Assembly (NCBI GenBank): GCA_963678705.1
Contig: OY783220.1
Location: forward strand, 7,957,001 to 8,021,000
Origin: Panorpa germanica
Lineage: Eukaryota > Arthropoda > Insecta > Mecoptera > Panorpidae
Direction: 5' to 3'
DNA: 64,000 nt
Shown: positions 1-64,000 of the stretch, piece by piece
How the letters are laid out: each line of letters begins with the position of its first letter
How positions within the stretch are numbered: position 1 is the first letter of the stretch
The notes under the pieces: model-generated
Told to the model about the DNA's origin: nothing
The model's database searches: none
What the model saw: only the letters and a program-made list of their open reading frames with translations
Made by a program: the position numbers and the translations under genes

Positions 1-64
1 TGCAAACCTTCTAGTACTTGAATTGGAATTAAAAGAGAAACAAAATATGTATACAGTTAAGCTT

Positions 65-538
65 CATTCCACTTACAGTTTTAATATTTTGTTTACGGTT
101 TTATTTCATATTTTAATCTAGATTTCAGTGTTTTAATTTGTTAAGTTTAAGTAATTTAGTTGGTGAGCATGCAACGTTAGTAATATAAATTTTGACAGTT
201 CTACAGTTCGACAAAATTGAATGTGGAATTGCTTTTAATAACAATTAGTAAATGAAATTGTTTTTACTTTTTTATTTTTGACAAACTGATATTGAACTTT
301 CTTTAAAAATAATTCCTAGTGCATTTTGACAGATTGTCATATTTTGCAGGTTATAATATAATGTAGTTTTCTTTTAATTTAGTATTTTTAGTTTAGAAAC
401 ATTGTATCTTGTAAAGTTCTAAGAAAACAAAGAAAACATAAATTAAATTTTCTAAATTAATCATGGTGCAGAGAATGTCTATTCTCATACGCTGTACAAT
501 TTAAATGAAATACAAAATTAAAACAGTTAGTGGGAATG
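65..538 (+). repeat. Repeat B, copy 1 (TIR element)
   Basis: The left end reads CATTCCACTTACAGTTTTAA and the right end AAAACAGTTAGTGGGAATG, an imperfect inverted pair shared with copies at 35172 and 59659. The interior holds the family blocks GACAAACTGATATTGAAC and CATTTTGACAGATTGTC. There is no coding capacity; the 63-codon frame from 505 is incidental. The superfamily is unclear: TTAA lies at the left edge but no matching copy was seen at the right. Confidence 0.75.
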
Positions 539-3159
539 ATTTTTTACGCAAATACATATTAGCTTATTGCGTTAATAGCAAAAAAAAAGGACTAAGGTCT
601 TTGATTTGTATTTATTTTCAATGCAATCATAGTATGAGGCTGCTCCCCTTGTCCCAACTTGCTTTTCATTATAATAGTAGTAGAATCTCAATATAACGAA
701 CTAATTGTCGGATAGGATTATTTAAATAAATTAATATTAATGAAAACTCAGAAATACAATAAATAAATTTACAGTAAAAGGTTTGGTGAATTTTGTGAAG
801 AGTATCAATTAGAACGTCAGTTTATGTCATGTCCGTGCTACACTTTATTCAACCGACTATTGCTATCTCCCTTCTACAACAGAGATGATATTACTTATAC
901 GATTATAAAGAGGCGGATGAAGATGGTTAGTGCAAGAACAGGACAAACGTTTGAGGGGCGGTAGTATCGATGTAACTTGCATATAAACCAATTAAATAGA
1001 TGGCGTAGAGCAAATGCACTAGTCCTTCAATTATCATTATCACATTCTTTTATTATGTACATTTTAAATTAGAAGAAATCAACCACTACATTTTCCATCA
1101 ATACATTACGATATGGATTTTAAAAGAACAAATACAAATAAACAATACATGTATATACATCTATGTATATATGTATATCTAATAAAGAAAACTTTAATTT
1201 AATATATTTCTTAAGAAACAACAAAGTATAAGTTGAAAATGTTTTTTTAGTTTTAATTTATTCACATAACTGTAGAAATTTATTTTGTTAACACACACAC
1301 ACGAGTTTATATATTATATTTAAGGGAACATTTTTAAATATATAGAAAGTATCTAGATACGTAACTAGAATGGAATATAGTAATAAACAAAATCTGTTCG
1401 CTTACACTAATTTTATACTAGGTATTACTAGACAAATTTCTTCGTTAAATTGATCGTACTTTAACCGTATGTTTTCTCATAAACTTAGTTTGAACGAACC
1501 ATTTTTTTTTTGTTTAAATTTAAATTGAAAAAGATAGAATACTGTTCGTTCGCTCGTTTCGTGATCTCATTTTGAATTTAGTGTTATTATAGCCTTGCCA
1601 GGCATCCTGCAGGTGTTGTAAAACAAATATGTATGACATCACGGGGAATACGGTTGGTTATCTATGTAAAGGTTTACTTAAATATTAGCACAGGAATTAG
1701 TTTGACAACAGTTAGCAGAAAGTTAGAAATAATGTGTTTGAGAAATATATACCCACTAAGTACAATTACGCGTATTTAATTATGTCTATTTAACATAAAA
1801 AAAAATATGTTATGTAAAAAGTGTTATCTAATATACAACGTTTTGTTTACTGAAAAATAAACCGTCCTTGTGTCTAATTAATACATCCATTTTAAGAGTT
1901 AGAAATTCTTAAGGATCATTTTAAGGATTACAGGATTTTAAAGTATTTTTATAATATGATTTTAGGCTGAATTTATTTCATTGAAGATACTACGTTTTGC
2001 TAAAGTAAAATGTTACATTTTTTAAGGTAATATTCATGTTTTGTGTTTGGTTTACTGATTGTAGGACTGTGCTATATCAGTATTTTGGTATCGTTAACTG
2101 TTTTTGGTTTCACAATATTTGAAGACTACATTTTCTGTTAGAGATCTACAAAAATACTTTTTAAAATGCAAAATGTTATTTTTGTACATCTCTATTTTCT
2201 GAGAAAAACATGTTAATATATTTTAAACTATTACAAAACTCCACTAGAAAATATTATTAAAGAATGATGCAAAAAGAAGAATAAGGAATTAAAAGAATTA
2301 AAGTGTAAAAGCAGAAGAACGAGCAACATTTATATGTTGAAGATAAGTTCATAGTGAAAAAGATTAAAGAGTTGATAGAATAGGAACACATTTTATAAAA
2401 TTTTGCTGCTTAAGTAGGTATGGAAGTTGGAAGACATAGACAAATGATGGCGTAACGATGACCTTAATTGATCTTAACAGAACTATAAAAATTATAATTA
2501 TGACATTCTGACTAACATTATATTTGAATATTTATTTGGTTTGGTAATTTACATACATATTTTAATAATTATCACATTGAATCACAAAATGGGACAAAGC
2601 AATAGGACCAAAGAGGGGAGCCACAAGCTTAATGACTTCATATCTAATCTAAAAATCGGCATGAAAAAAACGAAAAAACAAGAAAAAAAAATTACGACAA
2701 TTTTCGAATGTGTGACATCACAACAGAGAGGGGAGGGTGTCTATAATGTGGTACAATGAAATTTGTGTGACGTAATTTATAGATGATCTTTCAGAGGTGA
2801 TTTGTGCCCAACTCATTTGATGCATGAACCGACGTAGTTACTTCAACCTTCATCACTTCATTAAGGTTAATCTTCTGCACTTTATAAGAAGAGAACGAGA
2901 AAGATTTGGCACTCGTCGACAAGATAAATCTGTCGGCACTTTCATTGCTTCCCCAACAAATAAATTCAAATATAAAAACCCAAAGATACTATTTCTAAGA
3001 TAATAAATACTTTCTAAGACTTCCAGCATTCTTATTGTTTTACCTCAAGGTCCTCCAATCAACAAGAAACAACATGATTTATCTAATATCGTAGGTTGAG
3101 ATAAAACTTATGAAAAACTTAGGTGACATAGTGTGTATGTGTGTGTAACTAAACATCGT
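539..3159. other. AT-rich non-coding stretch
   Basis: No gene or TIR element was recognised. It holds a short (AC)n run at 1291-1302, TATG-rich runs near 1147-1176 and a purine-rich patch at 2265-2350. The frame from 2541 is Lys-rich low-complexity sequence with no family resemblance. Confidence 0.5.
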
Positions 3160-3450
3160 CGTTTATAATTTGAATCCGCGGTCCGCAATGCGCGGTCGCA
3201 GTCTAACTGGGACTGGGACAACGCAGGGGTTGTTGCAGAGAAGCGAAGCGCGGGGGGAACAACGTGGTAGGGGTGGACAGTTAGAGGGAGTCGAGGTATC
3301 CGTAAAATCGCTCCGGAGTCGCAATCTATCCACCTCGTGTACAACACGGCAAAACAACTTAAAGAAACACACCACCGAAGAAGTTGTCAATCGTCCTAGG
3401 GGACTAACACCATGTGGGGCAAGACTAATCGTACAAGATATTGATATTTA
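3160..3450 (+). promoter_or_regulatory. CpG-rich island, candidate Shaker promoter / 5' UTR exon
   Basis: From about 3174 to 3330 the sequence is densely CpG-containing (CCGCGG, GCGCGG, GAAGCGAAGCGCGG, CTCCGG) in otherwise AT-rich DNA, 1.8 kb upstream of the Shaker start codon on the same strand. Two donor-like sites, GTG|GTAGGG near 3266 and GAG|GTATCC near 3296, could end a non-coding first exon. Reading frames are open on both strands here (for example 93 codons from 3170 on +), but none resembles a known protein, and open frames are expected where GC rises. Strand is given as + only because of the neighbouring exon. A TATA box or initiator could not be assigned. Confidence 0.35.
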
Positions 3451-5002
3451 ATGTGATAAATTTGTGAAAAGTTCAATATAAATAAGTTTTAATGTAAATA
3501 ACACGTTTGGTTTGTAACTGATGAAGATTGAAAGTTGTAAATAAGTAATTTAGAAAAAATCAATTGCGGCGCGTATCGATCATGCTTTTTTTATCATAAT
3601 GGCAATACTTTGTAGACTTCTGGAGAAAGCTCTACTTAAGAAAATAACAAATCAATCACATCCTGTGTGTGTCAATTCAACACGAAAGAATTCGTAAGCT
3701 TCCGCAATCTCCGTACTCACAAATTGGTGTAAATGAAATAATAACCCAAATCGAAGTTCCTGAGTAATCCATCTCAAAAAAGAAAGAAACAGTGAGAAAT
3801 TTCGTCCAATTTTATTGTCAAAAAAAAAAAAGAAATAGAAAGTTGAAAAAAAACAAAACCGACAAGATAAAATGAAGTCAGTAGTAGCAATATATCAACA
3901 GCGTGTGGAACGTGATGTAATTTTATTAACGATGTGCAAAAAAGTGTAAAATTGTTGAAATAAATTCGAGTGCCTTAAACAGCTGTATCTTTATAAATTA
4001 GCATAATTAATAATTTGCATAAAATTAAGTTTTAAGCAGCCAAAAGCTTTAAAAGTTCATTTTTTAACGTACAAGTAACATAAATTAATTTAAAATAAAA
4101 AAAAATAATGTGATTATTAATACGGCCTTCAGATAATATTAAAAATAATAAATAATTTCAATAAAAATTTAAAAAAGAAAATAAAGTTTGATTTTTATAT
4201 TTACTTGGCTTAGTTTAGTGTTAAATGACTTTAATAAAGTTATACATTATAAAGCTTTGTGGGTCGAACATCGATTTATTCAAGAAACTAACATAATTTA
4301 TAAAAGCTCAACTTAAAAAACTGAGCTTATTATCATAAATACAGAAAGAATGTAACACAAGTATTTTATCAAATCAATACAACCGAAATTTGAAAGTAAC
4401 TACTAAAACATGTTCCAGAAAAAATCCTATTAAAGCTTTTCTAGCTTTAGCAATAATATATTGACAATAATAAATGCTAGAGCTTTTGAAGTAGGGCAAC
4501 ATAGATACCATTAGGTAAAATACAAGTCATCGAAAATAAACAAAATAATTAAGCAACTGCAATAACAATAAATATTCGATATATTTTATTTAATTCTCGA
4601 CCACTGACCTTGAACTACTTACGTAACCAACTGCATAAGAGTAAGAAGGATAGAAGATATATTTTCTCGTAATGGAAATATATTCAAAGTGTAAGAGAGA
4701 AAGAAATACGATATGGATGTAAAATATAAATAAAAAATGCATATATCTGTGTGCGTAAGATAGAGATAGTTGTATATAGTTTTTCTTAAAGTGTGTAATA
4801 AAATTTTGTGGTTTATGTAACACAAAACATTAAGTGTAGACAGTAAAGTTAAAGTTTAATTTTAAAAAAGCTTTACCGTGTTAAATATAAAATAAATAGA
4901 GCTTTTATTTTATAACAAGATATAATAAATATACATTTTATTTGTCATACTGATTAAAATTTGAAGAGTATAAACATTTTTGTTTAAATGTGGCTTTTAA
5001 TA
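3451..5002. other. AT-rich non-coding stretch between the CpG island and the Shaker exon
   Basis: Very AT-rich, with A-runs and no open frame of note. If the island at 3.2 kb is a first exon, this is its intron. Confidence 0.4.
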
Positions 5003-5097
5003 TCACCATTCAAAAAAGCTCGAGCTTGGGGTTACACCCCTATGGTGAAGTTCGTAATGGAGTGACATGCACGAGTGTTGTGATGAATTAAACCTCC
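5003..5097 (+). promoter_or_regulatory. Sh: Leader directly upstream of the Shaker start codon
   Basis: This stretch holds two short upstream ORFs (ATG at 5067 and 5083; the second is ATG AAT TAA) and a small stem, GGGGT-TAC-ACCCC, at about 5028-5040. An acceptor-like AG ends the run at about 5018. The start context is CCTCCATGG, a good Kozak match with G at +4. A 5' UTR with short upstream ORFs is plausible, but the transcript boundary is not visible. Confidence 0.4.
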
Positions 5098-5249
5098 ATG
5101 GCTGCTGTGGCTGGACTCTATGGCTTGGGGGACGACGCCAGGCATCCAAGACGACGCGGTGGTGGAGGCGGTGGCGGCGGAGGGGGAGGGGGAAACACGC
5201 GGGACGACTACACTCGCGAGGCACAGAGTCGTGGAGAAACCCCAGACAC
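5098..5249 (+). CDS. Sh: Shaker (Kv1) potassium channel, first coding exon with N-type inactivation ball (partial)
   Basis: Seen: the ATG at 5098 opens a 50-codon frame starting MAAVAGLYGLGDDARHPRRR, then a run of 12 glycines (residues 21-32), then a polar stretch ending near SRGETPD. An in-frame TAA lies 9 bases upstream, so this ATG is the start. The frame stops two bases into codon 51 at a donor, CAC|GTGAGT (GT at 5250-5251), so the exon ends in phase 2. Known: the ShB-type N-terminus of Drosophila Shaker begins MAAVAGLYGLGED followed by basic residues. That peptide is the cytoplasmic ball that plugs the open pore and causes fast A-type inactivation. The layout here, hydrophobic residues 1-11 then R/H/R/R/R, is the same. 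Inferred: the poly-glycine run replaces the Gln-rich linker of the fly protein and serves as chain. T1, S1-S6 and pore exons are not in the window. The gene name is from recall of the family, not a search. Confidence 0.86.
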
Positions 5250-5255
5250 GTGAGT
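5250..5255 (+). other. 5' splice donor of the Shaker ball exon
   Basis: GTGAGT follows the coding frame directly and matches the GTRAGT donor consensus at all six bases. Reading through it gives ACG TGA, an immediate stop, so the frame is coding only if spliced here. Any partner exon must accept phase 2 (two bases of the codon already supplied). Confidence 0.75.
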
Positions 5256-6067
5256 TCAAATATAAATCAGAGAGTTGTACACAACTTATTTGCGGTTGTA
5301 CTCAACTTTAAATTATCACGGTCTAAAGGGCGACAGGATCCCTGGAGCTATGTTAAAAGGTTGAGATGTACATAACTCCTCATAGCAATCTAATTAAAAT
5401 AATCTTATTTCTTAATTAATTTTATAAATCAACAATGGCCATACTTAGCAAATTAAAAATAGTATGTACATTCACTATACAATAAGTCAAACTAACTAAC
5501 TACATGAGCAATTCAATTATAAAACCATACTTTCTTTGTATAAAGTCCTCAAGGACTTTTTTGTATTATTTATGCATTTGTTTTATTAACCTACTTATCA
5601 GCTGACCTCGTTATATATATATATATATTATAATTTAAAAATTATTTTAGAGAAAAACATCAGATGAGATGTTTTGATCGAGATTCGATCAAAAGCAGTA
5701 GTATAATTAATTTTTAATGTGTTTTAAAATCTTGAAAATTAACATGTTAATTTATTTGATTTATAGAGCTTATTACAGTCTGTCCTGTTCTGAGGACATT
5801 CAGTGATAAGTAAGTAAAAAATAAAGTGTCTTGCGCGGGGTGTGCCCTACGACTCATCCCTCAATTTCAACAGATCCTAGATTCTGATTAGTTGGTTAAT
5901 AGGTCCTGAGCTGCTGTCTTTTTTAGTCTGCGTACTATCGAAATTATTGGACAATAGACAGCTGGCCAAATTGTTTGGATGTTCAAGTATTCTCTCTTTG
6001 TATAGGTACAAACCATGGTGCATTCGTGACAATCCTTACTATTTTTTATTGTAATCTTTCTTTAAAG
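5256..6067. other. Start of the presumed intron
   Basis: AT-rich, with a (TA)n tract at 5611-5629 and a slightly GC-richer patch at 5832-5870 (GCGCGGGGTGTGCCC). No exon or repeat family was recognised. Confidence 0.4.
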
Positions 6068-6614
6068 GAGTTCTCCCGTGTGAGCCTGTTTTTTAATCAT
6101 TTTTTGAGAATCTTTTTTGACGTCCAATGAAAAGATAAAACTTTGTGATTTGTATCATTTATTTGTTACTATTTCAAAAGTATGCAAAACAAATTTCATG
6201 TAAAAATTTTCATTAGAACGTATGCTGTACCACTCTGAAGACACCTGCCTCAAAAAAGGAGGCGCTGACTTCCCGTCTATAGATAAAAACGGCGTTTTTA
6301 TATATAGACCAAAATGCATGGAATGAAGTAAAATCGTTTGAAAATATTGAAAATTGGGTTTTTGGAAGACTTCTGAAGAAAAAGTTTCAAATTTATTGAC
6401 TTTTTTGTTTTGAAATAATTAGAAATATTCGGAATTTTTGGAAGATTTCCTACCACTCAACTACGCGCTCCGAACATCTGCTTCTTCTAACTGCTATGTT
6501 TTTATAACGACTTAGAATTTTAAAAAATCACTTTATCAGCATATTCTACAAAAATGTTAAGGAATAAATTTATGTAAAAAAAAAATTTTTTTAACTCATC
6601 ACACGGGAGAACTC
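6068..6614. mobile_element. TIR element with ends GAGTTCTCCCGTGTGA
   Basis: A perfect 16-bp inverted pair, GAGTTCTCCCGTGTGA at 6068 and its complement ending at 6614, bounds 547 bp without coding capacity. Both sides carry TTTAA close to the end, so a TTAA-type target is possible but not exact. Inside, 6275-6309 forms a hairpin with 16-bp arms and one mismatch (GTCTATAGATAAAAAC, loop GGC). Only one copy is in the window. Confidence 0.65.
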
Positions 6615-6779
6615 GTTAAATGCTTATTTAAAATTGATATCGTCTTATTACTTTTATTAATAAATGATTATTATAGTTTATAATTTAGAAATTATATTTT
6701 ATTACCCATTTGTTAAAGATCATTGAAATTAAGAAAAAAAAAATGTAAATATATATTTTAAATGTTCTGCATTCAAAAG

Positions 6780-6980
6780 TCTTTGACCTTGAGTTGAAAG
6801 CAACGTCTTATTAATTGGCGTCTTTCGTGCTGGTGCCGGTGTCGCTATCAATATCATTGTCGTGCCCTTTTCCCGTCATTTGTTGATCGTAATATACCTT
6901 TATATTTTCCCCCAGTAGGTGTTTTCTTCCATTGAGTGCCTTTCAAACACTTTTTCCAGATCCGTGAACTTGAAATCCAT
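6780..6980 (-). pseudogene. Possible decayed coding fragment, unidentified
   Basis: On the minus strand, a GC-richer patch reads in one frame through GRKHLLGENIKVYYDQQMTG and an Asp/Thr-rich tail (DNDIDSDTGTSTKDAN) to a stop near 6812. The adjacent frame upstream reads DFKFTDLEKVFERHSMEEN. Both look protein-like and may be one frame broken by a shift. No family was recognised and there is no second copy in the window. Confidence 0.2.
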
Positions 6981-7549
6981 TTATTTGAAATTTCGTTTTT
7001 ACATCATTTTTCTTTCTAAATAACTATATACATATACGAGTATATCACTAACTCAGTCTGATTTCCGAGGTATGATTTGAAGGGAAAACTAACATACAGC
7101 TAAAGGAATATAGGACTAGGCCTGCTGTGAACGTTTTATTCGTTGATTTCGTTTTAAATAAATGTGGGATGATTATGAGGGAAATATCTTTTAAAAATAA
7201 GATGGAACAGTAAGAGAATGCGTCGTGAGGAAGATGAATGTTGCGGATTTATTGACCGTGACGGTATTTCAAGATGAATATGAGAAATTTACATTTTTCA
7301 AAAAAATTCATGCTATAAAAGTAGTGTAAGGATACAACCACAATCGTTTAGGGTAATTTTTGGTTAATTAAGAACCGTGGGTTAATATCTTTTTACATGA
7401 TAGTGTTTTTTAATAAATATAGGTATATTTATTTATATTTATTATACTTAACATTACTCTAACATAATTATAAATAAAATCGACCAAACTAATGAGCTCC
7501 AAGTAAAAGAACCCTTTCCTTTTGAATTCTTTAGTCCATCTTTAAGTTT

Positions 7550-7900
7550 CCTTGGTCTTTTTAACACTTCTCTCTTTTTCACAATCTTTTTTTCATACGT
7601 CACTCCTATCCCTTGTTTCATTTTCAGTGTTCCTTTTTCTTGTTCTTATCATTCTCACTTCTCCGTTTTCTTACTTCCGCCATCCATCTTCTTCCTTCTA
7701 TCTTCACTTAAACATTTCTTCTACACCCACTCATTACACCTGCACTTAATGTGCAACAGCTCTCCTTCTCTTTGCCACATATCTAACATATTCTCTGTAC
7801 CTTTAATACCGAACATCTGCTTTCTCTTTCTTCGTTACTTAATCTGTTTCTTTCACTACTCCTCTATATTTTGTCTCCCCACAATTGTCTTTTCCTCGCT
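7550..7900. other. Pyrimidine-rich block next to repeat C copy 1
   Basis: About 350 bp of the + strand is strongly C/T-biased, ending exactly where repeat C begins. The minus strand is purine-rich and would read as a Lys/Glu/Arg-rich product. The + frames from 7552 and 7749 are Ser/Phe/Leu-rich reflections of the bias and not genes. Confidence 0.55.
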
Positions 7901-8106
7901 CAGTGAACATTTTGGAGTCACAGCCATCATATTAAACATGCGTATAATTTTTTGGCCATGAAGGAGTTCAGTTTATCGGCTACAAATGGTGGAACAACTC
8001 CATCTGTCAGAATTCAAATGAAGATGAAGTTGATGTGAACTATAATTGAAGTGTAATAGTGATAGAAACGTCACAAAACGGGACACTGCACTAATTGTTT
8101 GCGGGG
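7901..8106 (+). mobile_element. Repeat C, copy 1 (MITE with CCAGTAAACATTTTGG-type ends)
   Basis: The left end is CAGTGAACATTTTGGAGTCA. The body carries the family blocks ATCATATTAAACATGCG, CATGAAGGAGTTCA and GAAGTGTAATAGTGATAG. The right end is GGACACTGCACTAATTG. It matches copies at 36596 and 54894 closely in order and spacing. It is non-coding. Confidence 0.75.
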
Positions 8107-9194
8107 CCATCTTTGTCATCCTTTTTTGTAACTGAACTTCACCATCCCTTTTTCTTATTATCCCCTGCACTTCTCTACCAAAATAATGCAATAATAAACT
8201 TTTTAAGTTGAAGAAACTTTAAACATATATAACAGAGAGTCTTTAAGTCTTGCAATATAGACTCTTTTACATAAATTGCAAAAAGGTTGTCAGACGCTGT
8301 ATTATAAAACTCGTGCACTGCACAATTGTTCTTAACACCCAATCAGTGAAATACAAGAGCATATTCGCTGGAAACTGATATTACATTTTATTGCAATAGT
8401 TTTATAAAATCGACCATTTCAAAATAACAGAAATTGTTTTAATCTTACTTGGAAATATGTTTCAAGATAACTATGCCAGGAGGACAAACTTTAATTAGCT
8501 TCGCTAGTGCTTAACGGTATTAGTAAAACTGATACAGAGTTGAAAAAGAAAATAGTTTCTACACTAAAAAATTATGTAATGCATAGAATCCGTACAGTCA
8601 TAATTAAGAACCAAAAAACGAAACAAAATTCATGTTTTATTCTATAATTTATTTCAGGTAACGATTGAAATTTACAGGACATAAATTTAATTTAGAAAAT
8701 GTAGAAATCTGTTTTCTTTTTGTTGTTTGTATGTATTATTCATCAAAGGTTTACAAAATGCCCTTCTAAATTATTCAATGACCATAAAAATTCACATTGA
8801 ACCCAAATTTGTTTTGTTCATATTGATTTTCAGAGGAAAAGTGTCACGAAATTATTTAACCTTTTCGGCAATACGACATTCCTTTCTCGGTAAAATATTT
8901 CTACAAAATACTTTACTTGTGACTTGACGTGCTGCCCTAATCAAATATAAAACGACAGAGACAAGAAGAAGATATCTAAAATATATGCTATATACCACAT
9001 CACTATTTTGGACAATATTTGGCTGCCTAAATTACCCAACCTACCTTAAATAAGTTGTAAATTGGTTTCATTTTTAGTAAAATTTATTTAGCGCTTAACC
9101 GAAAATATTCATGAATTATTTTACGTAAAGAAAACCTAGTTTTTTTTTATTAATTTAGAATCCTTAAAAAGGTATTTTTTAATTTTATTATTAA
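8107..9194. other. AT-rich non-coding stretch
   Basis: No gene or repeat family was recognised. The first 80 bases after repeat C remain C/T-rich. Confidence 0.4.
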
Positions 9195-9477
9195 GTTAGT
9201 TCTTTATTTTTGACAAACTGATATTGTACTTCTTTTAAATATAAATCCTATTGCATTTTGACAGGTTCTCACATTTTGAAGGTTATAATACAGTACAGCA
9301 TTTTTTAATTTAGTATTTTTAATTTAGAAACATTAGATCTTTTAAGGTTTTAAAAAAACAAAGAAAATTAAAAAATAAATTAAATTAAAACTAGTACTGA
9401 GAATGACAACGCATATTGCCATATGCTAAACAATTTAAATTAAATAGAAAATAAAATTAAAACAGTAAGTGGGAATG
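9195..9477 (+). repeat. Repeat B, copy 2 (left-truncated)
   Basis: It enters the family at GACAAACTGATATTGTAC and continues through to the right terminus AAAACAGTAAGTGGGAATG. The left half present in copies at 65 and 35172 is missing. Confidence 0.75.
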
Positions 9478-10284
9478 ATAGTTTAGATTTATTTTTTAGA
9501 AAACCGTAAAATAGGCCACAAAACATTGTATATTGGATAACATTGTTTATGTTAAAGATAACTTTTTGTGTTTGTTAAACTTAAAATACACATACCACTC
9601 TGTTTAGCGGGTGAACATCTTAATAATTCTTCCATCAATTTCATTATTAGTTGATATCTGTTATTGCAAAATATAGACAGCCATCTGAGAAGGAATACTA
9701 CATCAAACGACAATGACAGATGTGATTAACAATATATTAAAAAAAAAGTTCAGAGAATATGTTATGATGCAAGTAACTTTTAATATAGTTACTACGAGAA
9801 CCATTTTTGTTCAACAATTGTAGAAATGTTTACTACATTCTTATTTATTGGTATAACAGAATATAAATGCGTTATTATAAAATGAAAGCTGTACAAAAAT
9901 CCCTCACACTGCCGCTCCCGTTCCCTCAGTGCACAGGAAAACGTTTTTAATTTGTTATTTTGGGATACAGTGTACAAATAAAGGGGTGAAAACCCATCGT
10001 TAAAAGCCGAAAGGCGTACTTTTAATTACCATTAAAATCCGATAAAAATACTATACGTATATGCGAATAATACATGTCTTTAATGCGACCCGACGCGACG
10101 AGTCGATGCGATTGAAATAAAGCCAGTTGACTTGTGAGCCTTGATATTCACTCTAACGATTCCTGAAGCGCTTTTATTTATCAATGAATTCGTTTGTTCA
10201 AAAATCAAAATGTTGTTGTCAACGTAAAATGTTCGAATAAACTTCTTATATTATAATGTTCCAGGTGTATATTTATGATCTTAT
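9478..10284. other. AT-rich non-coding stretch
   Basis: No gene was recognised. A short CpG patch lies at 10087-10112 (CGACCCGACGCGACGAGTCG). The phrase CTGTTTAGCGGGTGAAC at 9600 resembles CTGTTTAGCGGACGCCC at 19757, hinting at a further shared repeat. Confidence 0.4.
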
Positions 10285-10990
10285 ATGTTTGGTAGTGAAT
10301 TTTGTATGGCAGCGCGAAAACAGTTCCGTCAATGTTTTTAAAAATTGCTTATTTCGTAGAGAAAAAAATTCTTGAGAAAGACTTTTGGCGTCCCCGGATT
10401 ATTCCCTGAATTTCCTGGATACCCGTAATTTTGGAAAAACTGGTAAAAATATGGGCACTTTTTGCTGTATAACTTTTAGTTCGTAAGAGATAGAAAGCTG
10501 AAAATTTGCATGTGTATTAGGGTGTTTAATGTCGACATTTTCCAAAAATTAAAAATTCAAAAATTGAAAAAATTAGGGGGCCCGGTACGGAACTTTGGCG
10601 AATCTTTATATTCTGGATTGTATTCAAAATTTTATTTGGGTGTATGGGGGCAGTTTTTGCCGAAAGTAAAAATTGTGCTATAAAATTGAAATTTTGTATA
10701 TGGGAACTTTGGTAACTTATATACGAATCGAAAAAAAATCCCAAATTTTGAAAAAACGTTAGTCAAATAACGCATAAATCGAAAATATTTTTTATTTTGT
10801 TAAACAAAATAAATTTTTTTAGTCAGTTTATATGAAAATTTATTTCTTTTTAAATGTAAAATTTATATAGGACGAGTTAAGTATTTCAATTTAAAAATTG
10901 AATTAAAATTTGAAATGAAATTACGAATTATTTTATTGAATTCAAATCATAACACTAAAAGGACGTCGTTTGCGATATACTACGCCGTTG
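10285..10990 (+). repeat. Repeat F, copy 1 (likely non-LTR 3' region)
   Basis: About 700 bp pair with 47655-48393 throughout. Shared blocks include CCCGTAATTTTGGAAAAACT, TTAGGGGGCCCGGTA, AAAATTGTGCTA and GTCAAATAACG. Copy 1 ends at ACGTCGTTTGCGATATAC. The copies differ by many substitutions and small indels. No conserved frame was found; the minus frame from 10744 is incidental. Confidence 0.7.
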
Positions 10991-12394
10991 ACATATGCTT
11001 AAAGAGTTTATAAGAGCTATGTATGTAATAAACAGAATAAAATATATGAAACCAGTGATATATAAACCGAATAACTTTTGGTAGGTTGCAGCCCATAGTC
11101 TTTGTTTAACTTTGACTAAGTAACCACATAAAAAACATAAACATAAAAATGAACTTTTTCAGAGTTATGGCATATACACCGACTTAAAAAAAAACTATTA
11201 AAACATTTTCATGTTTCATTTTTACCTCAAACTACCCCGTTCTTCCCTCGTCACATTTCCCACTTCTGACTTTAGTTTCTCTACGGTGAAATTCAGTGTA
11301 AACGTATAAAGGAAATGGGCGGGGGGTGTAACTGATTGGCCTGTAGTTTTTTAACCTCTAATACGAAGAATACGTAATTCAACATAAATATCACAATAAT
11401 AATGAACAACACCATTATCGATTGAACTAAAGCTTGTAAATTATTAATGTTTATCATGTGTATGTCTGTGTGTGTGTGTTACTAACTCCCCATCCCCTTC
11501 GCGCTCCTTTTTAGTTCACTAGTTTTCCTATCTACAAGTACAGATATACTGTACAAGTAGTAGGAAAATATAGAATGACTATGTCGGTAATGCAGTGTGC
11601 TTTAATAACTATATTTTCAGAAAGCACGTACGCGTGTGATTTTTATGTAACTATTTGCTGCACTGTGAACAAGTTGATTGAGCAAACTTTTAACGTAAAA
11701 GTGTGAATCGACTTTTTGTCGTAGGTCTTCGTATTCTGGAATTTATATCAAACTAGGTAAACCCGGCCACGCTACGCTGTGGCTCAGCGTGATATGAAAT
11801 GAATGGGAAAGTAAATAACAAACACACACAAACACAGACGATGATCAACTGGAAAGAAACGAAAGAAATGATATGCACTAAATAATTTCATCATTAACGT
11901 ATAATTGTATAGAAGCATTACAGAAATCTTTAGTTTACATTATATCCATGACGTCGTCTTAAAGTAATCTCTCTCTCTCTTCTCTCACTCTCTCTCACAC
12001 ACACATTCACTCAGATAACTGATAAATAGATTATTTTTTAGATGTATCTTAACTTTAGCAAAATAGAGGAAAACAAAACGTCGGTCCTATTTAAGGAGAA
12101 TCATTAATCATAGAGAAACTCTCTTGCTCTTTCCATAAAAAGAGAAAAACTAAAAGCATACGTGAAACGTTCTCTGTTATTCAGACAATATATATTTGAT
12201 GAATTTATCCAGATATTATTTAGAAATCCATAGTTAAGGATCTTATCCTAAATATTGTTTTAAGGACCTTACCCAACATAATGTTTTGTTCTCGCTTAAT
12301 AATATGCCACGTTACAATCTGTTACAATAAGTACCTATGCTAAATATGAAATTGTCCTAGATGAGAAATAGTCGTCCAGCGACGGCTATATCTT
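10991..12394. other. AT-rich stretch with microsatellites
   Basis: It holds a (TG)n run at 11466-11480 and a (TC)n/(AC)n compound microsatellite at 11969-12005. At 11762-11789 a GC-rich patch, CGGCCACGCTACGCTGTGGC, forms a small stem and resembles the ends of RTE-like elements in insects. No gene was recognised. Confidence 0.45.
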
Positions 12395-12695
12395 TGAATA
12401 ACAATTAAAAACGTTGTGGTAGCTTTAACACACTATGTCTTTTTAGTCTTTTAAGTCGTTTAGATGATTGTTTAGTCGTTGCTGGTATCTTTGGCTGAAT
12501 TTGTTAATTTCTTCTTTCAAAGTTTTAATGTCGAAGTCATGGTTTATCTATTTGTTGTTTTTGTACCACGGGATATCAATAATGGTTCTTACTGTCTTAG
12601 AATGAAATCTTTCCAGTATTTCTATGTTTGAAACGCTGGTTGTTTCAATAAGCCAAGGTAAGATGTAGGTGCTTACGTTTTTCTGTGGATACAAC
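12395..12695 (-). pseudogene. Jockey-clade non-LTR retrotransposon, decayed RT C-terminal region
   Basis: The minus strand reads, with stops, through SVSNIEILERFHSKTVRTII, then DIPWYKNN, HDFDIKTLKEEINKFSQRY and QQRLNNHLNDLK. This is the block after the RT core of Jockey elements: LQ-F--K-LR-I--APWY--N--(L)H-DL-I-TV--EI. It parallels the better copies at 17100 (minus) and 19124 (plus) in this window. One stop sits just after PWYKNNK and another near the end, so it is dead. The 5' part is absent. Confidence 0.7.
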
Positions 12696-13530
12696 TTAGG
12701 CGCCTATCTCAATGCATGCCGAATTGAGACAATTTCACGGCGGATGAGTTTGAACAGTAAATTAGATAAAATGAGTTATAATAAGTTCCTTTGTACATCT
12801 TTTATTTGTTCCTATATAATTATATATCAATGTAATTGAAATGTAAAAAATTAAGGGGGATAGGATAAGTGGAAAAGGCAGCACATATGGGCGGAAGCCT
12901 AGGAGGTGCTATTAAATTTAATAAATGAAAAAAAAAATGTATAATGAATAGGGCCTAACATAAATGCAGCTCTGTTAGTTCCGGCGCTACTTGTCATTAT
13001 CCCATTCAACACAATGCATCTATCATATCATAACCCCCTCTGTTATCTATCATAGTTTTTACGGATACACCGTAACATAGATACGAGACATTAAACAGCA
13101 CGTTAATGCATACCAACATAACAGTACCAGGCCACCGGGACACCAGGGCAGGCATACCACGCTACGAGAGGTCATTATTGTATTGATAGAGTTATCAGGA
13201 TAATGGTTGCCTGTATAATAGTTACAATAAATAAACAATTGGCAGAACGCCACATTTTTACATACATGCTCGCGTCTAAGAGCGGATGGAAAATAATATC
13301 AACCATAAAATGGAAACGGGTATAGGAAAAGTTTTGAATGCTCGAATATGTTTGGAACGATGCCAAACGAACGACGTTAAATTGAAGTTTTGACTTAAAG
13401 ACAGATAATTAATTTTAACCATTTAAGAGCATTAAGTGTAATTCAATGTTAAATTAATGATATCGTACTTAAAAGCAATTTTACAAAGTATTTTTGCTTG
13501 GAAAATAATTGCTTTAATTTTTTTTTTTTT
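12696..13530. other. AT-rich non-coding stretch
   Basis: A purine-rich patch lies at 12847-12905 and a mildly GC-rich patch at 13125-13170. No gene was recognised. Confidence 0.4.
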
Positions 13531-13645
13531 TAATATTTATTTTTTCACTGCATCAACTATTGGTAGTTATTAGCACTTTAAATCAATATTACATTTTTTT
13601 ATAAACGTATAACTTATACACTATACAATAATTCAATTTTCTATA
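13531..13645 (-). repeat. Repeat G, copy 1 (retroposon 3' end)
   Basis: On the minus strand it ends TAACTACCAATAGTTGATGC followed by an A-rich tail (the T-run at 13518-13532 on +). The block AGTTATTAGCACTT is shared with copies at 28738, 29430, 41880 and 58530. Confidence 0.6.
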
Positions 13646-13659
13646 TATCAGCTTTTTTC

Positions 13660-14369
13660 CTTATTCCATTTCAAATTACTCCATCAATCTCCTCCTCATT
13701 CAACGTTCAAGATTTTTATTCTTCTCCCTATTTCAGCATCTCGTTATGACACAGGAATCGCCTTAACTATGATGTTCCCATTTACATCCAATCTCTTCTG
13801 TTGTTCTTTTTCTTCTTCTTTCCTTTTGTTATTATTAATTAATTGTTTATTGTTCGCCTTTCGGCTTTAAAATCTACATTCTTAATACATTTCATATACT
13901 TCAACTTACAATTAAATTTACATTATTCTAGACCTTTTTATTTCCAAAAGTACTTTCTGCTTCTTCTTCTCTTGACCCTCTTCCTTCATTTTCCCTAGTC
14001 TTCCTTCTGTACTGGTCTATTCCCTAGTCTATTTCTTTGAACTGAAGTTTAACTGTTTCCTCGCTACTTCTTTCTTTCTCCTGCTTCCCTTCACTGCCTC
14101 TTTTAGTACTTCCTTTCTCTTCCTGTTCCTTGTGCAACCCAGCCACCAGGTTATTTATTCTCCTGTTTTTTCTTTCCTTCTTACTATTTCCATATCCACC
14201 TCTTTCCTTCACTGTCTCCCTTTAATAGCTGGCCAATATTCCTTTCTTTCCTTTTGTTTTTCTTTTTTCTATTTTCGTTCTCGAATTTTTCTTTTTGTGT
14301 TCATTTTTTTCAATATTCATTTTTCTATGGTTGCACACAATCAATTAAATCTTATTTTATCAAACCCAG
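13660..14369. other. Pyrimidine-rich block, possible decayed minus-strand ORF
   Basis: Roughly 600 bp of C/T-rich + strand. On the minus strand, the frame from 14212 to 14024 is 62 codons of Lys/Glu/Arg-rich sequence (for example HKEQEEKGSTKRGSEGKQEK). After one stop it continues Glu/Arg-rich for about 35 more codons. A coiled-coil or ORF1-like origin is possible, but composition alone could produce this. No family was recognised. Confidence 0.35.
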
Positions 14370-14455
14370 AAAACATAACTCTGGCCCGGGAAACGAACCC
14401 GAGAACACAGTAGTCAGAGTAAAGCATCAATGCTCTCGCCCTAATGTGTCATTAA
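14370..14455 (-). repeat. SINE-like element, tRNA-like head, copy 1
   Basis: The minus strand reads GGCGAGAGCATTGATGC, then a spacer, then a B-box-like GGGTTCGTTTCCCGGGCC, then CAGAGTTATG. The same order occurs at 57412 and in part at 44250 and 56770. The box order fits a tRNA-derived SINE promoter. The two tRNA halves are too diverged for a real tRNA gene. Confidence 0.55.
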
Positions 14456-14475
14456 CCAGCTTTTATTTTGTTTGT

Positions 14476-14895
14476 CCCAGTAAATATTTTGGAGTCTGTT
14501 TAACATCATATTGTAGATGCGTATGACTTTTTGTCATGAAACAATTCAATTTGATTTCTCCCGTTCAAATGAAATGTCAGTGATATTAACTGCAAACGGC
14601 AAACTCACTTCAACTGGCCTCGCTACCGTACCAGTGTTGAATGAAGTTGCAAAGAAACCATTAAAGTGTAACAGAGACAGCTATATCTTGTTTCTTGTTC
14701 TGTGATAACTACTAAAATAAATATTTTCAAATGTAAAAGAGACAACAAGAGAAAGAATATTCTTATTAAAAGATTCCGGCCAATTTCTTTTTTATGTGTG
14801 ACATCTATTTGAAATTTGAGTGTAAAGAATTGATTTCTTTATTGGAAATTCACCTAGCTATGCCATTTCCCCAAAATTTTAACTAGGTTGTTCTG
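14476..14895 (+). mobile_element. Repeat C', copy 1 (longer subfamily of the C MITE)
   Basis: It starts CCCAGTAAATATTTTGGAGT and shares the C block on CATCATATTGTAGATGCG and TGTCATGAAACA. It then diverges into a body seen again at 31162-31583 on the other strand: TGGCCTCGCTACCGTACCAG, AAACCATTAAAGTGTAACAG and AAATGTAAAAGAGACA. The right end, CCCAAAATTTTAACTAGG, is decayed. The 62-codon frame from 14517 lies wholly inside and is not supported as a gene. Confidence 0.65.
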
Positions 14896-15488
14896 TTCAG
14901 GGTTTTCCTACTTAATACTGGTGCTCTAACTTATTGAGCTATTTTGGTCGGTATTTAATGCACAATTATAGTCGAAGACATATACATTTTGAATAGATCG
15001 ATTGAACAAAGGACCGTGTTTTTGTATAGCATTCTTAACCCAATTCATTGTCACACAATAGTTCTATTTTATTATAAATCTTAATTGAAATATTTGTAAC
15101 TCAGCTTTCATACTTGATATTCCTAGCTACATCACTGTAATCATTACTATTTTATTGATACAAAATGCAATTACAGTAGAATTACTGTTTTTAATAACCA
15201 CAATTTGCAGATACAATATGTAAAACTTCACATCAATTAATTGTTGTTTTCCATAAAAATAAATCTATTGTAAAATGAATTTACTGCATCTGTGGTTAAA
15301 TAATTTAATATTTAGTATATTTTGTGCAGTACACAGTTAAATAATTAGCAGAATAACAATTAATTAAATAGAGGTAATCATTTATGTTTACGAATAATAA
15401 AAGATAAATTTGAATTTTTAATTATAATTTTATATATTTGTTGTATAATATGTATAAGATTGGATTAATATGGGCACTATTAAAACCA
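14896..15488. other. AT-rich stretch with a tRNA-like A-box
   Basis: The minus strand at about 14913-14950 reads AATAGCTCAATAAGTTAGAG followed by CACC, a clear match to a tRNA A-box, but no B-box follows at the right distance. It may be a fragment of a tRNA-derived SINE. The rest is AT-rich without features. Confidence 0.4.
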
Positions 15489-16064
15489 ATTGGCTTGTGT
15501 CCTATGCCTTAATTTCTATAAAAGTGTACTATATATTGATAAAGTGGGTTACTAGAACCTCAAATGTTCAATTATTTTTTAATAACTCCTTATATGTTAA
15601 GAGATGTTAACAATTAAAAAAGTCATTTTGTCTCTTTAATTATTAAAGGGATTTAATGTTGTACAAATTCCAAATGCATGTGACATCACAATCGCTGCCA
15701 ACCTTTCAGCTCATAAATCTCTGCTATATGTATATTTATATATCAAATATTATTTACAGCTATTTCTAGGAACAATAAAATTCCAATATTATGTCTACCT
15801 TAGCAGGGTTAAATAAAATAAAAACTTATTATTCTTTGACTTGACTTGATTATTTAGACTACCAACAGCTACAAAACATTACCACAGCACTTACCTCAAC
15901 AATTAACTCACGTTAAAATGCATTTTACGTCATACAAATATGGCCGACCATTTCTAGCGCTAAAACTACAATTCAAATTTGTAATTGCCATATCTCGCAC
16001 GCCAATACACATTAACAACAATTTCAATCAACAATTGAAAAATCGACTTCTAAAAAATGAGGAC
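15489..16064 (+). mobile_element. Repeat A, copy 1 (about 600-bp TIR element)
   Basis: The left end is ATTGGCTTGTGTCCTATG and the right end AAAAAATGAGGAC, both eroded relative to the family ends AATGGGCTTGTGTCC and GGACACAAGCCCATT. Internal landmarks: CTCAAATGTTCAATTATTTT, TCTCTTTAATTATTAAAGGG, ATGTGACATCACAATC and ATATGGCCGACCATTTCTAG. There is no coding capacity. Confidence 0.85.
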
Positions 16065-16084
16065 GATTGAGGAATTTTCACGTT

Positions 16085-16430
16085 GGTACAAAGCTCGACT
16101 GTCGGTAAAACAGTGACCTTATACTCATGAACTCTTTAGATGATGTTTGAGAAATAACGGCCAACACAATTGATATTTGGAGTGAACAGAACTCACTGTG
16201 CATATTGCTAAGTTATTACAAAATAAGATAAAAAGGAATTGACAATTTAAATAATAAACTTTAAATGTCGTTTCTTTGATTTTCGGTAGATAGTATGATT
16301 TAAGTTAAACAGTGTAATTATTATAATGTGTATGTAAATTACTAAAAAAAAAGTCTTTGATTTTAGAGCAACACATAAGTTTGATTAAAAATTTACAATT
16401 CCTAATAAAATTGGAGATATTGTCTTATAT
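16085..16430 (+). repeat. Repeat D, copy 1
   Basis: It pairs with 18735-19106. Shared blocks: GGTACAAAGCTC, TCGGTAAAA, AATAACGGCCAACAC, GATAAAAAGGAATTGACAAT, TATGATTTAAGTTAAACA and AAATTTACAAT. It starts 20 bp after repeat A copy 1. Its nature is unknown and it has no coding capacity. Confidence 0.65.
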
Positions 16431-17099
16431 GTATACATATTCAACACAATATTCTCAAGGCTTGGACAATGTATCTCATGTTAACCCACTGATATTTGTA
16501 AGTAATTTCAAACTTTTTATAGCCATAAATCTAAAATAATTAATATAGCCCATCCTTTTTATTTCACCAATAAACATAAAGAAATAGATTGGAAATACAC
16601 ATGATAGTAAATTGAACATACAATAAAGGGAATGACAATTCATTTTTCATAGCAAACAGCACAGTACAACGATCGAATACTTTTACTTTATTCTTGTTGT
16701 ATATAATACTTGTACAAAACAATACAAGCACAAATCGTACTCTTGTCGTGGTCAATAAAATATGTAGAAATAAATGTTGGTGATCGATAATTGTAGTAGT
16801 TCCAGTAACGCACCACGCGTGACACGTGACACCACCGTCGCGACGCTGTCATTAGTAAATAGAAAATGTAGTTCTTAATGTTGGAACTCTGGGGGAGAAA
16901 TATTTATAATACCTATTAATATATGACATAGATTAGCTTTAAAAATGATTCTAAAAAGCAAGGGTTGTACAATTAGTTCGTGAATATGTATAGTGTTGCA
17001 ATGTTTACCTTTTATAGTTTTTCTATAATACTACAACTAAGTATAGATACACTTATCTAGTGGCTTACATTTCAATATTTACACGGTGTGGTAGAGATT
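16431..17099. other. AT-rich stretch with a GC-rich CACGTG patch
   Basis: Mostly featureless. At 16810-16852 there is a GC-rich patch with overlapping ACGCGT and GACACGTGACACC, containing an E-box-type CACGTG. Confidence 0.4.
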
Positions 17100-17515
17100 G
17101 CTCCAATGAACAATTCTACAAGATTAGGTTACTAGGTCCGAAGGTTTAGTCCTGCGAAGTCTTCGAACATCATTACTATCAAAAAACATTTGCGTCACGG
17201 CGATGTTTTCGTGGTTACGAAGTCTCAACTCGTGCTTCGTTGCTATAAATTTGATTTCTTCTTTGACTATGTTAATCTTCAGGTTTCTATCTATGTCCTC
17301 ATTGCGGATATACCACGGTGCATTAACTATTCCTCGCAGAACTTTATTTTGGAACGTTTAAATTTCTTGGTGCAACCCCAGAGTTGCACTCCATACGTCC
17401 ACACTGGCTTTAGCACTTGTTTATATATGAGCAGCTTGTTTTCTATGTTTAGTTCAGAGCGTCGCTCAATCAGCCTATACATATTCCTGTATTTTATGTT
17501 CAGTTCTTGTGTATT
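17100..17515 (-). pseudogene. Jockey-clade non-LTR retrotransposon, RT C-terminal fragment
   Basis: The minus strand reads from about 17510 through LNIKYRNMYRLIERRSELNI, ENKLLIYKQVLKPVWTYGVQ and LWGCTKK. After a frameshift it continues VNAPWYIRNEDIDRNLKIN, IVKEEIKFIATKHELRLRN and RRLRRTKPSDLV. This is the typical Jockey segment with WTYG-QLWG, the APWY-RNE block and a terminal RRLRR-KP-DL. At least one small deletion lies between the LWGC and APWY blocks, so no intact frame remains. It is truncated at the 5' side and is a molecular fossil. The + frame from 17190 is a shadow. Confidence 0.8.
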
Positions 17516-17552
17516 TGTAAATTAAAACGTAACTAGATGCTTTTAAAAGCGA

Positions 17553-17810
17553 CACATTTCAAATGCATGTGACATCACAATCCTTGTGTAAGGTTACCAA
17601 CCTTACACAAGAATTGTGTAACACTTCAAATGTGTACAATGTTGAATCCCTTTAATAATTAAAGAGACAAAATGACTTTTTTAATTGTTAATATCTCTTA
17701 ACATATAAGGAGTTATTAAAAAATAATTGAACATTTGAGGTTCTAGTAACTCAATTTATCAATATGTAGTACATTTTTATAGAAATTAAGACATAGGACA
17801 CAAGCCCATT
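17553..17810 (-). mobile_element. Repeat A, copy 2 (half element with a fold-back)
   Basis: The right end GGACACAAGCCCATT at 17796-17810 and the sequence leftward to about 17601 are the first half of family A on the minus strand. At 17588-17614 sits TTGTGTAAGGTT-ACC-AACCTTACACAA. Left of that the same family segment (CAAATGCATGTGACATCACA) is repeated in the opposite orientation. The copy thus turns back on itself at the family's internal palindrome. Confidence 0.7.
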
Positions 17811-18734
17811 CTCGTAAAAGGAGTCACACAAAAATGTATAAACGTGTTCCACTAAGTAATGTCATTGTCTTCGTATGTAGATCTTCCATCCTCGTGATTT
17901 TCATATTAATAAATATAAAGTTTTAGATACATACCATATCAAGTTTCATTATTCCATCTTTTATAGTTTCTACCTGAATAATATTTTAATTTATTTAACT
18001 TTATTCCTTGTTCCTTTGGGAATACATTTTCCTCTATACATTCATCAGATAATCTTGAATTGTATACAACTATTTACCAAACAAGTTTAAGCTTGTTTAA
18101 TAATATACTTTAAATACTAAAACATGAACATAAGATAAGAATGTTAAAATAATAGAAGTAGAATAACACCAAGGTTTCAAACCTTGCTCTTTTTATTTTA
18201 TTCTGCAAATGAGATTAATGCATTTCAAAATTAGTACAAGACAGAGAAAACAAATACAGTCGTTGGTACAGTCAAGTGAGTGTCTGTGTGTGTGTGTGTA
18301 TACATACTGTTGTGTAGCGCCTGATCACAAGCAACGGACACAACACAACACATACGTTAAGCTTTTGCTGTGACCTAGATCTCACGATTCAAAGAGAAAC
18401 AAATTCAGTTTACTTACAGAAATCAAATGAACCATCAAAACAAATCAAGACTTGTCATAGCATGTTATTATAATAAATCTTAATCAACTGATAATGAATA
18501 GTTATTTGTAACATTAAAATTACTAGGATAATATGTTTGAAAGATTAATTTTGACATTACTAGGTTAATGTTTTATACAACATCCGATTGTCTAAGAAAT
18601 ATTATGCAGAATTATTTTTTCTTTATCTATTTCTGACGACACAGTATGTGAGAGCATTGATACCGGACACTGACTGCCATGACTCCGGGTTTGATTGTAA
18701 TAAGTTACTCAATGTATATTATTATGTATATTTC
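17811..18734. other. AT-rich stretch
   Basis: It holds a (TG)n run at 18283-18299. No gene was recognised; the frame from 18588 runs into repeat D and is incidental. Confidence 0.4.
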
Positions 18735-19106
18735 TTTAGACGGTACAAAGCTCCTCGGTCGGTAAAAAAGTGACCGTTCAGTGAAAACATATACCCATGA
18801 ACACCATAGATGTCGCTGTAGGAATAACGGCCAACACGGTTAATTCTTTCAACTCACGTTTTTAGTTACTCAGTTAGTTAAGTGCATAGTGTGAGGTTAT
18901 AATAAAATTAGATAAAAAGGAATTGACAATTTATAGTAAATAATAAACTATAAATGTCGTTTCTTGAAATTTCAGGTATGATTTAAGTTAAACAATGTAA
19001 TTATTAAAATATGTATGTAAATTACCAAAATAAATTTTAAATTTCAGAAGCAACACATGAGTTTGCTTAAAATTTACAATTTCTAATAAAACTGAAGATG
19101 TTGTCT
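18735..19106 (+). repeat. Repeat D, copy 2
   Basis: It matches 16085-16430 block by block and ends at AAACTGAAGATGTTGTCT, where the Jockey fragment begins. The junction suggests the retrotransposon 5' truncation point lies in or at the end of D. Confidence 0.65.
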
Positions 19107-19618
19107 AATTACTTATTAAGCAGCGGTTATACAACCAAATACTGAAACCCATTTGGACCTATGGTATACAACTGTGGGGTTGTACCAAGAAAACCAATTT
19201 GAAGAAAATACAAACGTTTCAAAATAAAGTACTGCGTAGTATTACAGATGCGCCATGGTACATCAGAAATGAAAATCTACATCGTGACTTAAAGATGCCC
19301 ACCGTAGACGATGAAATCAAGAAGGCAGCGAGTAGACATTTGCTACGTCTACAAGACCACCACACCAATGAAATATTGCAGTTACTCGATACGAGAACAG
19401 ATCTGCGTAGATTGAAGAGGACCAAGCCTCAAGACCTGACCCTGTGATATCTACCACTGTACCACACAATAAGAAGTGTGTAATATAAATCTTTCGGAAC
19501 TAGTCAGTGGATTGGATCTGGAATACGTATTGTACTTATTATATATAAAAATTGCTAGATAAGCAAATTTGCTTAGTTGTAATTACCTTGTAAACAAAAA
19601 AAAAAAAAAAAAAAAAAA
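19107..19618 (+). pseudogene. Jockey-clade non-LTR retrotransposon, 5'-truncated 3' end with poly(A)
   Basis: From 19124 the frame is open for 108 codons to a TGA at 19445. It reads RLYNQILKPIWTYGIQLWGC, then QTFQNKVLRSITDAPWYIRN, then ENLHRDLKMPTVDDEIKKAA and a terminal RRLKRTKPQDL. These are the post-RT-core motifs of Jockey elements (IWTYG-QLWG, APWY-RN, LHRDL--PTV--EI). The frame has no stop, so this is the youngest LINE in the window. A 3' UTR of about 150 bp follows and ends in 23 A residues at 19596-19618. The RT catalytic core, endonuclease and ORF1 are missing, as expected from incomplete target-primed reverse transcription. No clear target duplication was found. Confidence 0.85.
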
Positions 19619-19750
19619 GTTATTTTTATAAATTTAGAAACATTGCATTTGGTAAGGTTCTAGAAAAATAAAGAAAACGTAAATTAGATTCTAAATTAAA
19701 AATGATGCACATTCCCATATTAAACTAAATACAAAATTAAAAAATCTGTT
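19619..19750 (+). repeat. Repeat B, right-hand fragment
   Basis: Directly after the poly(A) come TTTAGAAACATTGCATTTGG, the AAAGAAAACGTAAATTA block and ACTAAATACAAAATTAAAA, all in the order of the right third of family B. The terminal GTGGGAATG is lost. Confidence 0.5.
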
Positions 19751-20299
19751 TAACCCTGTTTAGCGGACGCCCGTGTAGACATAGCTATATAGGTATATAA
19801 ATAGAATTAATACTTATGGATTTTCAAGGCACTCAATGTTCAATTGCCTATCACTTGAATTGGCTGTAAGGTTGTGTATTGGTTTATACTTATGGTAAAT
19901 ACTTGTATATCGTACTGGCAACTTCAAGACGATACTGACAATCTTAACATGGCGATGATAGTTGAGTATTGGCACTGTACAAGTGTACACCCGACTCCCA
20001 CCAACTTCTTGAGTGTAGTGCCCATTGAAACTGTAGTAAGTAATTTCTGAAAACGACTTGACTACCGAGTTTTAATCAATATCAATTAAATAAACCATTA
20101 CTTACTTATAAATTAATTGTTATGGTTATAACAAATCTAATGGGTTTGAGAACTTGTGGTTTTTTAATTTTCGAAAGAAATTTATTTTTATTTAAAAATT
20201 TAAGAGATTTCTACAAGGTCATGTTCGCCTGAAGTTATTTTATTTTAGCTAAATTTAGTTTATTAAGTTTATATCAGTTAGGAATTCGAGCACATTTTT
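19751..20299. other. AT-rich stretch
   Basis: No gene was recognised. The phrase CCCTGTTTAGCGGACGCCCG at 19754 echoes 9597. Confidence 0.35.
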
Positions 20300-20894
20300 A
20301 ATGGGCTTGTGTCCTATGTCCTTATTTCTATAAAACTTCTATATATTGATAAAGTTGGTTACTAGAACCTCAAATGTTTAATTATTTTTTAATAACTCCT
20401 TATATGTTAAGAGATATTGGCAATTAAAAAAGTCATTTTGTTCCTTTAATTATAAAAGTGATTCAACGTTGTACAACATTCCAAATGTATGTGACATCAC
20501 AATCCTTGTGTAAGGTTACCAACCTTACAGCTCATAAATCTCTGCTATATGTATTTATATATCAAAATATCAAATATTATTTACAGCTATTTCAAGGAAC
20601 AATAAAATTCCAATATTATGTCTGCCGTAACAGGGTTAAATAAAATAAAAACTTATTATTCTTTGACTTGACTTGATTATGTGACTACCAACAGCTACAA
20701 ATCGTTACAACACGTTAAAATGCATTTCACGTCATACAAATATGGCCGACCATTTCTAGCGCTAAAACTACAATTTAAACTTTTAATTGCTATATCTCCG
20801 TCAATATTTAGATATTTAATAAAATAGACACCAATACACATTTATTAACATCAATTTCAATCATCAATTGAAAAATCGACCACTAAAAAATGAA
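20300..20894 (+). mobile_element. Repeat A, copy 3 (right end fused to a LINE remnant)
   Basis: The left end AATGGGCTTGTGTCCTATGT is intact and the whole body is present to TCGACCACTAAAAAATGA. The last 15 bp (GGACACAAGCCCATT) are replaced by AGGCACAATCTCATTTC, which is the minus-strand LINE frame at 20857-21120. The 61-codon frame from 20458 is inside A and is repeated in other copies only as DNA. Confidence 0.8.
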
Positions 20895-21120
20895 GGCACA
20901 ATCTCATTTCTTCTGGATTGTCTGAAAGCATATCCATTACTTCACCACTGATGCTGTATTTTGTTCGTTGAGTTTGATATTGTGGGCAGGTTGTTAAGAG
21001 ATGATGGACTGTTATTTGCGTCTGACAGTTACTGCAATTCGGAGCTGTTGTTTTACTCATTAAGTGTTGATGTGTCAACCTCGTTATCCTGTTCGTAGTT
21101 TGAAGACGACTTTTTCAAAT
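20857..21120 (-). pseudogene. I/Loa-like non-LTR retrotransposon, C-terminal fragment
   Basis: On the minus strand the frame reads RLQTTNRITRLTHQHLMSK, TTAPNCSNCQTQITVHHLLT, TCPQYQTQR and on to FLVVDFSIDD and a stop at 20857. The order R-G/R-T-LTH-(H)L, then C-NC----TV-H-L--CP-Y, is the Cys/His segment found after RNase H in I-, Loa- and R1-type elements. The frame is open for about 85 codons and enters the family A right end, so its last residues may come from A. The RT domain is missing and it is presumably dead. Clade assignment is by motif only. Confidence 0.65.
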
Positions 21121-22404
21121 TGGCTACGCATTTTTATTTTTTTATAAATCCAATCTATTTAAAGTTTGAATTTTGTTTTTCTGCGTAATATTCCGATTGT
21201 CATCATAATAGTTGATGACGTCACGAACTGAAGAGAATATATAAGTAATAAATATAAGGAATATAATTTATTTTTCGCTTTATATCACACAGCTGCTATA
21301 GCTTTGACGTCTAATACTGCATTTCTTTTGCACTTCTCTTGTTTAGCATTGATTGTAAAGGTAGTCAAATAGTAGCGGGGTGGCAATGGAAGGTGAGGAA
21401 GCAATGGCGTTGTGAACAGAGTAATATTTTAGTACATTTTTACCGCTTTAATTGTTAAACAGAAAAAAATGTATGTTTTATTCGTTAATAAGTTATATAA
21501 TATTGCGAATTGAATAAAAATAATTGGATTTTAGTGTTTTGATAGGCAATTTTATCAATAGACAAAGTAGATTTATATAAATTTAGTTATGGTTCACAGG
21601 CCAATTATACCGAGCTAACTACTTAAATATGCAAAATGTAGATTTTGAGAAATTTATTATTCTAAAATCCCGATGGTCACAATGTCACTTTTTATTCAAT
21701 TGCAAGCTAAAATAAAAATTAACTTCACTATTAATGAGATAGTAATAGCATATTCATCAGGCGTTCTATGTTAGTATCAGATATTGGTTATAAAAAATTC
21801 ATGATACATAATTTGACAAGATGTCAAATACTATATAAATTAATGCAAAGTTAAGGGTGCTATGTTTTTTCTGGGTTTATTTTAAATTTCTGAGTGGGAA
21901 ATCAACTTCTACTCCATTGTTCTCATACATTTAAATCTATAACTACAGGTGTATGGCACAGGTTATGTTGCAGGTATGAGTAAATATGTTTAATGCATTC
22001 CCCAAGTAAGTACACGCGATAGTCACCTAGTAAAAGTTATTTTGGTTTGCAAGGTGATACACGCGGTTGCTCTACCGTTGCGCTGGTGGTACAGGGTGGG
22101 GGTAAAATGAACTTTGTTTTTGTTATTACGTTTTAAAATCATTTTGCAGTATCTTCATTTATATTTCATTGACCAATCAGCTCTAGTTGGTAGGGTTAGT
22201 CCACCGGATTTGTGCATTGGTGTCACTGCATCATTGACACACACAGATTCTGGCGGGATTATTGAATTGGTGACAATATGACTGCATATTAATTATTTAA
22301 TAATTAATATGCATCCATTGTAGATTGTTTGAAGTGTACAGTCAGTTGAATAAATTTTATTCAGTGTGAAACGGAAGTAAATGGTTACGTATATTTTTTA
22401 TTAG
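21121..22404. other. AT-rich stretch
   Basis: It contains a full CRE palindrome TGACGTCA at 21216-21223, and a 9-bp inverted pair, GCATATTAATTATTTAATAA flanking 22284-22313. No gene was recognised. Confidence 0.4.
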
Positions 22405-23060
22405 CATATTTTCGATAATGTTTTTTGACGACATAGTTAACATATAATTAATTCTACAATCACTACATGATAAAATAACATTTGGAGAATACTTTGCGAA
22501 AGTTTCATAAATAAATGTCAAGAAATGAGCCATTGACAGCGAATCTCCGCAGACGTCACTAAAAAAAAGTAACATTGCGGTGCCACTCATAACTCATCAC
22601 TGGATTATTTGAAATCAAAAAACGAAAATGATTTCATTAGTTGAATACTTTCTTTTTCTGAGTTTTTTTTTTCTTTATTGATTTTTTAATAAAAATAATT
22701 TTTTAAATATCGATTTTTCATGAAAAAAATCATAAACTTTGTTATTTTAAAATACGTTGAAATTAAAAAAAAATAAAACTCGACAGCGTTACCTCGGCAT
22801 TTTTTAAAAGAAAAATTGTGTAAAATTTCAAAAGGATCGGTCTAGTAGATTTTGAGCTACAGAGGGCACCGACTATGAAAAACCTAAGTGTGAGAAAAAC
22901 GCGTTTAAAAGTTTAAAAGAAGGTGAAGTAGAGGTGAAGACTTAAAACTCTATATCTCCGACAGTTTTACTCCAATTGACTTCAAATGTTCATACAAAAA
23001 ACCTAATATGTTGAACATTAATATAAATAAATAAAAAAAAATTGATTTTCAGCCAGAAAT
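22405..23060 (+). repeat. Repeat E, copy 1
   Basis: It shares AGCATATTTTCGATAATG, GAATACTTTG, TGTCAAGAAATGAG, GCGGTGCC, CTCGACAG-GTTACCT and TATATCTCCGACAGTTTTAC with 63655-64000 and, inverted, 26440-26890. Between them this copy holds an extra block (GGATCGGTCTAGTAGATTTT and GAGCTACAGAGGGCACCG) absent from the others. Non-coding. The phrasing is typical of decayed mobile elements, but ends were not found. Confidence 0.65.
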
Positions 23061-24209
23061 ATATAAAAAATTCAGTTAAATTTACGTATAATTAGGTACT
23101 TAAATTGAAAAATAAACTTACCCCTTCTAGTCTCTTTGTTGACTCTTGTCACGGTCCTCTGCAACGTTTTTTATCTGCAAATAAAAATAAAATTATTAAA
23201 TAGCGCTTGTACAGGGTCTTTAACACTTAAGAGAAGGGGGAACATACAACCGTCATTGCGGCGACATTTGGCAGATAATATGTTCTATTACTAACCTAAA
23301 ACTTTGTTTAAATTATCACCAAAAAATATTGGTGTTTTTCAGTTAATTTAAAAAGACAACTCTTGTAATAAAAGCTTCTTTATAATAAAACAATTGCTTG
23401 ATATCAATTCACATGTAAGACTCAAGAATTGCTTGTCATATACGATATACAGTTTTCTGTACGTGATGACAGTAACAAATAACCACATTCCTCATCTTAT
23501 CTTATCAGTGTTTGTAGCACATTCCCCAACGTCTACCACACTTACTTTAAAGCACGTAAAGCTCTATCATATTATTCAGCATTTAGGACGTTTTTTCAAG
23601 TCATTCCCAGCTGGTGCAAGACCAGTTTTTTGTTTATATTTTTATGTTACTCGTAACAGAACTGATGATAATGCTGCCATTTTCTTAAACGAACTATGAA
23701 TCTGTTGTTTTCAATGGCGGAATTAACTTTAAGCAAACAAGGCGCGCGAGAAGCTCTAAAATCCACAAGTAACGTTACATTATTTTTCTAATGACGCCAA
23801 ACTTGGTGCGGTGCAATTTTAGTTATGTACAAGTTTACGAAAGATGAACGCAACAATAAAAGGACAAGGTGCATCTAAATTTTGAAGAAGAATGAACGCA
23901 ATAGACTTTTTATTGGTGTAACATTATATACATTTCTTTGTAATACATTCCAGGGTTAAATTTTTAAAGAAGGGAGGTGTTATATATTCAAAATTCTAAG
24001 GTATTTTTAATAGCTAAATCTTAACAAAGCCAAGGGTTTTTCAATGGTTTTAACTATGTATTTTCAATGTTCCGCTAAGTTTAATCTCTTTATATGAATA
24101 CGATTATATAAGGGTAAACTTTTAATCCTAATTCTTTTTATACGATTAAAATCAAATAACACAATATCAATTCTAAATTCGGCTATTACTATCTCAGTTA
24201 GAAAATTGT
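23061..24209. other. AT-rich stretch with a short open frame
   Basis: A 101-codon frame at 23394-23699 (+) has no recognisable family, ordinary AT-biased codon use and no repeat partner. It is more likely chance than a gene. Nothing else was seen. Confidence 0.35.
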
Positions 24210-24217
24210 CTTAGAGC

Positions 24218-24432
24218 CAGAGATGTGCACAAATAGTTTTCAAAAGTATTTAAGTACAATATAGACCAGGCTTACAGGTATCTTAGACCTTAGGCTGAAT
24301 AAAAAGACATGTTGCCGTTCCAACGCGTGGTTAAGGAAACTTAGTGCTACGACCGCTTGCGACATTGCCGAAACTCATCTGGGAGCCTATTCTACTTTGT
24401 ATTTTATATTTTGTATTTTGTGTACATCTCTG
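24218..24432. mobile_element. hAT-type MITE with perfect 8-bp target duplication
   Basis: The left end CAGAGATGTGCACAAA and the right end TTTGTGTACATCTCTG form a 16-bp inverted pair with one mismatch around 215 bp. CTTAGAGC flanks it on both sides (24210-24217 and 24433-24440), an exact 8-bp duplication. Known: hAT elements make 8-bp duplications and their ends commonly start CAG. There is no coding capacity, so it is a deletion derivative moved by a hAT transposase encoded elsewhere. Confidence 0.88.
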
Positions 24433-24513
24433 CTTAGAGCACTCTCAAATGGCAAACGTTTACAATAGGGTGTAGTAGCATTAGCACACTTTCTAATCAG
24501 AGGAAGTTTTTAA

Positions 24514-24779
24514 TTTAATGTTTATTAATACACCACTGTATATATGTCATGCATCTGTGTTTATAATGTGGTTTATACGCCCTGATATCAAAATGTCGAA
24601 CGGCGAACTACTTCTTGGTGTCGCATAAATCCTGACCATAGTGCGATGCTTGCATATTTGTACATAACGTTTGTGTTTATTATTACTTTGAGAGTGGAGT
24701 GGAGTGAGAGTGAAGTGAAAACGATACAGTGCTAATAATACAGTACATATGAACAGTGGTGTATTAATATACATTAAAA
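24514..24779. mobile_element. TIR element with CACCACTGT ends in a TATTAATA context
   Basis: TTTAATGTTTATTAATACAC at 24514 and its near complement ending at 24779 extend inward through CACCACTGT to about 33 paired bases with three mismatches. If the ends are CACCACTGT/ACAGTGGTG, both flanks are TATTAATA, an 8-bp duplication of hAT type. Since TATTAATA is itself a palindrome, it could instead be the outer TIR. The interior (24685-24720) is GAGTGGAGTGAGAGTGAAGT-like. Non-coding. Confidence 0.65.
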
Positions 24780-25781
24780 TAGAGGGTACAACTAATTATA
24801 TAGTGTACTAATGCGAAGTAACTCGAATACTCAGACGCAGTACGAGACCAGCCTTACAGTGTCAGGTTCAAACTTGCAGATAACTTTATTTTTCGTTTTG
24901 TAAGCTTAGCGCAAGGTTGTTGCTAGAATAAAGAACATTATAAAAGTTTTACAAATAAATAAACGTTAAAATTTTGAAGCGTTATCTAGCTGCTAGCTTA
25001 TTTTCAGTCTATAAGACTATTAAATAAATATAAAACTAAATTACATAAGATTTAAAAAGAAAGGGTCAACGGGACAAAATTTTCTTGTGTATTAGAGGTA
25101 TTAACAGACCTAAATCCGTTACTGTTTCTTCTATGTAAATCAATATCACATGTATGGTATGTTGACTCACACATAGAACCAACATGACATGACTATGCAT
25201 GCATTTTGTGAAATCTTGATATTTCTGGTTGAAACACCATCTACTTCCGAATGTATTTATCTATATCTAATATATCCTGAACACTTCCGGTACGTTTTGT
25301 TAAGGTGTGTATATTTAAGGAATCATCTTGAATGAAAATGTGTTATAATAATAGCTGTGCTATTTTCAAACCTTAAGAAAAGTTTTATTTCCATCAGTAA
25401 GATTGATTAGTTTTTAAATATGTATTAATATGATTAGGTTGTGTAATCTATTGTGTGTGTGACTTAGAAAGGCTGGTTAGAAATGTTGTAATATTATGAC
25501 TCATTTTTTATATAGCACTGTAGCGAGGTGGGCGTGACCCATTTGCAATCAATGATAACAATTTCCTGGTGGATAATATATGGTCATGAAGGGTTTTAAT
25601 ATTCTATCTGAGACGATAATTTACCATTAATTTTGCTACTCCTATTTTGAATAATACAGAATGAAACTACACAACATTTAATATTTCTAATGTTAGGGAA
25701 TTATTTTGCAACTTATACTTTGACGTCATGCTCGATGAAGTGAACTAGATTCATTTGTTTGTTAATGATATTTATTAACCT
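24780..25781. other. AT-rich stretch
   Basis: No gene was recognised. CACTGTAGCGAGGTGGGCGT at 25516 resembles the CAGTGGCGTAGC-type end of the element at 38105 and may be a terminal fragment. Confidence 0.4.
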
Positions 25782-26391
25782 AATGGGCTTGTGTCCTCAT
25801 TTTTTAGTGGTCGATTTTTCAATTGTTGATTGAAATTGATGTTAATAAATGTGTATTGGCGTGTCTATTTTATTAAATATCTAAATGTTGACGGAGATAT
25901 AGCAATTAAAAGTTTGAATTGTAGTTTTAGCGCTAGAAATGGTCGGCCATATTTATATGACGTGAATTGCATTTTAACGTCAGTTATTTGTTGAGTAGGT
26001 CAGTGTTGTGGTAATGTTCTGTAGCTGTTGGTAGTCAAATAATCAAATCAAATCAAAGAATAATAAGTTTTTATATTATTTAAACCTGTTAAGGCAGACA
26101 TAGTATTAAAATTTTATTGTTCCTTGAAATAGCTGTAAATAATATGTGGTATGTTGATATATAAATACATATAGCAGAGATTTATGATCTGTAAGGTTGG
26201 TAACCTTACACAAGAATTGTGATGTCACATGCACTTGGAATAAAGAGACAAAATGACTTTTTTAATTGTTAATATCTCCTAACATATAAGGAGTTATTAA
26301 AAAATAATTGAACACTTGAGGTTATAGTAACCCACTTTATCAATATATAGTACACTTTTATAGAAATTAAGACATAGGACACAAGCCCATT
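25782..26391 (-). mobile_element. Repeat A, copy 4 (complete, 610 bp)
   Basis: Both ends are intact: AATGGGCTTGTGTCC at 25782 and GGACACAAGCCCATT ending 26391. The body is family A on the minus strand with the internal near-palindrome TGTAAGGTTGGTAACCTTAC at 26190-26210. It gives the full length of the family. It is non-coding. Confidence 0.9.
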
Positions 26392-26439
26392 AATGCCAAT
26401 ATTAACAAAAAATTGAATATCACAATAGTTCAATTGTTC

Positions 26440-26890
26440 GGTTGTAAAGTTTCAATTTCTTTTTTTAAATTTATTTATATCAATGTACAACTTATTAAGT
26501 TTGTTGTGTGAAAATTTGAAATCGATTGAAGTAAAACTGTCGGAGATATAGAGTCTTCATATTATATGTTCTTTGCATTATAATCGGTATTTTGACTTTT
26601 ATGTGCTGTAAAAAATTGAAAAATTAATATAAAAAAAACTCGACAGAGTAACCTGCAAAAACTTATCAACTAATGAAATCATTTTGATTTTTTGATTTCA
26701 AATAATTCAGTGTTGGGTTATAAGTGGCACCGCAATGTCACTTTTTTTTGTGATGTCTGCAGAGATTTGCTGTCAATGCCTCATTTCTTGATATTTACTT
26801 ATGAAAATTTCACAAAGTATTCTTTAAATGTTATTTTATCATGTAGTTATTATAGATTACCTGTGCCGTCAAAAAAACATTATCGATTTG
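26440..26890 (-). repeat. Repeat E, copy 2
   Basis: Inverted relative to copies 1 and 3. It runs from AAACTGTCGGAGATATAGAG through ACTCGACAGAGTAACCTGC, GGCACCGCAATGTCAC and CTCATTTCTTGATATTTACT to AAAAACATTATCG. It lacks the extra block of copy 1. Confidence 0.65.
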
Positions 26891-28737
26891 ATTTTGTAAT
26901 CGATAGAAGAAACTAAAATTTAGATTTAAATTGACCACTATACTTAAACTACCTAAGATATTGTACTTCATAGAAATTTTATATTTAATAATTGTGACCA
27001 TTTGATACAACGCTATAAAACCCGCAATTCTTATGCAGCAAAGTATTATTGATTTCGAATAATCCACTATTCACCAGTGTAGCTGCAAGAAAAGCTTTAA
27101 GAAAGTCAGAACCAAAAGCAAGGATGCAGAAAATTGCACCGTATAGTTTTATTATAATTCAGTAAAGAATTTTATGATCACATATAATATTCTAGTTTTA
27201 TAAATTCAGTAGTTCGCAATATGGTCGCTTTGTTAACTTTATTAATAATTAATATAACAACTTTTTGATTAACTTATTAAGGTAGTTGAAACGGTAGATG
27301 CGTATTAATAAAATATTACAAATTTTTTACACTTATAAAGAATTACATTATCTAATTATCCTAGAAAAAATTTAGTCCAATGTATGTTTTGGACTTAAGA
27401 TAAATTTATTCAAAGTTTGAATTATTATAGGAGTGCGCTTTGATTAACTACCCACAATGGACAACTAATACCTGAACACATCTGTATGTTTTCGTCTATG
27501 TTATGCCGGTTAACAGTTCAATAAAACACGAACAAAAACACCAATGTTTACACCAACGAGACTGTTTTTAAAACATTTTTGTCTTTTGTTGCTGTTTTAG
27601 TAAACAAAACACATTCCCATTTGGAGTCGGTAAGATCAAAGGAAAACACGTTTGTTGTTTTTTAGTCTGCAGTTTTGTTTTTGTGAACATTTGTGCTTGT
27701 CAGTTGTTCTTTATCATGTTTATAATTTTTATGGGACACACAGAAAAACACTAAAAACAAAACCAGTCTGTTCAGTGTGAATAGTCTGTTTTTGAAAAAC
27801 AGAACTGTTTTAAAATAAAAGAAAATATGGTTTTGTTTTGTTTTTTGATAACAAAACTGTCTCTCTGGTATGGCTTTAAGTACACTGTTAAAAACGTTCT
27901 TAATTTTAATACAAAATTTAATAGACAAATGCGTATTAAAATTAAGACCCGGTTATTAATTATTTTTAACATCAAACAAGAAAGCAGATATGAAGATCAT
28001 CCCTATACTGTAAGACTACAAAACTCTTAATCCTTAAATATAAATAAGAAACAAGAGAACATTTTACCAATGCTTTGATTATCTCACATTGTAATTAAAC
28101 TCGTATATTCCACCCTTGCAAAACACATCATCTGCGATCAGCTCTTTGAAGTCGTTCTTCAAACTGTACTAAGTCAAAGGTCGTCAAAGAGAAGAATGAG
28201 ACGTCAAACACAATGGGAGGATAACTTAAGTGTTAATTAATGAATGACACTCGAGGTGTTCAGGGGGCAACAGATTTAAACAAAGTTATGAACAAAAGAT
28301 CGGTGAAAATACTCGTATAGTGTAGTATAATGGAAAGGAAGAGTCCTTCAAAGGAACGAGGTGCTACTAGTAGATAATGGGGTGTCATTTAGAACTACTT
28401 GATGGGTATGTAGGTACTATAGTAAGATATATACACTGAAAGAGGTGCTTAGACAAGTATTGCATACTGGAAATATTGATAAACTGAAGATTCTTTCTTG
28501 TTCAAAAAAAGTATTCTTATGCATTAATTCTATTCTCTATTGCAAAGCAACGTGCATTTAGTAATTTAATTATTTCCTATAGGAAAAATATATGAATATA
28601 TAAAAATGATTCAAAATTTGAGTTGGTATTAAGAATTTAATTTTGTACTCTATTGAAAACAGAAATACAAAGCAGCAGACTTCATTTTATCTTGTGTGAA
28701 TTTCTCACAGGCGTATCACAGATTTTTTAAATATATA
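26891..28737. other. AT-rich stretch
   Basis: A perfect palindrome CTGTTTTTGAAAAACAG lies at 27786-27802 in a region rich in CTGTTTTT words. The overlapping frames at 27662-28030 on both strands are low-complexity and unsupported. Confidence 0.35.
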
Positions 28738-28925
28738 TTTGAGTGCATCAACTTTCAATAGTTATTAGCACTTAAAACAATATATACCTTTATAAACATT
28801 TGTAATACTTAATTTACATTTATAAATATGAGTATGTGTACTTTAAATAAAAAGATTAAATTAGATTTATTTTATCAGGTTGTTTAGACTTTCTCTGCTT
28901 TTAAAAATCTGTTTTTAATCTCCAG
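28738..28925 (-). repeat. Repeat G, copy 2
   Basis: On the minus strand the order is AGCAGAGAAAGTCTAAACA, a TAATTTAATC block, TAAAGTACACATACTCATA, TTTTAAGTGCTAATAACTAT and TGAAAGTTGATGCACTCAAA. It is the longest match to 58530-58670, giving about 190 bp of family G. Confidence 0.65.
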
Positions 28926-29429
28926 GAATATTACAGTTTTGTTTTTGTGATGACTACTTGGACCATTGAAGAATAATATGCTTTACTGTTAGACTCTTTA
29001 CTGTTCTATATTTCTATATCACAGATTTATGAATTTTATTTATCTTATGTTGAGTTATAGTACTAGTATAATTCTCAGATTCTCATACAGATTGTTTTAG
29101 GGTCATTTTTATCATAGGAAAACGTACTCTAATTTTCATTTTGTGCGCAATATCTTAAATTTTATAAATGTATATTCTTTGGAACTTTCAACAAAAGATG
29201 TCATTTTAAATCAACAAGAAAATTCAATATTTCGAGAAAAGTGATGATGCATTTATTTTAAACCAATATTAATTAATCCAAAAGACCTTATATGCAATAA
29301 TAAAGTTAAGTATTCGTTTTTAAAAATTATTAATTAAAGGGACAAAACTTTGCAAAACATTGACGAAACATTTAATGTCATGTCCTTACACTCGGCACTT
29401 TACCGGATTATTTATGCATGTAAATATTT
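28926..29429. other. AT-rich stretch
   Basis: No gene or repeat family was recognised. Confidence 0.3.
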
Positions 29430-29520
29430 TAGTAAAGTTCTACTTTCAACAGTTATTAGCACAACATATTAAAACAACATGTACTGGTTTATATTTTTCA
29501 TTGAACCTGTATGGAATTTG
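29430..29520 (-). repeat. Repeat G, short copy
   Basis: TTCAACAGTTATTAGCAC followed by CAACATGTACTGG is the family G end in decayed form. Confidence 0.4.
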
Positions 29521-30400
29521 ACTCGGATTAAATTGACTAGAATTTTGTTCTGATTCTGGCTCCTTGTTTTTACTTATTTTCCTAATTGGTGATACACATT
29601 ACGATGGTGCATCGCCCCCCCTCCTTGCTCTCTCAGTAACTTTGCCATAATGCAGACATAATTTAGATTACAATGATAATTCCTTTGTTCAAAATAATTT
29701 ACTTAATCCAACTGTGTGTTCCGAACAGTGGGTATCACCATTTCTAATTAACATTGCTTATCACACAAACATACAATCACTGCATATAGTTTTATATGAT
29801 ACAGTCAATGCAGCTTCCTGATTTAGAGACAATCACTGAAAGAAATACAAAGAAATTTATTTCACTCTTTTTAAGTTAATCAGCGTGTTTTAAAACCATT
29901 TGTAAACCTATTTGTAAGTGCGGTAACTATTTTATAAAATTTCAGGTATGTTGGTTATCACTGCACTAAATCAATATGCCAAGTATGAGCAAAATCGGAC
30001 AACCCGTTTGTTTATACCAGCTGATTTAATCAGACCACTTCTGTAGTGAATAAATAGCTTAATTGCTCCCGAAAAAATGGGACGTTGTATCACTTTATTA
30101 CGGCTTCTTTAAGACTTATAATATCTGACGAATATTATTATAAAATAGAAGTGCCACAAGATTCTTTACTTACTTAAGGATCATTACTTATTCTCTAAAA
30201 ATATAAGACATTGCTAAATGTATTTCTGAATAAGGTCATTATTTCTTTAATATAAACAATAATTTTCATATCCTATTAATCCCCTATTAGTTTTACAGTT
30301 ATTACATTAATCGCGATAAATCTCCTCAATTGACATTTTGGACAGAATCATAATTTCAGCAATTTATCAAAGCAGCTTTCCCATCAATTGTACAATCCTT
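29521..30400. other. AT-rich stretch
   Basis: GAGCAAAATCGGACAACCCG at 29988 is a phrase typical of insect mobile elements, but no ends were found. A C-run lies at 29611-29618. No gene was recognised. Confidence 0.35.
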
Positions 30401-30745
30401 TGTTGTTGTAGATGGTGACAATGTGTTCTATTCATCCTTCGTTGTTTTTCCGAGGATTACTGATCCATGCTGTCCTAGTATCTGTTCTCTCTCTCTCACC
30501 AACCCCCATTCTCACCCTTTCCGATAGTCAACTTTCCGTTAGTTTCTCACGAAGCATCACCGCGTTGCGGCGACGCGCTTCGTACACGTGCAACCACTGT
30601 TCGCTCACTGCTGACAATACGGACCCGCTAACTCTGTTATGCCTTTATGTTCCGTAGAGAGAAAACTATGACGTCACAGTGCGGTGCTCTATTGAGGACT
30701 CCGCATTGCAATGCAACCCACCAAATACACAACCCTTAACCCCCT
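30401..30745. promoter_or_regulatory. GC-rich island with CRE and E-box, candidate promoter or exon
   Basis: The block at 30540-30720 has CGCGTTGCGGCGACGCGCTT, CACGTG at 30595-30600 and the palindrome TGACGTCA at 30669-30676, in AT-rich surroundings. On + a strong pyrimidine tract (TCTCTCTCTCTCACC through CCCTTTCCGATAG) at 30485-30527 could serve as a splice acceptor. An 81-codon frame runs 30412-30657 but resembles no known protein. An alternative transcription start of the Shaker locus or an unrelated regulatory element are both possible. Confidence 0.3.
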
Positions 30746-31161
30746 TCTCCAGTTCTATCTACAGCATTGTGCAGAGCTTCTTAAACATTAATAACATAAT
30801 GTACATTAATTGTCATACTCCCTATTTAGGGATCTTTGACTTCTTTATGTAACAAGAGGCCATAAATATATATCACTTATTGTAGTAAGTGACTTAACTC
30901 AAAACTTCAAGATAAGGACTATTACACAAAGGAGAAAGATAGAGACAGGATTGCCGCAAGTATCCCAATGCACTATACTGAACATTATGCACAATCGTAC
31001 CTTCAGATTGCAGCCACCCTGACATATAAAAGTGTGTTTCATCAGTATATATAATTTATTCACACTTTTCAAAATTCTTCCAAAGAAAAAATGTTGCATA
31101 TTGAACTGGAAAGAATAGAATTTAAAAAATTAACTGGATAGAACCGACCGTACCAAAAACT
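30746..31161. other. AT-rich stretch
   Basis: No gene or repeat family was recognised. Confidence 0.3.
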
Positions 31162-31583
31162 ACAGTAAACATTTTGGTAAAATAACAGAGCCAGGGGAAG
31201 TTCCAGTAAAAAAATCAATTCTTTTTCACTTAAATTTCAGAAAGATGTCACCTGTGAAAAATAATTTGTCAGAATTTTTTCATGAGAATATTCTTTTCCT
31301 TTAATACATCATATACTTAAATTGAAATATAGATGGTGTCTCTTTTACATTTAAAAAAAAAGGATATCACAGAAAAAGAAAGGAAGATATATGTGTCTCT
31401 ATTACACTTTAATGGTTTATTTGTAACTTCATTCAATACTGGTACGGTAGTGAGGCCAGGTGAAGTGATTTTGCCATTTGTAGTTCATATCACTGACATT
31501 TCCTTGAACGAGTGAAATCAAATTGAATTGTTTCATGACAAAAAAATGATACGCATCTTCAATATGATGTCAAAATTTTACTT
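31162..31583 (-). mobile_element. Repeat C', copy 2 (longer subfamily of the C MITE)
   Basis: The left edge ACAGTAAACATTTTGGTAAA is a clean C-type end. The body runs inverted relative to 14476-14895 through GTGTCTCTTTTACATTT, CACTTTAATGGTTT and CTGGTACGGTAGTGAGGCCA to TGTTTCATGACA and CTTCAATATGATG. The outer end near 31583 is eroded. The frame from 31333 lies inside and is unsupported. Confidence 0.65.
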
Positions 31584-31994
31584 GTTTATATGATGTAGCA
31601 GAAAGTTTTATATCATGTAATTTTAACTTTCTCCTTTAAATAGCACGCGATGATATGCCAAAATTGCTCTGCGATTATTTTCGTTTTGGATGCCGAAAAA
31701 ATAAAACGTTGTACCACCTGGTTCGGTTGCTTTTAATCTCATATATCGGTAATTACATTTTATACTCAAACCTTGAGTTTTCCTAACAACGTTCATCAAT
31801 TGCCAGCTTCGAAATAACGCAACAGTGAAAATTCAATTCTATCAAGCTAGACAATGTAAGAATATGGGACAATATAATATAGTAGTTAAAGTAATTAAAG
31901 AAGTTCTCAGAAGATGTCCAGTCTATATTTTGAGGAAGACTTTAAGTTAGATCTTTAAATGATTCTCCAAATTGGAACTCAGGGACATGACTTT
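31584..31994. other. AT-rich stretch
   Basis: No gene or repeat family was recognised. Confidence 0.3.
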
Positions 31995-32250
31995 AATGGG
32001 CTTGTGTCTATATCCTAATTTCTATAAAAGTGTACTATATATTGATAAAGTGGGCTACTAGAACCTCAAATGTTCAATTATTTTAACAATTAAAAAAGTC
32101 ATTTTGTCTCTTTAATTATTAAAGGGATTCAACATTATAGAACATTCCAAGACATGTAAATCACGTCCGTAAGTTGTTATCTCTCTTATACATTTATTAA
32201 CATCAATTTAAATCAACAATTGAAAAATCGACCCTTAAAAATGAGTACAG
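31995..32250 (+). mobile_element. Repeat A, short subfamily copy (internally deleted)
   Basis: The left end AATGGGCTTGTGTC is intact. The body goes to AACATTCCAAGACATGTAA and CACGTCCGTAAGTTG, as in the copy at 39840. It then jumps to the right end TCAACAATTGAAAAATCGAC and decays at AAAATGAGTACA. About half of the family length is missing from the middle. Confidence 0.75.
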
Positions 32251-32910
32251 AGTTCAGTGTTTATAGATCCAACTACGAACTCACGATCCACACTTTAAGA
32301 AGATTTGGCGTAGTGTATTCTAGCATAGTAAGTGGTGGGGGAAGAGGGTCTATACTCTGCTACATTCAGTGACGTAGTTCATAAGAGAGGTACGAGTAGA
32401 CTGCTCCGTATAACAACTACCTCCAAGTCATGTTCTTTGATAAATTTAATATTTACAACATGGCATAGTTTATTGTACTTTACAGTTTGTTTCTATTTCA
32501 TTAGGGAAATTATTCCTGCGCTTTTGTTATATAGAAATTATTTATAACGTGATCAACTTTTTAAATAACAATGACAATGTATTTGAAAAATGTAATCCGC
32601 TTGTGTATCACTATTGTTAAAAATGAAAACATGGTGATTAATTCATGTTTGCAATTTTAATGCCAATTTGAAATGGAATTTTGTAGTTATTATTTGGAAT
32701 TTTGTCCAATTAATTATGTGCTTACACAATCACAGAAATTTAATAGGCAGCGGTATTATAAGCCCACCACACCGTTTGCAAGGATTTTTGGTTGACGTTA
32801 AACAAATAAGATTTAAAAAGCAACGAAATCTTTTTTAGCTAATTTTAAAATTTAATATATAAGTAAAACACAGAAAAAGTTATTATGTGACAAAAACTTC
32901 AATAGATTCA
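32251..32910. other. AT-rich stretch
   Basis: No gene or repeat family was recognised. The 71-codon frame from 32332 is unsupported. Confidence 0.3.
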
Positions 32911-33892
32911 AATGGGCTTGTGTCTTATGTCTTCAAATCTATAAAAGGTTACTAGAACCTCAAATGTTCAATTATTTTTTAATAACTCCTTATATGTTAG
33001 GAGATATTAACAATTAATAAAGTAATTTTGTCTCTTTAATTATTAAAGGGATTCAACGTTGTACAAATTCCAAATGCATCCCAGTAAACATTTTGGAGTA
33101 AATTCGACTTAATTTCTATTACATATCATGAATTTTTTGTCTGGAACGTGTTCGTTTTCTATTCAGTCGTTCAAAGGAAAGGTCCTTTTTATGAGCTACA
33201 GACATTTCAACGACGGTTCACTGCTGAATTAAAAGCGGAGTAGGTTTATGATTTATGACCGGATAATAAAAATATACCCATGTGGGAAAGAAACAGAAAT
33301 ACTTAATGAATGATGTTGGAAAAAGAAAGAATATTATTATGAAAAACTAACACAAAATCTGTGACAGGTAGAGAACTTGTAAAGCGTTAGAATAGAATTG
33401 TACGAGTGACTCGAACTTCACCAAATAGGACACTTCACCAAATTGTTTACTGGGATGTGACATCACAATCCTTGTGTAAGGTTACCAACCTTACAGCTCA
33501 TAAATCTCTACTATATGTATTTATATATCAAAATATCAAATATTATTTACAGCTATTTCAAGGAACAATAAAATTCCAATATTATGTCTGCCTTAGCAGG
33601 GTTAAATAAAATAAAAACTTATTTTTCTTTAACTTGACTTGATTATTTGACTACCAATATTACCACAGCACTGACCTACTCAACAAATAACTGACGTTAA
33701 AATGCATTTCACGTCATAAAAATATGGCCGACCATTTCTAGCGCTAAAACTACGATTCAAACTTTTAATTGCTATATCTCCGTCAATATTTAGATATTTA
33801 ATAAAATAGACACGCCAATACACATTTATTAACATCAATTTCAATCAACAATTGAAAAATCGACCACTAAAAGATGAGGACACAAGCCCATT
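32911..33892 (+). mobile_element. Repeat A, copy 6 (complete, split by a nested C element)
   Basis: Ends AATGGGCTTGTGTC at 32911 and GGACACAAGCCCATT ending 33892 are intact. The body is interrupted at AAATGCAT/ATGTGACATC by the element at 33080-33454. Removing that insertion and one AT restores the family sequence AAATGCATGTGACATC seen at 15680 and 17560 and gives 605 bp, close to the 610 bp of copy 4. Confidence 0.9.
33080..33454 (+). mobile_element. Repeat C, copy nested in A (CCCAGTAAAC...GTTTACTGGG)
   Basis: Perfect 10-bp ends CCCAGTAAAC and GTTTACTGGG bound 375 bp. AT stands immediately on each side (33078-33079 and 33455-33456), where uninterrupted copies of A have a single AT. This fixes the boundaries of family C and its 2-bp AT target duplication. 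The interior is more diverged than the other C copies. It is non-coding. Confidence 0.9.
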
Positions 33893-35171
33893 AAAGTTAC
33901 TATAGTCATAGTATTTATTAATATTTCCATAGGTTTCTTTTTTGAAAACCACCAAATTTTAGATTAGACGTGATGTGTCACACTTTGTGAACTTTATATT
34001 ACCCCCCCCCCCCCTCCTTTTATTGGATGACCCCTAATTTCTGTTCAGTGTCCCTATAAACGTATTCCGGCACCGAAGGACCACATCCAAATTGATTGTA
34101 CCATATTTCCTTTGTAATTATCTTGTTCTTTATTATTTATTTTTATTTCTTAATGTACTAAAACAAAAGATTTATCTCACTAGCTTCTTTTATAAATACA
34201 GCGTTGTACAAATGGTTTCCAATTTTTATGTTGCAGTAAATGAGCTCGTGGATTAAGGCACGTACAAAGTAGTACAGAAACTAACCTTAATTCACAAAAG
34301 AAATAAATACGGTCACAAAAACAACTGCATTGGGTGGGTTAAAGTTGAGATTTAAATTGTAAGTCTTACATCACTAGTTAATAGGTCACGGATTACTGCA
34401 GGAGCAGGATGATATCAACATATCCTGTGTATGCTGTGAACTGGATTAGCCAAAGTTACAAATGTCACAGATGGTTAAAGGATGCACTAATATATGTACT
34501 GCAGTATGCAAGGCATGTCGTCATAATTTAAATATGAATAATAAAATAACTCGCGCTCTGTTATTATTCTAGTTTTGTTCCATTAGATTAATTGCCATGT
34601 TTATAAAAAGAATTAAATAAAAATAATATGAAACGAACATGGACAACATTCTTTACCTAGTGAGATATTTATCAATAACTTTAACATTATTTACTACATT
34701 CTTCAGCCATTGCGAAGCTCTTGTTCTTTGTGTAATTAATGTAAATGGAAAGTAAGTATTCGTGATGATGATTGACGATAAATGCAAAAGTTATAAATAA
34801 ATAAATGTAGAGTTTGATAAAATTGATATTGGAAGATTTATAAATGTAAACAAGCACAAAGATGACAGATATTAATGATGGTTAACTAAGGTACATGAGT
34901 GTATTAAAAGATGTACGTAGGCATTCATGCCCTGCTTACCACCCCCTAATGCCGCCACTGATTCGAAGCATGCAGTTTTAAGCATTGAAGGTTTATTATT
35001 AAGGATAATTCGATGTTTTTATTATTTGTGGATGTGAAAATATTTGTGGATTTATATAATTTAGCGATATTATAACTAAAAACATTGTCACCAGAACCAG
35101 AGAATTATAAACATACATTTATTCTCCTCAATTTATATCACACTAATAACCAATTGTTATCAATAAAGCCA
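33893..35171. other. AT-rich stretch
   Basis: A run of 13 C lies at 34002-34014, followed by a mildly GC-rich patch. No gene was recognised. Confidence 0.35.
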
Positions 35172-35622
35172 AATTCCCACTCACTGTTTTGACATTTAAT
35201 TTAATATTGTAAATTTAAGTTTAGTTAATTTAGTTGGTGCGTATGCATCGTTAGCAATATAAATTTTGACAGTTCGACAAAATTATATGAAAAATAATTA
35301 AAATTACTATTTTTAATAACAATTACTAATAGAAATTGTTTTCACTTTTATATTTTTCAGAAACTGACATTAACCTTCTTTTAAAAGTAAATCCTACTGC
35401 ATTTTGACCGATTGTCACATTTTGGAGGTTATAATATAATATAGCTTTTCCTAATTTAATATTTTTAATTTAAGACATTGGACCTTGTATGGTTCTAAAA
35501 AAACTAAAAAAATAAATAAAATTACGAATGATACTGTGAATGACTACGCGTAATATCATATGCTAAACAATTTAAATCGAATACAAAATACAAAATAAAA
35601 TTAAAGCAGTGAATGGGAATGA
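35172..35622 (+). mobile_element. Repeat B, copy 3 (complete)
   Basis: Ends AATTCCCACTCACTGTTTTG and TTAAAGCAGTGAATGGGAAT pair over about 17 bp. The body has GTTAATTTAGTTGGTGCGTA, TTTTGACAGTTCGACAAAAT and the shared central blocks. It is the best full-length + copy for the family. Confidence 0.8.
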
Positions 35623-36243
35623 TACTTAAGGGGAAAAAAATGAACGAATTAATTTTGTATGCGATTTGTTTCAAGAAAAACAAATACTGCGTACTCCACT
35701 ATTTCATACATAAATATTTATATAAATATTTTCTTAACTATATAACAAACTATTTTAGTTAAATTAGCCATTCATAAAAATATTTACAATTTTCTTCAAC
35801 AAAAATTGTACCTGTAAATAACTTATAGAAAGTTGATGCACAAAAGTAAAAGAATTAAAAAATATATATATGCTATAACCAATTAGTCCAGATTGTAAAA
35901 ATGAATTCAAATAAAATGAAGATATAAAAACTAAATTTATTAACGATTAAAATATTGATAAAAGGGGGCGCCCACGGTACGCGATATGGTATGGACCACA
36001 TGTGCTCGTAAAAACAAGATCGCATCTCTAATTTTTATCTCATTACAGATTCCATCCGATATTTTGCGAGTTTTTTTCTCTGGTACAATCTTTTTCAAAT
36101 GTAGGCCACATGGAATCAGGGAAGCATAAAGCAGAAGCACTATGTTGGGGCGTGTTTTGTTTACCGGGTAACCACCCCTCAGCCACCAGGACCCACAACC
36201 TAAAATGTTACCATACTACCATACCATGGTATATATACTTTAT
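35623..36243. other. AT-rich stretch with a GC patch
   Basis: GGGGGCGCCCACGGTACGCG lies at 35965 and CCGGGTAACCACCCCTCAGC at 36164. Repeated CCATACTACCATACCATGGT words lie at 36210-36232. No gene was recognised. Confidence 0.35.
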
Positions 36244-37386
36244 AGGCCACATACACACTTGAATATGGTGGTTGGTAACTGGCTCGGCCAACATGTTTGA
36301 TCGTTAAACATAGTTGGTGGTTCGCTCTGTTCGAAGTCCGGCTTGACAATCGACTGCCAACATACAAGAATGACAAAACGGTAGCATGTTGGCCATTGAT
36401 AATTTAGTTCAACACTTGACGCGGTGTGAAACGTATCTCAAGTTTTTATTATTCTCTACTAGTTGACTGTGAATTTAATAATAATGTTACTCTTTGATAA
36501 TAAGAAGTTTTGGAAAGAATTCTTAAGTCTGTATAGAGAACTGAGTCCACTTTGGAACGTAAAAATCAAATGTAAATGTAAATGTAAAATGCAAACCCAG
36601 TAAACAATTTGATGACGTGTCTTGTTTAGTGACGTTTCTATCACTTCAATTATAGTTCGCATCAACTTTATCTTCATTTGTATTCTGACAAGTAGAGTGG
36701 TTTCGTCATTTGTAAAACAGACATTTCATATGAACGACTGTGAGATACTGAATTGTAAATGAACTCTTTCATGACAAGAAATTCATACGTATCTTCAATA
36801 TGATGACAAAGTGACTCCAAAATGTTTACTATGTAGAATATAGAATCCATATTTTCACTTATTTAATAAGACCAATTTGTTTTACACTAAAACAAAATAT
36901 TATTATGTAAGGAATAATTTGTCATTTAAATAATGGTGCCGTAGCGAGTATTAGAATCCATACTATCAACTACTGCTGCCACTTATTCATTGTTAGTTTA
37001 ACGAAATTATATATGCAATTAGAAACATGAAATGGTAGAAGTAGTACTGGGAGAACCGTACCGACTATCATAGTGTGAAGACGTGATACGCCAGTTCGTG
37101 GATATACTTTTAATCTATTTCAAAAGAAATTTCATTTAAATATCTTGATATTTACAAATAAATCTGTTGTAAAATGTATACCACGTATAAAGCCCGTTTA
37201 TACCGGGTATAAACTTATAACAGGTTTATTTGTAAGGCGCTAAATTTGTAGTCTAATATTTTTTCACATAAATTATTATTATTAATTCTATGCTGTCAAT
37301 ATTTGCTAGTTAACTGATGTTTGGTAACGTATGGTTCGGTCGTGCATTGGAGCCGAGCCCATCATATTCCAGTGCGTATGGGGCCT
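36244..37386. mobile_element. TIR element of about 1.1 kb, split by a C MITE
   Basis: AGGCCACATACACACTTGAA at 36244 and its near complement TTCCAGTGCGTATGGGGCCT ending 37386 pair with three mismatches. The pairing extends through GAATATG, then after a short gap GGCTCGGC-CAA. The inner region has a hairpin CCAACATGTTT / AAACATAGTTGG at about 36288-36318 and GTTTATAC-CGG-GTATAAAC at 37187-37205. Family C copy 5 lies inside. GGCC-type ends suggest PIF/Harbinger, but a clear TTA duplication is not visible. Confidence 0.55.
36596..36832 (-). mobile_element. Repeat C, copy 5
   Basis: Starts CCCAGTAAACAATTTGATGA and ends CTCCAAAATGTTTACTATG, both close to the ends fixed by the nested copy. The body is inverted: CGTTTCTATCACTTCAATTA, TCTTCATTTGTATTCTGACA and TTTCATGACAAG. 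Non-coding. Confidence 0.8.
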
Positions 37387-37861
37387 TTAACACACAGAAC
37401 TATAGAGTAGCACACTGCTGCTGTATTCGGTATTGACCCTTACGTTCTATAACTATATCATAATCAACATATACAACTAGTAAATACAATACCATATAAC
37501 AGCTTATGTAATACATTTTATTTTTGTGTTCCTTACGCATTATTTACGGTATACGAATGTTATTTAAATATCTTTTTTAAAATGTCATCGTAAAAATTTA
37601 CGAGTTTTTATAATAGATTGAGTCGAAATATGTATTTGAATAATATTTTCGGAGAAGAGTATTACGAAAGCCTGGCTTTCTATAATGCTACTCCTAATGC
37701 CGACGACTTATTCTATAATATTCATTTCACGTATTTCAAATTAAGACCCCTATTTTGTCTTTTCTAAATCATGCTAACTCTCAGCCTACTTTTGGTAAAA
37801 TATTATATTTATTGATAAAGTTAACTATCAGGATCTCAAATGTATTTTCTTAGTATTATTT
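37387..37861. other. AT-rich stretch
   Basis: No gene or repeat family was recognised. Confidence 0.3.
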
Positions 37862-38470
37862 AAATATTTTTTATTTATTTATTTGGCCTTGATTTGTCAT
37901 AGCCACCATCAAACATTTTTTAAATATATTTAACATAACATTTATAATTCTATTTTATTATTATCTAAATATTTAAATAATTCACTAATTAGTTTTTAAT
38001 CATTTAACAATTTAGAATTAACAGGGAAAGTTTTAATCATATTTAACATCTAATATTTCACTATTGAATTTTGATCTTTGCATATTATAATATATATACA
38101 TAATCAGTAAAGTAGCGTGCCTTAGACCGTCCCCGTATCTAAGTTTGTTGGGGGGCCCAAGAGATGGGTAAAGATTTTTCACAAAAGGAACAAAAACGCT
38201 CGCATTGAATTAAAATAATTATATATTGATTATACGTTATTACTTACAATTAATAGTCCTACGAACTAAGCTAAGTGCGGCCTAAGAGTTTAAGTGAGAT
38301 TGTGTATAACATTGAACGAATTTTTGCTTACACACGTTTGGGGCCCGTGTAGCCCGGGGGCCCCGTATCATTGATACGACAGATACGGCGGTAGCTACGC
38401 CACTGATTCAAATATAATATGATCTAAAGTTCCTCATTTGTTCCTTCTTAAATGTAATTTCTTAGTCTAA
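37862..38470 (-). repeat. Repeat H, copy 1 (split by the element at 38105)
   Basis: TTTATTTATTTATTTGGCCT, CATAGCCACCATCAAACATT and CTAAATATTTAAATAATTCA match 43585-43900 in order. After the insertion the match resumes at TTCAAATATAAT and AAAGTTCCT. On the minus strand the family ends in an (AAAT)n tail, which fits a non-LTR 3' end. Confidence 0.75.
38105..38405. mobile_element. Nested DNA element with CAGTGGCGTAGC-type ends
   Basis: CAGTAAAGTAGCGTGCC at 38105 and GGTAGCTACGCCACTG ending 38405 form an imperfect TIR. Both inner sides are GC-rich (GGGGGGCCC near 38151; GGGGCCCGTGTAGCCCGGGG near 38340), unlike the host repeat. AT flanks both ends, and repeat H copy 2 shows the uninterrupted site with one AT. 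The 301 bp hold no frame. The perfect palindrome GTATCATTGATAC lies at about 38365. Confidence 0.8.
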
Positions 38471-39839
38471 TTTAAATAGTCCCAATATATATATTATTGA
38501 AGGTATAAGTCTATTAAAGGGGCAAAACTCTATAAAAAGTGAAATCAAATCATAAAAAAGAAATGTCACGTTCATCCTTTACTGAATTTAAATATTTTAG
38601 TAACAATTTGTCTGATTGTCGAACGTAAATGTAGTTTTTATGAAATTACCAAAGATAAATCAATCTAGATTAAAATGCAAACGATTAAAAGATGTATTAT
38701 ATGTGTATATTCACATTCTGTACCTATATGACATAATCATATCCGAAAAAGTATTTTGCTATTCTGGCAAATGTGGAGTCTGAAGCAAAACATAGAGTAC
38801 AAAAATTGAATGAAAACAAACTAATATTTATTTTATTGAATTTAAGAGTTTTGTCAATTTCACTTCACTCTATGACAAGCTATTTAGACTGTAGCATAGA
38901 AAGCCACTTTAAAAAGTGAACTATAGTAATGCTTAAGCAATAGTACCTATGACATTTCAATTAAACTTGAAATATTATTTCTAAAATAAATTGTTGTAAT
39001 AAATCAATTATTCAAAGTTCTAACTTAATATTTAATAATACATTACGATGTCTAAATTTATTGATGGCATTAACCTTTACCGGTTATTTTCAACTTCAAA
39101 TCAATCATATATTAAAATCAATTTCATTAAATTCTAAAACCAGACAGCAAAAGTATTAAATGAAATGTCAATGAAATATATCTGATAACATTATATTTAT
39201 TATTGTATCTAAAATTAAAAATATACATATATATAACATAACTGATATAATTTGACAGAAACTTTCTAAAAATATAGCAACCTTTTTATAGAGAGAAAGC
39301 TTTTATCAAGTACCCAAACCATGTGGTTTGTATCTTCGCTAGTTCGTAATTTTCCCGTGGAGCGCTATGGTTCGTAAACACAAATGATTCTATTTATGTT
39401 TAATTATAAGAATGCAGTTATAAAGTCATTATGTTTAATTTACATATCTAACTAATTATATCGATTATTTTCTGATTCAATGAAATTTACACAACGTTGT
39501 ATCACCTGATATAGTAACAATAAACAACACCTGCTAAATACAGTTATGTTAAATATATTATTAACGAATATTACAGATATTGTTAAAGATTTTACATAAA
39601 ATATTTTACGTATATTTTACATACAATTTACATAAAGTTTTAAGATATATATACATGTTATGTTATAATATATGTAAAATATACAACAAAAACAAATCTT
39701 TGTAGTAAAAGTAGTTAGTTATTTTCGTTTTTTCGAATTGTATCGTTGTCATGCTACAATTATGTTTTAAAATTCAGGGAAATATTATATGTTTTTTTTT
39801 AATAAATTTTTATTTGAGACCCCGTACAACGTTAATAGA
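38471..39839. other. AT-rich stretch
   Basis: Extremely AT-rich, with TATATG runs near 39220 and 39640-39680. No gene or repeat family was recognised. Confidence 0.3.
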
Positions 39840-40301
39840 AATGAGCTTGTGTCCTATGTCTTAATTTCTATAAAACTGTACTGATAAAGTGGGTTACCAG
39901 AAACTCAAATGTCCAATTATTTTTTCAATAACTCCTTATATGTTAGGAGATATTAACAATTAAAAAAGTCATTTTGTCTCTTTAATTATTAAAGGTATTC
40001 AATGTTATAGAATATTCCAAGACATGTGACATCACGTCCGTTAAGTTGCTATCTGTTTTATACAACAGCACGTAAAAGAAATAGCATATTCAACACAGAA
40101 CTCTTATCCATAGAAAAAATAACTGACCTACCCTTAATAGTACAGACATGTTACGTCATAAATATGGCCGACATCTGTAGCGCTAAAACTACAACTCGAA
40201 TTTTTAATTACTATATCTCTGTCAACATTTTTACTAAAACAAAAACGCCATTTATTGTTGATAATAAATTGACTACTAAATATTGAGTACACAAGCCCAT
40301 T
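39840..40301 (+). mobile_element. Repeat A, copy 7 (short subfamily)
   Basis: Ends AATGAGCTTGTGTCC and ACACAAGCCCATT are recognisable. The central part CATTCCAAGACATGTGACAT with CACGTCCGTTAAGTTG differs from copies 1, 3, 4, 6 and 8 and matches the copy at 31995, so at least two subfamilies exist. The 86-codon frame from 40026 is inside it and unsupported. Confidence 0.8.
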
Positions 40302-40337
40302 GTGGCATCGCGACTAGAAAAAGTTACAAAATAAGAT

Positions 40338-40543
40338 TATAGTTCAAATTGCGAGAGTCCGGCGGCGACTTATACTTAAAAGAGGTTATAAGAGCGGTAT
40401 GAATCTATAATACGATCTTATTCGTTTCTGTACACATTATAGAAAAATAAGTGAGTCATTGCTTTTTAATTATATCGACAGTTTATACCCCACAACTTGT
40501 TTTATGTATTAGTCGCCGCCGATCTCTCGTAATTTGAACTATA
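40338..40543. mobile_element. TIR element with TATAGTTCAAATT ends
   Basis: TATAGTTCAAATTGCGAGAG at 40338 pairs with its complement ending at 40543. The pairing runs on through CCGGCGGCGACT, giving about 36 paired bases with four mismatches across a 206-bp element. Non-coding. It sits 36 bp right of repeat A copy 7. The TA at each edge could be a target duplication of Tc1/mariner type. Confidence 0.75.
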
Positions 40544-41168
40544 GTTTAAATAATCAGATAGAATTTTGCGGAGAAAAGATTAATTCAAATTTACCCCGTT
40601 TATTTATTTTATTTCCAACAAAAATCAAAACAGCATATACGTATTTTGTAACAATACAAAGTAATGCATTGGCATAAGCCAATTATAATTTATTCTGATC
40701 TTATCTAATATCAGTTAACGTAAAAGCATTATTATCCTTGAACCCGCCTTTCTCTAATAATAAAGTTAAGTGAATACTATTTTTAAATTTGTGGCATTAA
40801 TTTCCTGCTTTTATCGATTGAATCAGACGCTGCCGACAAAGATTTGCGGTTGTCGGTTGCGAGTCTTGCGGTTACTCTGGTTTTGATTACCGTGCGTTTT
40901 TTTTTCTTTCTAGCTGTCTTGTAATTAAAGTGATTAATGACTTTCTTCCCGTTGCTTTTAAACTGTGCATACGGTTCGACTATTTATAGATGACTTACAA
41001 CCAAGCGTTGTTGGAGGTAGTATATTAGTGCATCGTACATTTTGGTAATATACACACAATTAATTAGTAATTAGCATTAATTTAGGGAAAAAATAAATGA
41101 AACAAAGATATTTACAGAAAACAGGGTTTATTGCAGAACGCGAATACTTGCGACAAGTCTCTTTTACC
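40544..41168. other. AT-rich stretch
   Basis: A patch at 40828-40882 is richer in GC (GCCGACAAAGATTTGCGGTT). No gene was recognised. Confidence 0.3.
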
Positions 41169-41171
41169 TTA

Positions 41172-41846
41172 GGCCTGTCTCAGTATGGGACCGTATTTAA
41201 GCGACGGCGTATTCGGACGTAAATCGGCGGATTGGATGAGCTACAAAGCAAACCGCCTATGTGTGGCACAGATGTCTGTAGTCGTGTAGTAGGGGGTGTA
41301 TTGGAGTTCTTTAGCACTTATATAATTTATCATGAGAGCAAACTTTAACTTTAATTTTTATCGATACACTACTGGTATTAAAGGGACTTTAGCATTTATT
41401 ATATATCTGAGTTCTGGTTGGCTCTCTTTCTTGAATTCAAAGAATTAATTTTTCGGTGTCCATGATTCACTGAAATACAAACATAAACTGAAGCATGCTG
41501 AACATACTGGTCACAAGCGATGTCGCCGATAGAACCGAAAAGATCCGTATTGCAGCGTAACAACAAGCGATCTTAGGTATCCCCTCCAGTCTGAGGCGGC
41601 TGTTTGCATTTACAAACGTTCGGATAGGATATCGTTGTAGTACTGCTAACGCTTGGATAAAATTCGCCTATATACGGTTCTAATGTGCGAGGTAGTGCCG
41701 CCCGTATTCAGACTGCTTTGTAGCGTGCAGTCTGAGAGGTCCAGAGAGTTCTCATTACATTTACAGGGTTCGGATAGGTAAAGCGTAGTAGCCCGTATAC
41801 GTCCGGCAGAAATACGCTTAAATACGGTGCCATACTGAGACAGGCC
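41172..41846. mobile_element. PIF/Harbinger-like MITE with TTA target duplication
   Basis: GGCCTGTCTCAGTATGG at 41172 pairs with its complement ending at 41846, and the match continues through ACCGTATTTAAGCG (about 31 of 32 bases). TTA flanks both sides (41169-41171 and 41847-41849). Known: PIF/Harbinger elements duplicate TWA and their ends often begin GGSCC. The 675 bp contain no transposase. CGGATAGG at 41620 and 41772, followed by CGTTGTAGTA / CGTAGTAGCC, are subterminal repeats. Confidence 0.82.
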
Positions 41847-41879
41847 TTATTGAGTTTATAAACAAAACAATGTAATCTC

Positions 41880-41998
41880 TTAATTTTAAGTATGTTTATA
41901 AGTTGTAAATTACGAATTATGTATTGTAAATGTTTATAAATACATATATCCTTTTTAAGTGCTAATAACTTTTAAAAGTTGATGCACTCAACTTTTCA
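41880..41998 (+). repeat. Repeat G, copy 3
   Basis: TAAATGTTTATAAATACATA, TTTTAAGTGCTAATAACTTT and AAAAGTTGATGCACTCAA correspond to the end of copy 2 in the other orientation. Confidence 0.6.
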
Positions 41999-42833
41999 AC
42001 ATAAATATTTTAAGAAATGTCTGTTTTAAGACACAATCCGTCATCAATTGTACTATAGTGATATTCATTTGCTTACTAATATTGGTAAATACAATTGTAG
42101 TGGAAATGCAACTTAAGATTAACAATATTAATAAATAAATGAATATGACACTAGTTCAATTCATGAAGCATGACGTTATGAAAAAGTTTACAAAATAAGA
42201 AATTACTATTTTGCTAAATTCCTCTTTAATATCGTGGTTAATTAATAGATATATGTCTAATGTCCGAGGTAGCAGGTTCAAAAAAGACACTAGCGAAAAC
42301 GCAGAAAAAAAGTTGGTATTAGAAACACAATTGTAAATACTCGTTCATAAGAAAGAGATGTTATGTTACCAGTCATATTATTTAAGAAAAGCAACTAGAA
42401 AATTTACTTAATAATCCACAAGCACAGAACCAATTGCATTGCACTTCCTGGAAACTCTAAAGCATAACATAATTAATCGGTTTATGATAAAACATAATAT
42501 ACACGGTTTAAATTGTAATTTGTTTGTTTGCTTTATCTAAATTGATTGTACATAATATATACTTTCTTTAAAAAAAAACAGATTCCTTGTAACTGTATTT
42601 ATAAAGGAAGGATTTGAATTTTCTTTTAGCTGAGAAACAAATCAAAATGGTTGGTATCTCTAATATTGAAAATAGTGTCTATGCATGGTTGAAATCTTTA
42701 CTAAATTTTCCGTAGTGTTTTCTACACTTTCAGCATCTATGTGCAGCGAATGAAAACTGAAGCTTTCTGTATTGTCACTAGTTCTCAGCACTTGTATGTA
42801 ATGCAGTAATGCCAGAAAAAGTTTATATTGTTT
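41999..42833. other. AT-rich stretch
   Basis: No gene or repeat family was recognised. Confidence 0.3.
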
Positions 42834-42837
42834 TATA

Positions 42838-42919
<82 letters not shown>

Positions 42920-42921
42920 AT
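42834..42921. repeat. (AT)n microsatellite
   Basis: A nearly pure AT dinucleotide tract of about 85 bp with one GT interruption near 42907. It is self-complementary, prone to cruciform formation and likely length-variable. Confidence 0.95.
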
Positions 42922-43584
42922 TATCTGCATATGAACATCAAATTTATTGATTTTAATGTTATTGTTTGAAGAGGAGTATTGTCTTATAAACTATAAGCTC
43001 TTATCTTTACTTTAAAAGAATTTAAAATTCAAGATACGAATCAATAAACATTACATAATCTTTCTCGAAAATAAATAGAAAGTAAGAAGCCAATAAATTC
43101 CGATTTTCAGCAAGAATAAGTACTGTATTTTGTAACTATTAACGTGACGTAATGCGTCATGAATTAGACTAGTGTAATATTAATTAGGTTGGTAATATTG
43201 GTAAATAAAATTGTACTTAAATTAAATTAAAACGGTTAAGTGCCTTTATTTGGCAATATTACTAAAATCAAACTAGTCTAATTAATGACTTCAGAAAAAA
43301 TGTTATAAAATAAGGACTTAAACCATATACAAGAAACATCTTCAAAATACTAATATCGCTTTAAATTAAAAATACTCTTTCAACTTTTAGTTTTATTTTT
43401 TATTTCTTTTTAGTTATATAGTTTAATTTTATATTTTAAGTTTTAATTGTATGTCAGCAGAAGAACTGAGGCAGCGTTTCTTGCAACGTGTATTTATAAT
43501 TTTATATTAATTCGTATTATTTCCGATGCTGAGTACTATCACTGCAGCCAAGATTTATATGCAATAAAGATATGCATATAAAAT
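42922..43584. other. AT-rich stretch
   Basis: No gene or repeat family was recognised. Confidence 0.3.
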
Positions 43585-43900
43585 GCAATTATTATTTTTT
43601 ATTTATTTATTTATTTGCCTTGACTTTTATTCATCATAGCCACCATCAAACATTTTTTATACATATTTAACATTTTATAATTCTATTTTACAAATTTCTA
43701 AATATTTAAATAATTCACTAATTAATTTTGAACCACTTAAGAAAAATTTAGTATTAACAGGTAAAAGTTTTAATCACATCTAATATTTCACTATTCAACT
43801 TTGATCTTTCTAAACTATAATTTATGCATTCAAATATAATATAATTCAAAGTTCCTTCTTCACCAAATTGACATCTATCGTTTTTAATATTAATTTAATT
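43585..43900 (-). repeat. Repeat H, copy 2 (uninterrupted)
   Basis: It matches copy 1 from TTTATTTATTTATTTGCCTT to AAAGTTCCTTC and carries TTATGCATTCAAATATAAT across the point where copy 1 is split. It serves as the empty site for the element at 38105. Confidence 0.75.
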
Positions 43901-44249
43901 AATTTTGTTATTAATGCAATTATTTTTTAGAAACATGCTAGTAAGAAATCAAAAAATGAGAAATGTGCAACTAAAACCAAATCCTAGCAAAATTAGTAAG
44001 AAAAATGTGTAAAAACGAGATAAGTATGTATTTACTCTAAAATATGGAACATAAAAGCTACTCTACTTGTTTCACTTTGCTCCAAGACAATTTTCAATTC
44101 CATAAGTTGTAAATACCCAAAATAAATCGTAGTAAATAAATATAACGAGTCATTAACACTTTAAATAAGACAATTAAATTAAAATACGCAACAAACATAT
44201 GTTAAAACAAGAGAAATAAGTACAAATATGCACTAAACCGCTATCTAAT
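43901..44249. other. AT-rich stretch
   Basis: No gene or repeat family was recognised. Confidence 0.3.
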
Positions 44250-44340
44250 TCTGATAATAACCAAGCCTAGAAATATAGCGCAAGTCTGAGGATATAGAAG
44301 TCTAGTATCAAGCACAAATGCTCTCGGCCAGTGTACCGTC
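44250..44340 (-). repeat. SINE-like element, copy 2 (decayed)
   Basis: TTCTGATAATAACCAAGCCT, AGAAATATAGCGC and AAGCACAAATGCTCTCGGCC follow the order of the copies at 14370 and 56770. The B-box is lost. Confidence 0.45.
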
Positions 44341-44378
44341 TAAGGATATGCACAAAACGACGTATTATTCATATGAAC

Positions 44379-44561
44379 CTAGTAGCACACAAAGGCGTTT
44401 TGTATTTCACAATTGTGCATAAATATTTCTTGTTCAAAGTCAGCTTCCGTGACGTCGACAGTGTATGAGTATTCCGAATAAGAGCGCGTCGGGTATCCCT
44501 TAGGGAGAGGGCGGGGGTTAGCAGAGGTTGGCGGGTAGTAGAGAGCCCTTTCAAGAGACAT
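44379..44561 (-). CDS. Unidentified 60-codon frame, possible exon or gene fragment
   Basis: From an ATG at 44561 on the minus strand the frame reads MSLERALYYPPTSANPRPLP, then TRSYSEYSYTVDVTEADFEQ, then EIFMHNCEIQNAFVCY and a TAG at 44379. The frame also runs 15 codons upstream of this ATG. Codon use is balanced and the residue mix is that of an ordinary soluble protein, unlike the low-complexity frames elsewhere in the window, and local GC is raised. No family was recognised; the stretch VTEADFEQEIF vaguely recalls the start of thioredoxin-like folds, which is not enough to name it. It would lie antisense within the presumed Shaker intron. A transposon-derived frame is an alternative. Confidence 0.3.
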   Translation of the reverse strand: MSLERALYYPPTSANPRPLPKGYPTRSYSEYSYTVDVTEADFEQEIFMHNCEIQNAFVCY

Positions 44562-44606
44562 AAAGATAAAATCAAGATCTTTTTGTTTAAAGCATGGTAC
44601 TAACAC

Positions 44607-47600
44607 TTGACATCTGCATTTGCTGAATACCTAACATAAATAGTCCTAGTATTTATGGATTTAAAACAGTTGGATGCATCTATGGTTATTTTAAAGGTAT
44701 CTCTTAATATTCAAATTTCTCCTACACGTAGCTTATAAAAATGATTTGATTTCCAATCACATGACTTATCCTATTCCACAATCACAATACGCTTCCTCCT
44801 TTACTCATCCCTAGAAAATCTCTTACCGTTCGTGTAAACTCGGTTATGTTCGTAACCTTCCTCGGATCTGACCCATATCATTGATAACAGAGCTTGCGCA
44901 AAGCTTGGGAGGGTTGCGCCACATCGATCTGTGAGGACAAACTAATTCTTTAGAGGCGTTCGAGCGAGATAGCATCATATATATACGTATAATATTAGGA
45001 AGAGATAAAAAATGAAAAAAGCACGTGGAGCATTGTTGAAATGAAAATTAACGAAAACTTGTACTTTATATAAAAAGATGTATATTTTCTTAAGTTTTAC
45101 ATTTTGTAAGACTTGTAATTCACTGCGCTACTATTGTTTTGATCTTACATGCAATGAAACTTTTGAATTTACTTGTATTTACCAATGCAAGTGGAATAAT
45201 ACTCATAGAAAATAACTTTTGTAAAATATGGTGTGATAAATTATATCTGAATTACTACGTCTATCTCAGATGACATCTAGGACAATACACACACGATAGC
45301 CTCCCATTTTAAATTACCTACATGCATACAACAAAAACAAATACTCACGTTTTTTTATTAAACTTATCAATTTTTCGCTGCAAAATTACACATAACTAAA
45401 ATCTTAGACACGAAATTCTCCCCAAGTCCATCTGTTTTTTAATCAAACAATATTTTTTGTATAAATAATTAATAATTAGGAAAATAGTTGCCTACCAAAT
45501 ATAGCTCTAAGTACTTTGGCAAACTCCTTCCTTGTCCTTGGCAATAACTGCCCACATTGTCTGCTTATTTCTTATCAAAGGTCATTGCGTAGTATTATTT
45601 ACCAAGTACATGAGGGTTAAAATTGTATAGACAAGCTGTAACATGTCTTCAGCAATTATAGGTCCAATTGCTTAATATAAAAGATATACAATTCGGAATC
45701 AGTCAAAATAACGCGGAGTAAGTCGGGCTTAACTCGGGATCAGTTGAAGTAATTTAGTATGTTTTGGCTTTTAAATTAGAATAAACTAGAAAATATAACA
45801 ATATTAATTTACAAAAGTTATTTTTGCGGTTCCAACTCATTAAAAGTCAGTGGAAGAAAGCTTAAAATGTAGATACGTTATTCATCTAACTAATTGCAGC
45901 TTTAGATTTTAATTCGCGTTTATAGTTACTTACATAAAACGATTTAAATATAAAAAAACATGGTTTTTTTGATAATATTTAACCTGCTGTATAGTATCGC
46001 CAACTATGTTTCTCGAATCAAAAATGGCCAAGTATCGTTTCACCTTAAGGTTTTATTTGATGATAATTTTTTATAAAAATGTCAATTATTTTTGTAATTT
46101 CTTTCTAATTATTTTAATCGAAAGCTTGATGTTTTCTGAACCATATTCAATTGAAATAATAATTTTTTCCATTAGATACTTACATGAAATTTTTAATCAA
46201 ATGCACAAGTTAATGAATCCCCATATATTTATACGTGAAATTTTCATTTTTTATAACTATAATTATTTCCTTAAAAGTTTTGAAAATCTACACAATTTTT
46301 TTATTAATTATTGACTATCGTAACACAACAAAGCTTCAGCAAGTTGTCCATTCTTTACTACTTCACGAGGATCTCCTTAAGTAATATTTAACAGATGAAA
46401 AATAGAGAAAATAAATAATGATTTATTTTCCATACAGTTCCACTATTAAAGAAGAAGAAGAAAACCACATGACATTTAATAAAAATATAAACATTAACAT
46501 TTAATGGTAAAATAAATCGAGCAAAAGAATTATACTCTGTTTATATTCATAATTTAAGTATCTCATTATATTTTGCGTTAAATTATTTCATGTGATTAAC
46601 TTTATGGCTATAACTCCCACTTCTGACTCTGTAGTGTTATGGAATCAGATTCAGTCAGATTATTATGAATATGAAAAGATTATTAACACTATTATTCGGA
46701 AGATTATGCTTTATTTATATTTTCTTTATTTTATTTGTTTATACATTAGAACTGTTTATTTCCGTTGGTAATCCTAATGAAATTGAATTCTCGGATACTG
46801 GGTTATCTTTACGTTTCTATTTAAATGAACAGTTAAGAGTACTTGCAATGGTAAACAAAAAATATTATTTATTTAAACAAAGTAAATATAATAGTTTCTT
46901 GGCTACTGGGGCAACCATCTTGTTTCTTCCACGAGAGGACCAAAAAGCTTCCTAATTGATGGAGAAAACGTATTTCTAGTGAAGTGATTACCAAATGTTT
47001 GGCACACTAAAAGAGGCATTAGGAGTGTAAAGATTTAAAGACGATGCTGCTGTCGAACAGTACGAGTACAATTGACTACTGGGATAGCCATCTTCTTTTT
47101 TACATAGAGGGATCAAAAGTATTTCTATTAAAGGATACTAAGTAAAAAAAACAAGCCAGTTCATTTGTGTTTTTCTGAACCACGAATAAATCTGTATTAA
47201 AATCTTCCGGTTTATATTTGAATGACCATTGTATATATTTATATTCATACATTATATATATAAGTTACCTTTAAAGTTTAAAGCAGAAAATGTTCTCTTC
47301 ATCATTAAATGAGTTAATTAACCTTTAATAAAATAAGAGGGTTGGATTTTTGTTTGTTGTCTATTTTTATACATGAGTTACAGTCACCTAAACACGAGCT
47401 AATATTGGAAAACTTTAATCGTCTAAAAATAGAACTTTTATATATAAATATAGCTTTTAATATTATAACACTCAAATTCATTTCAAATAAAAATTAACTT
47501 GAAAAATATATTAGATTATAAATGTTGATTCGATTTCCGAACTACTCTATATTTTAACCACGTTTGAGTGTTTCCATTAATTTAAAATATGCCAAATGTA

Positions 47601-47654
47601 CATCATACATTTATTAAGTGTATATTTATATTCTTATATACTTATGTTTATAGG
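44607..47654. other. AT-rich stretch with a degenerate direct repeat
   Basis: CTACTGGGGCAACCATCTTG at 46903 and CTACTGGGATAGCCATCTTC at 47076, each followed by GAGG--CAAAA and TATTTCTA, indicate a decayed direct repeat about 173 bp apart. The frame 46665-46955 covers the first unit and is not supported as a gene. Nothing else was recognised. Confidence 0.4.
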
Positions 47655-48393
47655 TTTAGTGTGAATTTTATATAGTAGCTTGAAAACGGTTCCAGGGAAG
47701 TTTTTGAAAATTTCTTATTTTGTAGAGAAAAAAGACTTTTGGCGTCTCCGAATTTTCCTGGAAACCCGTAATTTTGGAAAAACTGAAAAAAAGTGGAACT
47801 TTTTGCTATATAACTTTGTATTCGTAAAAGATAGAAAAGTGAAAATTTGTATGTGTATTACGCTATTAAATGCGAACATATTTCAAAATTTAGAAATTCA
47901 ATATTTCATAAAAGGAACGCCGTGAAAATTAGGGGGCCCGGTAGGAAACTTTGGATAAAGCTCAAATTTTAGGTTTTGTAATAAATGAATATCATATTGA
48001 AAAAAAGAGATAAAATATTTTAAAATTTTATTTGGGGGCACCGAGGCGGCTCTTGCCGTAGCTAAAAATTGTGCTAGACAGTTGAAATTTTGCATATGGA
48101 CTAACTTGGGTACCTAATTTACAAATCGAAAAAAAATCCTAAATTTTGAATAAAAGTTTGTCAAATAACGAATAAATTGAAAATATTTTTTATTTTGTTG
48201 AAAAAAATATTTTTTTTTATATCAGTTTATATGAAAAATTATTAGTTTTTGTATGTAAAATTTTTATAGAACGAGTTAAATATTTCAATTTAAAAATGGA
48301 ATTCAAATTTGAAATGAAATTCAATTCACACACAAAAGACAGTCGTCGCTTGCGACGGGGGTAAACTCTAGTATATATATATATATATATATA
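47655..48393 (+). repeat. Repeat F, copy 2, with (TA)n tail
   Basis: It pairs with 10285-10990 throughout. It ends at a perfect palindrome CGTCGCTTGCGACG (48344-48357), then GGGGGTAAACTCTAG and a (TA)n tract at 48371-48393. A GC palindrome, CTAG and a (TA)n tail are reminiscent of RTE-type non-LTR 3' ends, an inference from phrase similarity only. The frames on both strands (47680, 48095, 48420) are incidental. Confidence 0.7.
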
Positions 48394-49815
48394 ATGCCTC
48401 ATTCGTAAATACCTTATCATATTCTGGAAATATTTTTACTCAGGAATACTTTTCAACTAATAACTTTTTTTAATTCTCCAGGTTCATTCTTAAAATTCAT
48501 CTTTTCACAGATTTCATTATCATTAGTGGACTAGTAAATTTATTTTATTGCTTAAATATATATTTTTTTAATTTGTATTTAAAAAAATATGCCATATGTA
48601 AATAAAGTTTCTGCTTAAAAATTACAAAATTTTTAGGACTTCCTTTGCAGGATTAAAAGCTTGTAGGGTAGTAATAAAATAATATAATTAAGAAAAACGT
48701 TTTCCTTAAGTAAATTATGAATTGAATGTGAGATACCATAAGACAAGTCTCCGGTTTATGACAATCCTTGACTTCTATTTCTACAGTAAAGATACGAAAA
48801 TCTTTAGACGCATCCCTAGATATATATTAACATTTATCACAGTGAATAAGCAATCATCATACTTAACAAAAATATCAAAAACGAATCGCAAATTCTTGAG
48901 ACAGCATTATAAACCATTATAATCCCATAAACGATTTGGATGATATTACAGTTCCCGCTACTCAAGTATAGATGGCGATGGAGAGGTGGATGGCAATAAA
49001 GATAACATTTTTCTTATAGAATGTTAAAATTACAGGAAGGAAAATTGTAGAGATGCTCTACTTTAAAAAGGAAGAATGTTGAATTATAGAGACACCATAT
49101 ATCAAGTTTTATAAACTTATCTTAAATCTCGATCTAACCTATAAAAGTACAAAAGATTACCAAGAGATATATAGTATTTTACAACATAACATTTAAGGTA
49201 TGACGACGCGATATCAGTATGGTAATCTTGGCAGATGCCATAACGTATGAATTGCAGAGTAATTTCTTCTTAGAGAGTCTAGTATTATTTTTAACGATTT
49301 CCATGCTGTTCGCCTCAGCTCGAATAGTTTTCACGGCTTCTGGTTATTTCATTGAACGAAAAGCAAGGTGCATGGTGAACCTTATTCCATTCTAGAACTG
49401 GTGTACAGAACAGCGACATGCGCACATCCTAGAGCATTGGGACCAGGCGTTTATCTATAGAGCATAGAAAATGTATATCTGCATAGAAATGTTTTTATAA
49501 AATAGATTTTAGCAAAATCTTTTTCTTAGTGCAATGTGAATCGACCCACCACTTGATAAATAATAAAACTGTATACAATGTATGAAAGGGTGGTTTTGTT
49601 GATATGATAAATGTTGTAACGTTTAATAAATTGAACGGCGAGAGATGAAAACAAAATATTAGTTCAAATAATAATCGATAGATGCTGCTAGGTATTCTAG
49701 TGTAAGCTGTGTGCTTGTAGTAGTGTGTGTGTACACAGGATAAAATGAGCAGCGCGAAACTTTCATGATTCACGTTTGTTGATATGTTATTGTCTACTCT
49801 CTACCTATTTGTCGT
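48394..49815. other. AT-rich stretch
   Basis: No gene or repeat family was recognised. GC rises slightly from 49300 onward. Confidence 0.3.
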
Positions 49816-50165
49816 GTTCTATAACTCCGCGAAAGCCACCGAGTCCCGATCATCAACGAGCATGTTCTGTACGGCATAGGACAACCCGACCCGACCCGAT
49901 AGCCCCCCTATTCTAGTGTACTGGCGTTCCAACGTTCCAACGTACCAACGCTTAGGCAGTATTCCCGCAGCAGCCGCGCCGGCCGCATCAAGCCGGTCCG
50001 CTATAACCGAAGGGCCCCGAACACATAGTGGTGTGCCCAACAAATGAAAGCCCTGGGTGGGGCCCCCGACAGATAGTGCGTAGCCCTATCCGAGATAAAT
50101 GGGGGCCAGCTGAGGGGGGGTGGCATCGGCACCCCCTCTCATTGCGAAACAGCCCCTACAGCCTT
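49816..50165. other. GC-rich island 1, unresolved coding-like sequence
   Basis: About 350 bp far richer in GC than the surroundings. The minus frame is open from about 50043 to a TAG at 49819 and reads protein-like (RLDAAGAAAAGILPKRWYVG, then GLSYAVQNMLVDDRDSVAF), but no ATG opens it. On + a frame ends NEHVLYGIGQPDPTR at a TAG near 49902. CGTTCCAA-type words repeat at 49924-49950. A strong hairpin, GAGGGGGGGTG / CACCCCCTC, lies at 50112-50139. A fragment of a GC-rich retroelement 3' end or of an exon are both possible; no family was recognised. Confidence 0.35.
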
Positions 50166-51055
50166 TACGCATTACAGAATTATAAATATCTACATATGTG
50201 CAGTTGTGTTCAGTATTATTAAAAATATACAGACTTTTATGATGATGACGTTGTGCAACTTATAAAATCTTAACAAATACATGTACGATATATATGTATG
50301 TATATATATATGTATATGTAGGTGTAATTCGATATAATAAACAAACAGGTTAATATGTTAATGTGTATAAGTTTTAATTATGATCTTATGTTGTTTTTTG
50401 TGAATCTTCCTTTAAAAGATACAGTGAAACGCCCATTTTATCAATAAATCGTGAAGCTGTCATTAATAAAACCGCTCTGCGCCACTCCGGAGGGGTATAT
50501 CTATTGTGAAACAATCTTTTTAGTTCCGTTGTTAATATATTTTACAATCAAATTAAATTACAATATCCGTAACTACTAAGAAATCAAAATAAACCACACG
50601 GTTTGTACGGCTCTTCCAGATACATGTCATTAAATTAGTCACGCAGGCAAAACAAGGCTACACAAGGCTACAAGACGGGCAGGCAGCTATGTTACGGCTA
50701 GATAAGTACAAGCTATACACAATAATGTACATTGCGCTGCGCCACGATAGTTTATAAGCTAAAAAATAATCTAAAATGGAGTTATATCATTGTGAACTAA
50801 TCAAGTGTTAATGTTGCTAATTGTTGTTGTCAATGTAGTTGTTCATAAACGTAACTCTATTGTGAACCTATCAGAAAATGCCGATAAGATGATACTTCGG
50901 TTATTGTGACTCTATCATAAAGATAGTGTAAATTTATTATATGTAAAAAACTAAACCTAAAACTAAAACATTACAAACTTATTATATATTGTTATAAAGT
51001 TATATAAATTATATGTAAATAAAATGTATTATTTATCGTGAAATTGTTTAAACTC
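50166..51055. other. AT-rich stretch with recurring ATTGTGAA words
   Basis: CTATTGTGAAAC (50511), CATTGTGAACTAATCA (50788), CTATTGTGAACCTATCAG (50857) and TTATTGTGACTCTATCAT (50901) recur, and CTATTGTGAATCAG (51093) follows in the next island. Short GC patches CTCTGCGCCACTCCGG (50475) and GCGCTGCGCCACGATAG (50734) also echo each other. No gene was recognised. Confidence 0.4.
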
Positions 51056-51290
51056 GGTGTTGGATCACGAGAGATATGGGGGTCGCGCGAAGACTATTGT
51101 GAATCAGCCACAACATTTCTCGTATAGAGTTTATTGAGAAATGGGGGCTGACGCCTGTCCTCAAACCGAGGCAGGAGCAACGCCCCCTTCGCGGAGGTGG
51201 CCCCGATCAGGAGGGGGCCCCCGGTGGTGGTGCCGGGGGCACGGGGAATAGCCTCGAATCCCGAGGAGGACAAGGAGACAGGTACATTTT
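51056..51290. other. GC-rich island 2, candidate exon
   Basis: On +, a frame open from 51103 reads KWGLTPVLKPRQEQRPLRGG and on through a Gly-rich part to SLESRGGQGD, meeting a donor CAG|GTACAT at 51281 in phase 2, the same phase as the Shaker ball exon. Its only ATG nearby (51141) is out of frame. On minus, a frame of about 63 codons with high GC3 reads SGFEAIPRAPGTTTGGPLLI, GATSAKGALLLPRFEDRRQP and ends at a stop near 51100. The two readings exclude each other. Neither matches a family I recognise. An alternative Shaker 5' exon or a GC-rich retroelement piece remain possible. Confidence 0.3.
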
Positions 51291-51935
51291 ATAAAATTTC
51301 ATTCCTATTATAAATTTTAATCCAGTGCTTATTGTATACAAGAGCTTCCAACAAGAACATAAGCTTTTAAAGCTGCCCGCCATATTTAAGTTACTATTTA
51401 CTACTGTTACTTCAAATACTGAAAAGTATTTCGGTGCAGGAGCACTTAATACTACTTATATAAGTTGACCGTGTAATTTACAGTGTTATTAACACACTGA
51501 GCTTTATATATAGTACTACTCTAGTCATACACTGACACTGTCATTTATAAAACATTTTATTTTTTAATTATAACGAATTCGCGTGTGTAAACTATTAAAA
51601 GAAGTTACATAATTTATAGCATCAGATTTTATTGGTCCATAAATTAAGAGTATCATTATACGCGTACAATGGGCGATCACCAACACAATTTAACGCAGCC
51701 TCTATATACAACTTTATATTAAAATATTACATTCCCTTTTAGAGTTGTGTTTTAATACATTGGATTATTACATTTATTTTTATCACTTATTTTTAATTTC
51801 ATTTTGTGCCAGATGAAACCGTTGGCTGGCAAAGTACACTTCGCATAATGGTTAAAAATATATTTTATCTTTACTTGATAATAATATATTTACATTTAGA
51901 AAAAATATTATTAGATTAATAGAAAAAATTAAAAC
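51291..51935. other. AT-rich stretch
   Basis: No gene or repeat family was recognised. Confidence 0.3.
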
Positions 51936-52475
51936 AAAAAAAAAATGTAAAAGTTTCTTTCCTTAAAGTGTTAAGGTTTATGCATCCTTATTGTAATAGA
52001 AATTATAACTAAATAATTTATCTTTCAATATTATAATAAGATAGTACAACTAGAGCTCCTATAATATTATATGTTAAATTAAATTTGTAAATGAATATGT
52101 ATCCGGCGGTTCCACCACCAAAATCAGATATATGCAAAAAGTAAAACTTCCTTCTAAAGCGTCTTTTTAAAAAGCATTAAGCTTTATGCATCCTATGTCG
52201 TATCGTATTTTTCAATGTTATGAAAAAGGAATTATAACTAGAGAAAGCTTATATAATATTATATGCTGAATTACATTTGAAATATGAAATTGTTGAATAA
52301 TGATCCGGCGGTTCCACCACCACATAAGCAAACGGTTTGTTTCTAAAAATCTGCTTTTCTATAAGTTTTCAGTATTACGCATTATACTGGAAAACATAAC
52401 TAAATAATGTATCTTTTAAGTTATGATAATGACGATGATAAATATTGAATATTGATGCGGCGGTTCCACCACTAA
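51936..52475 (+). repeat. Three-unit degenerate tandem repeat with invariant GC-rich core
   Basis: The core ATCCGGCGGTTCCACCACCA stands at 52101-52120, recurs at 52303-52321 and appears as ATGCGGCGGTTCCACCACTA at 52454-52474. Upstream of each core the units share, weakly, TTTATGCATCCTA, a TATAACTA-AAA block and (units 1 and 2) TATAATATTATATG. Spacing is about 202 and 151 bp. The cores keep 15 identical bases in a row while the AT-rich flanks have drifted far. No known element or RNA family was recognised. Confidence 0.75.
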
Positions 52476-54038
52476 AATTTAAATGCATATAAAGGCATGC
52501 ATATAATATATAAGGTAAAGATATTTTAAAATAATAATTATATACATACTAGTAAACCAAAATTGAGTAAATCTTGTTATTATTATTGATATAATAATTG
52601 TTATAAATATAAAGTGGAATTTTAAAAAAAAAACAATAAATTTAGAATTTTTTTTTTTTATTCTATTCATAATCAAAAAGGGCAAAACGAGAGTACACCT
52701 TTAAAATACCGGTCAAAATTGTGTTAGTATTACACTCATATGGTATAAAAACAGGGTAGAACTAATCATCGAAAGTTAACATCATTTTTGTTCACGTAAG
52801 CTGATAGTGAGATATAATAATATTTTTTTAATTTGGTAAAATTTTAATATATATTTATTTTGAGTTATATTGTTGGTATTTACTAATTTTTAAATGTGTA
52901 TAAAGCAAATATCTCTAATTATTATAACACCAACATTTAATTGTTACAATATAAGAATTGTTGTTATAAAATCATTTTTACTGTGTATCTCTCACAGTTC
53001 TCAACATAGCAAAAAAAAACCCATAGAATGAAATATTTTCATTAAAAAACCTATCCCCCCAGATCTGGGTTGAAAAAATCGGAAGTAGGAACACTGCATG
53101 TCAGTAAAAAACATATTTTGCAAATAGTTCTTAGCAGAAAATGTTATAAACACATAAATTTGTTCAAAAGTTAAATAGTTTAATAAATGTTGTTTTCATC
53201 TATAACAAGATATGAAGCAAATATTTCTTTAAAACGGCACAAGTCTTTAAATTTAATAACTTGTTAATAGTTTACACATCTTTAGGCATTAATGTTCCAA
53301 GAAAATAGAACGTTTACAGCGTAACAACTCTAACTACACACACAGACACACACACACACATTCACTACCAAGAATAAATCAATGTTTTCCCATATTTCAG
53401 TTGCGTTCTACATAAATATTATTACCCCAATAACTCGGTGAAGGAGGTTCGCTAAATATCATCACCAGAGAATATCCGTAAATAATATTTAAAAAAAAAA
53501 AATTGTTGGCTAAACATCAAAATATTTGAAAGTCAGAGTCATTCAGATTATTTATAAACTTCATTTGAGCAAAAGTAGAACGGTATTTATAGATATATTT
53601 AAATATAAAATAATATTTGGAACTTTAATTAGAATCAGAATAATACTCGTATCTAGGAAATCAGAATAGGCATCAGAGACACCGACTGATATAGTTCACC
53701 GACCTTAAGTAGATGGTAACATGGTAACGAGATGTAATATGTTGCAGTCAAAAAGAATTATAGCTGCTTTGAAAATATGAGGAAATTTGTAGACGTTTTG
53801 AAACCGTTTGAAATGTTAGTAGATTGATATTTATTAGTTTATTTATTTATTGCAACCTGTTTGTTTGAAAGTATATAAATAAAAAACAAAATTTCCTGTC
53901 AAGAAATTAATAAATGATGAAATATGTTGTAAACTAAAATTCAACTATTACTTTTTTTAGGTTACTATAATATAATATTTAAGTTTTTTAAAGTTAATGG
54001 AGCTTTTTATTAAAGATTAAGTAATGTTACGTAATAGT
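52476..54038. other. AT-rich stretch with a microsatellite
   Basis: An (AC)n tract lies at 53336-53360. No gene or repeat family was recognised. Confidence 0.35.
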
Positions 54039-54041
54039 GCA

Positions 54042-54588
54042 GGCGCTATAGGTAGTTGAGTATGCAAAATGTGAGGACCGGCAACTATGGTCGGATTCTT
54101 ATACCTGAGAATCAGGTATAACACATGTTGCCACCAGCTGTGATGGTCCCTTCTCGCTCCCTTCACATATTATTTTGTTACCCAACTGATAGATCAAAAT
54201 CTTCATTAGTGTTTATGGGAAATATACCATTGGCGGAAATAATAGAACATGTTCGTAGCATCAATTCAAAAAACTACATCGTTCAGAGTGCAAAAGCATT
54301 GCGTCAAGAATTATTAAAAACAGAACTTATACCTAGTGTATAAGTAAAAATATAAATATAATATATAGTGTAAAGTATAAATTATTACTGAAATAATCAT
54401 TAAAATGATTTTATAGATTGTACTCAATACATTTCCTTTACAAATAAGAGTAGAGGGGTAAAAAAAAAATGGACCAAATATTTGACCGGCAAGATCCGCA
54501 TTATTAATTTTTGACCTTTTCTTAACTTAAATCCATTGGTGGAATTCGGTCCTCACATTTTGCATACTCACTTACCTCTAGCGCCCGG
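54042..54588 (+). mobile_element. DNA transposon remnant with 37-bp TIRs and a short internal frame
   Basis: GCGCTATAGGTAGTTGAG with TATGCAAAATGTGAGGACCG at 54045-54080 pairs with its complement at 54541-54584. The inner 24 bases match perfectly and the outer part has three mismatches. Inside, 54099-54121 is a perfect hairpin (TTATACCTGA, loop GAA). A 72-codon frame at 54125-54343 contains SSLVFMGNIPLAEIIEHVRS and KALRQELLKTELIPSV, which looks coding and could be a transposase remnant, but no catalytic motif is present. No target duplication was identified. Confidence 0.75.
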
Positions 54589-54893
54589 TCTATAAGGACT
54601 AAGTATTAAATTAGTTTATTATTACAAGATTTTTAATGTTTTGCATTTATAATTATGTTAAACTTTGGTAAATAACAAAACGTAACGTTAGGAACGTAAT
54701 AATACATGCGTTTACGTTTTACTTTTAGAGAGTATTCATACAAGAAAACCTATAAAGAATATTAATTGACAATATTTATATGCCTACTAATACATAATAT
54801 ACTAAATTAATATTACATAAAGAAACCTTTTCGTTCGAAGATTTTACGTTCATAAGTTTTGTGTAAGCCATAATATTTTTTATAAGTAATAAC
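54589..54893. other. AT-rich stretch
   Basis: No gene or repeat family was recognised. Confidence 0.3.
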
Positions 54894-55143
54894 ACAGTAA
54901 ATATTTGGAGTCACTTTTCCATCATATTGAAGATGCGCATGACTTTTCTGTCATGAAAGAGTTTATTTACAGTTCTGTTTCTCACAATCGTTCATATGAA
55001 ATGTCTATTTTATCAGCTACAAATGGCGAAATCACTCCATCTATCGGAATACAAATGAAGATGAATTTGATGCAAACTATAATTGAAGTACAATAGTGAT
55101 AGAAACGTTACAAAAACGGACACTTCACCAAATTGTGTACTGC
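54894..55143 (+). mobile_element. Repeat C, copy 6
   Basis: It starts ACAGTAAATATTTGGAGTCA and ends GGACACTTCACCAAATTGTG plus TACTG. The body has CATCATATTGAAGATGCGCA, TGTCATGAAAGAG, TCATATGAAATGTCTATTTT and GAAGTACAATAGTGATAG. Together with copies 1 and 5 it gives a 210-250 bp short form of the family. The frame from 54905 is inside it and unsupported. Confidence 0.8.
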
Positions 55144-55189
55144 GAAAATATAATTGCAATTAATGCAGTTATTTAATACTTTGATGTTT

Positions 55190-55755
55190 ACTAAATCTAA
55201 AAAAAACTCTCTCTTGTCATCCGTTGTCTTTTCTTCAATTTCTGCGTTTCTATTCATCCGGAAAGTCGCTGCTCGTTCACCTCTATTTCCAATATTCCTG
55301 GTTTTACGTCTAGTCGACTTCAGCACCTATAGATTCCATCTTTTTAGCGTTTCCTGATTCATTTTTTTCCACTACTTGGCTTTGTTGTTCATCCTTGTCA
55401 GGAAGAAGATGGATAGCAAATATAACGCGTAGAAAAATGGAAGAACCTTTCCTATTTCAGATATTTATTTTCTTTCATCAACAGTTCTTCCACGCTCTTT
55501 CTCTCTGCATCTGCTCGTCATATGCTTCAGCTACTCTTCCTACTCATCAGAAATCTTACATCCTCTTTTAACTTCCTCTTTTCAGTAACCGCTTCCTCTT
55601 TATTCGTTCCACAGCCGAACCCTCTCGATTATTCTAATATATTGCTTCTCTATTTTTCTGGTCGCTCCAGTATTCTTCTAGTCCTCACTGTTAGAGTTAT
55701 ACTCTTATTGTATTTTATATCTTCTATCTTCTGCATTCTTTCTTGCTACTGAATC
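55190..55755. other. Pyrimidine-rich block right of repeat C copy 6
   Basis: A C/T-biased + strand, again producing Ser/Leu/Phe-rich frames (55154, 55522) with no family resemblance. The minus strand is purine-rich. It resembles in character the blocks at 7550 and 13660. Confidence 0.5.
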
Positions 55756-55776
55756 TTAATGTCTGATTATATATAT

Positions 55777-55895
55777 ACAGGGTGTCCCAATATTCAACGA
55801 AAAGCGGGCACCAGAGGGTGGTCTTTTTTCTTTTGTAGTCATGAGCAGGACCACCCTCCAGTGTCCGCTTATCGTTGAATATTGGGACACCGTGT
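55777..55895. mobile_element. Near-palindromic MITE, ACAGGGTGTCCCA ends
   Basis: ACAGGGTGTCCCAATATTCA at 55777 pairs with its complement ending at 55895. The pairing continues for 47 bases with five mismatches and leaves only about 25 unpaired bases in the middle. It sits in a TATATATA context on both sides. The whole 119 bp can fold as one long hairpin. It has no coding capacity. Confidence 0.85.
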
Positions 55896-56769
55896 ATATA
55901 CATTTATTTATTCTGTTTAACAGCTATCCTCCTGATTTTAACATGCAACTATTTATATCTGAAGTGCTATACATAACTCAAATATATTTATGTAAAATTA
56001 GTTTATTCGCACTATAAAAAAATCAAAGTTTCGATTTTAATTAAATAAAAAGTGTACACTAAAATTTAGGCGGAAAGATATACGAGTGTTTGTTGGTCCG
56101 ATCCGATCCGCTTCGTAAATTCAATGGTACGATACGACGCGTTACGTAGCGTTGCGAGTATTTTAGAACAACTCAACTTAGTCAGTGTGGTTCACAGAAT
56201 CTTGAATAATGATTTTAAAGAAAGGCTCTTAAACTATGTGTTCGATATAAATAAAGTAAAACGGTGCCAAGAAATATCAACTTAGTTATCAATTTAAGAA
56301 AAACACAACAGAAAACACGCGATATTTTAAATATTTAAAGTTATTTCACAATGTAATGTTAAACGTTACCGCCATTAGATTATTATTATTTTTATTTTAA
56401 TGTTTTTGCCATTAGGCACTACATTCTTTCGCGTTAAATCATTAAATTACATATCATTGTGATTCATTTGTGTTCTTTATTCTAGCTACTCATTCTATCT
56501 CCTTTCAAAAAATAAATAAACTTAAACCACTAGTGCTTTTACTGCTTCACTGCACAATCTTCTTTTCACTTTTTATTCTTTTCTCACATGAATCTCTCTC
56601 AAAAATTAACAACAAATTACGTTAAATACATGTTTACAGATCAGTTAAAGTTTAATAATAATTATTAAATTTTATTTTACTTAAGTCATATTTTCTTGTT
56701 TTTAATTTGCTTTGTTTAACTAAGTTCTATCAAGGACAACCTTAAATGTTGACAGTTGAAAGCACACAA
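55896..56769. other. AT-rich stretch
   Basis: A CpG patch lies at 56092-56155 (CGATCCGATCCGCTTCG; ACGATACGACGCGTTACG). A C/T-rich part lies at 56470-56610. No gene was recognised. Confidence 0.35.
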
Positions 56770-56850
56770 TCAAAATAGTTCTGATAACAGCCAAACCTAG
56801 AAAATATAACGCTGTTCCAGGGAACGAACCCGATGGCAAAATAACAATGT
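56770..56850 (-). repeat. SINE-like element, copy 3
   Basis: TTCTGATAACAGCCAAACCT, AGAAAATATAACGC and CCAGGGAACGAACCCGATGG match the copies at 44250, 14370 and 57412. The minus strand carries the B-box-like GGGTTCGTTCCCTGG. Confidence 0.5.
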
Positions 56851-57411
56851 CTAAAATCATCAAAATTCATCAAGTGTTTTTAAAATATAGCGGCCAACGT
56901 ATTCGCAAGAAAATCGCAAAAGAAAAGAAAGTATTGTCATGCTGACTTTAAATTGCCTCTATACCTCTGTTAATATTCCGAATATTGTCATGGTATTATT
57001 AACAAATCTAAACAAAATTAATTCAATTTTTTCAAAATCCTATAGCTTCTTATATCTCTCGTGGTGAATTATTTAATGTACACATAATAAATGTTAAAAC
57101 TGTTATAAACAAATTAATAAATTATTATATAGATAAATTAATGTTTAGAAATGATTTTATAAAAATTTGGCAGACATAACATTAGATTTGTTGGCAAGAC
57201 ATAATAAATAATACATTTTTAATCCAATTCCTATTTGTGAATTTTACAGAGAAAGCTTTCATGCTTATTCCTTAAGAAAATAGTGTGAATACAAATTTGT
57301 TATTTCTACAGAATGTTCTTAAGTTATCAAATTAAATTAATGATGTACATACATAATTATAAGCTTATCAGGCAGCGATGTAGTTCACATATATGAGGTC
57401 ACGAGACATAT
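56851..57411. other. AT-rich stretch
   Basis: No gene or repeat family was recognised. Confidence 0.3.
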
Positions 57412-57492
57412 GAAAATATAACTCTGGTCCAGGAATCAAACCCAAAGACACAGCAGTTAGTATAAAGCATCAATGCGCTACGCTCTCTTTAA
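57412..57492 (-). repeat. SINE-like element, copy 4
   Basis: The minus strand reads GCGTAGCGCATTGATGCTTT, ATACTAACTGCTGTG and GGGTTTGATTCCTGGACCAG, with both A-box-side and B-box-like parts at tRNA spacing. It is the best copy for the tRNA-like head. Confidence 0.55.
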
Positions 57493-57522
57493 TAATTTGA
57501 AACAAAATAAATATTTAATGAA

Positions 57523-57912
57523 ATCCCGAGTCGAAATTTTGGGTTCATTCACAAAGGATTTTTGTTCCTCCTTTTTGGGCATACAAGTGGCAGTTATCGG
57601 ACAAATTACGATGTTTAGGCTCAAATGAGGATGGTATTTAAACCTCATATAAACCTATTCTCTCTATAAGTCATTAATTCATATTCGTATAAATTTATTT
57701 CTTAACATTCTTTTTGTCCATCTCAGTTTCACACAGTAATAAAATACCTCAGACTTAAAATAAAACGAGAATCATGATTTCATTTAGGATCAAGCGAGGG
57801 TCATATAATAACGTTTAGTATGAGACGAGGTTCACTTTACTGTTTTCAGAACGAAAAGAGAAGCGAAGATCCATTTTAGGATCAGGATAGGTCTAAAATT
57901 TCGACTCGAGAT
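57523..57912. mobile_element. TIR element with subterminal repeats
   Basis: ATCCCGAGTCGAAATTTT at 57523 pairs with its complement ending at 57912 (one mismatch in 18). A 20-bp motif recurs inside: TTTAGGCTCAAATGAGGATG at 57613, TTTAGGATCAAGCGAGGGTC at 57783, TTTAGTATGAGACGAGGTTC at 57814 and TTTAGGATCAGGATAGGTCT at 57875. Multiple subterminal motifs are typical transposase-binding arrays of some DNA transposons. It is non-coding. Confidence 0.65.
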
Positions 57913-58529
57913 CTTAAATATTGAGAAATAATTTCAATCTAAGAATAGCACAGTGTATTCATCCATTGAAGTATTTCGCACAAAATATTATCTAAAAGAA
58001 AACACAACACACCAGTACACTGTAAAACGTACAAATAATGTAAATGTAAACAGATTTTAATCTATATACTTTTTATACCAAAAAAAAATGATTACTTTTT
58101 GTGCCAAAATGTGTATATTTTTAGCAGTAAAAAATGAAACTAAGAAAATGTATATTTTAAATATAGTCTAGTATTGAAATATTTATGATATTTATTGGTC
58201 TACCTATTTGAATCAATGTGGTGGCATGGCGTCTGTTTTAAATAACCGTTTGGTTAAAATAGCAAATTGGTTGTTTATTTTACTTTCAATATTTTTAGAG
58301 AAATAATATAAATAATAATATTTACAAGTCGAAGTTATACGTTAGCGAAATTTATAAAATCTGATGGTTGATTTTGAAACAAGTACCATGCATTATAAGT
58401 TGTTTAAACCTGATTATATCGGATTTTTCGGGATAACTATAAGATCTTATACAAACTTAAATCTATTGGGTTGGTAAATGACACGCTCAGAAGACTATTA
58501 ATCTTCCAATAAGGCCTATTAGGTAGATT
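57913..58529. other. AT-rich stretch
   Basis: No gene or repeat family was recognised. Confidence 0.3.
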
Positions 58530-58680
58530 TTTGAAAGCAGAGAAAGTCTTAAAAACCTTATTGACTTTATCAATGAAACTAATTTAATCTCTATATTTTA
58601 AGTACCCATAAATGTATATATTGTTTTAAGTGCTAATAACTATCGAAAGTTGGTGCACTCAAAAAAATTTAAAAAAAGAA
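58530..58680 (+). repeat. Repeat G, copy 4, with A-rich tail
   Basis: AAAGCAGAGAAAGTCTTAAA, TTTTAAGTGCTAATAACTAT and CGAAAGTTGGTGCACTC precede an A-rich tail (AAAAAAATTTAAAAAAAG). The tail identifies this as the 3' end of a retroposed element and gives the family its orientation. Confidence 0.65.
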
Positions 58681-59658
58681 GACAAGAGAAAAAACATGCT
58701 TGGATGTTTATGGATGCGATGAACATAGTTTGAGGTTGGAGTGGTCCGCTTAAAGTTCGGTTAGACAATCACTGCACGGTAAATAAATGAAATAAAGTAA
58801 ATATATAGTAAAATTTAAAGGTTGTATATACGAAGAACGAGTTAAGTAATATTACGATCTTTGAAAGAAAAATGAGTTCGTATTTTATGAATATTAATAT
58901 TTTGGATTAGATCCAAATAATCTCTAAATGGATCAGCTCTACTTCTACTCAGTTTGCAAGTAAATACATTGTTTTCGTTTTGGATACTCCGTTGAATCTA
59001 ATGGATCATTTATAAATAGACGCAATGACCTTTACTGAAATCTTACATTTTGTAACATACTTGTATAGTTCCTTAAGTAAAAATATTCTTATTTATATGG
59101 AGGAGTATGAGTTTTAGCAAATACAATTTCTATAGAATCAGTTTTATTTGCTTTATTTAAGCTAGACCCTGTTAGATACGTAGTTTTCTTACTTACCGAA
59201 GCTTAACGTAATAAAACACATTAAAAATTACTTTAACATGTAACAATACGTTTAATTTGTAACATGTGTGTTGTAGAAACTAACCTATTTATTGTTAAAT
59301 AAATTTTAAATATATGTAACTGCGATGTTTAGTTGAATTTTAGGATTATATAAAATAAAAAGTTTACCGTTTACATACAGTGTCAACGTTCTTGACCACT
59401 ATGTCGTCAATATTTAATTTAAATAGTATATTTTCTTTTAAACGGTTTGGTGACATCACGTTTTATCGGATTTTTCATGACACTATCAATGAAGTGGATT
59501 TATTTTTGTATTATTGCGTTAAAGGCATTATGCAAACTTAAATAGGTTGGGATCGGCACTGAACCGAGCATGCTCGCGATTATTAGTCAACAAGGCAATG
59601 TCACGAGTCTCACGTTTTAGTTAAAAAAAATTTTATATTTGCGGAAACAATAAAGTAT
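58681..59658. other. AT-rich stretch
   Basis: No gene or repeat family was recognised. Confidence 0.3.
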
Positions 59659-60178
59659 CATTCCAACTCACTGCTTTAATTTAATTTTGTATTTTGTATT
59701 TAATTTAAATTGTTTAGCATATGGAAATTCGCGTAGTCATTACCATTACAGTACCATTTTTAGTTTAATTTATTTTTAAAGTTTTCTTAGTTTTTTAGAA
59801 CCTTACAAGGTTCAATGTCTTAAATTAAAAATATTATATTAAGAAAAACTATATTATATTATAACCCCCAAAATGTGACAATCTGTCAAAATGCAGTAGG
59901 ATTTACTTTTAAAAGAAGTTTAATGTCAGTTTTTGAAAAATATAGAAGTGAAAACAATTTCTATTACTAATGGTTATTAAAAATAGCAATTTTAATTATT
60001 TCACATACAATTTTGTCAAACTGTCAAAATTTATATTACTAACGATGCATACGCCACCAACTAAATTAACTAAACTCAAATTAAAGCACGAATGTGAAAA
60101 GGAATGAGAACCTGAAACCTAGATTACAATATTAAATAAAAACAGTATATTAAATATCAAAACAGTGAGTGGGAATGA
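59659..60178 (-). mobile_element. Repeat B, copy 4 (complete, minus orientation)
   Basis: Ends CATTCCAACTCACTGCTTTA and AAAACAGTGAGTGGGAATG are intact. The body is inverted relative to 35172: CCTTACAAGGTTC, TGTGACAATCTGTCAAAATG and TGTCAAACTGTCAAAATT. It carries an extra block, GAAAAGGAATGAGAACCTGA, next to the right end. Confidence 0.8.
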
Positions 60179-60331
60179 GGCTTAATGCGACTGAATTCAT
60201 TATACATTGACATGAATTAATATGCTACAATTACAAAAAACCATTCCAGCACCCAGATATAATAGTCACATAGTAATTTGTACTGTGTATTTCTCAGTGC
60301 TTAGACATAAAGATATTTAATATTTAATATT

Positions 60332-60598
60332 TAAAAGAAGTTCAATGTCAGTTTGTCAAAAATAAAGAAATAAAAACAATTTCTATTACTAATTGTTATT
60401 AAAAACAGCAATTTTAATTAGTTCACCTTCAATTTTGTCAAACTATCAAAATTTGTATTAATAAAGACGCATACGCACCAACTAAATTAACTAAACTCAA
60501 ATTAAAGCACAAATGTGAAAAGGAATGAGAACCTGAAACCTAGATTACAATATTAAATAAAAACAGCAAATTAAATATCAAAACAGTGAGTGGGAATG
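60332..60598 (-). repeat. Repeat B, copy 5 (tandem partial duplicate of copy 4)
   Basis: It repeats the right half of copy 4, 420 bp further on, including the copy-4-specific block GAAAAGGAATGAGAACCTGA and the same terminus AAAACAGTGAGTGGGAATGA. Differences are few. Shared private sequence means it arose from copy 4 (or the reverse) by local duplication. Confidence 0.75.
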
Positions 60599-61891
60599 AG
60601 TCTTTGTAGTATATAAACATAGCACATATCATTTAAAAGGTTATATAACATTCTACAAACTTCTATTTATTTGACAAAATCAGAAATATTTCATTGTTAC
60701 AATAATCTAAAACTATATTTGAAAATCTCTGATTGTTGATCCAAAGTCTTGCTTTGGGTGCAACATTACAATTTTACTGACAAACTGCAGTATTGTAGGT
60801 CAGATACTTCAAGAGTTCGCCCTTTAACTCTCTCGACACGTCTACGACACGGCATCTATGACGTCATCGTTAGAGCACACTAACACAAACCATTACACAT
60901 TGTCTTATAGTTTTGTTACGTAATGTTTTAATAAACATAAAAATGGTCGTGACATACTTTCAATAAATCTAGCGCACCTTTATAAGAGATACCAATGGTA
61001 TATGTAACATCACTGCATAACGGGAATCACCAATCGCTGCGTTGTTCGTTATACGCCATTTGCCGTTTGCCGTTTACCGTCTAAACGTCCTTTAAGTGAA
61101 AGGCGCGGCCCCTTTACTCGGATGTATTTCGAAATATTTATTGACAGTTTAAATTAGCAGGAAATTTTACGACCGCCATCTGGCGTGTATATCTAGAACT
61201 ATTTCTTTGAGTACATTCAAAATAACAATTTACGATGACTTACTTAACTATATAAATATTATTGATGTCATATGTTATATAAATGTAGTTGTATTTGTGA
61301 ATTGTACTTATACATATGTTCGAAAACATACCAACAATGTTGTTTTATTCAAATGACGATTTACTTGTATGACGTATGTAGTGACGTGAAAAATGGTGTT
61401 TGAGGATTGTAAAAGCAGTATTCATAATTAATTAAATATATAATAGAGCTTATAATAGGTCCTTGATGAATTAAATGCAATTAAATTTAATAAGAGAATT
61501 AAGCCTGTAAAGAAAAGTAGTAGTGCTAAATTATAGGACGCATTTTTACTAAAAATATAATATTTTATATTTCTCTTACAGTACCGCAGTTATTTAAGTT
61601 TTTTGTAGTCGTACTTTAGTCATAGTTGTAATTCTGTAATACATTAACTCGTATAAATGCACACACATTGTGCTGAATTAAAAATTGCACGCCATTTTTT
61701 TTGCAGTGTGGCTCTAAATCTAAGAAAAAGCCGTCTAAAGCATTTTTTCAAGTAAGCAAATACTTTTGTCAAAATCTATAGCAGCAGAGTCGTTATACAT
61801 ACAAAACCGTATGGACATATATAAAAATTCAATCTATTTAAAGTGTCAACATACCTACTTTTAATGAAATATTCAATTTTACGACTTTTGG
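60599..61891. promoter_or_regulatory. AT-rich stretch with a GC/CRE-containing patch at 60.82-61.13 kb
   Basis: 60820-60870 has CTCTCGACACGTCTACGACA and a CTATGACGTCA containing TGACGTCA at 60859-60866. 61055-61080 has three GCCGTTT-type repeats, followed by AAAGGCGCGGCCCC at 61099. Such patches could mark a promoter or enhancer, but no transcript feature is visible. The remainder is AT-rich and empty. Confidence 0.25.
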
Positions 61892-62535
61892 GACGGGATT
61901 GTGTCCTGTGTCTTAATTTCTATAAAAGTGTACTATATATTGATAAAGTGGGTTACTAGAACCTCAAATGTTCAATTATATTTTAATAACTTCTTATATG
62001 TTAGGAGATATTAACGATTAAAAAAGTCATTTTGTCTCTTTAATTATTAAAGGGATTCAACGTTGTACACATTCCAAGTGCATGTGACATCACAATCCTT
62101 GTGTAAGTTTACAACCCACAACCTTACAGCCCATAAATCTCTGCTATATGTATTTATATATCAAAATATCAAATATTATTTACAACTATTTCATGGAATA
62201 ATAAAATTTCAATATTATGTCTGCTGTAACAGAGTTAAATAAAATAAAAACTTATTATTCTTTGATTTGACTTGATTATTTGACTACCAACAGCTATAGA
62301 ATATTACCACACCACTTACCTACTCAACAAATAACTGACGTTAAAATGCATTTCACGTCATACAAATATGGCCGACCATTTCTGCACTAGAACTACAATT
62401 CAAACTTTTAATTGCTATATCTCCGTCAATATTTAGATATTTAATAAAATAGACACGCCAATACACATTTATTAACATCAATTTCAATCAAGAATTGAAA
62501 AATCGACCATTAAAAAATGAGGACACAAGCCCATT
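61892..62535 (+). mobile_element. Repeat A, copy 8 (full length)
   Basis: The left end is mutated (GACGGGATTGTGTCC) but the right end GGACACAAGCCCATT is intact. The body contains every family landmark, including TGTGACATCACAATCCTTGT and ATATGGCCGACCATTTCTG. Confidence 0.85.
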
Positions 62536-63654
62536 TGTAATAACGATACCTTCAAACTTTTTCATTTGTTTTTTAAATTATAAAATATACCGAATTATTT
62601 TCCTATCAAAAATAAAAGACTAGTGTAATCAAAAAGCGATAAACATTCATTTCCTTATACATCTTTCAATAAATTATAAATTTCAGTAACAGTTTTTCCA
62701 AGTTTCATGTAAAATTTCACAATAATTTGTGGCTCTATTGTTACACTTAACATTTTTCCGGCGTAACAAAAAGACAACTTTAATGCGAATAAAGGCTACT
62801 AGCAGTTACACTGATTTGTTTACAGAAGCAAGAAGCACTGCATTTGAAAGAGAAAGCTTTACGTTTGTGCGCATACGCATTTCTTCTGTAGCAATGCTAT
62901 ACTCTATGATTAAATTTATTTTGGGCCCGAAACAATCATTTGCCTTTAAATTATCAAAATAATAAAATAATGATTTCCTTTATAGTTGTACTATTGTTGT
63001 ATAATCAGGTCTATTGTTCATTGCGGCAAACTGTCAAAGAAGACCTGAGTCAGTTTTCAGCACAGTATATATGAAATGTTGTATTTATATGTATAACTTG
63101 TATAGAACAGCACCAATCTTATTTAAATATTTTTCATAGGAAAACATTTTTTGTAAAATCTTGACATCACAATGTTTCTCAGAATAAAAACAACATTGCG
63201 TTTGCGTTTCTTAGAGATCAGCTAAGATCTGTCATCAGGAAACATGGAACTTAAGTTTCTGCGTCGATCCGTGCCAACCATTTAGCATTTCAAGCACACT
63301 ATTCATTCACCCTGAGTATTTTAGCTTGGTGACGACCTTTGTCTAACTAATACAATCTATTTAAAAATATTTATGAAATACACTAGTCAAAATATATACG
63401 AGTATGTAACAAAATCGACAGGTCATAGAGTAAGCGGTTTGATGAATCTAGAAATTACAAAATTAATACACCTATATCATGTAAGAAGAGTTATGTATAA
63501 TATGATGAATAAATAATATTTATCGGGTCACATGTCAGTTTGTTGTGCTGTCTAAAGTGAATTATTAAGCACTCGTATTTTGGTTTTATCTGATTTTCTT
63601 GAGGTCTTAGCAATATTATGGGGAGAAAGGGGTTATGGTCAAAACGATGAAAAA
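62536..63654. other. AT-rich stretch
   Basis: A 77-codon frame at 62729-62962 (+) has no recognisable family and no repeat partner; it is more likely chance. Nothing else was recognised. Confidence 0.3.
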
Positions 63655-64000
63655 GAAGCATATTTTCGATAATGTTTTTTATTGACACATAGTTAATATA
63701 TAATTATTTCTATATTTACAACATAATAAAATAACTGACATAATAATGGTAAGAATACTTTGTGAAATTTTCATAAAAATATGTCAAGAAATGAGGCACT
63801 GACAGCGAATCTCCTCAGACGTCACATGAAAAAGTAACTTTGCGGTGCCGCTCATAACTTATCACTGGATTTTCTGAAATCGAAAATCCAAAATTACTTC
63901 ATTAGTTGATAAGTTTCTGCAGGTAACGCTGTCAAGTTTTTCTTCTTTTTATTAATTTTTCAATATTTTACATCACTTAAAAGTCAAAATACCGATTTTT
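63655..64000 (+). repeat. Repeat E, copy 3 (cut by the window edge)
   Basis: AAGCATATTTTCGATAATGT, ATGTCAAGAAATGAGGCACT, GACAGCGAATCTCC, TTTGCGGTGCC and GGTAACGCTGTCAAG follow copy 1 in order. The copy continues beyond 64000. Confidence 0.65.

Follow-up and report, generated by a model that had tools for sequence, protein, structure and literature searches.

Textbooks describe ball-and-chain inactivation of the Shaker potassium channel, and most of what is known of it comes from a single fly sequence. The closest described system is Drosophila Shaker ShB (PDB 9zs7 and 8teo; peptide 2lny). According to passages of a 2025 cryo-EM study (PMC12460158), the fly N-terminus loses its Met and is acetylated at Ala2, and enters the pore in an extended form with only non-polar residues inside. 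Acetyl-Ala2 touches I470, V4 touches V474 and P475, A391 lies within 4.5–6 Å of the plug density, and the association rate is raised by E12K/D13K (passages of the same study). Pore block by a Kv1 N-terminus is described as well for Aplysia AKv1 and for the ancestral inactivation domain of Kv1 channels; in both, acidic residues are conserved at positions 2 and 9 (passages of PMC3634772). The spiny lobster (Panulirus) shaker, likened here from paper titles, represents an arthropod gene with pore-region alternative splicing; such splicing of shaker potassium channels has already been published, the lobster attribution coming from citing passages in PMC3634772 and a second title.

We analysed a 64,000-nucleotide window of the scorpionfly Panorpa germanica (contig OY783220.1, abbreviated C17; window, C17:7957001-8021000), together with the sequence around it. 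Positions without a contig prefix are those of the window. Translation of 5098-5249 on the + strand yields MAAVAGLYGLGDDARHPRRRGGGGGGGGGGGGNTRDDYTREAQSRGETPD plus the two bases AC. The product begins with a 20-residue head, MAAVAGLYGLGDDARHPRRR, which runs into 12 glycines; a charged tail of 18 residues completes it, and the exon ends in a donor read as CCAGACAC|GTGAGT. Its features are as follows.

5089..5091, + strand: upstream in-frame TAA; no in-frame ATG intervenes between it and ATG 5098
5098..5249, + strand: predicted Shaker first coding exon, ShB-type (50 codons plus two bases, splice phase 2); in-silico join to C17:8075122 reads ...ETPD-T-SLPKLSSQ in frame
5098..5130, + strand: non-polar plug, residues 1–11 (MAAVAGLYGLG), equal to fly ShB by sequence match; residue role taken from the fly (passages of PMC12460158)
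5131..5157, + strand: residues 12–20 (DDARHPRRR), two acidic residues followed by a cluster of basic ones; counted net charge +2, equal to the fly's
5158..5193, + strand: 12 glycine codons (GGA 4, GGT 3, GGC 3, GGG 2; codon count)
5194..5249, + strand: charged tail NTRDDYTREAQSRGETPD by translation, plus AC, the first two bases of a split Thr codon in the predicted join
5250..5255, + strand: splice donor GTGAGT, from the sequence

Residues 1–13 are those of fly Shaker (PDB chain 9zs7) except for E12D, and 13 of the 20 head residues are identical. This alignment confirmed what the initial annotation had claimed of the ball, and its further claim that the basic cluster behind the ball is kept also held, as residues 12–20 carry a net charge of +2 in both species. 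The acidic residues at 12 and 13 are likewise retained (DD here; E12 in the fly). In contrast to Aplysia AKv1 and the ancestral Kv1 domain, positions 2 and 9 are Ala and Gly, as in the fly. Among 171 PDB sequences matched at E ≤10, 2lny, a fly ShB peptide, ranked first (E 0.00075). Long chains of fly Shaker followed at E 0.044, 0.044 and 0.089, and two entries that are not Shaker (0.074 and 0.082) fell between the second and third of these; within the best 60 of the 171, most other matches aligned weakly to the glycine stretch. The 20-residue head occurs at one place in the 464-Mb genome, in a search that scores best candidates only. The exon by itself matched no Pfam family. Viral-contig and genome-contig collections, neither meant for animals, gave 599 and 592 pattern matches to the 50 residues and no confirmed relative among them, and the peptide MAAVAGLYGLG was not found in the open-licence literature searched, in which GLYGLGE occurs in one paper.

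The exon has a GC content of 66.4%, against 29.8% across the surrounding 264 kb. Another GC-rich island, at 3152-3352, lies 1.7 kb upstream of it (CpG observed/expected 1.35) and may be a promoter or an untranslated exon at the 5' end. Five ATGs lie upstream of ATG 5098. One of them, ATG 5067, opens an out-of-frame reading frame that overlaps the ball exon (5067-5249), stays open through the predicted splice and meets its stop in the common exon (C17:8075122-8075245). If they lie within the mRNA, these upstream ATGs, including that of the overlapping frame, could lower translation of the ball exon.

The exon to which the ball would be joined lies outside the window. A tblastn search of 20 neighbouring 10-kb stretches, using the fly Shaker sequence, placed Shaker exons in collinear order on the + strand downstream of the ball exon. 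The BTB_2 (T1) profile has 15 matches genome-wide, one of which, at C17:8081355, is on the same strand as the ball exon. The chorion family PF01723, typical of moths, had no match in the genome, in a search that control genomes did not validate. The first common Shaker exon starts at C17:8075122, also on that strand, with G|TCG CTG CCC. This first G supplies the third base of the divided Thr codon, AC|G, SLPKLSSQDEDG is in frame thereafter, and the resulting continuation, SLPKLSSQ, is shared with the fly; judged from sequence only, the two phases are compatible. The predicted first intron spans 112.9 kb, and the join across it, like all joins here, is a prediction; a fitting splice phase alone has a one-in-three chance of arising. 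Seven predicted exons give 1689 nt encoding 562 residues with a single terminal stop, whichever of two pore exons is used. The joined protein aligns to PDB 9zs7 over residues 1-532 and is nearly identical to the fly channel from T1 to S6. Identity reaches 452 of 481 residues over the alignment to fly 62-542, the fly sequence in that comparison having one Gln corrected against the PDB. With the Thr pore exon the protein scores 93.8 bits for BTB_2 and 180.1 bits for Ion_trans (cut-offs 21.4 and 25). The fitting phase at the T1-side exon and a predicted coding sequence open throughout bear out the proposal that this is an ShB-type ball exon of a genuine Shaker gene.

The 264 kb hold 31 GC-rich islands, 13 of which, not counting the one at the ball exon, precede the common exon. 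In the 11 of these nearest to the common exon, a scan for exons that start with ATG and end in a donor of the right phase, which can miss exons, returned a single weak candidate of 9 residues as an alternative first exon. A GC-rich open frame without an ATG at 51103-51281 ends AG|GTACAT in a phase that fits the common Shaker exon, and is possibly an internal exon of another Shaker isoform. The other acceptor tried for the fourth exon breaks the frame.

The fly residues that receive the plug (A391, I470, V474 and P475) are all kept here. So is the acidic pair before S1 (fly E192 and D193), which we take to be functional for the inactivation ball. The predicted plug and its receptor are conserved, and the channel probably shows the same fast N-type inactivation as the fly's, modestly retuned. 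On opening, the pore would be reached and plugged by residues 2–11 of one of the four N-termini, which, like the fly's, have probably lost Met and gained an acetyl group. The +2 patch at residues 12–20 would help the ball approach, and the glycine-rich stretch would serve as a flexible tether, 10 residues shorter than the fly's. We consider it very likely that the coding sequence of Shaker (Kv1) begins with this exon, which encodes the N-type ball and most of the chain. The tether is probably a disordered linker that has drifted, neutrally or with mild tuning, and that would shift the onset rate by less than about two-fold.

The chain is where the gene departs from the fly. The 12 consecutive glycines with all four GGN codons were as first described, and the rest of the exon indeed differs from the Gln-rich chain. 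The tract exceeds what chance would give: no other run of seven or more triplets of the form GGN (or NCC) occurs in the 264 kb, and when the bases of the exon were shuffled singly 20000 times, (GGN)12 never arose. Counting the junction Thr, 51 residues precede SLPKL, compared with 61 in the fly, and the T1 start ERVVINV falls at residue 87 rather than 97. Twelve glycines and a segment of net charge −2 replace the fly's Gln/Lys/Glu-rich stretch: from residue 21 to SLPKL there are 3 basic and 5 acidic residues (−2) here, against 8 and 7 in the fly (+1). Residues 21–50 hold one Gln, so that the Gln-rich chain, a fly trait and not a defining one, is absent.

The expected effect was estimated as ball concentration from a worm-like chain with assumed end distances and stiffness, a model that has no terms for charge, for the T1 window or for helical structure in the fly's chain. 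At equal stiffness, the ratio of the concentration here to that in the fly was 1.21, 1.17, 1.07 and 0.91 at 0, 2, 4 and 6 nm; with a softer chain here (0.3 vs 0.4 nm), it was 1.85, 1.64, 1.15 and 0.64. Overall, the ratio ran from 1.07 to 1.85 at 0–4 nm and from 0.64 to 0.91 at 6 nm, so length and stiffness together are expected to change the rate less than two-fold. The initial annotation had presented the chain as a natural variant that sets inactivation speed. The chain does differ, "variant" being meant relative to the fly alone, but an estimate of 0.64 to 1.85 times the fly does not bear out a notable change in speed. Charge bears on this as well. In Aplysia AKv1, acidic residues lining the side windows are proposed to attract the basic residues of the chain (passages of PMC3634772), and with 3 basic chain residues instead of 8, onset could be slower than length alone suggests. 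A helical fly chain, or this loss of basic residues, could upset the less-than-two-fold estimate.

Other readings of the chain can be set against the same data. Chain deletions speed Shaker inactivation, and disordered linkers drift readily. An adaptive change that sped, slowed or otherwise retuned the A-type current in this lineage would suit a chain that is 10 residues shorter, glycine-rich and of net charge −2 instead of +1, and mutations in the AKv1 chain take effect chiefly ahead of the ON transition state (passages of PMC3634772). The small estimated length effect, the net +2 retained at residues 12–20 and that readiness of linkers to drift all speak against adaptation, which we regard as unlikely. 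Somewhat more doubtful still is the view that the tract arose by a recent expansion of repeats, or is one genome's allele, in which case the chain length would not be settled. GGAGGG is repeated perfectly through the second half of the tract (2.5 copies, 5179-5193), and a weaker repeat with a 9-base unit covers its first part (2.8 copies, 81% match, 5156-5180); both favour expansion. Against it, the tract draws on every glycine codon and holds no pure triplet run. The earlier argument from mixed codons stands for triplets, since pure triplet expansion is excluded, and fails for longer units, as these repeats leave room for slippage of 6 or 9 bases.

That the exon is a non-functional relic, no longer joined to a channel, is very improbable. 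The 112.9 kb to the common exon is what would suggest it, yet start, donor, phase and ball residues are all intact over 50 codons, and this is the sole place found for the ball in the genome. Drift of a disordered tether on a working ball exon remains our preferred reading. As a natural variant of a familiar mechanism, the predicted gene is a modest one, known here from DNA alone. The same ball and receptor with a glycine tether would make a ready-made natural test of the chain's contribution, and of whether the fly chain behaves as a plain flexible polymer or a partly structured arm. The effect is expected to be modest, and linker drift of this sort would be unsurprising. Among the papers listed by searches of the open-licence literature, judged by titles, abstract starts and term matches, none was on a polyglycine or glycine-rich Shaker chain, and none helped on the effect of chain length, the passage on that subject in PMC12152087 being about TEA derivatives. 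Similar sequences may sit unremarked in public insect genomes.

The predicted gene also contains a pair of pore exons, outside the window.

C17:8090809-8090938 and C17:8091005-8091134, + strand: two tandem 130-nt pore exons sharing their phase, predicted Shaker exons

The two are identical at 97 of 130 bases. Counting split codons, only 2 of 44 residues differ, alongside 27 synonymous codon differences. The first exon has Gln and Arg (GYGDMR) and the second Ser and Thr (GYGDMT), at fly Asn423 and Thr449 as numbered on 9zs7. Divergence at silent sites with so little change in protein suggests that both exons have long been under selection and that their use is mutually exclusive. Basic residues at Shaker position 449 speed C-type inactivation. 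In the fly, C-type inactivation is slowed by T449V (passages of PMC12460158); a search for "T449R" with Shaker found nothing in the open-licence literature searched. We tentatively raise the possibility that one gene sets two inactivations separately, the ball on its short glycine tether governing the N-type, and the choice between the Arg449 and Thr449 exons switching slow C-type inactivation together with external TEA or toxin block. This exon pair, with Arg or Thr at fly 449, may be of more interest than the glycine chain.
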